A DNA stretch of 32,170 bases from Nitrososphaerota archaeon (GTDB lineage: Archaea > Thermoproteota > Nitrososphaeria > Conexivisphaerales > Conexivisphaeraceae). Under the pieces are notes generated by a model. The model worked only from the letters and a program-made list of their open reading frames with translations, made no database searches and was not told the origin of the DNA. The translations under genes were made by a program, and so were the position numbers. This document shows, one piece after another, positions 1 through 32,170 of this stretch. Numbering within the stretch: the stretch's first letter is position 1; the number at the start of each line of letters is the position of its first letter. The stretch covers positions 1 through 32,170 of the forward strand of contig WALT01000013.1 in assembly GCA_015522695.1 (NCBI GenBank), in the 5' to 3' direction.

Positions 1-434
1 ATCCAGCCCCATCTGCGGGATATCCAACAGGACCGCCTGCCCGAACCTCTCACCTTTCGACCTGGAGCCTCATCCGCTCCCGATACCGATGCCGATGCCG
101 ATCAGGGCCTTCAGACATCCGGACGACCCGCTCGAGGAGGAATGAGAGATGAAGAAATAATGGTGATGATAAATCTACCGACACCGATGAACGACGGCGA
201 TCCATCCCATCGTCTAAACGAGCTTTCTAGCCATAATCACGTAAAATGACGTGGGGCGGCAAAAACAAACGGTCAACGATGCGTATCGAGTGAAAAAGAA
301 GGTATTATCTATATTTTGGAACATCTCAAAATGGCAAAAAGAGGGAAATCTCGATCGGCACTATCGTGAAGTTACTGGCAAACATGGATAAGATGGCCAC
401 AAAATTGCAACCGATAGGAGGTTCAGAGATCAGG
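1..434. other. Gene-free left edge, no convincing feature
   Basis: I see no recognisable gene here. Plus frame 1 is open from the window edge to a stop at 247-249, so the tail of a gene starting outside the window cannot be excluded. However, its arginine codons are mostly CGN, while the real genes here favour AGG/AGA, and the peptide (…APDTDADADQ…) resembles no family I know. Positions 90-110 hold a short CCGATG/CCGATA hexamer run. From about 150 onward the stretch is AT-richer, as spacer would be. Confidence 0.4.
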
Positions 435-510
435 TGCGGCGGGCGGGATTCGAACCCGCGATCCCCAGCGTGGCAGGCTGGTGTCCTCATCCAAGCTAGA
501 CGACCGCCGC
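435..510 (-). tRNA. tRNA-Gly (anticodon GCC)
   Basis: Folds as a complete cloverleaf on the minus strand. The acceptor GCGGCGG pairs with CCGCCGC, the T-arm is GCGGG-TTCGAAT-CCCGC, and the anticodon stem CCAGC/GCTGG encloses the loop CTGCCAC (anticodon GCC, U33 present). The discriminator is A and no CCA is encoded. There is no intron. A TATA-like ATATAAAG lies about 30 nt upstream (538-549). Confidence 0.97.
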
Positions 511-537
511 TTCTTTGAGGCCGAATTAACCCTCGTA

Positions 538-549
538 GGTATATAAAGA
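538..549 (-). promoter_or_regulatory. TATA box of tRNA-Gly
   Basis: On the minus strand CTTTATATACC lies about 30 nt before the 5' end of tRNA-Gly, the archaeal box A spacing. It also lies just past the 3' end of the HMG-CoA reductase gene, so the tRNA has its own promoter. Confidence 0.6.
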
Positions 550-557
550 GATTTTTG

Positions 558-1829
558 TCATGTTCCCCGCTCCCTCAACCCTCTCACCACCCGTACGGCA
601 TCATCGTAGGTTATCTTGGTCAGTTTTGTCAGTTCACTTATAACTTCATCTAAAATGTCAGGAGTTGCACCGGCCATTATTGCGAGATTCCTAGCATGAA
701 GCTTCATGTGACCTTTCTGTATACCTTCCTTGATCATTGCCCTGAGCGCCGCGAAATTCTGTGCCAGCCCCACTGCAGCCATCACCGCAGCGAGCTCCTG
801 GGCGGTCTTGACGTCAAGTATCTTCAGGGCTATCTTGGCCACAGGATGGGATGATGTAGCACCACCTACTGTGCCCACGGCCAACGGCAATTCTATACTA
901 CCGACGAGATCGCCGTCCTCATTCCTCTCCCATCTAGCCAATGATCGACATCTACCGCTGAGTGAAGCATATGTATGTGCACCAGCTTCGATCGCCCTCG
1001 TATCGTTGCCCGTAGCCAAGGCCATGGCGACGATACCGTTCATTATCCCCTTGTTATTGGTGGCACAACGATATGGATCGGCATCAGCGAACGCATGGGC
1101 ATCGAGGATCCCCTCGACGACGTGCTCGCCGCCCACCGCATCCCTATCGAACGTCGCCCATGCCCGAGCCATCCTGTGGATTGCGAGATTGGATAGTATC
1201 CTAAGCCTAACCTTGCCGCCAGCCATCTCCTCGACTAGAGGTGCTATCTCCTCGACCATCGCATTGACCGTGTTGGCCCCCATCGCATCCTTGCAATCCA
1301 CCAGCAGGTGGAAGATCAGCATGCGACCACGTTCCGTATCCACAACACGTCCGGTAAGATCCACGGCGCCCCCACCGAGGTTGACGAGCGTAGGATTCGT
1401 CCCATTGGCTATCTCCAGCAAACTCCCTTTGACCTCCCTCACGCGTTGGAGGGCTGCATGTGGATCAGGAACCTCGACGAGTTGTATCTGGCCGATCATA
1501 ATCGATCTGTCCGCAGATGCCTTGAAACCTCCCTTTACCCTTGCCATCTTAGCAGCTAAGCTTGCAGCGGCGACGACCGAGGGCTCTTCTATGGCCATCG
1601 GGATGAAGTAGTCCTTGCCGTTTATCAGGAAATGGGTAGCGACCCCAAGTGGTAATTGCATCATCCCTATCACATTCTCTATCATGTAATCGGCTTTATC
1701 GAGGGTAAGACCTGAACCGGCCTTCAACGTCCCGATATCCTCTACGCTTAATCCAACGGAGTCGGCCACCCTACGCACCCTTTCCTCCATCGTAAGCTTG
1801 TAGAATTCGGATACGTCCGACGTTGTCAT
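558..1829 (-). CDS. hmgA: 3-hydroxy-3-methylglutaryl-CoA reductase, class II type
   Basis: Reduces HMG-CoA to mevalonate, the committed step of archaeal isoprenoid lipid synthesis. The 423-residue protein has the class II signature set in order: ENVIG (51-55), EEPSVVAAAS with the catalytic Glu (81-90), the DAMGAN nucleotide-binding motif (181-186), NNKGIMNG with the catalytic Lys260, the catalytic Asp near 276 (GND), GTVGGATSSHP, and GHMKLHA with His374. The length fits class II (~430), and there is no membrane anchor. Most archaea use class I enzymes. Class II enzymes are the bacterial type, also known from Archaeoglobus and Thermoplasmatales, so a transfer origin is likely. As class II enzymes vary in NADH or NADPH use, the cofactor is not assigned. 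The gene lies alone between tRNA-Gly and tRNA-Val. Confidence 0.95.
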   Translation of the reverse strand: MTTSDVSEFYKLTMEERVRRVADSVGLSVEDIGTLKAGSGLTLDKADYMIENVIGMMQLPLGVATHFLINGKDYFIPMAIEEPSVVAAASLAAKMARVKGGFKASADRSIMIGQIQLVEVPDPHAALQRVREVKGSLLEIANGTNPTLVNLGGGAVDLTGRVVDTERGRMLIFHLLVDCKDAMGANTVNAMVEEIAPLVEEMAGGKVRLRILSNLAIHRMARAWATFDRDAVGGEHVVEGILDAHAFADADPYRCATNNKGIMNGIVAMALATGNDTRAIEAGAHTYASLSGRCRSLARWERNEDGDLVGSIELPLAVGTVGGATSSHPVAKIALKILDVKTAQELAAVMAAVGLAQNFAALRAMIKEGIQKGHMKLHARNLAIMAGATPDILDEVISELTKLTKITYDDAVRVVRGLRERGT

Positions 1830-1885
1830 CCTGGACCAACTGAGGACGAGTTAAAGATAAGAATAACGCCTTGAGGGGTGAGTTA

Positions 1886-1897
1886 AAGATTTAAGTC
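1886..1897 (+). promoter_or_regulatory. TATA box of tRNA-Val
   Basis: AGATTTAAGT lies about 30 nt upstream of the first base of tRNA-Val, the usual archaeal box A position. Confidence 0.5.
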
Positions 1898-1921
1898 GAA
1901 GACGATGAGGCGATCGTCTGG

Positions 1922-1996
1922 GGGCCGGTCGTCTAGCGCGGTTAGGACGCCGCTCTGACACGGCGGAGGTCCCAGGTTCGAGTCCTGGCCGGCCCA
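1922..1996 (+). tRNA. tRNA-Val (anticodon GAC)
   Basis: Complete cloverleaf. The acceptor GGGCCGG pairs with CCGGCCC, the T-arm is CCAGG-TTCGAGT-CCTGG, and the anticodon stem CCGCT/GGCGG (one T·G closing pair) encloses the loop CTGACAC with anticodon GAC. The discriminator is A, no CCA is encoded, and there is no intron. Confidence 0.97.
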
Positions 1997-2008
1997 TCAT
2001 GACGGTTA

Positions 2009-2019
2009 ATTTTTAAGAA
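2009..2019 (+). promoter_or_regulatory. TATA box of the core-MetE operon
   Basis: ATTTTTAAGAA is centred about 27 nt before the ATG at 2042. This predicts a transcript starting at or next to that ATG (leaderless) and favours it over the in-frame TTG at 2024. Confidence 0.55.
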
Positions 2020-2041
2020 ATACTTGGCCCATGTCCCGGGC

Positions 2042-2968
2042 ATGCCGAAATCCTATGTGTTCGGGATTTCCCCCAGATCAGCCAGGCTCATAGCTGCGAC
2101 GCGGAGGAATGATCCAAGAACGCCGGATATCATGAGGGCGGAAACGAGGAGATTGATCGCCATGCAGGTCAAATATGGGGTTACACTCGTGTCAGATCCT
2201 CTGCTCGGGTGGGATGATATGTTGAGATGGTATGCGATGGAATGGAAGGGCATCAAAGTCGATGGCATAAACAGGTTTTTCGAGCACAACACATTTTATC
2301 GGATCCCGACAGTTGTATCGAAGATAGAACCCAGCGGCGACGTCATCAGGGGACATATGGATATAGGCGCTCTATCCGACAGCGGACATGAATACGTGGT
2401 CGAGGTTCCTGAACCGGTTACATTCGCCTTGATGTCACGGGACAAGTATTACGGCGGTATAAGGGAGCTCTCGGAAGCTATAGCCATGGCCCTAAACGAA
2501 GAGCTATGCTCTGGGGATATATCCCCGAGGCTTCTGATCGTTAAGGCGCCAGCCCTCGTTCATGTCGATGGAGATAGATATCTCGATCTAGTTGCCGAGA
2601 TGTCGCGGGTTCTTCTACGCTCGTGTGACTATGAGGCGTTCCTCCACATCTACTTCAAGAGCCCGCTCAGGGCCTTCAAGCGACTGAGGACCGCCGGGAG
2701 CTCCTATTCCGGATACGGTCTAGATCTGACACACGACGACCTTGCCGACGTTCTCGACGCGCTAAAGGGCTACGATGGATGTTTAACGATGGGATTGATC
2801 GACTCCCACACGACGAGGATCGAGCGCGTAAGGGACCTTAGGGGGATTGTAGATGGACTCGATGTGAACTGTCTCTATATCTCGAACAGCTCGGATCTGG
2901 AGTTCCTACCATATGGGTTCGCTCTAAAGAAATTAAAGGTTCTAGGGTCGCTTTCCAGGGGATCTTGA
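2042..2968 (+). CDS. Core-MetE paralogue lacking the zinc site (MetE partner protein)
   Basis: A (βα)8 protein of the cobalamin-independent methionine synthase superfamily, 308 residues, the size of single-domain archaeal core-MetE proteins. It aligns over its length with the next gene, for example SRDKYYGGIRELSEAIAMALNEEL with the neighbour's ADWSYN…DFALAIAKEVI region, and both share the D-x-H-T-x-R-I segment (254-260). Three of the four zinc positions are changed: His202 is kept, but the Cys two residues on is Tyr204, the Glu is Asp228, and the last Cys is Ser/Asp at 284-285. It therefore probably does not activate homocysteine itself. Paired core-MetE genes with one non-catalytic member occur in other archaea. 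A role as substrate-binding or methyl-donor-binding partner is inference. The start is set by the upstream TATA box; a TTG at 2024 would add six residues. It overlaps the next gene's ATG by one base. Confidence 0.8.
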   Translation: MPKSYVFGISPRSARLIAATRRNDPRTPDIMRAETRRLIAMQVKYGVTLVSDPLLGWDDMLRWYAMEWKGIKVDGINRFFEHNTFYRIPTVVSKIEPSGDVIRGHMDIGALSDSGHEYVVEVPEPVTFALMSRDKYYGGIRELSEAIAMALNEELCSGDISPRLLIVKAPALVHVDGDRYLDLVAEMSRVLLRSCDYEAFLHIYFKSPLRAFKRLRTAGSSYSGYGLDLTHDDLADVLDALKGYDGCLTMGLIDSHTTRIERVRDLRGIVDGLDVNCLYISNSSDLEFLPYGFALKKLKVLGSLSRGS

Positions 2969-3984
2969 TGGACGAAGACAGGATTTTGCCGATCAAGGAA
3001 ATAGGTAGTCTCAAAAAGCCGGACTGGCTGTTACGATACCTGAGGGCTAGGGAAGTTTCCGAGGAGGAGAAGGAGCTGGCGAGGGATGAGGCCGCCCTCG
3101 TCAATATAAAGATCCTGGAATCCATAGGCCTCGACTACGTCTACGATGGCGAGATCAGAAGGGTGGAGATGTACGAGCATCCCGTGAAATATATAGAGGG
3201 TTTTACGTTCGCGGGCGTGGTGAGGTCCTTCGATAACAAGTACTATAAGAAGGCTAGATGTGTGGGACCGCTCAGGCTGAAGGAGAACTATCACCTCGAT
3301 GAATTCCTCTTCGTCAAGGAACACGCGACCAAGACGCCCAAGATACCGGTGACGGGGGCCTACACCCTCGCAGACTGGTCCTACAACGAGTACTATCCGG
3401 ATAAGGAGGACTTCGCGCTTGCCATCGCCAAGGAGGTCATCAGGCCCTTGCTCAAGGGGCTCGTGGAGGCAGGGGCAGGGGTGATACAGATAGACGAGCC
3501 AGCTGCCACCACACATCCAGATGAGATGGAGATGTTCACGCGCGTTTTCAACGAATCGGTGTATGGGATCGATGCCGATATCCATGTGCATATCTGTTAT
3601 AGTGGAAACAACTATAGATCCCTCTATCCGCACGTGCTGGAGATCGAAGCATCACACTACGCGTTGGAGTTCGCCAACAGGGATAGTTGGGAGCTGGGGG
3701 TCAGCAAGGACGTCAGGGTGGGCTATGAGTTCCTAGAACGGATGAGGGAACATGATGATCCCAGGACGATAGGGCTGGGCGTGGTGGACGTACACACCGA
3801 TCGTATAGAGCCCCCGGAGCTTATCAGGGACAGGATATTGTACGCAGTCGACGTCCTCAAAGACCCGAGTAAGGTGATGGTCAACCCCGATTGCGGCCTC
3901 AGGACACGGAGGAGGTCGATCGCGTTCCGGAAATTGGAGAACATGGCGAGGGGCGCTGAGCTGGCCCGCGAAGCATTATCGTAG
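2968..3984 (+). CDS. Core methionine synthase (MetE C-terminal-type, zinc enzyme)
   Basis: Transfers a methyl group to homocysteine to make methionine. This is the catalytic half only: 338 residues without the N-terminal domain of bacterial MetE, as is usual in archaea. Visible motifs are IDEPA (175-179), H-I-C with zinc ligands His208 and Cys210, Glu234 (ALEFANRD), DVHTDRIE, and NPDCGLR with Cys309. All four zinc ligands are present. Such folate-independent core enzymes usually take the methyl from a corrinoid protein or an unknown donor rather than methyl-tetrahydrofolate, and the donor cannot be read from sequence. Its ATG (2968) overlaps the stop of the preceding paralogue (TGATG), so the two are translationally coupled and probably act as one complex. 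Confidence 0.88.
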   Translation: MDEDRILPIKEIGSLKKPDWLLRYLRAREVSEEEKELARDEAALVNIKILESIGLDYVYDGEIRRVEMYEHPVKYIEGFTFAGVVRSFDNKYYKKARCVGPLRLKENYHLDEFLFVKEHATKTPKIPVTGAYTLADWSYNEYYPDKEDFALAIAKEVIRPLLKGLVEAGAGVIQIDEPAATTHPDEMEMFTRVFNESVYGIDADIHVHICYSGNNYRSLYPHVLEIEASHYALEFANRDSWELGVSKDVRVGYEFLERMREHDDPRTIGLGVVDVHTDRIEPPELIRDRILYAVDVLKDPSKVMVNPDCGLRTRRRSIAFRKLENMARGAELAREALS

Positions 3985-3986
3985 CT

Positions 3987-5141
3987 CTATGAGAGCAGCC
4001 GTCTGGCGAACTTGACGGTCAGAACTGGATGTTGAAGCAACTTCAGCGCGATGGACCTCACGTTGATCCCATTAGCTAGATTGACGACATCGTTGGGGCT
4101 CAATATTTCGGCGAGCGCGTTCAGATCCTCGTCGTTCAGATCCTCGAAGACCCTCATGGCCCTGAGGCTATCGCTTATCCGTTTACCCCAGGGATCACGG
4201 TACATCGAGTCGAATTCCCTCAGCCTTCTTTCACCGTTATCCCCATCCTCAGCCGCCCCAGCAGCGACCTCACCGGCTGTGAGGCCGGCCGCTATCGAGG
4301 AGTGTATACCGGCACCTGTAAAGGGTATCACGGTGCCCGCAGCGTCCCCGACCAAGATGGCGCCGTCGACTATATTCCGCCTTATCATCCCACCGATGGG
4401 GACGGGAGCCCCTCTGTAATCGATCACCTGTGCACCCTTCAATTCCTCACCCAAGATCCCGACGAACCTATCCAGATATCTCTTAGCTGGGACCCCCCTG
4501 GTCCCTATTCCCACCTCCGCCATCCTCTCAGATTTCGGGAATATCCATGCGTAACCCCTCGGTGCGATCTCCCTACCTAGATAGAAGCGCACTGCATCAT
4601 GATCTTCGAGATCCACGTTGGCCATCAAATATTGGACGGTCGGTATCGGCTCGGACCTCTCCTTGATCCCTAGAGACTTCGCCACCGTGGAGTTATAACC
4701 GTCAGCACCGATGACGACGGATCCGACGTAGTATTCCCTCGACGTCTTCACCTCCATCAGCCCATCGGGCTTTCTGGCCACATCCTCCACCTCCTCCCTG
4801 ACCTTTATCTTCGCTCCAGCCTCAGCTGCCTTCTCCGCCAACGCCTGTAAGAACATGGTCTTGTTGATGTTGTAGCCCCTCTCCTTGATCTCGACGTACT
4901 TGAAATTCGGAGCATAGACCCTGGCGTAAGCTTCCCGTACCACGATATAAGGCCTGGGCTTCACACCCGCCGTCTCGAAGGTTGCCTTGCTAGTGGCCTC
5001 ACCGCAGGGCTTCCAAGCCATTATGGCGGGATATCTCTCCAACAGGAGCACATCTGCACCATGCTCCGCAGCAGATCGAGCGGCCGCGAGACCGGCTGGT
5101 CCACCTCCGACCACTATGACGTCGTAGCGGTAGGTAGTCAT
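3987..5141 (-). CDS. Geranylgeranyl reductase family flavoprotein (archaeal lipid saturation)
   Basis: An FAD-dependent reductase of 384 residues that should saturate the geranylgeranyl chains of archaeal membrane lipids. The N-terminal Rossmann motif VVGGGPAGLAAA (11-22) binds FAD. It is followed by KPCGEAT, the conserved Cys-Gly motif of this family, then YAWIFPK, the second FAD motif ILVGDAAGTVIPFTGAGI, and an α-helical C-terminus. Length and motif order match digeranylgeranylglycerophospholipid reductases. Exact substrate specificity within the family cannot be read from sequence. It converges on the core-MetE operon with a 2-nt gap and is divergent from the Hsp20 gene. Confidence 0.92.
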   Translation of the reverse strand: MTTYRYDVIVVGGGPAGLAAARSAAEHGADVLLLERYPAIMAWKPCGEATSKATFETAGVKPRPYIVVREAYARVYAPNFKYVEIKERGYNINKTMFLQALAEKAAEAGAKIKVREEVEDVARKPDGLMEVKTSREYYVGSVVIGADGYNSTVAKSLGIKERSEPIPTVQYLMANVDLEDHDAVRFYLGREIAPRGYAWIFPKSERMAEVGIGTRGVPAKRYLDRFVGILGEELKGAQVIDYRGAPVPIGGMIRRNIVDGAILVGDAAGTVIPFTGAGIHSSIAAGLTAGEVAAGAAEDGDNGERRLREFDSMYRDPWGKRISDSLRAMRVFEDLNDEDLNALAEILSPNDVVNLANGINVRSIALKLLQHPVLTVKFARRLLS

Positions 5142-5391
5142 TGTTGCCGATCTGGATATCGGGAAACGGTACTTATCCTTGTCGGCCCATAGACGCGATA
5201 TCCGTGGACCCTCGAATATTCAGCGATCTCCATTTCACTTTCACTCGATCCAACGAGCGACTTAGCTTTCGCAGGATATCCATCCACCAACTGATCTCGC
5301 CGTTCTTCATCGACGGTAGATATACGTTACCTGAATACCATGGAACACGCGCAACACTTATCCCCATGCTGCATTTTACCCTATTGTGGCC

Positions 5392-5898
5392 ATGTCGTTC
5401 TGGGATATCTGGGATGTCATAGAACGGTTACGAAAGAGGATGATGGAGGAGATCGAGGAAGCTGAGGAGATGTTCCATGAGCCTGAGAAGGAAAAGTTCG
5501 GACGACACGCCGTATTCGGGTTCTCATTGGGGATTGGTCCTGATGGAAAACCTGTGATCAGGGAGTTCGGAAACGTGAAGCCGGTAGGCAAAAAGATAGT
5601 GACATCGGAGGTTAGAGAACCGTTCGTCGACGTTATATATGATGATGCGAATAATGAAGTGAAGATAATAGCTGAAATGCCGGGTGTAACTAAAGATAAT
5701 ATAGATGTGGAAGCATCGGCTGATAGCGTCCATATAAAAGCGGAAGACGATAAACGCAAATATGAAACGGCCGTACCATTGAACACCAAGATAGATCCCA
5801 AGAGCGCCAAGGCGAGTTATAAGAACGGCGTGTTGGAAATAAGGTTCAAGACGAAGGAACCCCTGAAGAAAGGGGGAGTCAGGATCAACGTGGAGTAG
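5392..5898 (+). CDS. Small heat-shock protein, Hsp20/α-crystallin family
   Basis: An ATP-independent holdase chaperone of 168 residues. The variable N-terminal arm (SFWDIWDVIERLRKRMMEEIEE) is followed by an α-crystallin domain starting near EPFVDVIYDDANNEVKIIAEMPGV and running through VPLNTKIDPKSAKASYKNGVLEIRFK. The C-terminus RINVE carries the I-x-I/V motif that docks on neighbouring subunits. The ATG at 5392 is preferred, as it directly starts the typical MSFWD-like N-terminus; an in-frame GTG two codons earlier is possible. It is a single gene divergent from the lipid reductase, with a 250-bp spacer holding its promoter. Confidence 0.93.
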   Translation: MSFWDIWDVIERLRKRMMEEIEEAEEMFHEPEKEKFGRHAVFGFSLGIGPDGKPVIREFGNVKPVGKKIVTSEVREPFVDVIYDDANNEVKIIAEMPGVTKDNIDVEASADSVHIKAEDDKRKYETAVPLNTKIDPKSAKASYKNGVLEIRFKTKEPLKKGGVRINVE

Positions 5899-5930
5899 AG
5901 TGGAGTAAAGGATTTCGATTATCGGAAAAC

Positions 5931-5942
5931 AACTTTTTAAAA
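5931..5942 (+). promoter_or_regulatory. TATA box of tRNA-Tyr
   Basis: ACTTTTTAAAAT lies about 33 nt upstream of the tRNA-Tyr 5' end, the archaeal box A position. Confidence 0.6.
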
Positions 5943-5970
5943 TCGGGATGTAGAGAGGGAGTGCCGAAGT

Positions 5971-6094
5971 CCCGCGGTAGCTCAGCCTGGTAGAGCGTCC
6001 GGCTGTAGATACCGGCCATGATGGGCTGGCGTCATGACAGCCTGCCAGGCTAACAGAGACCGGAGGGTCGCCGGTTCGAATCCGGCCCGCGGGA
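5971..6094 (+). tRNA. tRNA-Tyr (anticodon GTA) with a 50-nt intron
   Basis: The acceptor CCCGCGG pairs with CCGCGGG (C1-G72, the archaeal tRNA-Tyr identity pair), and the T-arm is GCCGG-TTCGAAT-CCGGC. The anticodon stem TCCGG (5998-6002) pairs with CCGGA (6060-6064). The loop CTGTAG is interrupted after position 37 by an intron at 6009-6058. The splice site is a bulge-helix-bulge: CTGT (6003-6006) pairs with ACAG in the intron (6053-6056), with 3-nt bulges AG|A on both sides. The mature length is 74 nt. The discriminator is A, followed by an encoded CCA (6095-6097). Confidence 0.96.
6009..6058 (+). other. tRNA-Tyr intron (canonical 37/38 position)
   Basis: A 50-nt intron bounded by a good bulge-helix-bulge motif with a perfect 4-bp central helix, CTGT/ACAG. 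It should be removed by the archaeal splicing endonuclease. It contains GGCTGGC…GCCAGGC-like self-complementary segments. I saw no convincing C/D box pair inside it. Confidence 0.9.
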
Positions 6095-6192
6095 CCATTC
6101 TTTCTTGTTCAACTCTGTTCTATTTTACATCAATATCTTTAAAATTTCTAGCCGATGAGTACATTTAAAGTGGAGATTCCAGGTCCCGATTA

Positions 6193-6639
6193 CCCCACTA
6201 ATTCGTAGAGAACTCATTATGATATGATAGTTGAGCTCCCTTCTCCTTACAAACTTGTCCCCTACCCTCAAATGGGGGACCCTGAAGATGGTCAGGGAGG
6301 GGGTTAAGTATAAGCGGTGAGCTATATGTGGCTTCAGTTTTTCATGCTGGTTGTAAGCGGTAAGAAGGATGTATCGAAGCTAAATCACGTGTACAACCAA
6401 CACTTATTATTTATACTTACACCACCTTCATCCGCACAGCCCCCTGAAGGTCAACCATGAGTAATCTGTGATTAGTTATCGTCCCCTCCAGGCTGGGGCG
6501 GGAATTGTGTTTGAAAGCTGGAGCCTGGTCCTTGAGGGGAGATGTGCGACCATGGGACGATCAACTCCCCCATTCAATTTGAGGTCCTAAATTGAAAGAA
6601 AGCCGGTTAAACTTACTATCATAAGTTTAACTAGTGGGG
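6193..6639. repeat. Hairpin-rich gene-free element flanked by imperfect inverted repeats
   Basis: No reading frame of useful size exists here on either strand. The ends carry CCCCACTAATT (6193-6203) and, inverted, AACTAGTGGGG (6629-6639), a 10/11 match. Between them is a series of perfect arms: GTCCCC/GGGGAC (6257/6275), CCCTGA/TCAGGG (6280/6292), TAAGTATAA/TTATACTTA (6305/6411) enclosing TGGTTGTA/TACAACCA (6348/6392), ACCTTCA/TGAAGGT (6424/6445), ATCGTCCC/GGGACGAT (6478/6554) enclosing CCAGGCT/AGCCTGG (6488/6522), TTCAATTT/AAATTGAA (6573/6589), and GTTAAACTTA/TAAGTTTAAC (6606/6622). It is either a decayed non-autonomous mobile element or a structured RNA. I found no SRP, RNase P or box C/D hallmarks. 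Confidence 0.5.
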
Positions 6640-6693
6640 GATGAGTAAGTAGGTTTGATGTGCTATTAGTTAATGGATCGTCAAATCCATCGA

Positions 6694-6987
6694 CTACTTG
6701 ATCGAGTAGCTGATCAGGATGGCGATCGCGAGGAGGACCCATCCCAGGATCAGTATCGCCTTTATTATCCTCTTGCCGGCGGAAACGAGCTCCAGGATCG
6801 CGTAGATGGCCGTCAGACTGACGAGCAGGGTTATCGCGTCGCTATACGATGCCGCATATGCTGGGTGGCCCTTGAATATCGTCTCGTCCAACAACATCAC
6901 GATAAAGTTTCTTATGAAGTAGTATATGGCGTATATGAAGTTGATGAGCTGTTCCATGGTGATAGGGGGGAGGGGTATCGTGCTCAT
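6694..6987 (-). CDS. Small membrane protein of unknown function (3 predicted TM segments)
   Basis: I do not recognise the family. The 97-residue protein starts MSTIPLPPITMEQ. It then has a hydrophobic helix (LINFIYAIYYFIRNFIVML), a short soluble loop (DETIFKGHPAYAASY) and two more hydrophobic helices (DAITLLVSLTAIYAILELV and AILILGWVLLAIAILISY). The start is placed at 6987 because a strong TATA box lies 27 nt upstream. Three in-frame ATGs further upstream would put the start inside or before that TATA box. It sits alone between the hairpin-rich element and the TnpB remnant, so it may be accessory or mobile-element cargo. Confidence 0.6.
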   Translation of the reverse strand: MSTIPLPPITMEQLINFIYAIYYFIRNFIVMLLDETIFKGHPAYAASYSDAITLLVSLTAIYAILELVSAGKRIIKAILILGWVLLAIAILISYSIK

Positions 6988-7009
6988 ACGATCCATCATC
7001 ACGTACGGA

Positions 7010-7020
7010 ATATATAATTT
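7010..7020 (-). promoter_or_regulatory. TATA box of the small membrane protein gene
   Basis: On the minus strand AAATTATATA is centred 27 nt upstream of the ATG at 6987. This fits a leaderless transcript and decides between several in-frame ATGs. Confidence 0.55.
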
Positions 7021-7053
7021 TGCCTGCATGGCATCCTGTCCGAAATCACACAA

Positions 7054-7338
7054 CCTCGATATATGATTCAGAGGTTGGAAACAACAGCAGAAAACTATGG
7101 AATTAGAGTAAAAATAATTTCAGAAGCATATACTTCATCATACTGCCCATTCCGTGGAGCTAAAGGAGAGGATTATTCCAATGTCCAAGATGTAATGGAG
7201 TATTGAATATAGCTAGAAAATATGGAGACATAATCCCGAGTCCCAAATGGGATAGGGATAACGGGGTGATGACACACCCTTTGTTCCTAAGGGATAACAA
7301 ACCCTTAGAAGCAAGAATCCCCCCAATCAGGGGGATTG
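7054..7338 (+). pseudogene. TnpB C-terminal remnant (IS200/IS605-type), frameshifted
   Basis: Frame 1 from about 7054 encodes RYMIQRLETTAENYGIRV…ISEAYTSSYCPF, the conserved TnpB stretch just before its zinc ribbon (ordinarily a YTS…CP motif). Near 7158-7164 the homology moves to frame 3, which reads RRGLFQCPRCNGVLNIARKYG, the second half of the ribbon plus the N-A-x-N-I-type RuvC tail. It is followed by a C-terminal extension through PPIRG. So one ribbon (C-P-F…C-P-R-C) is split by a one-base frameshift, with a stop in each original frame. The first ~300 residues of TnpB (wedge, REC, RuvC-I/II) are absent. No TnpA gene is visible. This is a dead fragment and evidence of past IS605-family activity in this accessory stretch. 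Confidence 0.85.
7316..7337. terminator. 8-bp perfect hairpin at the end of the TnpB remnant
   Basis: AATCCCCC (7316-7323) and GGGGGATT (7330-7337) are perfectly complementary around a 6-nt loop. The hairpin lies at the 3' end of the TnpB fragment, where IS605-family elements carry subterminal hairpins and guide-RNA scaffold. It also touches the 3' end of the convergent gene, so a transcription-end function is an alternative. Confidence 0.4.
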
Positions 7339-7689
7339 TCAACGCTTCTCATCCTCATCCTCAGGACCATGATCCATCAAGAGGATCCTCACCCCCAGCT
7401 CTTCCGCCAGCCTCCTGATGTCTTCATCGGCCTTTCTGACTATCAAGATCCCTCTCCTCCTCACATCGTACAGCTTCGTGATGAACCTCAGAAGACCGAC
7501 CTCATCCAGCTCACATGTGATGTCTGCGAGGGTGGAACCCCCTTCTTCCATCCCGGGATCCTCTATCTCCATATCGAAGACGTGTTCGAATCCTGATTTG
7601 CCCTTGAACGTAACGCTTTCCCTTAAGACGCTCATCCCTCTAGATCTCAGCTCCCCCAAGATGTCCCTGCATCCATGATCCTCAGGCAT
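7339..7689 (-). CDS. Hypothetical protein with restriction-endonuclease-like motif
   Basis: A 116-residue soluble protein, not firmly recognised. It has a basic N-terminus (ILGELRSRGMSVLRESVTFKGKSGFEHVFDMEIED), then a charged middle, an α-helix (LLRFITKLYDVRRRGILIVRKADEDIRRLAEELGVRILLM) and an acidic tail. The order G-K-S-G-x-E-H-x-F-D, a later acidic strand and a β-strand ending in ILIV resembles small archaeal PD-(D/E)XK-like proteins, but the catalytic D-(E/D)XK is not clear. This reading is inference. It converges on the TnpB remnant, abutting its 3' end. Confidence 0.55.
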   Translation of the reverse strand: MPEDHGCRDILGELRSRGMSVLRESVTFKGKSGFEHVFDMEIEDPGMEEGGSTLADITCELDEVGLLRFITKLYDVRRRGILIVRKADEDIRRLAEELGVRILLMDHGPEDEDEKR

Positions 7690-8071
7690 CCGTAGTCCTA
7701 CCCCTCGTCTCCATCCATATCAGCACATGTCCCTATATACATATCCGTTCTGGTTCCCTTCACGATCAGCTATATGCATCGTGACTCATCCCGATATTAT
7801 CCACCTGCTGGGATCGAAATGGGGAACATCATCGAGGTGTAAGACGGCACACATCGGGAGGTGCTGATCGATCACGGAATCTATTGGGATCTAGTAGTTT
7901 ATTATATTATGATATAACACGGGTGAAATTTCAGATTTTGTAACTTGTGACCCGAAGCCATCGCCGTGCGTATCCTGTTTGCGATCCTCCTGGAGATCGC
8001 TGAAATCCATCATCTTCCTCCACTTCGACTTCGGATTTAGCTTTTTATCCTCCTTGGACCGGTGACGATAT
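7690..8071. other. Gene-free spacer upstream of the radical SAM gene
   Basis: I see no credible gene in these ~380 bases. An imperfect stem (GCGATCCTCC with GGAGATCGC) lies near 7980-8000. A T-rich TATA-like CTTTTTAT at 8041-8048 is about 27 nt upstream of the GTG at 8072. Confidence 0.4.
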
Positions 8072-9148
8072 GTGTTCAAAACTCGAGCTACACAGGCCGG
8101 AGTGCAGAGTGCATCGCGCAAGGTCGGAGAATTTGGAATCAGGAAGATACCCGTAATAGAACTCATCGATACTCCGTTAGTTGGAACAATATTTATCGGA
8201 ATAATCGATAGAGGAACTAATGTTATTCAAGTTAGACCTCATACTATCTGTAATTTATCATGTATTTTCTGTAGCGTGGATGCAGGACCAAGATCCAGAA
8301 GTAGGGGAGCGGAGTTCGTGGTCAACTATGACAGGATAGCCAGAGAGGTGATGAAGGTAGCTGATTTTAAGGGCGGGGGCGTGGAGGCGCTGATCGACAG
8401 CGTCGGTGAGCCCTTGATATATAGGGGGCTTTGTGACCTGATCCGCCTCCTCAAGGACTCCAACAGTATAAGGCTCGTCTCCCTAGAGACCCATGGCTTG
8501 GGCTTCACGGAACGAAGGGCCAGCACCTTAGCGGAATGTGGATTGGACAGGATCAATCTCTCCTTGGACGCCGTCGACGAGAAGACTGGGAAGATCTTGA
8601 CCGGAAGCCCAGCATACAACACGAGGAGGATAATGGAAGCAGCACGCTACGCTGCGGAGAGAGGCCTGTGGATCCTGCTAACGCCCGTCTGGGTACCTGG
8701 ATATAACGACGAAGAAATACCGAAGCTCATAGAGTTCGCCAAGGGCTTACCTGAGGATGGAAAGCCACATATAGCTATACAAAAGTACGAGGCACATAGA
8801 CATGGACGCTGGCCACCTGGTGTGAAACGATGGAGCTGGCGAAGGTTCCATGCGGAGCTCAAGAAGCTGGAGGACAAATATGGGATGAAGTTATCGCTAG
8901 GATCGAAGGACCTAGATATCACAGAGGCCAGGGAATTGCCGAAGCCCTATCAAATAGGGGAATACGTAGATCTGTATATAATATCCCCTGGCTGGAGATC
9001 GAATGAAGCGCTGGCGATCACCCGGAGGGGAGACAGGCTGATAAGCGTCGTAGGGCTTTCCAAGGTGATCGAAGGGCGTTTGAGGGCACGTATAATCCGA
9101 AACGCCGACAATATATATCTGGCGAAACCTGTGACGCATGTGTACTGA
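8072..9148 (+). CDS. Radical SAM enzyme, COG2100-type archaeal family, function unknown
   Basis: A 358-residue radical S-adenosylmethionine protein. The [4Fe-4S] motif C-x3-C-x2-C is at Cys60, Cys64 and Cys67 (CNLSCIFCSVDAGP), embedded in GIIDRGTNVIQVRP…, which is typical of a conserved archaeal radical SAM family (COG2100) without an assigned reaction. Further motifs are the GEPL strand (SVGEPLIY), LDRINLSLDAVD and PVWVPGYND. The C-terminus is a small basic β-rich domain (LAITRRGDRLISVVGLSKVIEGRLRARIIRNADNIYLAKPV), of the kind that binds RNA in TRAM-containing enzymes; that role is inference. The GTG start is placed by the TATA-like box 27 nt upstream. An out-of-frame ATG lies 2 nt earlier. 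Confidence 0.85.
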   Translation: MFKTRATQAGVQSASRKVGEFGIRKIPVIELIDTPLVGTIFIGIIDRGTNVIQVRPHTICNLSCIFCSVDAGPRSRSRGAEFVVNYDRIAREVMKVADFKGGGVEALIDSVGEPLIYRGLCDLIRLLKDSNSIRLVSLETHGLGFTERRASTLAECGLDRINLSLDAVDEKTGKILTGSPAYNTRRIMEAARYAAERGLWILLTPVWVPGYNDEEIPKLIEFAKGLPEDGKPHIAIQKYEAHRHGRWPPGVKRWSWRRFHAELKKLEDKYGMKLSLGSKDLDITEARELPKPYQIGEYVDLYIISPGWRSNEALAITRRGDRLISVVGLSKVIEGRLRARIIRNADNIYLAKPVTHVY

Positions 9149-9162
9149 GATGATCGTCATGG

Positions 9163-9269
9163 CGCCGGGGGTGGGATTCGAACCCACACGGGCACGCGCC
9201 CACAGGCTATCCAGCCCAGACGCCCGCTAGATCTCGAGGCCTGCCCCTTAACCGCTCGGGCACCCCGGC
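9163..9269 (-). tRNA. tRNA-Ser (anticodon CGA) with a 24-nt intron
   Basis: A class II tRNA on the minus strand. The acceptor GCCGGGG pairs with CCCCGGC, the discriminator is G (as expected for Ser), and CCA is encoded (9160-9162). The anticodon stem CAGGC pairs with GCCTG, the loop is CTCGAG|A with anticodon CGA, and the long variable arm is GGGC-GCGT-GCCC. The T-arm is GTGGG-TTCGAAT-CCCAC. An intron at 9209-9232 follows position 37. The bulge-helix-bulge is relaxed: the central helix CTCG/CTGG contains one mismatch and a G·U. The mature length is 83 nt. Confidence 0.93.
9209..9232 (-). other. tRNA-Ser intron (37/38 position)
   Basis: A 24-nt intron between the anticodon-loop nucleotides 37 and 38. 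Removing it restores the CAGGC/GCCTG stem and a 7-nt loop. The splice motif is imperfect, implying an endonuclease that tolerates relaxed motifs. Confidence 0.8.
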
Positions 9270-9317
9270 CGCAGCTGAAGTGTTTAGAATATCGGATTAA
9301 GAAAAAAATTTCGGAGC

Positions 9318-9328
9318 AACTTTAAGAG
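9318..9328 (+). promoter_or_regulatory. TATA box of tRNA-Leu(TAG)
   Basis: AACTTTAAGAG is centred about 28 nt upstream of the tRNA-Leu(TAG) 5' end. Confidence 0.5.
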
Positions 9329-9350
9329 ATGGAGGGGGCCAGGAGCGGAT

Positions 9351-9435
9351 GCGGGGGTGGCCGAGCCAGGTCAAAGGTGCGAGGCTTAGGACCTCGTCCC
9401 GCAGGGGTTCGTGGGTTCGAATCCCACCCCCCGCA
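9351..9435 (+). tRNA. tRNA-Leu (anticodon TAG)
   Basis: A class II tRNA of 85 nt without intron. The acceptor GCGGGGG pairs with CCCCCGC, and the D-arm is GCC-GAGCCAGGTCAAA-GGT. The anticodon arm is GAGG-CTTAGGA-CCTC with anticodon TAG. It has a long variable arm (CCCGCAGGGG-like) and a T-arm GTGGG-TTCGAAT-CCCAC. The discriminator is A and CCA is encoded (9436-9438). Its D-loop and acceptor closely match the split tRNA-Leu(CAA) at 29963, which helped define that gene's introns. Confidence 0.97.
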
Positions 9436-9438
9436 CCA

Positions 9439-9921
9439 TTATTCAATCTTGGCGCCCTTATGTTATGGCAAGCCTCTTAACTTCAAAATATCCTTGTTAA
9501 CTAGGGTCTACTCTGAAATTTCACATTCTTCTTAGCCAGTGTTCTCAACTACTTCGTAAGGATATCTTCATCTTTGTTTAACATACTCGTTATAAATTTA
9601 CCACACGATATTTAGACTGTGGAGTGCTTGAAGCTTTTGCACGCACACGTACAATATATTAAATATGTAAAAAATGTTTAGATATCAGAGAAAAAGAAGA
9701 GATAGCAGAAATTTTGGAGAAATAATTTTCAATTTTATTGACGTTTCTATCAACATATAACGATTTTATAGAATAAACTTTAATACCGAACACGTGAAAA
9801 ATGTGTGCCATTTTGACCTATAAAATTTTGCTCTAATCCTCCTTGGAGGATTATGTGAATAAAAATTCCATAAAACATTTTATATGCAACATGAATTACG
9901 GATGACTTGAAATGAAAATAG
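9439..9921. other. AT-rich gene-free spacer
   Basis: There is no credible gene in about 480 bases, which are clearly AT-richer than the flanking genes. One minor plus-strand frame near 9663-9715 reads CKKCLDIREKEEIAEILEK and then stops. It could be a shred of a dead gene but is too short to assign. A palindrome at 9834-9853 is listed separately. The TATA box (TTTTATATG, 9878-9886) of the broken ICMT-like gene closes the spacer. Confidence 0.4.
9834..9853. repeat. Palindrome with perfect 9-bp arms upstream of the ICMT-like pseudogene
   Basis: TAATCCTCC and GGAGGATTA flank a 2-nt centre. The site lies about 30 bp upstream of the TATA box (9878-9886) of the following gene. It could be a protein-binding operator, or an RNA hairpin of an upstream transcript. 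Confidence 0.45.
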
Positions 9922-9930
9922 GTGTCGGAA

Positions 9931-10486
9931 ATGCTCGATAACCTCTTACTCAATCCATTTCTCTGGATATCCATATACTTAGCAGGTTATACAGCAACGA
10001 TATTATCGCTCGGTCTTTTCGGCATTGAGAAAGTTAAAGATAGGATACCGCAATACCCTCTCAGAATATTCGTCTTTCTTATTTTCGTATTGCCACCCGT
10101 TGTATTGCCATTTACTGAGGGGCCCCGAATGGGAATTCCCGTAATTGTCGCTTTATTTATAGGAGCATCCTTTATGGGAATAAGTTTCATCATCAGGATA
10201 GCGGCCAAAAACAAATAGAGCATCGCCGGCTTTAAAAAGCGAAACAAGACTTGTTACGACGGGCATATATGGGTTCGTCAGACATCCTTTGTACACCAGC
10301 AACGGATTATTCGCCATAGGCATGGCGCTCTTATTCAATTATAATATTCTTTACTATTTTCAATAATGTATACCTTTCTTTATTTGCCAATTATAAACCT
10401 TGAAGAAAGAGATCTTTTGAAAATATGGAGATAAATACGAAAGATATAAAGAAAAAGTTGGATTATTATTTCCGAATCCGAAGGGG
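9931..10486 (+). pseudogene. Broken isoprenylcysteine carboxyl methyltransferase-like membrane protein (ICMT/PEMT family)
   Basis: The first open part (to the stop at 10216) encodes three membrane segments ending GASFMGISFIIRIAAKNK. The family normally continues with its SAM-binding signature. That signature is present, one frame over, at 10253-10360: LVTTGIYGFVRHPLYTSNGLFAIGMALLF, the G-x-Y-x-x-V-R-H-P-x-Y motif. The shift occurs at an A5 run (10207-10211). Further downstream in that second frame are three stops (TAA near 10364, TAA near 10394, TGA at 10418). After them comes the usual C-terminal end KYGDKYERYKEKVGLLFPNPK. So the gene carries one frameshift and several nonsense codons over its full length. 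The ATG at 9931 has GGTG upstream; a GTG at 9922 is possible. Confidence 0.85.
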
Positions 10487-10490
10487 AAAG

Positions 10491-11064
10491 ATGGTGACGA
10501 TGATGGATCTGGAGGACATATTCACTTCGACAGATCAAGTAGAAACCTTCTCGATCCAGAAAAGGTCCTTGGAGAAATGGGGCTCAAAAAAGGGGACCTT
10601 CCTAGATTCTGGATGTGGAGAAGGACATTTTTCTATCGCTGCCTCAGAGATGGTCGGAGATCACGGCAAGGTATATGCCATCGATATCTCTGAAGATGCG
10701 ATAAACATCCTTAAAGGGGAGATAGACGAAAGGGGCATCGAAACGTTCACCGGAGATATGACTGAAGAACTGCCCATGGAGAATGAAAGCATCGATGCAT
10801 GCTTGATGGCGAACATGCTGCACGGGCTTGTTGTGAGCAGGGAAGTTGAAGGCACGCTCAAAGAAATATTCAGGGTGCTAAAACGGATGGTGTTCTTGCC
10901 GTGGTCGATTTTAAGAAGGTTGAGGGTCCTCCGGGCCCGCCGATATACTTCAGGATGGCACCTGAAGAGGTTGAGAAAATCATCAATAAATATGGATTTA
11001 AAAGAAAAGGATCGTTGAGATTGGTGAATATCACTATGAGATCACGTTCATTAAAGATAAGTGA
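10491..11064 (+). pseudogene. Frameshifted SAM-dependent methyltransferase (class I)
   Basis: Frame 3 from ATG 10491 encodes the Rossmann core. It has motif I TFLDSGCGEGHFSIAASEMVG, the acidic GKVYAIDIS, ETFTGDM and the later strand IDACLMANMLHGL…EIFRVLK. At about 10884 a missing base shifts the frame. The continuation DGVLAVVDFKKVEGPPGPPIYFRMAPEEVEKIINKYGFKRKGS lies one frame over, and at about 11015 a second missing base restores the third frame for EIGEYHYEITFIKDK and stop at 11062. Together the three pieces give a normal ~190-residue methyltransferase. The substrate is unknown. Two single-base losses fit pseudogenisation; sequencing error is the alternative. Its 5' end overlaps the end of the ICMT-like pseudogene. 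Confidence 0.85.
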
Positions 11065-11098
11065 AGACAAGGGCTAAAGGGATCTAGGTGATGAAGCC

Positions 11099-11143
11099 AG
11101 ATGGGCACGTCGATGTCATGGACCTTCTCCTCGGAGCCCATCT
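11099..11143. repeat. Hairpin with perfect 8-bp stem after the methyltransferase pseudogene
   Basis: AGATGGGC (11099-11106) pairs perfectly with GCCCATCT (11136-11143). It lies 35 nt past the end of the methyltransferase remnant and could mark transcript end. The minus strand across it has a short frame (MGSEEKVHDIDVPIW…), too small to call. Confidence 0.3.
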
Positions 11144-11232
11144 AGTCTAGAGAAATAGCTGAGCTAATCCGTTAATTGATGATTAATTCGAGCAGAAGGT
11201 TCGAACGAGGATTACCTATCCCCTGCCATAAA

Positions 11233-11242
11233 GCTTATATCA
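11233..11242 (+). promoter_or_regulatory. TATA box of the GYD-domain gene
   Basis: GCTTATATCA is centred about 29 nt upstream of the TTG at 11267. This supports a short or absent leader and the TTG start. Confidence 0.45.
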
Positions 11243-11266
11243 GAAAATTTTCAACTATAACATGGA

Positions 11267-11590
11267 TTGTCGATCTATATCCTGCTTTCAAGACTCACCG
11301 ATGAGGGAAGGACGACCATCAAAGAACGTCCAGAGAGGATAAAGGAAGTTAACCGTGAGATCGAGGAGATGTTCGGTGTGAGGGTTCTCGAGCAATACGC
11401 GGTTATGGGCGACTACGACTTCGTCAATATCGTTGAAGCGCCGGATAACATCAGCATATTCAAGATGTCCGTCGAGCTGGGTTCCCGAGGTACCGTGAAG
11501 ATAGTCACGATGCCGGCCATCGGCGTCGATGAGTTCATCGAACAACTGAAAAGGAAGAAGACCAAACGCAGAAGCAAAAAAGCAAGGTAA
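11267..11590 (+). CDS. GYD-domain protein (dimeric α+β barrel fold)
   Basis: A 107-residue protein of the GYD family, small ferredoxin-like α+β proteins found alone across bacteria and archaea, with no assigned reaction. The pattern is typical: SIYILLSRLTDEGRTTIKERPERIKEVNREIEEMFGVRVLEQYAVMGDYDFVNIVEAPD, where the family has GxYD (here MGDYDFV). This is followed by VELGSRGTVKIVTMPAIGVDEF. A lysine/arginine-rich tail (KRKKTKRRSKKAR) is added and could contact nucleic acid; that is inference. The start is TTG: it gives exactly the usual N-terminus, and the nearby ATG at 11262 is out of frame. Confidence 0.85.
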   Translation: MSIYILLSRLTDEGRTTIKERPERIKEVNREIEEMFGVRVLEQYAVMGDYDFVNIVEAPDNISIFKMSVELGSRGTVKIVTMPAIGVDEFIEQLKRKKTKRRSKKAR

Positions 11591-11605
11591 TTTATCCTTA
11601 AATTC

Positions 11606-12223
11606 TTATTTTTCAATAATATCCTTTATCTCATCCTCCATGAGCCCTCCGGAGATTAGCTGAATATCAAGTAGTTTTCGCTCCATCGATGATATTATCG
11701 TCGATAAGAATTCGATGACGTCGCTAATGTCCCTCTTGTATTTCAGTGTATAACGTGAAATTATTACCTCAAGCGCCAATGTTAAGTCAGGATTTATTTT
11801 CAATATGGACTCAACGTTATATTTCGTCGAGAGAACCCTCACCGTAGTGAGTGCACTCCTCATAACCCTAGCTGCATGTTGATCATGTTCATCCAACTGT
11901 TTCAATAAATAATTGAGATCGCTCATATGTCTTATCGAATTAGGGTCGATATTCGAATTTATCAGCTCAGCCAGGTCGAAAATCGGCGTGCTTTCTATCA
12001 CGATGTCAAGCTGCCTCGTACAGGTAAGCTCGGTTATAGATGGATACCTCGTCGTGATTATTCCGAGAAGTTTAGCTGTAGGATCGTCCAGATCGTAAAG
12101 TTTCGGCATCGTCTTTATTCGTATCAGATCGCCATCCCTCTCGATGATATAATGCTCGCGCTTGTAATTCCTCTCCAGTGCTGCCGTTATCGCCCGTTCC
12201 ATCGCATCCGGGGTTAGTCTCAA
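11606..12223 (-). CDS. Hypothetical protein, 205 residues
   Basis: I do not recognise this protein. It is soluble. The N-terminal ~110 residues look α/β (MERAITAALERNYKREHYIIERDGDLIRIKTMPKLYD, then DDPTAKLLGIITTRYPSITELTCTRQLDIVIESTPIFDL). The rest is mostly α-helical with heptad-like leucines (ISDVIEFLSTIISSMERKLLDIQLISGG). It begins 18 nt after the 3' end of tRNA-Ala on the same strand and so is probably cotranscribed with it. Base composition is AT-richer than in the ribosomal-type genes around it. It converges with the GYD gene. Confidence 0.7.
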   Translation of the reverse strand: MRLTPDAMERAITAALERNYKREHYIIERDGDLIRIKTMPKLYDLDDPTAKLLGIITTRYPSITELTCTRQLDIVIESTPIFDLAELINSNIDPNSIRHMSDLNYLLKQLDEHDQHAARVMRSALTTVRVLSTKYNVESILKINPDLTLALEVIISRYTLKYKRDISDVIEFLSTIISSMERKLLDIQLISGGLMEDEIKDIIEK

Positions 12224-12241
12224 TGTACTTCCTCCTGATCG

Positions 12242-12313
12242 TGGACCGGGGGGGATTCGAACCCCCGATCACTCCCATGCCAAGGGAGCATCCTACCACT
12301 AGACGACCGGCCC
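12242..12313 (-). tRNA. tRNA-Ala (anticodon GGC)
   Basis: Minus-strand cloverleaf of 72 nt. The acceptor GGGCCGG pairs with CCGGTCC and contains the G3·U70 wobble that defines alanine identity. The anticodon arm is CTCCC-TTGGCAT-GGGAG (anticodon GGC) and the T-arm GGGGG-TTCGAAT-CCCCC. The discriminator is A. There is no intron and no CCA is encoded. Confidence 0.97.
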
Positions 12314-12338
12314 GTGTGCTACGCTAACTTCGCTGGTC

Positions 12339-12875
12339 TTATGAACTTTTTCGCCTTTCTATGGGCTTGCGCTTGATCCGTGCGCCGCAGTACGGGCATA
12401 CCATGTCAGGAGGTGGCCTTTGGAAGCGATGATGACAAGCCGGACAGTAATACATCCACGTGATATAGGTCTTGGCCTTGGCGAAAGAGCCCGTGGCGTT
12501 CAGACCTGCAGCATGGGCTGTGTTCTGCATCGAGATGTCGTTCGTCAAGAGACTAGCTGAAAGCCCTTCCTCGCTCAATTCGTACGTCAAAGCCAAGACG
12601 TCGATGTCTGTGGGGGAGAGCCTGGGAGCATCCCCACTATCTTCAGCGGACTTTATGATCCTGTTCACGCTCCCCCTCTGCGGGTCCCTGACCTTCAATG
12701 CGCCACTGGAGATGAATTCCTCGATCAATGCCATCAACCGAGGTTTTCGTCGTCCGATCTCTCGGACGACGCTCCCCGTGGTGAATAATGGAACACCACC
12801 CGTCCCCGGAATCCCACTCTCGAACGCCGATGTATCCAAGACGATGACCCATTTTCTATCATGACCATGATTCAT
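12339..12875 (-). CDS. nob1: Endoribonuclease Nob1 (20S pre-rRNA 3' maturation)
   Basis: A PIN-domain nuclease with a C-terminal zinc ribbon that cuts the 3' end of 16S rRNA precursors. The 178-residue protein carries the PIN acidic residues Asp14 (VLDTSAF), Glu39 (SVVREI), Asp90/Asp92 (PTDIDVLAL) and Asp113 (LTNDISMQN). The four-cysteine ribbon is CPAC (144/147) and CPYC (160/163). The length is normal for archaeal Nob1. Its start overlaps the stop of the NAD kinase gene by 4 nt, so the two form an operon. tRNA-Ala follows 25 nt downstream on the same strand. Confidence 0.95.
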   Translation of the reverse strand: MNHGHDRKWVIVLDTSAFESGIPGTGGVPLFTTGSVVREIGRRKPRLMALIEEFISSGALKVRDPQRGSVNRIIKSAEDSGDAPRLSPTDIDVLALTYELSEEGLSASLLTNDISMQNTAHAAGLNATGSFAKAKTYITWMYYCPACHHRFQRPPPDMVCPYCGARIKRKPIERRKSS

Positions 12876-13684
12876 CGTAACGTCTTCCTGAGGTGCTGGA
12901 ACGACATCCTATTGATCCTCACGACGTTAAGCGGGTCCTTGGAAGGCCCGATGACGACGGAGGATCCCGGTCCCTCGACATCTATTTTTAGCTGTCCATC
13001 CAATAAAACCAGCATGGGATGTGTGGACATGATCGTGATCCTGTCCTTCTCGTTCAACGGCACCACGACGGGAGGTACACGGGTCAGCGGCAAAACGGGC
13101 GTTATTATGGCTGATCTCATCAACTCATAGAGTACAGGGCCGCCAGCCGAGAGGTTATAACCTGTAGAACCGGTCGGCGTCGACACTATAAGCCCATCCA
13201 TACGACGGGAGTATAATTCATCTCCTCCTAGCACGACCTTATAGGTAGGGGTCTGGCCTTCATAACGTCTGGCTATGTAAACCTCGTTCACCACCGATGC
13301 CGAACGGCCGTCACCGGCGACTTCGAGCTTCACGCGCTTCTCGATACAGAAGGAGCCGGATCTCAGGCGTTCCACGAGAACAGGTATGTCATCAGGAAGG
13401 GCATCCGTCACCGCACCTCTGCGGCCCATGTTGATGCCAAGGATAGGCATCGTGCTCGGAACAACCCGTGCGGCTAATAAAAAGGTACCATCTCCGCCTA
13501 CACTGATCGCTATCGTGTCGGGATCGGCGTCACCGGCGTCGACAAGTTTGAAGTTCCTCTCCAAAACCAGCTTTAGATCCCTGTGCACATCCGTCCCTAT
13601 GAGCGATTCCTTGACGAACAGCACTATGGATTTCACCGGTTTTCCATCGACACAATATGGACCTTGCGTTCTCACGCATAGCAT
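12872..13684 (-). CDS. nadK: NAD kinase (ATP-NAD kinase family)
   Basis: Phosphorylates NAD to NADP. The protein has 270 residues from ATG 13684. Motifs are the catalytic GGDGT (63-67, Asp65), GINMGRRGAVTD, the conserved VVNEV that binds substrate, PTGSTGYNLSAGGP, and the β-rich C-terminal half. The start is placed at 13684 because the sequence upstream of it (open to 13828) does not resemble the family, overlaps the divergent dph6 start and crosses a TATA box (13700-13711) sited for a transcript starting at this ATG. It is the first gene of a NAD kinase-nob1 operon. Confidence 0.93.
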   Translation of the reverse strand: MLCVRTQGPYCVDGKPVKSIVLFVKESLIGTDVHRDLKLVLERNFKLVDAGDADPDTIAISVGGDGTFLLAARVVPSTMPILGINMGRRGAVTDALPDDIPVLVERLRSGSFCIEKRVKLEVAGDGRSASVVNEVYIARRYEGQTPTYKVVLGGDELYSRRMDGLIVSTPTGSTGYNLSAGGPVLYELMRSAIITPVLPLTRVPPVVVPLNEKDRITIMSTHPMLVLLDGQLKIDVEGPGSSVVIGPSKDPLNVVRINRMSFQHLRKTLR

Positions 13685-13699
13685 GATGGAGACGAACAA

Positions 13700-13711
13700 T
13701 AAAGATATATT
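13700..13711 (-). promoter_or_regulatory. TATA box of the NAD kinase-nob1 operon
   Basis: On the minus strand ATATATCTTTATT is centred about 23-27 nt before the ATG at 13684. It supports that start and lies in the 100-bp divergent spacer shared with dph6. Confidence 0.5.
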
Positions 13712-13784
13712 CCCGGTTCTGCCACTTGATCTTTCACGGACCTCGATGAACTGTGGAAGAGCCGGCTGAAAGGTGACGAGGATT

Positions 13785-14480
13785 ATGAACTGTGAGAGGT
13801 CTGTCGCTCTATTATTTTCCGGGGGCAAGGACAGTAATTATGCATTCCACATCCTGGAGAAGGAGGGCTATGAAGTCTGTTGTCTAATAAGTGTGGTGCC
13901 GGAAGATCGGCATAGCATGTTGCTGCATGCGGTCAATTCCATCTTCGTGATCTTACAGGGTGAGGCGATCGGAAAGCCATTGTTGTTATCCGTAGCTGAT
14001 AGAGGAGATGAGGAGGGAATTTTAACTACACTGCTGGAGAAGGCGAAGGAAGCGTATGGTGCTCGATATCTTGCAAGCGGAGGGGTAGCTAGCAAATATC
14101 AGAAAGGACGATTTGAGGATCTCGCGAAGGACGTCGGGCTGATGGCTATTTCGCCCCTTTGGATGGTCGACCAGGAGATGTACATAAGGGACGTGGTCAT
14201 GTCGGGGATCAGGGCCATCATAACTCGAGTTGCGGCCCTGGGGTTGGATGAGGCCGCCCTAGGCAGGCCGATCGATACAGCGACGGCGGAGGAGATAATC
14301 ACGCTGAGTAGAAGATATATGTTTAATCCATCATTTGAAGGAGGAGAGGCGGAAACCTTCGTCATCGATGCACCATTCTATAGAAAAAGGATAAAAATAC
14401 TCGAGGCCGTGAAGAGGTGGTACGGCGATTGGGGCGAGTTACAAATAATGGATGCCATCTTGGAGGATAAGCGATGCTGA
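13785..14480 (+). CDS. dph6: Diphthine-ammonia ligase (diphthamide synthesis, last step)
   Basis: An ATP-pyrophosphatase of the adenine nucleotide α-hydrolase fold that amidates diphthine on elongation factor 2. The PP-loop SGGKDS is at residues 12-17 (ALLFSGGKDSNYA). Further motifs are YLASGGVASKYQKGRFEDLAKDVGL…PLW and the family-specific FEGGEAETFVIDAPF near the end. At 231 residues the length is normal for the archaeal single-domain protein. The ATG at 13785 follows GAGG; a GTG four codons earlier is possible. It overlaps srp54 by 7 nt. Dph2, which performs the first step, is encoded 7 kb downstream. Confidence 0.93.
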   Translation: MNCERSVALLFSGGKDSNYAFHILEKEGYEVCCLISVVPEDRHSMLLHAVNSIFVILQGEAIGKPLLLSVADRGDEEGILTTLLEKAKEAYGARYLASGGVASKYQKGRFEDLAKDVGLMAISPLWMVDQEMYIRDVVMSGIRAIITRVAALGLDEAALGRPIDTATAEEIITLSRRYMFNPSFEGGEAETFVIDAPFYRKRIKILEAVKRWYGDWGELQIMDAILEDKRC

Positions 14481-15805
14481 ACGAGCTGAAAGACGGTCTG
14501 CGGTCGACGATCAACAAGATGTTGAAGAGGAGCATAGTCGATGAGAGGGCGATAAAGGAATTCGTACATGACGTACAAAGGACGTTTCTACGATCTGACG
14601 TCAGCGTGAAGTTGGTCCTTGAGCTCTCAAGGCGGTTGGAGAGGGAACTTAAGGAGAGGAAACCCCCGGCCGGTATCTCGCTAAAGGAACACGCCATTTA
14701 CCTTCTTTACGAGGAGATCATCAAGATATTGGGAAAGGAGGAGGCAAATCCACCCAGGCCAGGTAGAGGACAAAAACTGAAGATATTGCTCATCGGCCTA
14801 CAGGGTTCTGGAAAGACCACGGCGGCGGCGAAGTTGGCATCGTACTATAAACGACTGGGTTATAGGTCGATATTGATAGCTGCCGATACTTATAGGCCTG
14901 GGGCTTACGATCAATTAAGGCAGCTAGCTGAAGGGATCGACATCCCTGTGTTGGGTGGACGGAGGGGGGAGGACGCCGTGAAAGTGGTCGAACGCTCCCT
15001 CGAAGATTCTGGGGCGAGGGGTGTGGATGTGGTCATAATAGACACGGCGGGGCGACATAAGGAGGAGCACGCCCTCATGGAGGAGATGAAGGAGATAGCG
15101 GCCGTTTCCCGACCGGATTTCGTGTTCCTAGTCTTGGATGCGACGATGGGGCAGCAGGCGGAAAGACAGGTGCGTGCGTTCCATGAAGCGACCCCCATAG
15201 GCGGAATAATAGTGACAAAGCTCGATAGTACAGCGAAAGGAGGGGGGGCGTTGACGGCGGCAGCGGCTACCGGTGCCAAGATATACTTCGCATCCTACGG
15301 TGAGAAACGGGAGGAGTTCGAGGCGTTCTCACCGCAACGGTTCGCCAGCCGATTGCTCGGGCTAGGTGATCTAAAAACCCTGATAGAGAATATAGAGAGA
15401 GCGCGCATAGAGGAGTCTGAGCTGACGAAGAGGATAACCAGGGGGCGATTCACGCTCGAGGATTTCATAAATCAGCTCGAAGGCATCAGGAAGATGGGAC
15501 CGCTATCCAGGCTCCTCGAGCTGTTACCGGGTGGATTGGGGTTGAAGATACCGGAGGAAGCACTAGATTCAGCGGAGGAGAAGTTGACGAAGTGGAAAGC
15601 GATACTACAGTCCATGACCGATGAGGAGAGGGTCGACCCCGATGTCCTCAATTCCTCGAGGGTGAAGAGGATCGCGAAGGGGGCTGGAGCAGATGAAAGG
15701 GAGATAAGGGACATGGTGAAAGCGTACAGGCAAGCTAGGAAGCTCGCAAGGACGTTACAGAAGTCCAGGCTCAGGAAGACTGGCGCCATCGGAATTGGAT
15801 CATGA
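14474..15805 (+). CDS. srp54: Signal recognition particle GTPase SRP54 (Ffh)
   Basis: Binds signal peptides and 7S RNA and delivers ribosomes to the membrane. It has 443 residues: an N-domain helical bundle (1-85), a G-domain with P-loop GLQGSGKTT (108-116), DTYRPGA, DTAGR (190-194) and TKLD (248-251) followed by the STAKGGGAL closing loop, then an M-domain. In the M-domain, GRFTLEDFINQLEGIRKMGPLSRLLELLPG is typical, but only about four methionines occur. The G-domain segment that usually reads GxGE(K) is SYGEKREEFEAF here, a mild variant. It is translationally coupled to dph6 (7-nt overlap) and pus10 (4-nt overlap). Confidence 0.97.
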   Translation: MLNELKDGLRSTINKMLKRSIVDERAIKEFVHDVQRTFLRSDVSVKLVLELSRRLERELKERKPPAGISLKEHAIYLLYEEIIKILGKEEANPPRPGRGQKLKILLIGLQGSGKTTAAAKLASYYKRLGYRSILIAADTYRPGAYDQLRQLAEGIDIPVLGGRRGEDAVKVVERSLEDSGARGVDVVIIDTAGRHKEEHALMEEMKEIAAVSRPDFVFLVLDATMGQQAERQVRAFHEATPIGGIIVTKLDSTAKGGGALTAAAATGAKIYFASYGEKREEFEAFSPQRFASRLLGLGDLKTLIENIERARIEESELTKRITRGRFTLEDFINQLEGIRKMGPLSRLLELLPGGLGLKIPEEALDSAEEKLTKWKAILQSMTDEERVDPDVLNSSRVKRIAKGAGADEREIRDMVKAYRQARKLARTLQKSRLRKTGAIGIGS

Positions 15806-16995
15806 TGTGGAAGGACGGGAGGATGGATGAAATAGCTACGAAGCTGAGGGACTACAAGATATGCACAGCATGTTTGGGCAGGCTTTTCGACGATGATCCA
15901 GCAACGGTTTTGGAGACCGGAAACGAGGTTAAGGCGAAACTGGGACTTGAGACGAGCGAAGACTCCTGCGATCTATGCGGGGGTTTCCTGCTCAACATGG
16001 GTAAGCTCGTCGAAAACGCATTTTCGGCGCTCGAAGGGTTCGAGTTCGATAACTTCCACTTGGGATTCCAGATCCCCAGGGATATCATCGAGCTTGAGGA
16101 TGAAATCAGATCTGAACTAAAACTTTCTTCAGGGTTATCTTTAAAAAAATACGCCAGTGCGATATTGACGAAGGAAATAGCGGAGAGGACGGGCAAGGCC
16201 CCAGATAATTCCTCACCGGATGTATTGATCCTGTTCTCGATCGACGGTAGCGTCAAGGTCGATCCCCTTCCGATATTTGTAGAAGGTCGATATGTTAAAC
16301 ATGAAGGGATGATGTCGGCGTTGACGGCCGCCTGGCGTCCCATCGCTACAGTACACAGCGACGGCGTGCAAAGCGTAGAGCAGATGGTGGGCATGGCGCT
16401 TAAGGAGATATTCGATGCCACGGGGATCGTCATCTCCTGGACGGGGACTGATGATGTGGGGGTGACCGTGGACGGTAAAGGGAGGGTATTCTATGCAAAG
16501 ATAATTGGGGCTAGACGGCGTAAAACATGGGTCATCCGATCCGTGAATAGACGTTGGAGCTCGGTGAACCTACCCCTGATCGACATCGTGCACAGGTCGG
16601 ATGTGAAAGTGGGCCTGGCCGAGAGATATTATGATGTCGTCGAAGTCGAGGCTGAACTTGATGATGGAATGGGCCAGAATGATGTGAGGATTTTGGAGGA
16701 ATCCCTGAAGGATGTGATGATAAGGCTGCGCAAGGTAGAGGGGGATACCGTGAGGGATCGCGTTAGAAGGGTGGCCGGTTTCAGGGTCATTGCCCAATCC
16801 GGATCCACGATCGCCGCAAGGCTGTGCGCAGAACATGGTTTCGATCTCAGGAAGCTTTTCTCGTGTGAGGATGTGGAGCGCTATTCACGTGAGAGGGCGG
16901 ATCCGTCGCTTAAAACGATGATCGCTAGAACGTGTAGAAAATTGAGGTATAGGGTGTTGGATGTGCTGGATGAATGCGACAGCAGTTTCGTTTAA
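15802..16995 (+). CDS. pus10: Pus10-family tRNA pseudouridine synthase, divergent active site
   Basis: Archaeal Pus10 makes pseudouridine 54 and 55 in the tRNA T-loop. The N-terminal zinc module is intact: CTACLGRLF (Cys21/24) and CDLCGGF (Cys56/59), then a THUMP-like region and the catalytic half with VEGRYVKHEG, SVEQM and DIVHRSDVKVGLAERYYDV, all in family order. The core motif, normally G-R-E-D-V-D-V-R, is G-T-D-D-V-G-V-T (215-222): the catalytic Asp218 is retained, but the two arginines are lost. The RGIPQTxW segment and the late GTYIKEFVHGDxGRT motif are also unrecognisable (SGSTIAARLCAEHGFDLRKLF). At 397 residues the length is normal. Whether it is still an active synthase is open. It overlaps srp54 by 4 nt. 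Confidence 0.82.
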   Translation: MMWKDGRMDEIATKLRDYKICTACLGRLFDDDPATVLETGNEVKAKLGLETSEDSCDLCGGFLLNMGKLVENAFSALEGFEFDNFHLGFQIPRDIIELEDEIRSELKLSSGLSLKKYASAILTKEIAERTGKAPDNSSPDVLILFSIDGSVKVDPLPIFVEGRYVKHEGMMSALTAAWRPIATVHSDGVQSVEQMVGMALKEIFDATGIVISWTGTDDVGVTVDGKGRVFYAKIIGARRRKTWVIRSVNRRWSSVNLPLIDIVHRSDVKVGLAERYYDVVEVEAELDDGMGQNDVRILEESLKDVMIRLRKVEGDTVRDRVRRVAGFRVIAQSGSTIAARLCAEHGFDLRKLFSCEDVERYSRERADPSLKTMIARTCRKLRYRVLDVLDECDSSFV

Positions 16996-16999
16996 ATAC
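16990..16999 (+). promoter_or_regulatory. TATA box of eL21 (within the pus10 3' end)
   Basis: GTTTAAATAC is centred 27 nt upstream of the TTG at 17022. It is the best evidence for a leaderless TTG-initiated eL21 and for a new transcript starting inside the operon. Confidence 0.6.
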
Positions 17000-17021
17000 C
17001 ATCCATGTGAGGGCCTTAATA

Positions 17022-17303
17022 TTGCCCAAGTATAAAGGGTATAGAAGGAAGGCACGGAAGATGTTGACGTTAGAAAGGCCCAGGGGGCTCTCCAGGCTTC
17101 TGGAGGACTATAAGCCCGGGGATCGTGTAGTGGTGGATATAGATCCATCACAACATAAGGGCATGCCTCACCATCGCTTTCAGGGACGAGTAGGCATCGT
17201 CAAAGAAGTACGTCGTCGTTCGCTGGTCATCGATATCAAGGTCGGTAGGACCAAGACCAAGACCTTAATGGCGAGGTTGGAGCACATCAAGCCGATCGGG
17301 TGA
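17022..17303 (+). CDS. rpl21e: Ribosomal protein eL21 (L21e)
   Basis: A large-subunit protein of 93 residues. The start KYKGYRRKARKMLTLERPRG matches the conserved basic N-terminus of the family. It is followed by an SH3-like barrel (YKPGDRVVVDIDPSQHKGMPHHRFQGRVGIVKEVRRRSLVIDIKVG). The start is TTG at 17022: it gives the family N-terminus and lies 27 nt after a TATA box. An upstream ATG at 16974, inside pus10, would add 16 unrelated residues. It is followed by rpoF with a 4-nt overlap if rpoF uses GTG, the order seen in many archaea. Confidence 0.93.
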   Translation: MPKYKGYRRKARKMLTLERPRGLSRLLEDYKPGDRVVVDIDPSQHKGMPHHRFQGRVGIVKEVRRRSLVIDIKVGRTKTKTLMARLEHIKPIG

Positions 17304-17311
17304 GGATAGCG

Positions 17312-17662
17312 ATGTTTAAGGTTGTGAGCCGAAAGCCGATTTCCATCCATGAGGCCAAAGAACTCCTCGAGAAGACGATAGGGGAAGAGGAGGAGCAGGA
17401 TCAATTGTTCATGCGGACTCTGGATTATCTCAACAAGTTCGCCAAGATAGATGGATCCATGGCTAGACGGGTGATCGAGAGGCTTATAATCGAGGTGGGT
17501 TTAACGGAGGAAGAGGCTGTGGAGTTGGTCAACATACTCCCCAAGACCGTCGAGGAAACGAGGACGTTGACGATAGGTTGGCGTAAGTTGCTCACGACGG
17601 ATCAAGTACAGCAGATACTTGACATAATGGAGACGGAAACCGGTGAGGTAAAGTCTAAATAA
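17312..17662 (+). CDS. rpoF: RNA polymerase subunit Rpo4 (RpoF)
   Basis: The Rpb4-like stalk subunit that pairs with Rpo7 and helps open the promoter. The start FKVVSRKPISIHEAKELLEK is typical, followed by the HRDC-like helical region (QLFMRTLDYLNKFAKIDGSMARRVIERLIIEVGLTEEEAVELVNILPKTVEETRTL) and the QVQQILDIME end. It has 116 residues, normal for the family. ATG 17312 is preferred because GGTGAGG lies 6-7 nt upstream; a GTG at 17300 overlapping the eL21 stop is the alternative. It sits in the conserved eL21-rpoF-DUF655 cluster. Confidence 0.92.
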   Translation: MFKVVSRKPISIHEAKELLEKTIGEEEEQDQLFMRTLDYLNKFAKIDGSMARRVIERLIIEVGLTEEEAVELVNILPKTVEETRTLTIGWRKLLTTDQVQQILDIMETETGEVKSK

Positions 17663-17765
17663 GACCACCCGTTTAAGAAATCCGTGGCAACTCACGGATC
17701 GTCGATCAACAGGGCGTGCGTCGAGATCGATCTTCTAGTATCATAGACGAGGAGAGGAATATCCC

Positions 17766-18344
17766 ATGCAATCGGCAAGGTTCCCACGACAGCATGCCAA
17801 AAAATACGAAGAGCAGGCGTACATACTGGATTTTCAGATAAAGGCCAGGTCCAGAACCGTGAAGGGCCGGGAAGGCATCATCATCCAATCCCTCGGGGAT
17901 GAGTACTTCACTCTGCTCGAACTGCTTGGTCTGGATAACGTCGTGTACACGATCGGCGAGAAACTATACATAGGTAAGAACTTCAGGGATAAGGTCTTAA
18001 GCGTCCTCGGCCGCTTGGCATACACCGATCTAACACCAGCTGCAAAAGGCGAGCTTCCTAACGTAATTGAAAGGATAGTAACAGAAAAGGAGAAGAAATT
18101 TGTAGAATATTTCAATAGACTACAACCGATAACACCTCGTATGCACGCCTTAGAGCTCATCCCCGGAATAGGAAAGGCCGTGCTCAAGAAAATCCTCGAG
18201 GAAAGGGAGAGAAGACGATTCGAATCATTTAAGGATATAGAAGAAAGGGTGGGTCTTAAGAACCCGGAGAAACAGGTGGCGAAGCGTGTTCTAGAGGAGC
18301 TAAAGGGCGAAACACAGACGTATATATTTGTCAAAAGACAATGA
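17766..18344 (+). CDS. DUF655 helix-hairpin-helix protein
   Basis: A conserved archaeal protein of unknown exact role, 192 residues. The N-terminal half is an OB-like β-barrel (AYILDFQIKARSRTVKGREGIIIQSLGDEYFTLLEL). The C-terminal half holds a helix-hairpin-helix DNA/RNA-binding motif (MHALELIPGIGKAVLKKILEERERRRFESFKDIEERVG). In most archaea this gene sits between rpoF and the rRNA dimethylase ksgA, as it does here except that ksgA is missing. A part in rRNA or tRNA processing is inference from that neighbourhood. Confidence 0.9.
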   Translation: MQSARFPRQHAKKYEEQAYILDFQIKARSRTVKGREGIIIQSLGDEYFTLLELLGLDNVVYTIGEKLYIGKNFRDKVLSVLGRLAYTDLTPAAKGELPNVIERIVTEKEKKFVEYFNRLQPITPRMHALELIPGIGKAVLKKILEERERRRFESFKDIEERVGLKNPEKQVAKRVLEELKGETQTYIFVKRQ

Positions 18345-18365
18345 AAGCCCATCGGCGAGCTTGGA

Positions 18366-18647
18366 ATGAGGAAAATATCGGATCCATGGCGTTTGATCAT
18401 GATGATGAAGGTCGACGTCCCATGGAGGCTGACACCTTCCATCGGATCCATGGTGAAATCCCGCACGGTTCCGCCTGAACTCGGGGTTCCACCAGCGGAC
18501 AAGGAGATCGAGCGGTCCATCTTCCACCTGAAGGGAACCCAGCCACGGTGGATGGGGAGGCGTCCTGTGGGTTGGGATCTCAAGATCGGTGGATTGAAGC
18601 TGGATATCGAGGAGGTCATCGATGTTGTCGCGGCCCTATATTCCTGA
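18366..18647 (+). CDS. Hypothetical protein in the ksgA position
   Basis: I do not recognise this 93-residue protein. It is soluble, with a hydrophobic-basic start (RKISDPWRLIMMMKVDVPWRL), a proline-rich middle (SRTVPPELGVPPADKEIERSIFHLKGTQPRWMGRRPVGWDL) and a helical end (KLDIEEVIDVVAALYS). It lies 21 nt after DUF655 and overlaps the mtq2 start by 26 nt, which supports real translation and coupling. Many archaea have ksgA (16S rRNA dimethyladenosine transferase) at this place. The protein has no SAM-binding motif and is far too short to be KsgA. Confidence 0.55.
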   Translation: MRKISDPWRLIMMMKVDVPWRLTPSIGSMVKSRTVPPELGVPPADKEIERSIFHLKGTQPRWMGRRPVGWDLKIGGLKLDIEEVIDVVAALYS

Positions 18648-19230
18648 TGAAGACTCCCTGTTACTCCTCGAGTGTGTGGGGAAAGATATTATATCATTAC
18701 CGGACAATAAAAAAGAAATCAGCGTTCTAGAAGTGGCATGTGGTATAGGATTTATATCATCGAATCTAATTTCAATGGGGTCGATAGCACGTCACAGGAT
18801 AGCGAGGCTCGTCTGCAGCGACATAAGCATGGAAGCGGTGAAGGAGGCGAGCGAGAGGTTGGCGGGATCGAGCGTCACAGAGGTCCTCGTTGGCGATCTC
18901 GCAGAACACTTCCGGGATGGGGCGTTCGACATCGTACTCTTCAATCCACCATACCTTCCGATCGGAGAGGATGATCTCTCGATAGCGGAAGATAGAACGA
19001 TCTTCGGGCGTGAAAGGGGATCCGAGGTTACGCTCAGCATGTTGAGGTCATCGCTGCCGACGCTGAAACCCTATGGACACGTGTTGTTCATGACCAGCTC
19101 GTTGACGGTGGACGCTGTGCTGGACGAGATCTCCACGATATCTGGGCTAAAACTGTATGGAGCGGTATGTGAAAAGAGGCTCTTCTTCGAAACTTTGTAC
19201 GTGATCAAGGCCGTTAAACTCAACCTCTGA
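18622..19230 (+). CDS. Release-factor glutamine methyltransferase (HemK2/Mtq2-type)
   Basis: A class I SAM methyltransferase of 202 residues. Motif I is VLEVACGIGF (35-44), the acidic strand is LVCSDIS, and the catalytic NPPY is at 108-111 (LFNPPYLP), which methylates the amide of glutamine. The archaeal/eukaryotic family works with a Trm112 partner and modifies the GGQ loop of the release factor. The aRF1 of this window has an intact GGQ (Gln184), so it is the expected substrate. The start RPYIPDEDSLLLLE is the usual Y-x-P-x-E-D-S/T N-terminus. It ends convergently with the DRG-like gene (11-nt overlap). Confidence 0.88.
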   Translation: MLSRPYIPDEDSLLLLECVGKDIISLPDNKKEISVLEVACGIGFISSNLISMGSIARHRIARLVCSDISMEAVKEASERLAGSSVTEVLVGDLAEHFRDGAFDIVLFNPPYLPIGEDDLSIAEDRTIFGRERGSEVTLSMLRSSLPTLKPYGHVLFMTSSLTVDAVLDEISTISGLKLYGAVCEKRLFFETLYVIKAVKLNL

Positions 19231-20287
19231 TCTCCACGATATCCCCATCCTCGACCACGAAATCTAGACCTACACGGAGTACATGACCTCCACGCCAGAT
19301 CCTCGCAAATCTAAAGGTTTCCAACAACTCCCTGTGCACGTTCTCCGCCACATCCCTGACGGTAGAACCGTGAACCAATAACAATGGAGGCCTCTGCACA
19401 TCCTTGCCAGGCGGTTTCGTGTAAATTCTGGTCAACCCCAGGATCCGCAAGACCACATGGCCGAGATCGTCTAGGCGATCTGATCGTATAGATGGTAGCT
19501 CCGTGCTTAAACGGTCCCCCTTCGATGACACGACTATACATCTCTTAACCTTCTTGCCGAGTAGAGTGGCCTCTAAATCCTCCAGCTTCGACTCACCTCT
19601 GAGCCTGACCATGGCATTTCGAACCCCGAGGCTCCTGAGATAATCCCTGACTTCCTCATGTGAGACGTTACTGGAGGTCCCGGTGACTATTATCCCGCCA
19701 TTGGAGGTAACCTTGACATCGACACCTATGTCCTTGCTGGACAAGATCACTCCAAGCTCCCCCAGTCGTTCGATTGTGGATTCCAGCTCCGCCCTGGATG
19801 AGGCGGCGAGCAACAGGATGTCGGAGTTGATGATGACGCCAGATACACGGTTCAAAAGCCATCTTCCGATCACGTCGTCTATCGGTGCCCATATGATTTG
19901 GAGATGGATATCGGCTGAATCGAATATGCCGACGATCGGGGTTTCATAGAGCCTATAAACTTCGGGTTTGAGTCCGGTGAGCTTTGAGAAGAGCGCCATC
20001 GATCTCTCCAGCGGTCCTACTACGCTCAACTGTGGGAACTCGGGTTTCTTGACGGTCCATCCTATACCGCCGCTTCCCCTTTTCTTCGCTTTCCTCTCCT
20101 GTTCCTCTAAAAGGGATTCCAGGTTCGATATCTGTCTTCTCAAGCTCACGACCAAATTAGCTGTACCCTTATGCTTAGGCAATTTGGAATACATCTGTCT
20201 GAGGAGCTCCAACTTCATCCTGGGATTCTTCGTGACTATGGCACGAGACCATAAGGCCTTGACCTCCTCGGGCAGGTTCGTGACCAT
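19220..20287 (-). CDS. DRG/Obg-family protein with degenerate GTPase domain and intact TGS domain
   Basis: A 355-residue protein with the domain plan of archaeal DRG GTPases. It has an N-terminal helical segment (NLPEEVKALWSRAIVTKNPRMKLELLRQMYSKLPKHKGT…LESLLEEQERKAKK), a G-domain region, and a C-terminal TGS domain (286-355, IYTKPPGKDVQRPPLLLVHGSTVRDVAENVHREL…VGLDFVVEDGDIVEIRG). The GTPase motifs are lost. The P-loop, normally G-P-P-N-V-G-K-S, reads G-P-L-E-R-S-M-A (91-98). The D-x-P-G-type G3 is WAPID (133-137) and the N-K-x-D is SSKGD (254-258). It should not bind GTP in the usual way. The conserved flanks and TGS suggest a retained ribosome- or partner-binding role, which is inference. It is divergent from trmJ. 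Confidence 0.88.
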   Translation of the reverse strand: MVTNLPEEVKALWSRAIVTKNPRMKLELLRQMYSKLPKHKGTANLVVSLRRQISNLESLLEEQERKAKKRGSGGIGWTVKKPEFPQLSVVGPLERSMALFSKLTGLKPEVYRLYETPIVGIFDSADIHLQIIWAPIDDVIGRWLLNRVSGVIINSDILLLAASSRAELESTIERLGELGVILSSKDIGVDVKVTSNGGIIVTGTSSNVSHEEVRDYLRSLGVRNAMVRLRGESKLEDLEATLLGKKVKRCIVVSSKGDRLSTELPSIRSDRLDDLGHVVLRILGLTRIYTKPPGKDVQRPPLLLVHGSTVRDVAENVHRELLETFRFARIWRGGHVLRVGLDFVVEDGDIVEIRG

Positions 20288-20354
20288 GATGATGTGGATA
20301 TCGAGGGGGCGGAACTCTTTAAAACATAGCCCTAGAAGTCATCGTCAGAAATAG

Positions 20355-21086
20355 ATGACGAGCCATGATGAGACTTATAGAAGATGGACGGTCGCCTTTG
20401 TTGAACCACGGTTCAGCATGAACGTTGGCTATGTCGCACGCGTCATGGCGAACTTCGGCCTCAGAGATCTCGTGATAGTCACGGGCAGTAAACGTCTTAA
20501 ACCGATGGCTAAAACTGCCATCAAATATTCCTCCCATGGTCACTTGATACTCGAGTCCAGTCGCGTGCTCAAGACGCTTGAGGAACTTCGAAGGGAGAAG
20601 GGTGTGCTGGCAGCTACAACGGCTCAGGTAGCTAGGAGACCTTCCAAGATCGAAAGGAAGGCCTTATCGCCTGAGGAATTCGCGGAGATAACCCTCAGCA
20701 GAAGTGACGTTGCATTGGTGCTCGGTCGGGATACAACTGGACTGACGAACGAGGAACTTGCAATGTGTGACGTCGTAGTCCATGTACAGACCTGGAGCGA
20801 CTATCCCACCCTGAACATCTCGCATGCATTGGCGATAATACTATATGTAGTCGCCAACAGAGCACGCTCAAGTGGAAGACGTCTACGACATTGGGAACCC
20901 CCGAGGCCGGAGGAGATAAAGGCGCTTGAGGGGTGGGTTCTGAAAGCTACAAGTAAACTCGGATATGATGGCCAGAGGACGCGCAAGGTCCTCCTGTCCA
21001 TCAGAAGGCTGGTCACGACCTCGATGGCCTCGCGCCAGGAGGTGAGGGTTCTCTTGGGCCTTATAAGACAACTTGTCGTACGCTAG
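20355..21086 (+). CDS. tRNA 2'-O-methyltransferase TrmJ-type (SPOUT family)
   Basis: A SPOUT methyltransferase of 243 residues, probably acting on nucleotide 32 of tRNAs. Motif 1 is VEPRFSMNVGYVARVMANFG, motif 2 ALVLGRDTTGLTNEELAMCD, and motif 3 YPTLNISHALAIILY, which form the SAM-binding trefoil knot. The Asn-rich N-terminal stretch with Arg (FSMNVGYVAR) is the catalytic signature. The C-terminal ~85 residues are a helical extension seen in TrmJ homologues. A TATA-like CTCTTTAAAA lies about 33 nt before the start. It is followed 17-38 nt later by the uL16 gene. Confidence 0.87.
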   Translation: MTSHDETYRRWTVAFVEPRFSMNVGYVARVMANFGLRDLVIVTGSKRLKPMAKTAIKYSSHGHLILESSRVLKTLEELRREKGVLAATTAQVARRPSKIERKALSPEEFAEITLSRSDVALVLGRDTTGLTNEELAMCDVVVHVQTWSDYPTLNISHALAIILYVVANRARSSGRRLRHWEPPRPEEIKALEGWVLKATSKLGYDGQRTRKVLLSIRRLVTTSMASRQEVRVLLGLIRQLVVR

Positions 21087-21096
21087 GCTTAAATAC
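21087..21096 (+). promoter_or_regulatory. TATA box of uL16
   Basis: GCTTAAATAC is centred about 33 nt before ATG 21125 but only 12 nt before ATG 21104. The downstream ATG is therefore the likelier start. Confidence 0.5.
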
Positions 21097-21124
21097 ACCT
21101 TTCATGGCTCTAGCCTTCGGGCCG

Positions 21125-21622
21125 ATGAAGGGAGGCAACTATAGACAGACCAAGGGCATGCCATACGCGAGGAGGGAGTACATACACGGCGCGCCACAAC
21201 CGAAAATAGCCAAATACAACATGGGAAATCCGAAGGGCGAATTTGAATACAAATTCAAGCTCGTGGCATCAGAGCGAGGTCAGGTCAGACACAACGCCCT
21301 GGAGGCTGTGCGGCTGGCGGCGAACAAGACGATACAGGAGGTCGGGGAGAAGAACTACTATCTCGTGATCAAGGTATATCCACACGTCGTACTCAGGGAG
21401 AACAAGATGTTGGCCACGGCGGGTGCGGATAGGCTCCAAGAAGGCATGAGGAGGGCGTTCGGCAAGCCCGTAGGGCTGGCGGCCAGGGTATCGCCGGGTA
21501 CCGTGATAATCGAGCTGAGCACAAGGGCTTCGGATGTCGACCTCGCTAAGAGGGCCTTGAGGATAGCGTCCAGTAAACTACCGATAAGGACTAAAGTCGA
21601 GATGTCCTCCCTCAAGAAGTGA
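21125..21622 (+). CDS. rpl10e: Ribosomal protein uL16 (L10e)
   Basis: A large-subunit protein of 165 residues. The start KGGNYRQTKGMPYARREYIHGAPQPKIAKYNMGNP corresponds to the family's YRxxKxxPYtRkEYI…GxP. It continues with ALEAVRLAANKTIQEVG, YPHVVLRENKMLATAGADRLQEGMRRAFGKPVG and the RVSPGT loop. The ATG at 21125 gives the normal N-terminal length and sits properly behind the TATA box; the ATG at 21104 would add seven residues. Its stop overlaps the GTG start of dph2. Confidence 0.92.
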   Translation: MKGGNYRQTKGMPYARREYIHGAPQPKIAKYNMGNPKGEFEYKFKLVASERGQVRHNALEAVRLAANKTIQEVGEKNYYLVIKVYPHVVLRENKMLATAGADRLQEGMRRAFGKPVGLAARVSPGTVIIELSTRASDVDLAKRALRIASSKLPIRTKVEMSSLKK

Positions 21623-22692
21623 GGACAGGCGACGAAGGGGAGATACGGGTCGAGGTCGATGTCGAGGGCATAGATCGGACATTGGATCACCTTAAACCCA
21701 GAAGGATCGGTGTGGCAGCGCCCGACGGATTGCTTTCCGCAGCGAAGGGGCTCTATCATCATCTGAAGTCTAGGGGCTATGAGGTGGTGCTACTGCTCGA
21801 TCCCACGTACGGAATCTGCGATCTCCAGGATATTGCGGTGGAGGAATTAGGGCTGGACGTGGCGATAAACCTTGGACACCATGCCCGCAGGTCCTTGGCC
21901 AAGAGGACGATCCTCGTGAACGCAGAGTACATCATCAGTCCAGAAAGATTGGGCAAACTGGCGAGGATCACGGCTGTCCAGTTGCGCGAACTGGGCTTGC
22001 GGAGAACTGGTGTTTACACGATCAACAACTACCGCTCAAGTCTGAGATGTTTCCTACGAAAACTCGCAGCTGAAGGTGTGAGCGTGGTGGAATATGGTCC
22101 TCCATCGCCGATCAGTCCTATAGAAGGATGGCAAGTCATCGGGTGTAACTTCGAACATCCATGGAGGGTGAGGGATGATGTGGAGGGCTATGTGTTCCTC
22201 GGCGGGGGAAGCTTCCACGCTATAGGGATACGGCTTTCGACGGGTAGACGAACGCTCGTGGCCGACCCCGAGCTGTTACAGGTCAGAGATGTCGAAGGGG
22301 AGGCGGTTGATATCGAACGAAGGGCTATGGCGGCCATCTATAAGGCACGAAATGCCCAGAGGATGGGCATCGTCACGGGACTCAAAAGTGGGCAAAGGTT
22401 CTTGAAACTGGCGAGGGCGTTGGCCAGATCGCTGGAGATATCGGGGAAGGACATCATGATGATAGCCCTCACGGAGATCAGCTCCGCCAGGCTTAACCTC
22501 CTTCATGACTTGGAGGCGCTGATCGTTCTGGCATGTCCTCGAGCGCCATTCGACGTCACGGACGTCCACATGCCCGTCCTATCCTATCCCCAAGCGGTCG
22601 CACTCATGAGGGTCTTGAGGGGAGAGGATGTTGGGCGTGTATTTAATATCCCAGTATGGGCATGGATCGGTTATGGGCGAGAACGTTCATAG
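21619..22692 (+). CDS. dph2: 2-(3-amino-3-carboxypropyl)histidine synthase Dph2 (diphthamide step 1)
   Basis: An iron-sulfur enzyme that splits SAM to give an aminocarboxypropyl radical and attaches it to the target His of elongation factor 2. The 357-residue protein has the three cluster cysteines, one per domain: Cys67 (YGICD), Cys176 (IGCNFEH) and Cys306 (LACPRAPFD). A typical N-terminal IGVAAPDGLLSAA…LLLDPTYGICD is present. In archaea Dph2 acts as a homodimer. The GTG start overlaps the uL16 stop (translational coupling). It belongs with dph6 in the same pathway. Confidence 0.95.
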   Translation: MRTGDEGEIRVEVDVEGIDRTLDHLKPRRIGVAAPDGLLSAAKGLYHHLKSRGYEVVLLLDPTYGICDLQDIAVEELGLDVAINLGHHARRSLAKRTILVNAEYIISPERLGKLARITAVQLRELGLRRTGVYTINNYRSSLRCFLRKLAAEGVSVVEYGPPSPISPIEGWQVIGCNFEHPWRVRDDVEGYVFLGGGSFHAIGIRLSTGRRTLVADPELLQVRDVEGEAVDIERRAMAAIYKARNAQRMGIVTGLKSGQRFLKLARALARSLEISGKDIMMIALTEISSARLNLLHDLEALIVLACPRAPFDVTDVHMPVLSYPQAVALMRVLRGEDVGRVFNIPVWAWIGYGRERS

Positions 22693-22696
22693 GAAG

Positions 22697-23251
22697 ATGA
22701 GTAAGTCCTTACCGGGCGAACATATAGCCGTCATAGAGGAAGCTGAGCCGCAGGGGGATTACTATGTGGATGGAGAGGGCGTGATCAGGGCGGCGAAGGT
22801 GGCCACCGTGATCTTCGATATCGACAAACGGGTAGTATCGTTAGATGGTGTAGCCCTCAGGAGTAAGCCCCCGGAGAAGGGAGATATGATCGTCGGTGTG
22901 ATCGAGGATAGCCTGCCGGAGGACATGCAGCGGATGCGTGTGTACAAGATAAACGGACGAGAAAGTAGCGCCCGGTTCACGGCCATCATCCTCAGCGATA
23001 AACGCAAGACGGGTAGAGGCCCATCATCCAAGATAGGGGATATAGTAAGAGCTAAGGTGATAACGAGAATAGATGGGATGATCCTGGCGTCGACCGCGGA
23101 TAAGGATCTCGGTGTGCTGTGGACCAGATGTTCAAGATGTGGCGGGAGCGTGGTGAGACAACGTGATAACACGGTTAAGTGCACGAAATGTGGCCACGTC
23201 GATCGACGTAAGCTAGCTCCTGACTTCATGTCGATCGACGCGATAATATAA
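22697..23251 (+). CDS. csl4: Exosome subunit Csl4
   Basis: An RNA-binding cap subunit of the archaeal exosome. From ATG 22697 (MSKSLPGEHIAVIEEAEPQGDYYV) the 184-residue protein has the N-terminal Csl4 barrel, a central S1 domain (KIGDIVRAKVITRIDGMILASTADKDLGVLW) and a C-terminal zinc ribbon: CSRCGGSVV (two Cys) and CTKCGHVDRRKLAP (two Cys). Earlier ATGs at 22673 and 22628 are in frame but overlap dph2, and the family starts near P-G-[D/E]. It lies 4 nt after the dph2 stop. Confidence 0.92.
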   Translation: MSKSLPGEHIAVIEEAEPQGDYYVDGEGVIRAAKVATVIFDIDKRVVSLDGVALRSKPPEKGDMIVGVIEDSLPEDMQRMRVYKINGRESSARFTAIILSDKRKTGRGPSSKIGDIVRAKVITRIDGMILASTADKDLGVLWTRCSRCGGSVVRQRDNTVKCTKCGHVDRRKLAPDFMSIDAII

Positions 23252-23298
23252 GGGTAAATCTTTAGTAGGGGGTATGCACTAGCCTTTTAGCTCATATC

Positions 23299-23592
23299 AT
23301 GAACATCGATATTGTCCAAAGGACGGAAGATTCGATGGAGTTCATGGTAGAAGGTATCGACCTTTCCGTTCTACGGGTGATACAACACGAGCTCATGAAG
23401 GACGGTACCGTGGAGTTCGCAGCGTACAGAAGACATCATCCGTTGGAAAGGAAGTACTTCTTCACCGTGAAAACGAAGAAGGGCAGTCCCGGGGATGCGT
23501 TGCTGCGGGCGATAGATGCTGCATATAAAGTCGCTGACGTTATGGGGAAGGAGATTTTTGATGCGCTTCTCAATGAGGTGAAAGAGGGATGA
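23299..23592 (+). CDS. rpoL: RNA polymerase subunit Rpo11 (RpoL)
   Basis: The α-like assembly subunit that pairs with Rpo3. It has 97 residues with the family core: MEFMVEGIDLSVLRVIQHELMKDGTVEFAAYRRHHPLERKYFFTVKTKKGSPGDALLRAIDAAYKVAD. The H-P-L and T-x-x-x-x-P-x-x-A-L positions are as expected. It overlaps the TFS start by 4 nt. A TATA-like stretch (AAATCTTTA, 23255-23263) lies in the 47-nt gap after csl4. Confidence 0.94.
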   Translation: MNIDIVQRTEDSMEFMVEGIDLSVLRVIQHELMKDGTVEFAAYRRHHPLERKYFFTVKTKKGSPGDALLRAIDAAYKVADVMGKEIFDALLNEVKEG

Positions 23593-23930
23593 TGTTCTGT
23601 CCTAAGTGTGGCACAAAGATGGTACTCAGACAGATACGCGTGAATAAGGAGAAGAAGGTCGTGCTCGTATGTCCGAATTGTGGATACACTATCGAGAAGC
23701 AACGGGAGAAACACGTGATATCGGCCGGGGAGGAGCGTACGACGGCAATTCAGGTGCTCGATTCCAAGATAGCGGCGTTGAAGACCATGCCGACTGTTGA
23801 GATAGAGTGTCCCAAGTGTGGGAACAATAAAGCATACTGGTGGCTTGTGCAGACTAGAAGCGGGGATGAGCCGCCGACGATATTTTATAGATGCACGAGG
23901 TGTGGTTATACATGGAGACAATACTCATAA
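23589..23930 (+). CDS. tfs: Transcription factor S (TFIIS-like cleavage factor)
   Basis: Reactivates backtracked RNA polymerase by transcript cleavage. The 113-residue protein has two zinc ribbons: N-terminal (Cys4/7 and 28/31, resembling Rpb9) and C-terminal (Cys74/77 and 102/105). The C-terminal ribbon bears the invariant acidic pair Asp93-Glu94 (QTRSGDEPPTIFYRC) that enters the polymerase funnel, so this is an active-type TFS rather than an inhibitory paralogue. It follows rpoL with a 4-nt overlap. Confidence 0.95.
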   Translation: MMFCPKCGTKMVLRQIRVNKEKKVVLVCPNCGYTIEKQREKHVISAGEERTTAIQVLDSKIAALKTMPTVEIECPKCGNNKAYWWLVQTRSGDEPPTIFYRCTRCGYTWRQYS

Positions 23931-23959
23931 CTACTTTGTCAAAATGGACCAGCATGGCC

Positions 23960-23969
23960 TTTTTTTAAC
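23960..23969 (+). promoter_or_regulatory. TATA box of the small zinc-ribbon gene
   Basis: CTTTTTTTAA is centred about 29 nt upstream of the GTG at 23995. This points to the shorter form of the protein and a leaderless start. Confidence 0.4.
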
Positions 23970-23994
23970 TTCCCCTCAAGCTCTGAAACGAGAA

Positions 23995-24153
23995 GTGTAT
24001 AGGGTGATATGCCCGTCGTGCGGGCGCAAGATCTTTGAGGGGGAGGAGGAAAGGCCGCTGAAGTTGGTATTAAAGAACCTCAATAACACATGTCCCTTCT
24101 GCGGCGCTAAATTGACCTCCAACATCGCGAGCCTCAAGGCGAGGAGTGGATAG
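23995..24153 (+). CDS. Small zinc-ribbon protein, function unknown
   Basis: A 52-residue protein from GTG 23995: MYRVICPSCGRKIFEGEEERPLKLVLKNLNNTCPFCGAKLTS. Two CxxC pairs (CPSC and CPFC) 27 residues apart form a single zinc ribbon. I do not recognise a named family. An upstream in-frame ATG at 23944 would give 69 residues but places the TATA box inside the gene. It follows tfs directly, and its transcription- or RNA-related neighbours suggest nucleic-acid binding, which is inference only. Confidence 0.7.
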   Translation: MYRVICPSCGRKIFEGEEERPLKLVLKNLNNTCPFCGAKLTSNIASLKARSG

Positions 24154-24190
24154 ATAAACTTAAGAGTGAAGCGTTCATCACGAAAAAATA

Positions 24191-25186
24191 ATGCCACTGG
24201 ACGGCATCCTTCTATTGAAGAGGAATCACATAGCCGGTCTGCTCTCGATGGAGGAAGCGTTAAGGGCCGTCGAGGAGGCGTTCAAGTTTAAGGGTCTAGG
24301 CCATGTACAGATGCCGCCCAAAGAGTACCTATACTTCGATGAATTCAACGGCGATCTAAGGGTGATGCCAGCATATATTCCGAGCCATGATATAGCTGGG
24401 GTTAAAATCGTCAATTCACATCCTGGAAACGTGGGAAGACAACTGCCCACGGTCATGGCCATCATCGAACTCGTCGAACCGGCGACGGGAAGACCATTGG
24501 CGTTGATGGATGGTACACAGATAACGTCGCTCAGGACCGGGGCGGCGAGCGGGGTCGCAACGAAGTACCTCTCCAGGCCGAACTCCGAAACCCTGTGTAT
24601 AATAGGGGCGGGAGCACAGTCCCACAGACAACTCGAAGCGATATCCATCGTGAGGAACCTCACCGTCGTCCGTGTGTTCGATCTCTCAAGGAAGTCGGCC
24701 AGAGATCTGGCGAACTATGCGAAGGAAAACGGCATGAGATCCATCGTGTGCGATGATGTGAGGTGTTGTGCCCATGGGGCCGATATCATAGTGACGGTCA
24801 CGCCATCTAGGACGCCCGTCCTGAGGTCGGATTTGGTGGTGAAAGGTACGCATGTAAACGCTATAGGGGCCGATGCCCCAGGAAAACAGGAATTGGACTC
24901 CACGATACTCGTTGAATCTAAGGTGATAGTCGATGACTATGAGCAAGCTGCACATTCAGGCGAGATAAACGTACCTCTATCGAAGGGGGAGATCAAGGGT
25001 GATGATATTTATGGGGAACTGGGGGAGATAGTAGCAGGTCTGAAGCCAGGCAGGGAATCCGAGGGGGAGATAACGGTGTTCGATTCGACGGGCCTCGCCA
25101 TACAGGATGTCGCAGTAGGCAAGCTAATCTACGATAAAGCGAGGAGGAATGGAGTAGGCATCGCCGTCGATGGACTAGGGTATTAA
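24191..25186 (+). CDS. Ornithine cyclodeaminase/μ-crystallin family dehydrogenase (archaeal alanine dehydrogenase-like)
   Basis: An NAD(P)-dependent enzyme of 331 residues. The N-terminal substrate half includes QMPPKEYLYFDEFNGDLRVMPAYI, the conserved Lys in AGVKIVNSHPGN, and TQITSLRTGAASGVATKYLSR. The Rossmann half has CIIGAGAQSHRQLEAI (GxGxQ), and later GTHVNAIGADAPGKQELD and DSTGLAIQDVAVG, all typical. The family includes ornithine cyclodeaminase, archaeal alanine dehydrogenase and other imino-acid reductases, and the substrate cannot be chosen from sequence. It ends with a 12-nt overlap, convergent with valS. Confidence 0.88.
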   Translation: MPLDGILLLKRNHIAGLLSMEEALRAVEEAFKFKGLGHVQMPPKEYLYFDEFNGDLRVMPAYIPSHDIAGVKIVNSHPGNVGRQLPTVMAIIELVEPATGRPLALMDGTQITSLRTGAASGVATKYLSRPNSETLCIIGAGAQSHRQLEAISIVRNLTVVRVFDLSRKSARDLANYAKENGMRSIVCDDVRCCAHGADIIVTVTPSRTPVLRSDLVVKGTHVNAIGADAPGKQELDSTILVESKVIVDDYEQAAHSGEINVPLSKGEIKGDDIYGELGEIVAGLKPGRESEGEITVFDSTGLAIQDVAVGKLIYDKARRNGVGIAVDGLGY

Positions 25187-27541
25187 TTTGTGTAGCGCCA
25201 TCAGGTCCTTCTTGAAGGGAAGGAGCATGGGCGGCACCGTTATTTCTATCGGCTCATTGAATTTCATGTTCCTCCTCTTCTTCTCCGTCCAGACCATGGA
25301 GTTAAATTCGATTAAATCCCGAGTATATCTCAAATATTCAGCATTATAGTAGATTTTCTCTAAGTATTTCTGCTCATGCACAGAGGTCGTGGAATCATAG
25401 ACCTGTCTCCAGATGGCGTCCGTGATGAATGGCAGCATCGGAGCTTGGAGTATCAATAGGGCCTTCAGCACCATGTGCAAGCCCCACCATGCAGCCCTTT
25501 GTTCCTCCGGTGGAAAACCACGACCATAAGCCCTCTCCTTCACGAGCTCTATGTAATGATCGGCGAAGATATCCCATGTGAACCGTCTGATCTCGTTCAT
25601 GGAGCCATAGAAATCGTAGTTATCGTTGAGTTCATTAACCTTCTTGATGATCTCACCGAGTTCCGCTAGGATCCATTCCTCAGTAGGGGTCAACTGATCG
25701 CAGCCTTCATGGTATGGGAAAGCTGAAATGAAACGTGCGATGTTCCACAACTTCGTCAGATATCTAGAATGGGCCTCGATCCTCCTGTAGGAGCATCTGA
25801 TGTCGCCTTCCGTTATGTTCCCCTCGAGGAACGTCCAAGCCCTGAAAGGCTCGCTCCCATATCTATCCATGACGTCCTTGGGATCTATCACGTTGCCCAA
25901 GCTCTTGGCCATCTTCCTACCTTGTTCGTCGACGACGTGCATGTGTATCCAGACGTCTTTGAACGGCGGCTTTTCCCATAATAACACCGACTTCAAGAGG
26001 GTGAAGTAGAGCCAGTTCCTGACTATCTCCTTACCTTGCGGCCTCAACGATATAGGGTAGTTCTTCTCGAATGGACCTTTATCCCATAGATATCCGACTA
26101 TATATTGAGCTGAGCTGCTGGAGTCGAACCATGTATCGAATATCCTAGTTTCACCCACGAACTCCTTAGAGCCACACCGTGGACATCTTTCGATGGGCGG
26201 CGGCTCTTTCCATGGTCTATAATATCTCCCCGGAGGCGGCAGTATCCTTTCACCGCATTTTCTACAATACCAGATGGGTATCTCGGTACCGTAGTAGCGC
26301 CTTCTCGACACCGGCCAATCTTCTTTAATGCTCTTGATCCAATCCAGAAGTATTTGCTTGCTCTTCGGCGAATAGAAATTCATCTTCTCAACATATTTCA
26401 TGAGCTTCTCCTTGAATTCCACCTGTTTGACGAATATTTCATCACTGGCAACGAACTCTATCGGAGTCTTACACCGCCAACATACGGGCCTTCTGTGTTT
26501 TATCCTCTCTACCCTCTCCACAAGCCCCATTTCGCTGAGATCGTCGATTATCCTCTCACGTGCCTCCTCGACCTTGAGGCCTGCATAGGGACCAGCTTCC
26601 CTCGTCATGTGCCCGCTCACATCTATGAGGTATGTCGGTTGTAATCCCAACTCACGGAACAATTGTATGTCGGATGAATCACCATAGCTGCACACCATGA
26701 CGAGGCCTGTCCCGAAGTCGGGTTTAGCATAGGGATGGGGGAGGATAGGTATCGCCACATCGTATATCGGGACTATCGCCCGCTTTCCATTCAGGATCGC
26801 ATAACGTTCATCCCCAGGATTGAATATCACCGCCTTACACGCACCCAACAGCTCGGGTCGAGTCGTCGCAACGATTATCTCGTCGTCACCGTCAACCAGA
26901 CCGAAGCGTAGATAGACAAGTTCCGTCTCGAATGTCTCGTACTCGATCTCCGCATCGGATATCGTCGTCCCGCAACGGGGACAATAGTTGACGGTCTTTT
27001 TCCCCTCATATATGAGGCCCTTTTTATAAAGCTCGATGAACGTCTCCTGTGTTAACCTCCTATATTCCGGGTCATCGGTCTCATAGAGCCCTCCGGGTGT
27101 GTATTCCTTTTTCCAATTGTTGAAACTTATACCCAGTCTCTTAAAATATTCCACAGTTGATCTCTCATATCCATCTAATAACTTCCTACATTCCCTCAGG
27201 AACCCTTCCCTCGATGTTCCCTTGATGTCGATCTCATATTCCCTCTCCACTTGAACCTCTATCGGTAACCCATTTCTATCCAGCCCCAATGGGAAGAGGA
27301 CATCGTAACCCTTCATGCGCTTATATCGGGCTATGGCATCCATCCATGTGTAGGTGTAGGCATGACCTATATGTATCGGGGAATTTATATATGGTGGTGG
27401 AGTATCTATACTGTATATTTCCCCTTTAGACCTCTTGATATCGAACTTGTAGAGGCCACGTCTTTCCCAATCGTCGATCAGATACTTCTCCCATGATCTA
27501 TCCCATCTCTTAGCCCTTATCTTCGGCCTGAATTCGTTCAT
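25175..27541 (-). CDS. valS: Valyl-tRNA synthetase
   Basis: Charges tRNA-Val, such as the one at 1922. It is a class I synthetase of 788 residues, normal for the archaeal form. It has PPPYINSPIHIGHAYTYTWMDAIARYKRMKGYDVLFPLGLDRNGLPIE (HIGH motif), and the editing domain with TTRPELLGACKAVIFNPGDERY, which is specific for the valyl enzyme. It also has SRRRYYGTEIPIWYCRKCG and RCPRCGSKEFVGETRIFDTWFDSSSS zinc modules, and the KMSKS loop as KMAKSLGNVIDP (Ser to Ala at the third position). An anticodon-binding helical domain follows. It lies 7 nt downstream of aRF1 on the same strand and so is cotranscribed with it. Confidence 0.97.
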   Translation of the reverse strand: MNEFRPKIRAKRWDRSWEKYLIDDWERRGLYKFDIKRSKGEIYSIDTPPPYINSPIHIGHAYTYTWMDAIARYKRMKGYDVLFPLGLDRNGLPIEVQVEREYEIDIKGTSREGFLRECRKLLDGYERSTVEYFKRLGISFNNWKKEYTPGGLYETDDPEYRRLTQETFIELYKKGLIYEGKKTVNYCPRCGTTISDAEIEYETFETELVYLRFGLVDGDDEIIVATTRPELLGACKAVIFNPGDERYAILNGKRAIVPIYDVAIPILPHPYAKPDFGTGLVMVCSYGDSSDIQLFRELGLQPTYLIDVSGHMTREAGPYAGLKVEEARERIIDDLSEMGLVERVERIKHRRPVCWRCKTPIEFVASDEIFVKQVEFKEKLMKYVEKMNFYSPKSKQILLDWIKSIKEDWPVSRRRYYGTEIPIWYCRKCGERILPPPGRYYRPWKEPPPIERCPRCGSKEFVGETRIFDTWFDSSSSAQYIVGYLWDKGPFEKNYPISLRPQGKEIVRNWLYFTLLKSVLLWEKPPFKDVWIHMHVVDEQGRKMAKSLGNVIDPKDVMDRYGSEPFRAWTFLEGNITEGDIRCSYRRIEAHSRYLTKLWNIARFISAFPYHEGCDQLTPTEEWILAELGEIIKKVNELNDNYDFYGSMNEIRRFTWDIFADHYIELVKERAYGRGFPPEEQRAAWWGLHMVLKALLILQAPMLPFITDAIWRQVYDSTTSVHEQKYLEKIYYNAEYLRYTRDLIEFNSMVWTEKKRRNMKFNEPIEITVPPMLLPFKKDLMALHKLIP

Positions 27542-27548
27542 GGCATCA

Positions 27549-28805
27549 TCAATGGGACCTATATCTCAGCATCGCACCGAGCCCGCCAAAGCTCTTAAAC
27601 ATCTGCCCATACTCCGTCTTAGAGGAAACTATCTCGACCTTCGTGCCGGTCAGCTGCGCTTTGTCATAGATGTAATCGACGAGATCCAGCTGTCTATAGC
27701 TCCAATCCACGTTTCCACATCTAGGACATCTCCTTTGCATCTCCTCGGAGAGTAGGCCATAGACGTCCTTCACGTTCACGAACATCATCCTCTTATAGCC
27801 ACATCTATTGCATGTGAGCTCCACGACCTGGGTGTCGATATCCTCCGAAACCATCACCATGTCGGCAGCGCCGGCCTCGAGCGCCCCCATGACCTCGTGT
27901 AAACCATATGTAGCGAGTCCATCGGACCTACTGGCCTCTTTCAGGAACCCCTCGATGAGCGTTTTCTCCTCGATGAGCCTCGTGTCCCTCAATAGATCCT
28001 TAGCGCGCTCCAACGTCTCCCTAACTCCCTCCTCGCCGGAATATGATGTATCCGCAAGTCCGATCACCGCCTTCTGCAACCTATAATCCATGTACTCGCC
28101 CTTGTAGAATTCTTCCTTTGTGGGACCTGGGCCGCTTATGATGAGCTTCTTCACGGGATATTCCTCAAGGAGGGCCTTAACGGCATGTTTAGCCACGCGA
28201 TTGAAGAACTCCTCGAGCTCGGCTTCTCTGAGCCTCTCAAATCTCCTCGCCGACTGACCGCCCTGTCTATGCTTGCTACCGACACCTGAGGTTATCACAT
28301 CGACTACGGTTAGCATGTTGCCTCGTATGACCCCGATACCGGCCTCAGAGGAATCTATCGATATGACACCGATGACCTCCGTCTCCCTGATCATATCCCT
28401 GAGGATCTCCAGATGGAAATGGTCGTCGCACCTGTAGAGGAACGTATTGATGGATTTGGGGGGTACCACCTCATAGAGCACGAACTCCTCCAGCTCCTTA
28501 CCGGGCTTAGGTACAGCCCCACAGAATATGGCCAGCCCCGTTGGAGGTAACTTCTTGTAGAGCTTAAGCCTCTGCACGATCTTCGTCAACGCCCCCTGAA
28601 CGTGTGTCCTCGTCGTGTCGCTTTTTATGTTGGATGCGGTACTGTACTCATCCCTAAGTATGTTTATCACATCATGGACAGGTCTGGATGGAGGGATATA
28701 CAATGATACCAGCTCCGTCCCTCGACCCTTTATTCCTGAAAGCTCGGCGAGTAGCTTCCTTATCTTGTATAATGTGACGGAATCGTAGCCCCCCATATCG
28801 TCCAC
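27549..28805 (-). CDS. prf1: Peptide chain release factor aRF1
   Basis: Recognises all three stop codons. It has 418 residues: the N-domain with TASNIKS (NIKS at 59-62) reads the stop codon, the M-domain with KHRQGGQSARRFER (GGQ at 182-184) triggers peptide release, and the C-domain carries a four-Cys zinc module (CNRCGYKRM and CPRCGNVDW), as in other archaea. The GGQ glutamine is the expected target of the Mtq2-type methyltransferase at 18622. It is divergent from pyrH with a 51-bp shared promoter region, and followed by valS. Confidence 0.97.
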   Translation of the reverse strand: MDDMGGYDSVTLYKIRKLLAELSGIKGRGTELVSLYIPPSRPVHDVINILRDEYSTASNIKSDTTRTHVQGALTKIVQRLKLYKKLPPTGLAIFCGAVPKPGKELEEFVLYEVVPPKSINTFLYRCDDHFHLEILRDMIRETEVIGVISIDSSEAGIGVIRGNMLTVVDVITSGVGSKHRQGGQSARRFERLREAELEEFFNRVAKHAVKALLEEYPVKKLIISGPGPTKEEFYKGEYMDYRLQKAVIGLADTSYSGEEGVRETLERAKDLLRDTRLIEEKTLIEGFLKEASRSDGLATYGLHEVMGALEAGAADMVMVSEDIDTQVVELTCNRCGYKRMMFVNVKDVYGLLSEEMQRRCPRCGNVDWSYRQLDLVDYIYDKAQLTGTKVEIVSSKTEYGQMFKSFGGLGAMLRYRSH

Positions 28806-28824
28806 GTAAAGCGCTACACAAATA

Positions 28825-28834
28825 GCTTTTTATC
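28825..28834 (+). promoter_or_regulatory. TATA box of pyrH
   Basis: GCTTTTTATC is centred 27 nt before the GTG at 28857. This predicts a leaderless transcript beginning at the start codon. It lies in the 51-bp divergent spacer to aRF1. Confidence 0.55.
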
Positions 28835-28856
28835 GCTTTTTCCTCTGTTAGACGTC

Positions 28857-29531
28857 GTGGGCGTGATAGTGGTCAAGGTGAGTGGTGAGGTCTTCGACAT
28901 GTCGAAGACCTCACCCGATTCCAGGATAACGGATGTGGCAAGACAGCTGGTGGATATAGCTGAAGAGGGCCGCAGGCTCGTCGCCGTAACTGGTGGGGGT
29001 AAGATGGCCAGACTCTACATAGAATTGGGAAGGAAACTCGGTGCGTCGGAGGCGGAGCTGGATGAGGTCGGGATCGAAGTGACTCGTTTAAATGCGCGCC
29101 TGCTCATTACCTCCTTGAGCGGCATAGCACATCCAGTAGTACCACGGACCCTAGATGATGTTCTACTGGCACATACGACGAGCAGGATCGTCGTGACCGG
29201 TGGATTTCAGCCTGGTCACAGCACCAATGCCGTCGCGGCCCTCATCGCTGAGGGGCTCAAAGCAGATCTCCTCATCAATGCGACTGATGTCGACGGCATC
29301 TACGATAAGGATCCAAAACTGTATAGAGATGCCAAGAAGTATAGTGTAGTACGCGTACAAGATCTTGAAAATATGATCCTATCTTATGAGTCATATGCAG
29401 GAACCTATGAGTTGATGGACATCACAGCATTGAAAATCGTAGCTAGATCGAAGATACCGACTATCATAACGAAATATACCAACATATTAGATGCCACTAG
29501 AGGGGAAGACGTCGGGACAAAGGTAATATAG
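28857..29531 (+). CDS. pyrH: UMP kinase
   Basis: Phosphorylates UMP to UDP. It is a 224-residue amino-acid-kinase-fold protein, the archaeal length. Motifs are VIVVKVSG (phosphate loop), VAVTGGGKMARLYIELGRKLGA, VVTGGFQPGHSTNAVAALIAEGLKAD, INATDVDGIYDKDPK and the C-terminal DITALKIVARSKIPTIIT. Between the phosphate loop and the first helix the protein reads EVFDMSKTSPDS, encoded by a perfect 32-bp palindrome (see the separate entry). The GTG start sits 27 nt from a TATA box. Confidence 0.95.
   Translation: MGVIVVKVSGEVFDMSKTSPDSRITDVARQLVDIAEEGRRLVAVTGGGKMARLYIELGRKLGASEAELDEVGIEVTRLNARLLITSLSGIAHPVVPRTLDDVLLAHTTSRIVVTGGFQPGHSTNAVAALIAEGLKADLLINATDVDGIYDKDPKLYRDAKKYSVVRVQDLENMILSYESYAGTYELMDITALKIVARSKIPTIITKYTNILDATRGEDVGTKVI
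28884..28915. repeat. Perfect 32-bp palindrome inside the pyrH 5' coding region
   Basis: The left arm GGTGAGGTCTTCGACA is followed immediately by its exact reverse complement, 16 bp each with no mismatch and no spacer. It covers codons 10-20 of pyrH, 27-59 nt downstream of the predicted transcript start. As DNA it is an ideal symmetric protein-binding site. As RNA it folds into a hairpin of at least 14 bp that the initiating ribosome would meet at once. Confidence 0.95.
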
Positions 29532-29556
29532 CCCTGTCCTCCATGTAAAAACAAGT

Positions 29557-29772
29557 TTGCCGAAGCGTAACGTCGACTACATACCTCCGCATACCCATTG
29601 TAAAGTATGCGGCAAGCCCATACCGCTCGGCAAGGTTTATTGTTCTAAAGAGTGCATGGAAAAAGATATGAAACAACAAAAAAGAGCAAAAAGAATGATG
29701 CAGATATATATTATTTCGATATCTGCACTATTCGCAGCGCTCCTCATGTACTCGCTTTACGTATCGGCCTGA
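29557..29772 (+). CDS. DUF2116-like zinc-ribbon membrane protein
   Basis: A 71-residue protein: a treble-clef/zinc-ribbon N-terminus (HCKVCGKPIPLGKVYCSKECMEKDMKQQKRAKR, four Cys as CxxC and CxxxC) followed by one hydrophobic helix (MMQIYIISISALFAALLMYSLYVSA). Short archaeal proteins of this plan belong to the DUF2116 family, and no function is known to me. The TTG start gives MPKRNVDYIPPHTHC; no ATG is available upstream of the zinc ligands. It follows pyrH by 25 nt and is probably cotranscribed. Confidence 0.8.
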   Translation: MPKRNVDYIPPHTHCKVCGKPIPLGKVYCSKECMEKDMKQQKRAKRMMQIYIISISALFAALLMYSLYVSA

Positions 29773-29927
29773 GCACACATTAGGAGTCCTAAACGGGTGG
29801 ATGATCTTCCCTCCAGTGGTGAGTCGAAGGGATGAATTCCGTCGAGTTAGATGTGGAATTTTCTGAGCGTGTTGATGAAGGGAAGGACGATCGTGGATCT
29901 GGGCTCCGGCGCGGAAAAAACCGAGCC

Positions 29928-29937
29928 GTTTTTAAGC
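29928..29937 (+). promoter_or_regulatory. TATA box of tRNA-Leu(CAA)
   Basis: GTTTTTAAGC is centred 30 nt before the 5' end of the tRNA at 29963. It supports the gene boundaries despite the disrupted fold. Confidence 0.6.
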
Positions 29938-29986
29938 ACCGTACTCCGCCTAACTCGGTGGAGCGGGGGTTCCCGAGCCCGGTCAA

Positions 29987-30010
29987 AGCCACCTGGACCG
30001 GGGCGACAAG
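29987..30010 (+). other. tRNA-Leu(CAA) intron 1, in the D-loop
   Basis: A 24-nt intron. The splice structure is GTC/GAC (29982-29984 with 30005-30007) as central helix, intron helix GCC/GGC, exon helix CCC/GGG, and bulges AA|A and AG|A. Excision gives the D-loop GAGCCCGGTCAAA, which differs from that of tRNA-Leu(TAG) at one base. Confidence 0.8.
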
Positions 30011-30019
30011 AGGGGGCAG

Positions 30020-30038
30020 ACCATGACCGTGGGCCTCA
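30020..30038 (+). other. tRNA-Leu(CAA) intron 2, in the anticodon stem (30/31)
   Basis: A 19-nt intron. The central helix GGGC (30014-30017) pairs with GCCT (30033-30036), bulges are AG|A and CA|A, and the intron hairpin is CCAT-GACC-GTGG. Excision restores the GCAGA/TCTGC stem and a normal loop with CAA. Confidence 0.8.
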
Positions 30039-30110
30039 ACTCAAGATCTGCTGGCGTAGGCCTTCGTGGGTTCGAATCCCACCCCCCGCACCGAACGGTG
30101 AGATATCGAG

Positions 30111-30761
30111 ATGGTGATGGGCAAGGAGAAGGCGATACTGCGTGATATATACGAATATTACGCAACCCAAGAGAAGGCCACAGAGATGCTGCTCGAGGGC
30201 TTTAGACGGTACTTGAGCGATGGCGATGTGCTCAGCATCTATGAAGAGCTCGATGCAGTGGAAAAGAGGGCGGACGATTTGAGGAGGGGGCTGGTCGATG
30301 AGCTATCCAAAGGCGCCTATTTCGCCTTTTTGAGTGAGGACTTCATCGAATTGGCCAATACCATGGATGAGATCGCCGATAATTCAAAGGTAGTGGTAAA
30401 GTTGTTAGTGGAGTCAGGAGTGAGCGTCAGGGCCCTGACGCTGTTGACAGAGACCAGGATACTCACATTTTTAGAGGCTGTACTGAAGAGTGTGAGGATG
30501 TTAGGGGAGGCCATCGATGCGTTGAGGAAGGGAAAGAGGGGCCCGCTATTGGAGAAGATACGGTCGATCGAGCTCTACGAGGAAGAAGCTGATGGCGTGA
30601 AGGATGAGCTGATAAAGGGATTGTTCAAGAATAGAGGGAACATCGATGTGCTTGATATCGTGATAATTAAAGAGATGATCGATCTTTCTGACAACGTAGC
30701 CGACATAGCAGAGGACGCTGGCGACATTCTATTAAGCGTGCTGGCTAAAGGATACAGATGA
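30111..30761 (+). CDS. DUF47/PhoU-like regulator of the PiT transporter
   Basis: A 216-residue all-helical protein of the DUF47 family, the usual cytoplasmic partner of Pit phosphate permeases. Two PhoU-like repeats are visible: EELDAVEKRADDLRRGLVDEL … FIELANTMDEIADNSKVVVKLL, and IELYEEEADGVKDELIKGLF … KEMIDLSDNVADIAEDAGDILL, with the E-x-x-AD and D-x-x-D metal-binding clusters. It begins 20 nt after tRNA-Leu(CAA) and is followed 9 nt later by the PiT-like permease, so the two form an operon and the first gene probably controls the second. Confidence 0.88.
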   Translation: MVMGKEKAILRDIYEYYATQEKATEMLLEGFRRYLSDGDVLSIYEELDAVEKRADDLRRGLVDELSKGAYFAFLSEDFIELANTMDEIADNSKVVVKLLVESGVSVRALTLLTETRILTFLEAVLKSVRMLGEAIDALRKGKRGPLLEKIRSIELYEEEADGVKDELIKGLFKNRGNIDVLDIVIIKEMIDLSDNVADIAEDAGDILLSVLAKGYR

Positions 30762-30770
30762 CAAGAGACG

Positions 30771-31697
30771 ATGCTGTTACAGATGATCGGCGTGGTGACG
30801 GCCGCGTTCTTCGGTCTCAACAACATGAGCATAATATCCTCGCAGCTGGTGACCACTAGGCTCATAAGAGGAGGACATCTGACCTTAGCATCTATAACCG
30901 GATTTTTCGTCGGGGGGTTGCTGAGCGCAGCTACTTACAGGACGACGTTAGGGCTTTCGAGTTTAATGAATTATGGAGAAAGCCTGGAGGGGATGATAGC
31001 CTTATTGCCCACACTGTTATTGCTGTTGATATTAACCCTTTTTAGATTACCGGCCAGTATCACGTACATGTTGATCGGGGGTTGGATCGGAGTCCTCCTG
31101 GCTGCAGGAGGGATCAACATCGCATTGCTATCTTGGCTTCTGAGCGTGTGGGCGATATCGCCGGTGATAGCCCTCGTGATCTCGCACATGATATACCCTC
31201 ATGTAGTGGGGGCAGCCCTGAAGTTGAGCATCACCCGGTTGATCGGTATGACCAGGATCCTTTCCATCATCCTGGTCTTCTACACATCAATGGCGCTGGG
31301 GGCATCAGGACTAGGTGTGATATGTGCACTCTCCAATATAGATCTTCGGCTGGCACCTTTATTAGGAGTGCTCTCAGGGCTCGTTATAGGTCTAGCAGGA
31401 TCTAAGATAGCTGCCAGATCGGGATATGAGCTCGTGATCCTGGGCCCGCTGGCTTCCGTTTCCTCCCTGGCATTGGCATCCTCGATCGTCTTCCTGCTGG
31501 CCTTGGCAGGAGTTCCAGCATCCCTGACCCACTCGGCGGTTGGATCCAACATCGGGGCTGGGTTCGCACATGAGACATACCTGTTCAATCGAAGAAGGCT
31601 ATATCTCATGATAGCCAGTTGGTCCCTTTCCGGTATATTGTCAATTCTTATAGCATATTCCATCGGCTTCTTCACAATAAGTGCACATTTGTGTTAA
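30771..31697 (+). CDS. PiT-family (inorganic phosphate/sulfate) permease, divergent
   Basis: A membrane protein of 308 residues with about ten hydrophobic helices and two inverted half-repeats, as in PiT transporters. The second repeat's signature is clear (GVPASLTHSAVGSNIGAGF, matching P-x-S-x-T-H-x-x-x-G-x-x-x-G), and the first has LPASITYMLIGGWIGVLL, where the His is Tyr. The N-terminal GANDxAN-type motif reads GLNNMSII, with Asp replaced by Asn and the following Ala-Asn lost. The substrate is therefore uncertain, although the adjacent DUF47 gene argues for phosphate or a related oxyanion. It converges on the thermosome gene with a 14-bp gap. Confidence 0.8.
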   Translation: MLLQMIGVVTAAFFGLNNMSIISSQLVTTRLIRGGHLTLASITGFFVGGLLSAATYRTTLGLSSLMNYGESLEGMIALLPTLLLLLILTLFRLPASITYMLIGGWIGVLLAAGGINIALLSWLLSVWAISPVIALVISHMIYPHVVGAALKLSITRLIGMTRILSIILVFYTSMALGASGLGVICALSNIDLRLAPLLGVLSGLVIGLAGSKIAARSGYELVILGPLASVSSLALASSIVFLLALAGVPASLTHSAVGSNIGAGFAHETYLFNRRRLYLMIASWSLSGILSILIAYSIGFFTISAHLC

Positions 31698-31711
31698 ATA
31701 AATAAAAAAAA

Positions 31712-32170
31712 TTAACCGAACCTGCCCTTCTTCTCCTCTTCTCTGGCCATTCCCCTGGCTGAGATCAGATCGTCTATCCTGAGCACCATCACCGCCGCCT
31801 CCGTGGCCGCCTTGATCACCTGCGTCTTCACGTTCAACGGTTCGAACACGTTCTTCTCGTACATGTCAGCGACCTTCGCCTCGAACGGATCTATCCCGGC
31901 CCATTTCTTTCCCTCGCTATGGGCCTTGGCCAGCTCCGCTTGGACATCGATGGGGTTCATCCCGGCGTTCTCGGCCAACGCCAACGGTACTTCCTCGACC
32001 GCATCCGCAAATGCTTGGACTGCCAACTGTTCCCTCCCGCTGAGGGTCTGTGCCCATTGCCTCAACCTGTTCGTGGCCTCGGCCTCTGGTGCACCGCCAC
32101 CTGCGAGCACGGCTGGATTCTCCACGACGTCCCTCGTCACCATCAATGCATCATGTATGCTCCTCTCGGC
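31712..32170 (-). CDS. Thermosome (group II chaperonin) subunit, C-terminal part
   Basis: The last ~152 residues of a chaperonin subunit; the gene starts beyond the right edge, with its frame open to base 32170. The sequence SIHDALMVTRDVVENPAVLAGGGAPEAEATNRLRQWAQTLSGREQLAVQAFADAVEEVP is the conserved equatorial segment with the family's D-A-L-x-V-x-R/D and GGGA-x-E motifs. It is followed by AENAGMNPIDVQAELAKAH and PLNVKTQVIKAATEAAVMVLRIDDLI. The C-terminus EEKKGRFG is short, without the Gly-Met repeats of bacterial GroEL. It folds proteins in the cytosol in an ATP-driven hexadecamer or octadecamer. Confidence 0.96.
   Translation of the reverse strand, partial: AERSIHDALMVTRDVVENPAVLAGGGAPEAEATNRLRQWAQTLSGREQLAVQAFADAVEEVPLALAENAGMNPIDVQAELAKAHSEGKKWAGIDPFEAKVADMYEKNVFEPLNVKTQVIKAATEAAVMVLRIDDLISARGMAREEEKKGRFG

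Follow-up and report, generated by a model that had tools for sequence, protein, structure and literature searches.

DRG proteins rank with the best-conserved translation-linked GTPases in archaea and eukaryotes; the locus described here encodes one whose GTPase motifs are gone. The window, a stretch of 32,170 nucleotides from a Nitrososphaerota archaeon (contig WALT01000013.1), carries on the minus strand an open reading frame (19220–20287) that starts with ATG and encodes 355 amino acids without interruption, and the plus strand across the same interval is stop-rich. A first-pass annotation, made from the letters alone, had described the product as a DRG-family protein in which the P-loop, G3 and NKxD are replaced and the N-terminal helices and TGS domain are kept, encoded by a gene that is not dead and acting perhaps as a nucleotide-free scaffold on the ribosome. 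The relevant features are listed below; the three neighbouring genes were named by eye from sequence.

19220–20287, minus strand: DRG/Rbg homologue lacking GTPase motifs, 355 aa, intact frame (open reading frame; sequence and fold matches to Rbg1)
20216–20287, minus strand: N-terminal extension of group II DRGs, aa 1–24, MVTNLPxExKAxW (alignment; no counterpart in canonical DRG or Rbg1)
20069–20215, minus strand: helical (HTH) domain, aa 25–73 (assigned by homology to Rbg1, PMC3510508)
19724–20032, minus strand: degenerate G domain, G1–G3 part, aa 86–188 (alignment, model)
19994–20017, minus strand: former P-loop (G1), GPLERSMA, canonically GLPSVGKS(T) (alignment)
19877–19891, minus strand: former G3, WAPID, canonically DLPGI (alignment)
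19553–19723, minus strand: S5D2L domain, aa 189–245, with a conserved GGI motif (Pfam, alignment, model)
19439–19552, minus strand: shortened G4–G5 part, aa 246–283, the most variable part of the protein
19514–19528, minus strand: former G4, SSKGD, canonically NKID (alignment)
19223–19438, minus strand: TGS domain, aa 284–355 (Pfam TGS 1e-14; human DRG1 TGS 2eki, rmsd 1.7)
18622–19230, plus strand: gene for a HemK-type methyltransferase, conserved next to the DRG gene on its downstream side
20355–21086, plus strand: gene for a TrmJ-type tRNA methyltransferase, conserved next to the DRG gene on its upstream side
21104–21622, plus strand: ribosomal protein L10e (uL16) gene, in the same ancient cluster

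Sequence, fold and synteny identify the protein as a DRG/Rbg orthologue. Among solved structures, its best sequence matches are yeast Rbg1 (1.4e-14) and then Rbg2, aligned over residues 26–353, and the domains that mark DRG/Rbg descent, namely HTH, a G domain split by S5D2L, and TGS, occur in that order. Pfam confirmed the TGS domain and matched MMR_HSR1_Xtn, the DRG-specific S5D2L insert, at 6.5e-6, which is under the curated cut-off; the MMR_HSR1 GTPase family gave no match with the window DRG, although it does match P-loop-intact relatives. The HTH domain has a positive net charge and an invariant P(K/H)HKxT turn, and the N-terminal extension ranks among the best-conserved stretches of its family.

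Alignment with canonical DRGs bore out the reported motif replacements: GPLERSMA (aa 91) stands opposite GLPSVGKS in place of G1 GxxxxGK[ST], WAPID (aa 133) opposite DLPGI in place of G3 DxxG, and SSKGD (aa 254) opposite NKID in place of G4 NKxD. SSKGD keeps the Lys and Asp of NKxD in the window species alone, and members of the sister genus g2 of the same family read GHGGS and GPGGA; the two residues are probably a remnant. An AlphaFold model built with 56 relatives (mean pLDDT 91.5, pTM 0.74) had as its best Foldseek matches in the PDB the crystal and ribosome-bound chains of Rbg1 (E 9.8e-23 and 6.4e-22), so that the structure prediction called for by the first-pass annotation agrees with its family assignment. 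The global TM score against Rbg1 was only 0.51. The individual domains thus seem to resemble Rbg1 better than their arrangement does, and either the arrangement differs or the model is unsure there, as its pTM would allow. In the model, strand 1 spans aa 86–90 and helix 1 starts from aa 93, two residues after, which leaves no room for a P-loop and suggests that the P-loop is lost structurally too. We infer that the protein does not bind nucleotide.

The same protein type was found widely in the window's class. The window DRG was matched in 40 of 41 related genomes, and proteins of this type occur in families f1, f4, f5, f6, f8, f9, f13, f15, f16 and f17 and in one f11 genus; wherever the G1 region could be read in these families, the P-loop is absent (the f15 copy came as two pieces that exclude G1). 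Relatives down to 29–38% identity show the same motif loss, and with them the outcome in which the changes are private to this assembly is excluded. The f4 form is reduced to about 320–340 residues, and its model (pLDDT 88.9) still has Rbg1 as first match (E 1.1e-16). Named carriers include Nitrosothermus koennekii (L158), Scotarchaeum otlingeri (L222) and Thaumarchaeota bin EvPrim.Bin14 (L155, on a G002 contig). The proposed search for a second, canonical DRG found none in the window genome, in which the motif-less copy is the sole DRG.

Purifying selection acts on these genes. Whole-gene dN/dS between close relatives lies between 0.04 and 0.29, in agreement with the claim that the gene is alive, and dN/dS of G1–G3 is below 0.25 in every estimable pair, so the G-domain core is still selected and presumably folded. 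Among the motif-less forms, dN of G1–G3 mostly exceeds that of HTH and TGS, whereas in canonical DRGs G1–G3 is the slowest part. Mean pairwise identity follows the same pattern: in motif-less forms it is 0.56 for HTH, 0.41 for TGS, 0.24 for G1–G3 and 0.18 for G4–G5, in line with the conservation of the N-terminal helices and TGS noted at first reading, and in canonical DRGs G1–G3 (0.76) exceeds TGS (0.65). The G domain has been freed from its old constraint, yet is constrained still. A decaying gene kept by chance might explain the faster evolution of the G domain and the lack of the gene at its usual site in sister families (see below). This explanation is barely tenable, because it is contradicted by the selection test, the frames are intact in the relatives listed, and many families keep nearly invariant positions in the N-terminal extension, HTH and TGS. 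Chance or an assembly error is likewise excluded by the matches in related genomes, by the loss shared at low identity and by dN/dS well below 1.

A constrained G domain could also mean that a nucleotide or small ligand still binds in a remodelled pocket and that the protein is a ligand-switched ribosome factor. The selection on G1–G3 and the confident Rossmann-like core of the model would fit such a switch, and some pseudo-GTPase domains, such as those of p190RhoGAP, bind GTP but do not hydrolyse it (PMC10211241). However, the pocket residues vary among the motif-less forms, whose G1 regions read GPLER-SMA, GTLNS-SI, FD----FSD and GYDYQQIVN; the G4–G5 part is shorter by 15–30 residues and is largely gone in f4; and the predicted helix 1 begins at the expected position of the P-loop. 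We regard the ligand switch as quite improbable.

Comparison with DRGs from other archaea indicated how the motifs may have been lost. We designate canonical DRGs as group I and those with an extra N-terminal MVTNLPAEAKAKW segment as group II; beyond the window's class, every DRG found in the Thermoproteota genomes tested was of group II. Across 188 sequences, the G3 glycine was almost confined to group I, and group II proteins had [DE]xP[APS] or further altered residues. Its absence from nearly all group II proteins shows that the switch II (G3) glycine was lost first, before the other motifs. GK[ST] and NKxD are retained in most group II DRGs from Desulfurococcales, Thermoproteales and Bathyarchaeia, the Caldivirga protein has lost NKxD, and all motifs are lost in Sulfolobaceae (e.g., Metallosphaera; L168, L130) and in one Pyrobaculum-like lineage (L073), whose name was guessed from family-code neighbours. 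Several Bathyarchaeia-type group II DRGs (L105, L110, L111, L113, L115, L125 and L225) carry Arg instead of the P-loop Lys; this GRS P-loop is possibly an intermediate stage of GTPase loss.

A careful tree of 71 rows, from which the G-domain columns were left out, nested the window DRG in the group II DRGs with high support and placed Sulfolobaceae among intact Thermoproteia, far from the window's class. A single loss shared by the window's class and Sulfolobaceae was rejected on this tree (p 0.0007) and was not rejected on a quick tree of 135 rows (p 0.072); one and two losses inside the window's class did not separate (p 0.79 on the quick tree and 0.14 on the careful one). The data are best read as complete P-loop loss on at least three occasions, in the window's class, in Sulfolobaceae and in the Pyrobaculum-like lineage. 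Only one P-loop-intact group II DRG was found in the class (L026; genome G005, family f3). Its contig is 7.4 kb long, and the tree puts it with Thermoproteia, although a place inside the window's class was not rejected (p 0.235); it probably reflects contamination or transfer.

The genomic position of the gene bears on its origin. The cluster order around the DRG gene, SRP54-Pus10-L21e-RpoF-DUF655-(KsgA)-HemK-DRG-TrmJ-L10e-Dph2-Csl4 (neighbours named by eye from sequence), is common to several families of the class and to Asgard Baldrarchaeota (L231, L234), in which the DRG at the HemK–TrmJ site has an intact P-loop. This shared order makes the HemK–TrmJ interval, very likely, the site that DRG held ancestrally. 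From SRP54 to L10e, the translation-gene cluster of Baldrarchaeota corresponds almost gene for gene to that of Nitrososphaeria-type archaea.

Two differences were observed within the cluster. Several relatives have KsgA/Dim1 (PF00398) between DUF655 and HemK; the window lacks it there (positions 18345–18621), and searches of the window genome for a convincing KsgA/Dim1 returned methyltransferase-like background matches only. G006, G033 and G066, the last a one-contig genome, likewise lack KsgA/Dim1; G001, G002, G004 and G020 have it. In f2 and f11 genomes (L254, L255, L256 and L259), an opposite-strand gene of about 350–400 aa stands between TrmJ and L10e; the window has no such gene.

In some relatives, the motif-less DRG is replaced by a canonical one. 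Family f2 is of the window's order, and in three of its genera HemK adjoins TrmJ with gaps of about 5, 105 and 37 bp; the site is empty, and a different contig carries a canonical group I DRG. Family f11 includes genus g45 with the motif-less form and two other genera with group I. By hand count, about 186 of the 250 genomes of the class have group I and 40 have group II, those with neither being mostly incomplete assemblies; none of the 250 has both. If the two groups do the same job, they should exclude and replace each other in just this way. The swap fits a shared function, and it could also consist of two independent events.

These observations bear on whether the protein has left the ribosome for a new role, such as RNA binding or serving as a scaffold for the methyltransferase of an adjacent gene. 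The HTH domain has a mean net charge of +7.8, versus +1.3 in canonical DRG, the gene adjoins HemK and TrmJ, and the yeast protein, for its part, requires GTPase activity (PMC3510508), all of which would suit a departure from the ribosome. However, P-loop-intact group II DRGs have the same charge and the Asgard ones the same neighbours, so neither feature is tied to the loss of the motifs, and a canonical DRG is present where the motif-less form is absent. We consider a new role off the ribosome unlikely.

We favour, as reasonably probable, the explanation that the protein is this archaeon's ancestral single-copy Thermoproteota DRG, turned into a pseudo-GTPase that likely docks at the ribosomal factor site without a GTP switch. 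When bound to the yeast ribosome, Rbg2 has its TGS at 18S h5/15, its G and HTH domains at the stalk base, the sarcin-ricin loop and H89, and its S5D2L at the A-site tRNA (PMC8040806); in Rbg1, the HTH, S5D2L and TGS domains, distal to the GTP pocket, add to a positive surface (PMC3510508). Because the conserved HTH, S5D2L and TGS domains of the motif-less protein correspond to these ribosome-facing parts, we propose the same docking place. The pseudo-GTPase would bind the factor/A-site region through these three domains as DRG does, with the TGS contacting the small subunit, the HTH and the remodelled G-domain core lying at the stalk base and around the sarcin-ricin loop, and the S5D2L pointing to the A-site tRNA. 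It may steady the A-site tRNA or aid slow or stalled ribosomes, and with no nucleotide timer the state of the ribosome alone would set binding and release. Ribosome binding and a function in translation are what we infer here, and the scaffold suggested by the first-pass annotation is supported to the reach of sequence, structure prediction and genomics. A DFRP partner recruits Rbg1 to polysomes in yeast; we know of no confirmed DFRP partner in archaea, which counts against this explanation. GTPase activity is reported to be absolutely required for yeast Rbg1 function (PMC3510508), and the mechanism of a DRG that dispenses with GTP must then differ to some extent at least.

Taken together, these results suggest that GTP is not always needed for what DRG does on the ribosome. 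A broader view, which we hold to be evenly balanced between right and wrong, is that the core ribosomal function of DRG is GTP-free, that the GTPase was discarded at least three times in Archaea beginning with the G3 glycine, and that GTP-driven and GTP-free versions were swapped between sister families. Lineages that live on a motif-less DRG, including cultivable Sulfolobaceae, part ribosome binding from the GTP switch and open the role of the DRG GTPase, called indispensable in yeast, to direct testing. It would be a mistake to annotate such genes as GTPases by homology. Our search, confined to the open-access literature, found no description of a DRG lacking GTPase motifs. A review and the yeast structure paper (PMC3510508) regard the DRG of archaea as a normal GTPase encoded by a single-copy gene.

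Among known systems, the closest are the OBG-family ribosome-binding GTPases DRG1/DRG2 (yeast Rbg1/Rbg2), which share the four-domain order and give the best sequence and fold match. Unlike Rbg1/Rbg2, the window DRG lacks the P-loop, the switch I threonine, G3 and G4, has a shorter G domain and no known DFRP partner, and carries an extra 24-residue N-terminal extension. Group I archaeal DRGs (ammonia-oxidiser families f7, f10 and others) are homologous over about 330 residues and appear to take over the function in sister families, but they keep GLPSVGKST, DLPG and NKID, occupy another locus and have no N-terminal extension. The P-loop-intact group II DRGs of Desulfurococcales, Thermoproteales, Bathyarchaeia and Baldrarchaeota belong to the same family and share the extension, those of Baldrarchaeota also sharing the neighbours; unlike the window DRG, they have G-x4-GK[ST] or GRS and mostly NKxD, with the G3 glycine already missing. 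The pseudo-GTPases CENP-M, the p190RhoGAP domains and the Rnd proteins are eukaryotic and belong to families unrelated to DRG, and to our knowledge none of them acts on the ribosome. What they would have in common with the window DRG is a GTPase fold that has lost catalysis and persists as a binding platform (PMC10211241).

Follow-up and report, generated by a model that had tools for sequence, protein, structure and literature searches.

Early in the UMP kinase gene (pyrH) of this archaeal genome lies a perfect 32-bp palindrome. A template-switch mutation probably produced it, in a variable loop of the encoded protein where such a change could be tolerated. Alignment with homologous genes suggests that the 3' arm arose later, as an inverted copy of its 5' partner, and that it added codons to the gene. 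Perfect palindromes whose arms meet without a spacer recur across the genome, and their excess goes beyond protein and codon effects.

The palindrome in pyrH and its homologues

The window, the whole stretch of DNA analyzed here, is a 32,170-nt contig (C13) of a draft genome of 1.31 Mb in 34 contigs, estimated to be 95.5% complete. The features of the window that bear on the palindrome are the following:

27549–28805, minus strand: aRF1, the archaeal release factor (eRF1 domains 1–3), divergent neighbor of pyrH
28827–28834, plus strand: putative TATA-like element TTTTTATC, read from the sequence, ~27 nt upstream of GTG 28857
28857–29531, plus strand: pyrH, UMP kinase of archaeal type, 224 aa; open reading frame with a GTG start and an alternative start at 28863
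28884–28899, plus strand: 5' arm GGTGAGGTCTTCGACA, encoding the conserved GxVFD that follows the K-x-S-G motif; putative template arm
28900–28915, plus strand: 3' arm TGTCGAAGACCTCACC, which matches the reverse complement of the 5' arm exactly and lies in a loop that varies and is prone to gaps; putative derived arm
30423–30442, plus strand: second perfect palindrome without a spacer, arms of 10, within the window's DUF47/PhoU_div gene; same class of feature

An inverted-repeat scan of the window lists five pairs, of which 28884–28899 with 28900–28915 is the sole perfect one. Its sequence, GGTGAGGTCTTCGACATGTCGAAGACCTCACC, consists of two 16-nt arms that are 100% complementary with a spacer of 0 nt, exactly as a preliminary description of this DNA had it. 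The same description placed the palindrome in the early codons of a UMP kinase, and this also holds: the reading frame matches Pfam AA_kinase and solved uridylate kinases (best match 2j4j), and with GTG 28857 taken as the start, the palindrome spans codons 10–20 and encodes the peptide GEVFDMSKTSP. A leaderless start at this GTG is plausible given the TATA-like element upstream. Among named public genomes, there is a single relative, a ‘Thermoprotei archaeon’ at 46% protein identity. At the corresponding loci of two genomes of the same family, G001 and G003 (L004 and L005), ATG is absent just upstream of the pyrH match, and a leaderless TTG start is possible. Downstream of pyrH, the window also holds an imperfect inverted repeat at 29693–29733 (15 nt, 87%, 11-nt spacer).

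With equal base frequencies, random sequence would be expected to hold ~7.5e-6 such sites over the length of the window and 3e-4 over that of the genome. The earlier verdict of ‘far beyond chance’ stands against random DNA but not against the genome's own background, in which four spacerless palindromes have arms of 15 bp or longer (17, 16, 16 and 15) within 693 kb.

The site was compared with 40 pyrH homologues (loci L003–L019 and L026–L048, including the 17 relatives first compared, with the six partial or paralogous loci L020–L025 left out); the genus itself is represented by one genome. None of the 40 carries the symmetry, the closest being G003 with 8 of 16 positions paired, and no relative compared encodes a peptide identical to the palindrome-encoded stretch. 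The counter-case named in the preliminary description, an identical peptide in relatives that lack complementarity, therefore had no occasion to occur. The 5' arm is nearer than the 3' arm to all 40 homologues, with a mean identity of 0.53 versus 0.21 when gaps are counted as mismatches, and in the same alignment every homologue has 1–4 fewer codons across the stretch than this pyrH. Because of these two regularities, the 3' arm reads as the new copy. The higher identity of the 5' arm is partly expected under any origin, since it encodes the conserved GxVFD motif, and the 40 homologues are not mutually independent. The point that matters for pyrH, as far as the alignment indicates, is that the partner arm is located where the UMP kinase family is variable and gapped. 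The preliminary description had guessed well in calling this stretch variable. Its suggestion of an inserted repeat unit came nearest of the three readings it offered, in that codons appear to have been added by a local inverted copy, but the unit is not a mobile repeat. In G001 and G003, the position corresponding to the palindrome bears a cluster of four differences between the two genomes, which forms no palindrome and is one of four such clusters in 3.7 kb.

Palindromic elements of Rickettsia are a family of related mobile repeats, whereas the pyrH sequence is single-copy. A mobile palindromic element of the Rickettsia type was rejected, as the genome holds one copy at up to three mismatches.

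Spacerless palindromes in this and related genomes

The genome (G000) was sampled as 693 kb in stretches that include the window, of which 4,808 bases are N. Perfect palindromes without a spacer and with arms of 10 bp or longer occur 28 times in this sample; two second-order Markov runs yield 1.2 and 0.6. Three are GATATC tandem repeats, and the remainder have no common sequence; most of the 28 lie inside genes, of unrelated function. Perfect repeats with spacers of 1, 2, 3 and 4 nt number 4, 5, 2 and 6 in the same 693 kb, and spacers of 1–12 nt together yield 30 repeats versus 8.8 and 10.0 expected, an enrichment smaller than that of the spacerless class. Reading frames, defined as 534 script-found ORFs with a length of 150 aa or more (566 kb in total) rather than annotated genes, hold 21 such palindromes, again with arms of 10 bp or longer. 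In 60 synonymous-codon shuffles that preserve each protein and its codon usage, the mean is 1.05 and the highest count 4. Three of the 21 have arms of at least 15 bp, and the shuffles produced none. Imperfect palindromes are also in excess, with 11 sites at 12 of 13 pairs versus 0.8 expected and 33 at 11 of 13 pairs versus 11.6, while repeats with a 1-nt spacer are not in excess at 12/13 or 13/13 pairs. This surplus of degraded palindromes fits decay, and could fit selection as well.

The excess is weaker in the family relative G001, a single-contig genome, which has 7 palindromes versus 0.9 expected in reading frames and 10 versus 1.0 overall in 600 kb. G003, also of the family, has 3 versus 0 overall and 1 in reading frames, which is not above shuffles. 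Two genomes of the order together have one palindrome in reading frames, as do four of the class together; overall, these six archaea have 0, 1, 0, 2, 2 and 0 per 100 kb. G000 differs from them in reading frames with p = 0.0004 (Fisher test). Escherichia coli K-12 exhibits the opposite pattern, with 2 spacerless repeats versus 24 with spacers in 200 kb. G001 and G003 are ~92% identical over aligned stretches, and four of the ten palindromes in the G001 sample are comparable in G003. All four occur in both genomes, three of them perfect and the fourth pairing at 11 of 12 positions; no newly formed palindrome with arms of at least 10 was found among the four, which indicates that formation is not rapid.

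Probable template switching and competing readings

In the template-switch explanation, a growing strand would pause during replication or repair after the conserved 5' arm had been copied, and would re-anneal at a short self-complementary stretch, the center of which is now GACATGTC. Some 13–16 nt would then be copied back off the complementary strand or the strand's own nascent copy before it rejoined the original template, so that the adjacent loop received the 5' arm in inverted form and the gene gained a few codons in frame. The gene would have survived because such changes are tolerated in this loop, which follows the first conserved motif. The zero spacer would point to re-annealing with back-copying, since a strand that folds back must form a loop, which would appear as a spacer. 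Two features expected of such a product are found in pyrH: the pairing of the arms exceeds both chance and what protein and codon usage explain, and one arm appears ancestral, as the 5' arm is the closer one in 40 of 40 homologues, although as a conserved motif it would in part be expected to match them better. Within this explanation, the inferred elements are the strand switch, when it occurred, the enzyme responsible and the absence of a function for the pyrH palindrome. Passages of the yeast literature attribute a rise in such mutations to loss of flap endonuclease or RNase HII. Both are present in this genome, so these known causes are not indicated. The Rad50 hook scored over the cut-off in none of 20 genomes and is therefore uninformative; no reverse gyrase was found among eight of the longest ORFs scanned, a partial sample with no bearing on growth temperature. 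Primase-mediated microhomology joining, described for Saccharolobus in sections of PMC12019639, is a candidate mechanism only.

The preliminary description had put forward two functional readings, both of which fared poorly. One is an operator just 3' of the leaderless start, bound by a dimeric repressor of pyrH under pyrimidine control. The perfect two-fold symmetry would suit such a site, as would its location: a protein bound ~27–58 nt downstream of the predicted start could stand in the way of transcription. Usual archaeal operators, however, are shorter than 32 bp of exact symmetry, which was counted against this reading, and a search for the same 32-mer and its symmetry in the genome and its relatives, which the description had itself proposed, returned a single copy in the 1.31-Mb genome with up to three mismatches allowed. 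The inner 20-mer was not found in three other genomes of the family, again at three mismatches. The site is thus neither conserved at orthologues, with the symmetry missing from all 40 homologues, nor repeated at other genes, and many unrelated spacerless palindromes lie within other genes; we regard an operator as very unlikely. The other reading, a hairpin in the leaderless mRNA that tunes pyrH translation, draws on a predicted structure with a 14-bp stem and a 4-nt loop that begins 27 nt into the predicted transcript and, folded alone, has a free energy of −24.7 kcal/mol at 37 °C and −6.5 kcal/mol at 85 °C. None of the 40 homologues has the hairpin, so that nothing shows conservation, and the 20 other reading-frame palindromes in the sample indicate that a position near the start is not required. 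Despite its stability, the hairpin lacks specific support, and a role in translation seems very improbable.

More generally, selection at the DNA or RNA level could keep spacerless palindromes genome-wide, as cruciforms, mRNA hairpins or sites for symmetric DNA-binding proteins with loose sequence demands, with pyrH as one such case. The persistence of all four comparable palindromes in both G001 and G003 is in keeping with this, as are the mostly spacerless centering of the excess, the enrichment of imperfect palindromes and the stability of the RNA hairpin. Yet the palindromes have no common sequence, the majority lie in genes of unrelated function, an RNA hairpin under selection needs no zero-length spacer and the pyrH symmetry recurs in none of the 40 homologues, which leaves selection an unlikely account. 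An assembly or amplification fold-back might be suspected in a draft of 34 contigs, but the reading frame runs through the palindrome with conserved UMP kinase sequence on both sides, a fold-back would be expected to leave a long inverted tail, and the single-contig genome G001 likewise has an excess. An artefact is therefore extremely unlikely.

A broader form of the template-switch explanation, possible but doubtful in our estimate, is that the family has a continuing palindrome-making process. Strands would re-anneal at self-complementary DNA of 4–8 nt, giving spacerless centers rather than hairpin loops, and would copy short inverted copies back into genes, adding or changing codons and supplying conserved proteins with new loop sequence. 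Such a process would be a lineage-specific mutator signature, linked to a peculiarity in how DNA is replicated or its ends are repaired; primase-mediated microhomology joining, as described for Saccharolobus, would be one example.

Known systems and other palindromic genes

Several known systems resemble parts of this picture. Passages of a report on Nematomorpha mitochondria describe many perfect inverted repeats in protein-coding genes, with no evident function, for which its authors name template switching as one possible mechanism (PMC6649704). The likeness lies in multiple perfect palindromes in the genes of one genome, here 21 with arms of at least 10 in 534 ORFs. The differences, as far as these passages go, are that the hairworm repeats reach 284 bp, whereas the arms here are 10–17 bp and spacerless; that both arms there encode conserved residues, whereas only one arm does in pyrH (the threonine synthase gene is an exception); that imperfect repeats there are described as not in excess, whereas imperfect copies are enriched here; and that the host is a hairworm mitochondrion rather than an archaeal chromosome (PMC6649704). 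Rickettsia palindromic elements, mentioned in that report (PMC6649704), resemble the pyrH case in being palindromic DNA in frame within genes. Quasipalindrome correction, or short-range template switching, in which one arm templates the other, is described in parts of three reports as producing clustered changes and amino-acid replacements in genes (PMC8604942, PMC7202029, PMC5677150), and in yeast it alters proteins (PMC8604942). As in yeast, one arm here appears to be the template of the other. The yeast cases in these accounts are single events between close strains, spacer inversion included, in contrast to the standing genome-wide excess of spacerless palindromes here and the gain of codons in pyrH.

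Most bacterial genomes have palindromes above chance, with template switching discussed as a cause, according to sections of Huang and Mrazek 2014 (PMC4060949). The same sections describe a weaker excess in archaea that drops with growth temperature, and coding regions that are generally normal (PMC4060949). Against this trend, the archaeal genome studied here has a strong excess inside genes. Among open-licence papers, none was found to report that spacerless palindromes occur genome-wide in archaeal coding sequence. Template switching is already known from yeast, and palindromes in coding genes from hairworm mitochondria; what is unusual here is the strength of the excess, its spacerless centering and its archaeal host. 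If the template-switch explanation is right, perfect palindromes in genes should be taken for operators only with caution, and this archaeal lineage would carry an unusually strong trace of template switching compared with the weak archaeal excess in print. Close genomes of the family would permit direct measurement of the process, including the resulting protein change.

Of the 22 palindromes checked in ORFs of 150 aa or longer, only 5 have a homologue in the sampled DNA. In a glutamine-amidotransferase gene (arm 16), the 5' arm aligns with G002 (LAxxAL), and the 3' side is unlike G002 and one codon longer; alignments with G001 and G004 place the gaps differently and are less clear. A threonine-synthase-like gene (arm 13) has a quasi-palindrome of 7–10 of 13 pairs in six orthologues at 63–66% identity, relative to which the gene of this genome has S to A and K to R replacements, both towards perfect pairing. 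These replacements may be older, since the peptide AAYAARAG is encoded, with 11 of 13 pairs, by two of four homologues at greater distance, and occurs in the solved structure 2zsj too. On these alignments, both cases are compatible with template switching, the first with a gain of codons and the second without. The citrate synthase palindrome lies in a loop, at a two-codon gap relative to G001 and G003, and in the kinase-like and HAD genes the arm preference is weak. The longest spacerless palindrome in the sample, with arms of 17 (L096:3302–3335), covers residues 85–96 of a 786-residue beta-propeller (PF09826) ORF, for which no family homologue was found; G004 matches are partial and start at residue 99, past the palindrome. 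The longest near-spacerless inverted repeat in the sample, at L093:15625–15664, has arms of 19 around a 2-nt center.
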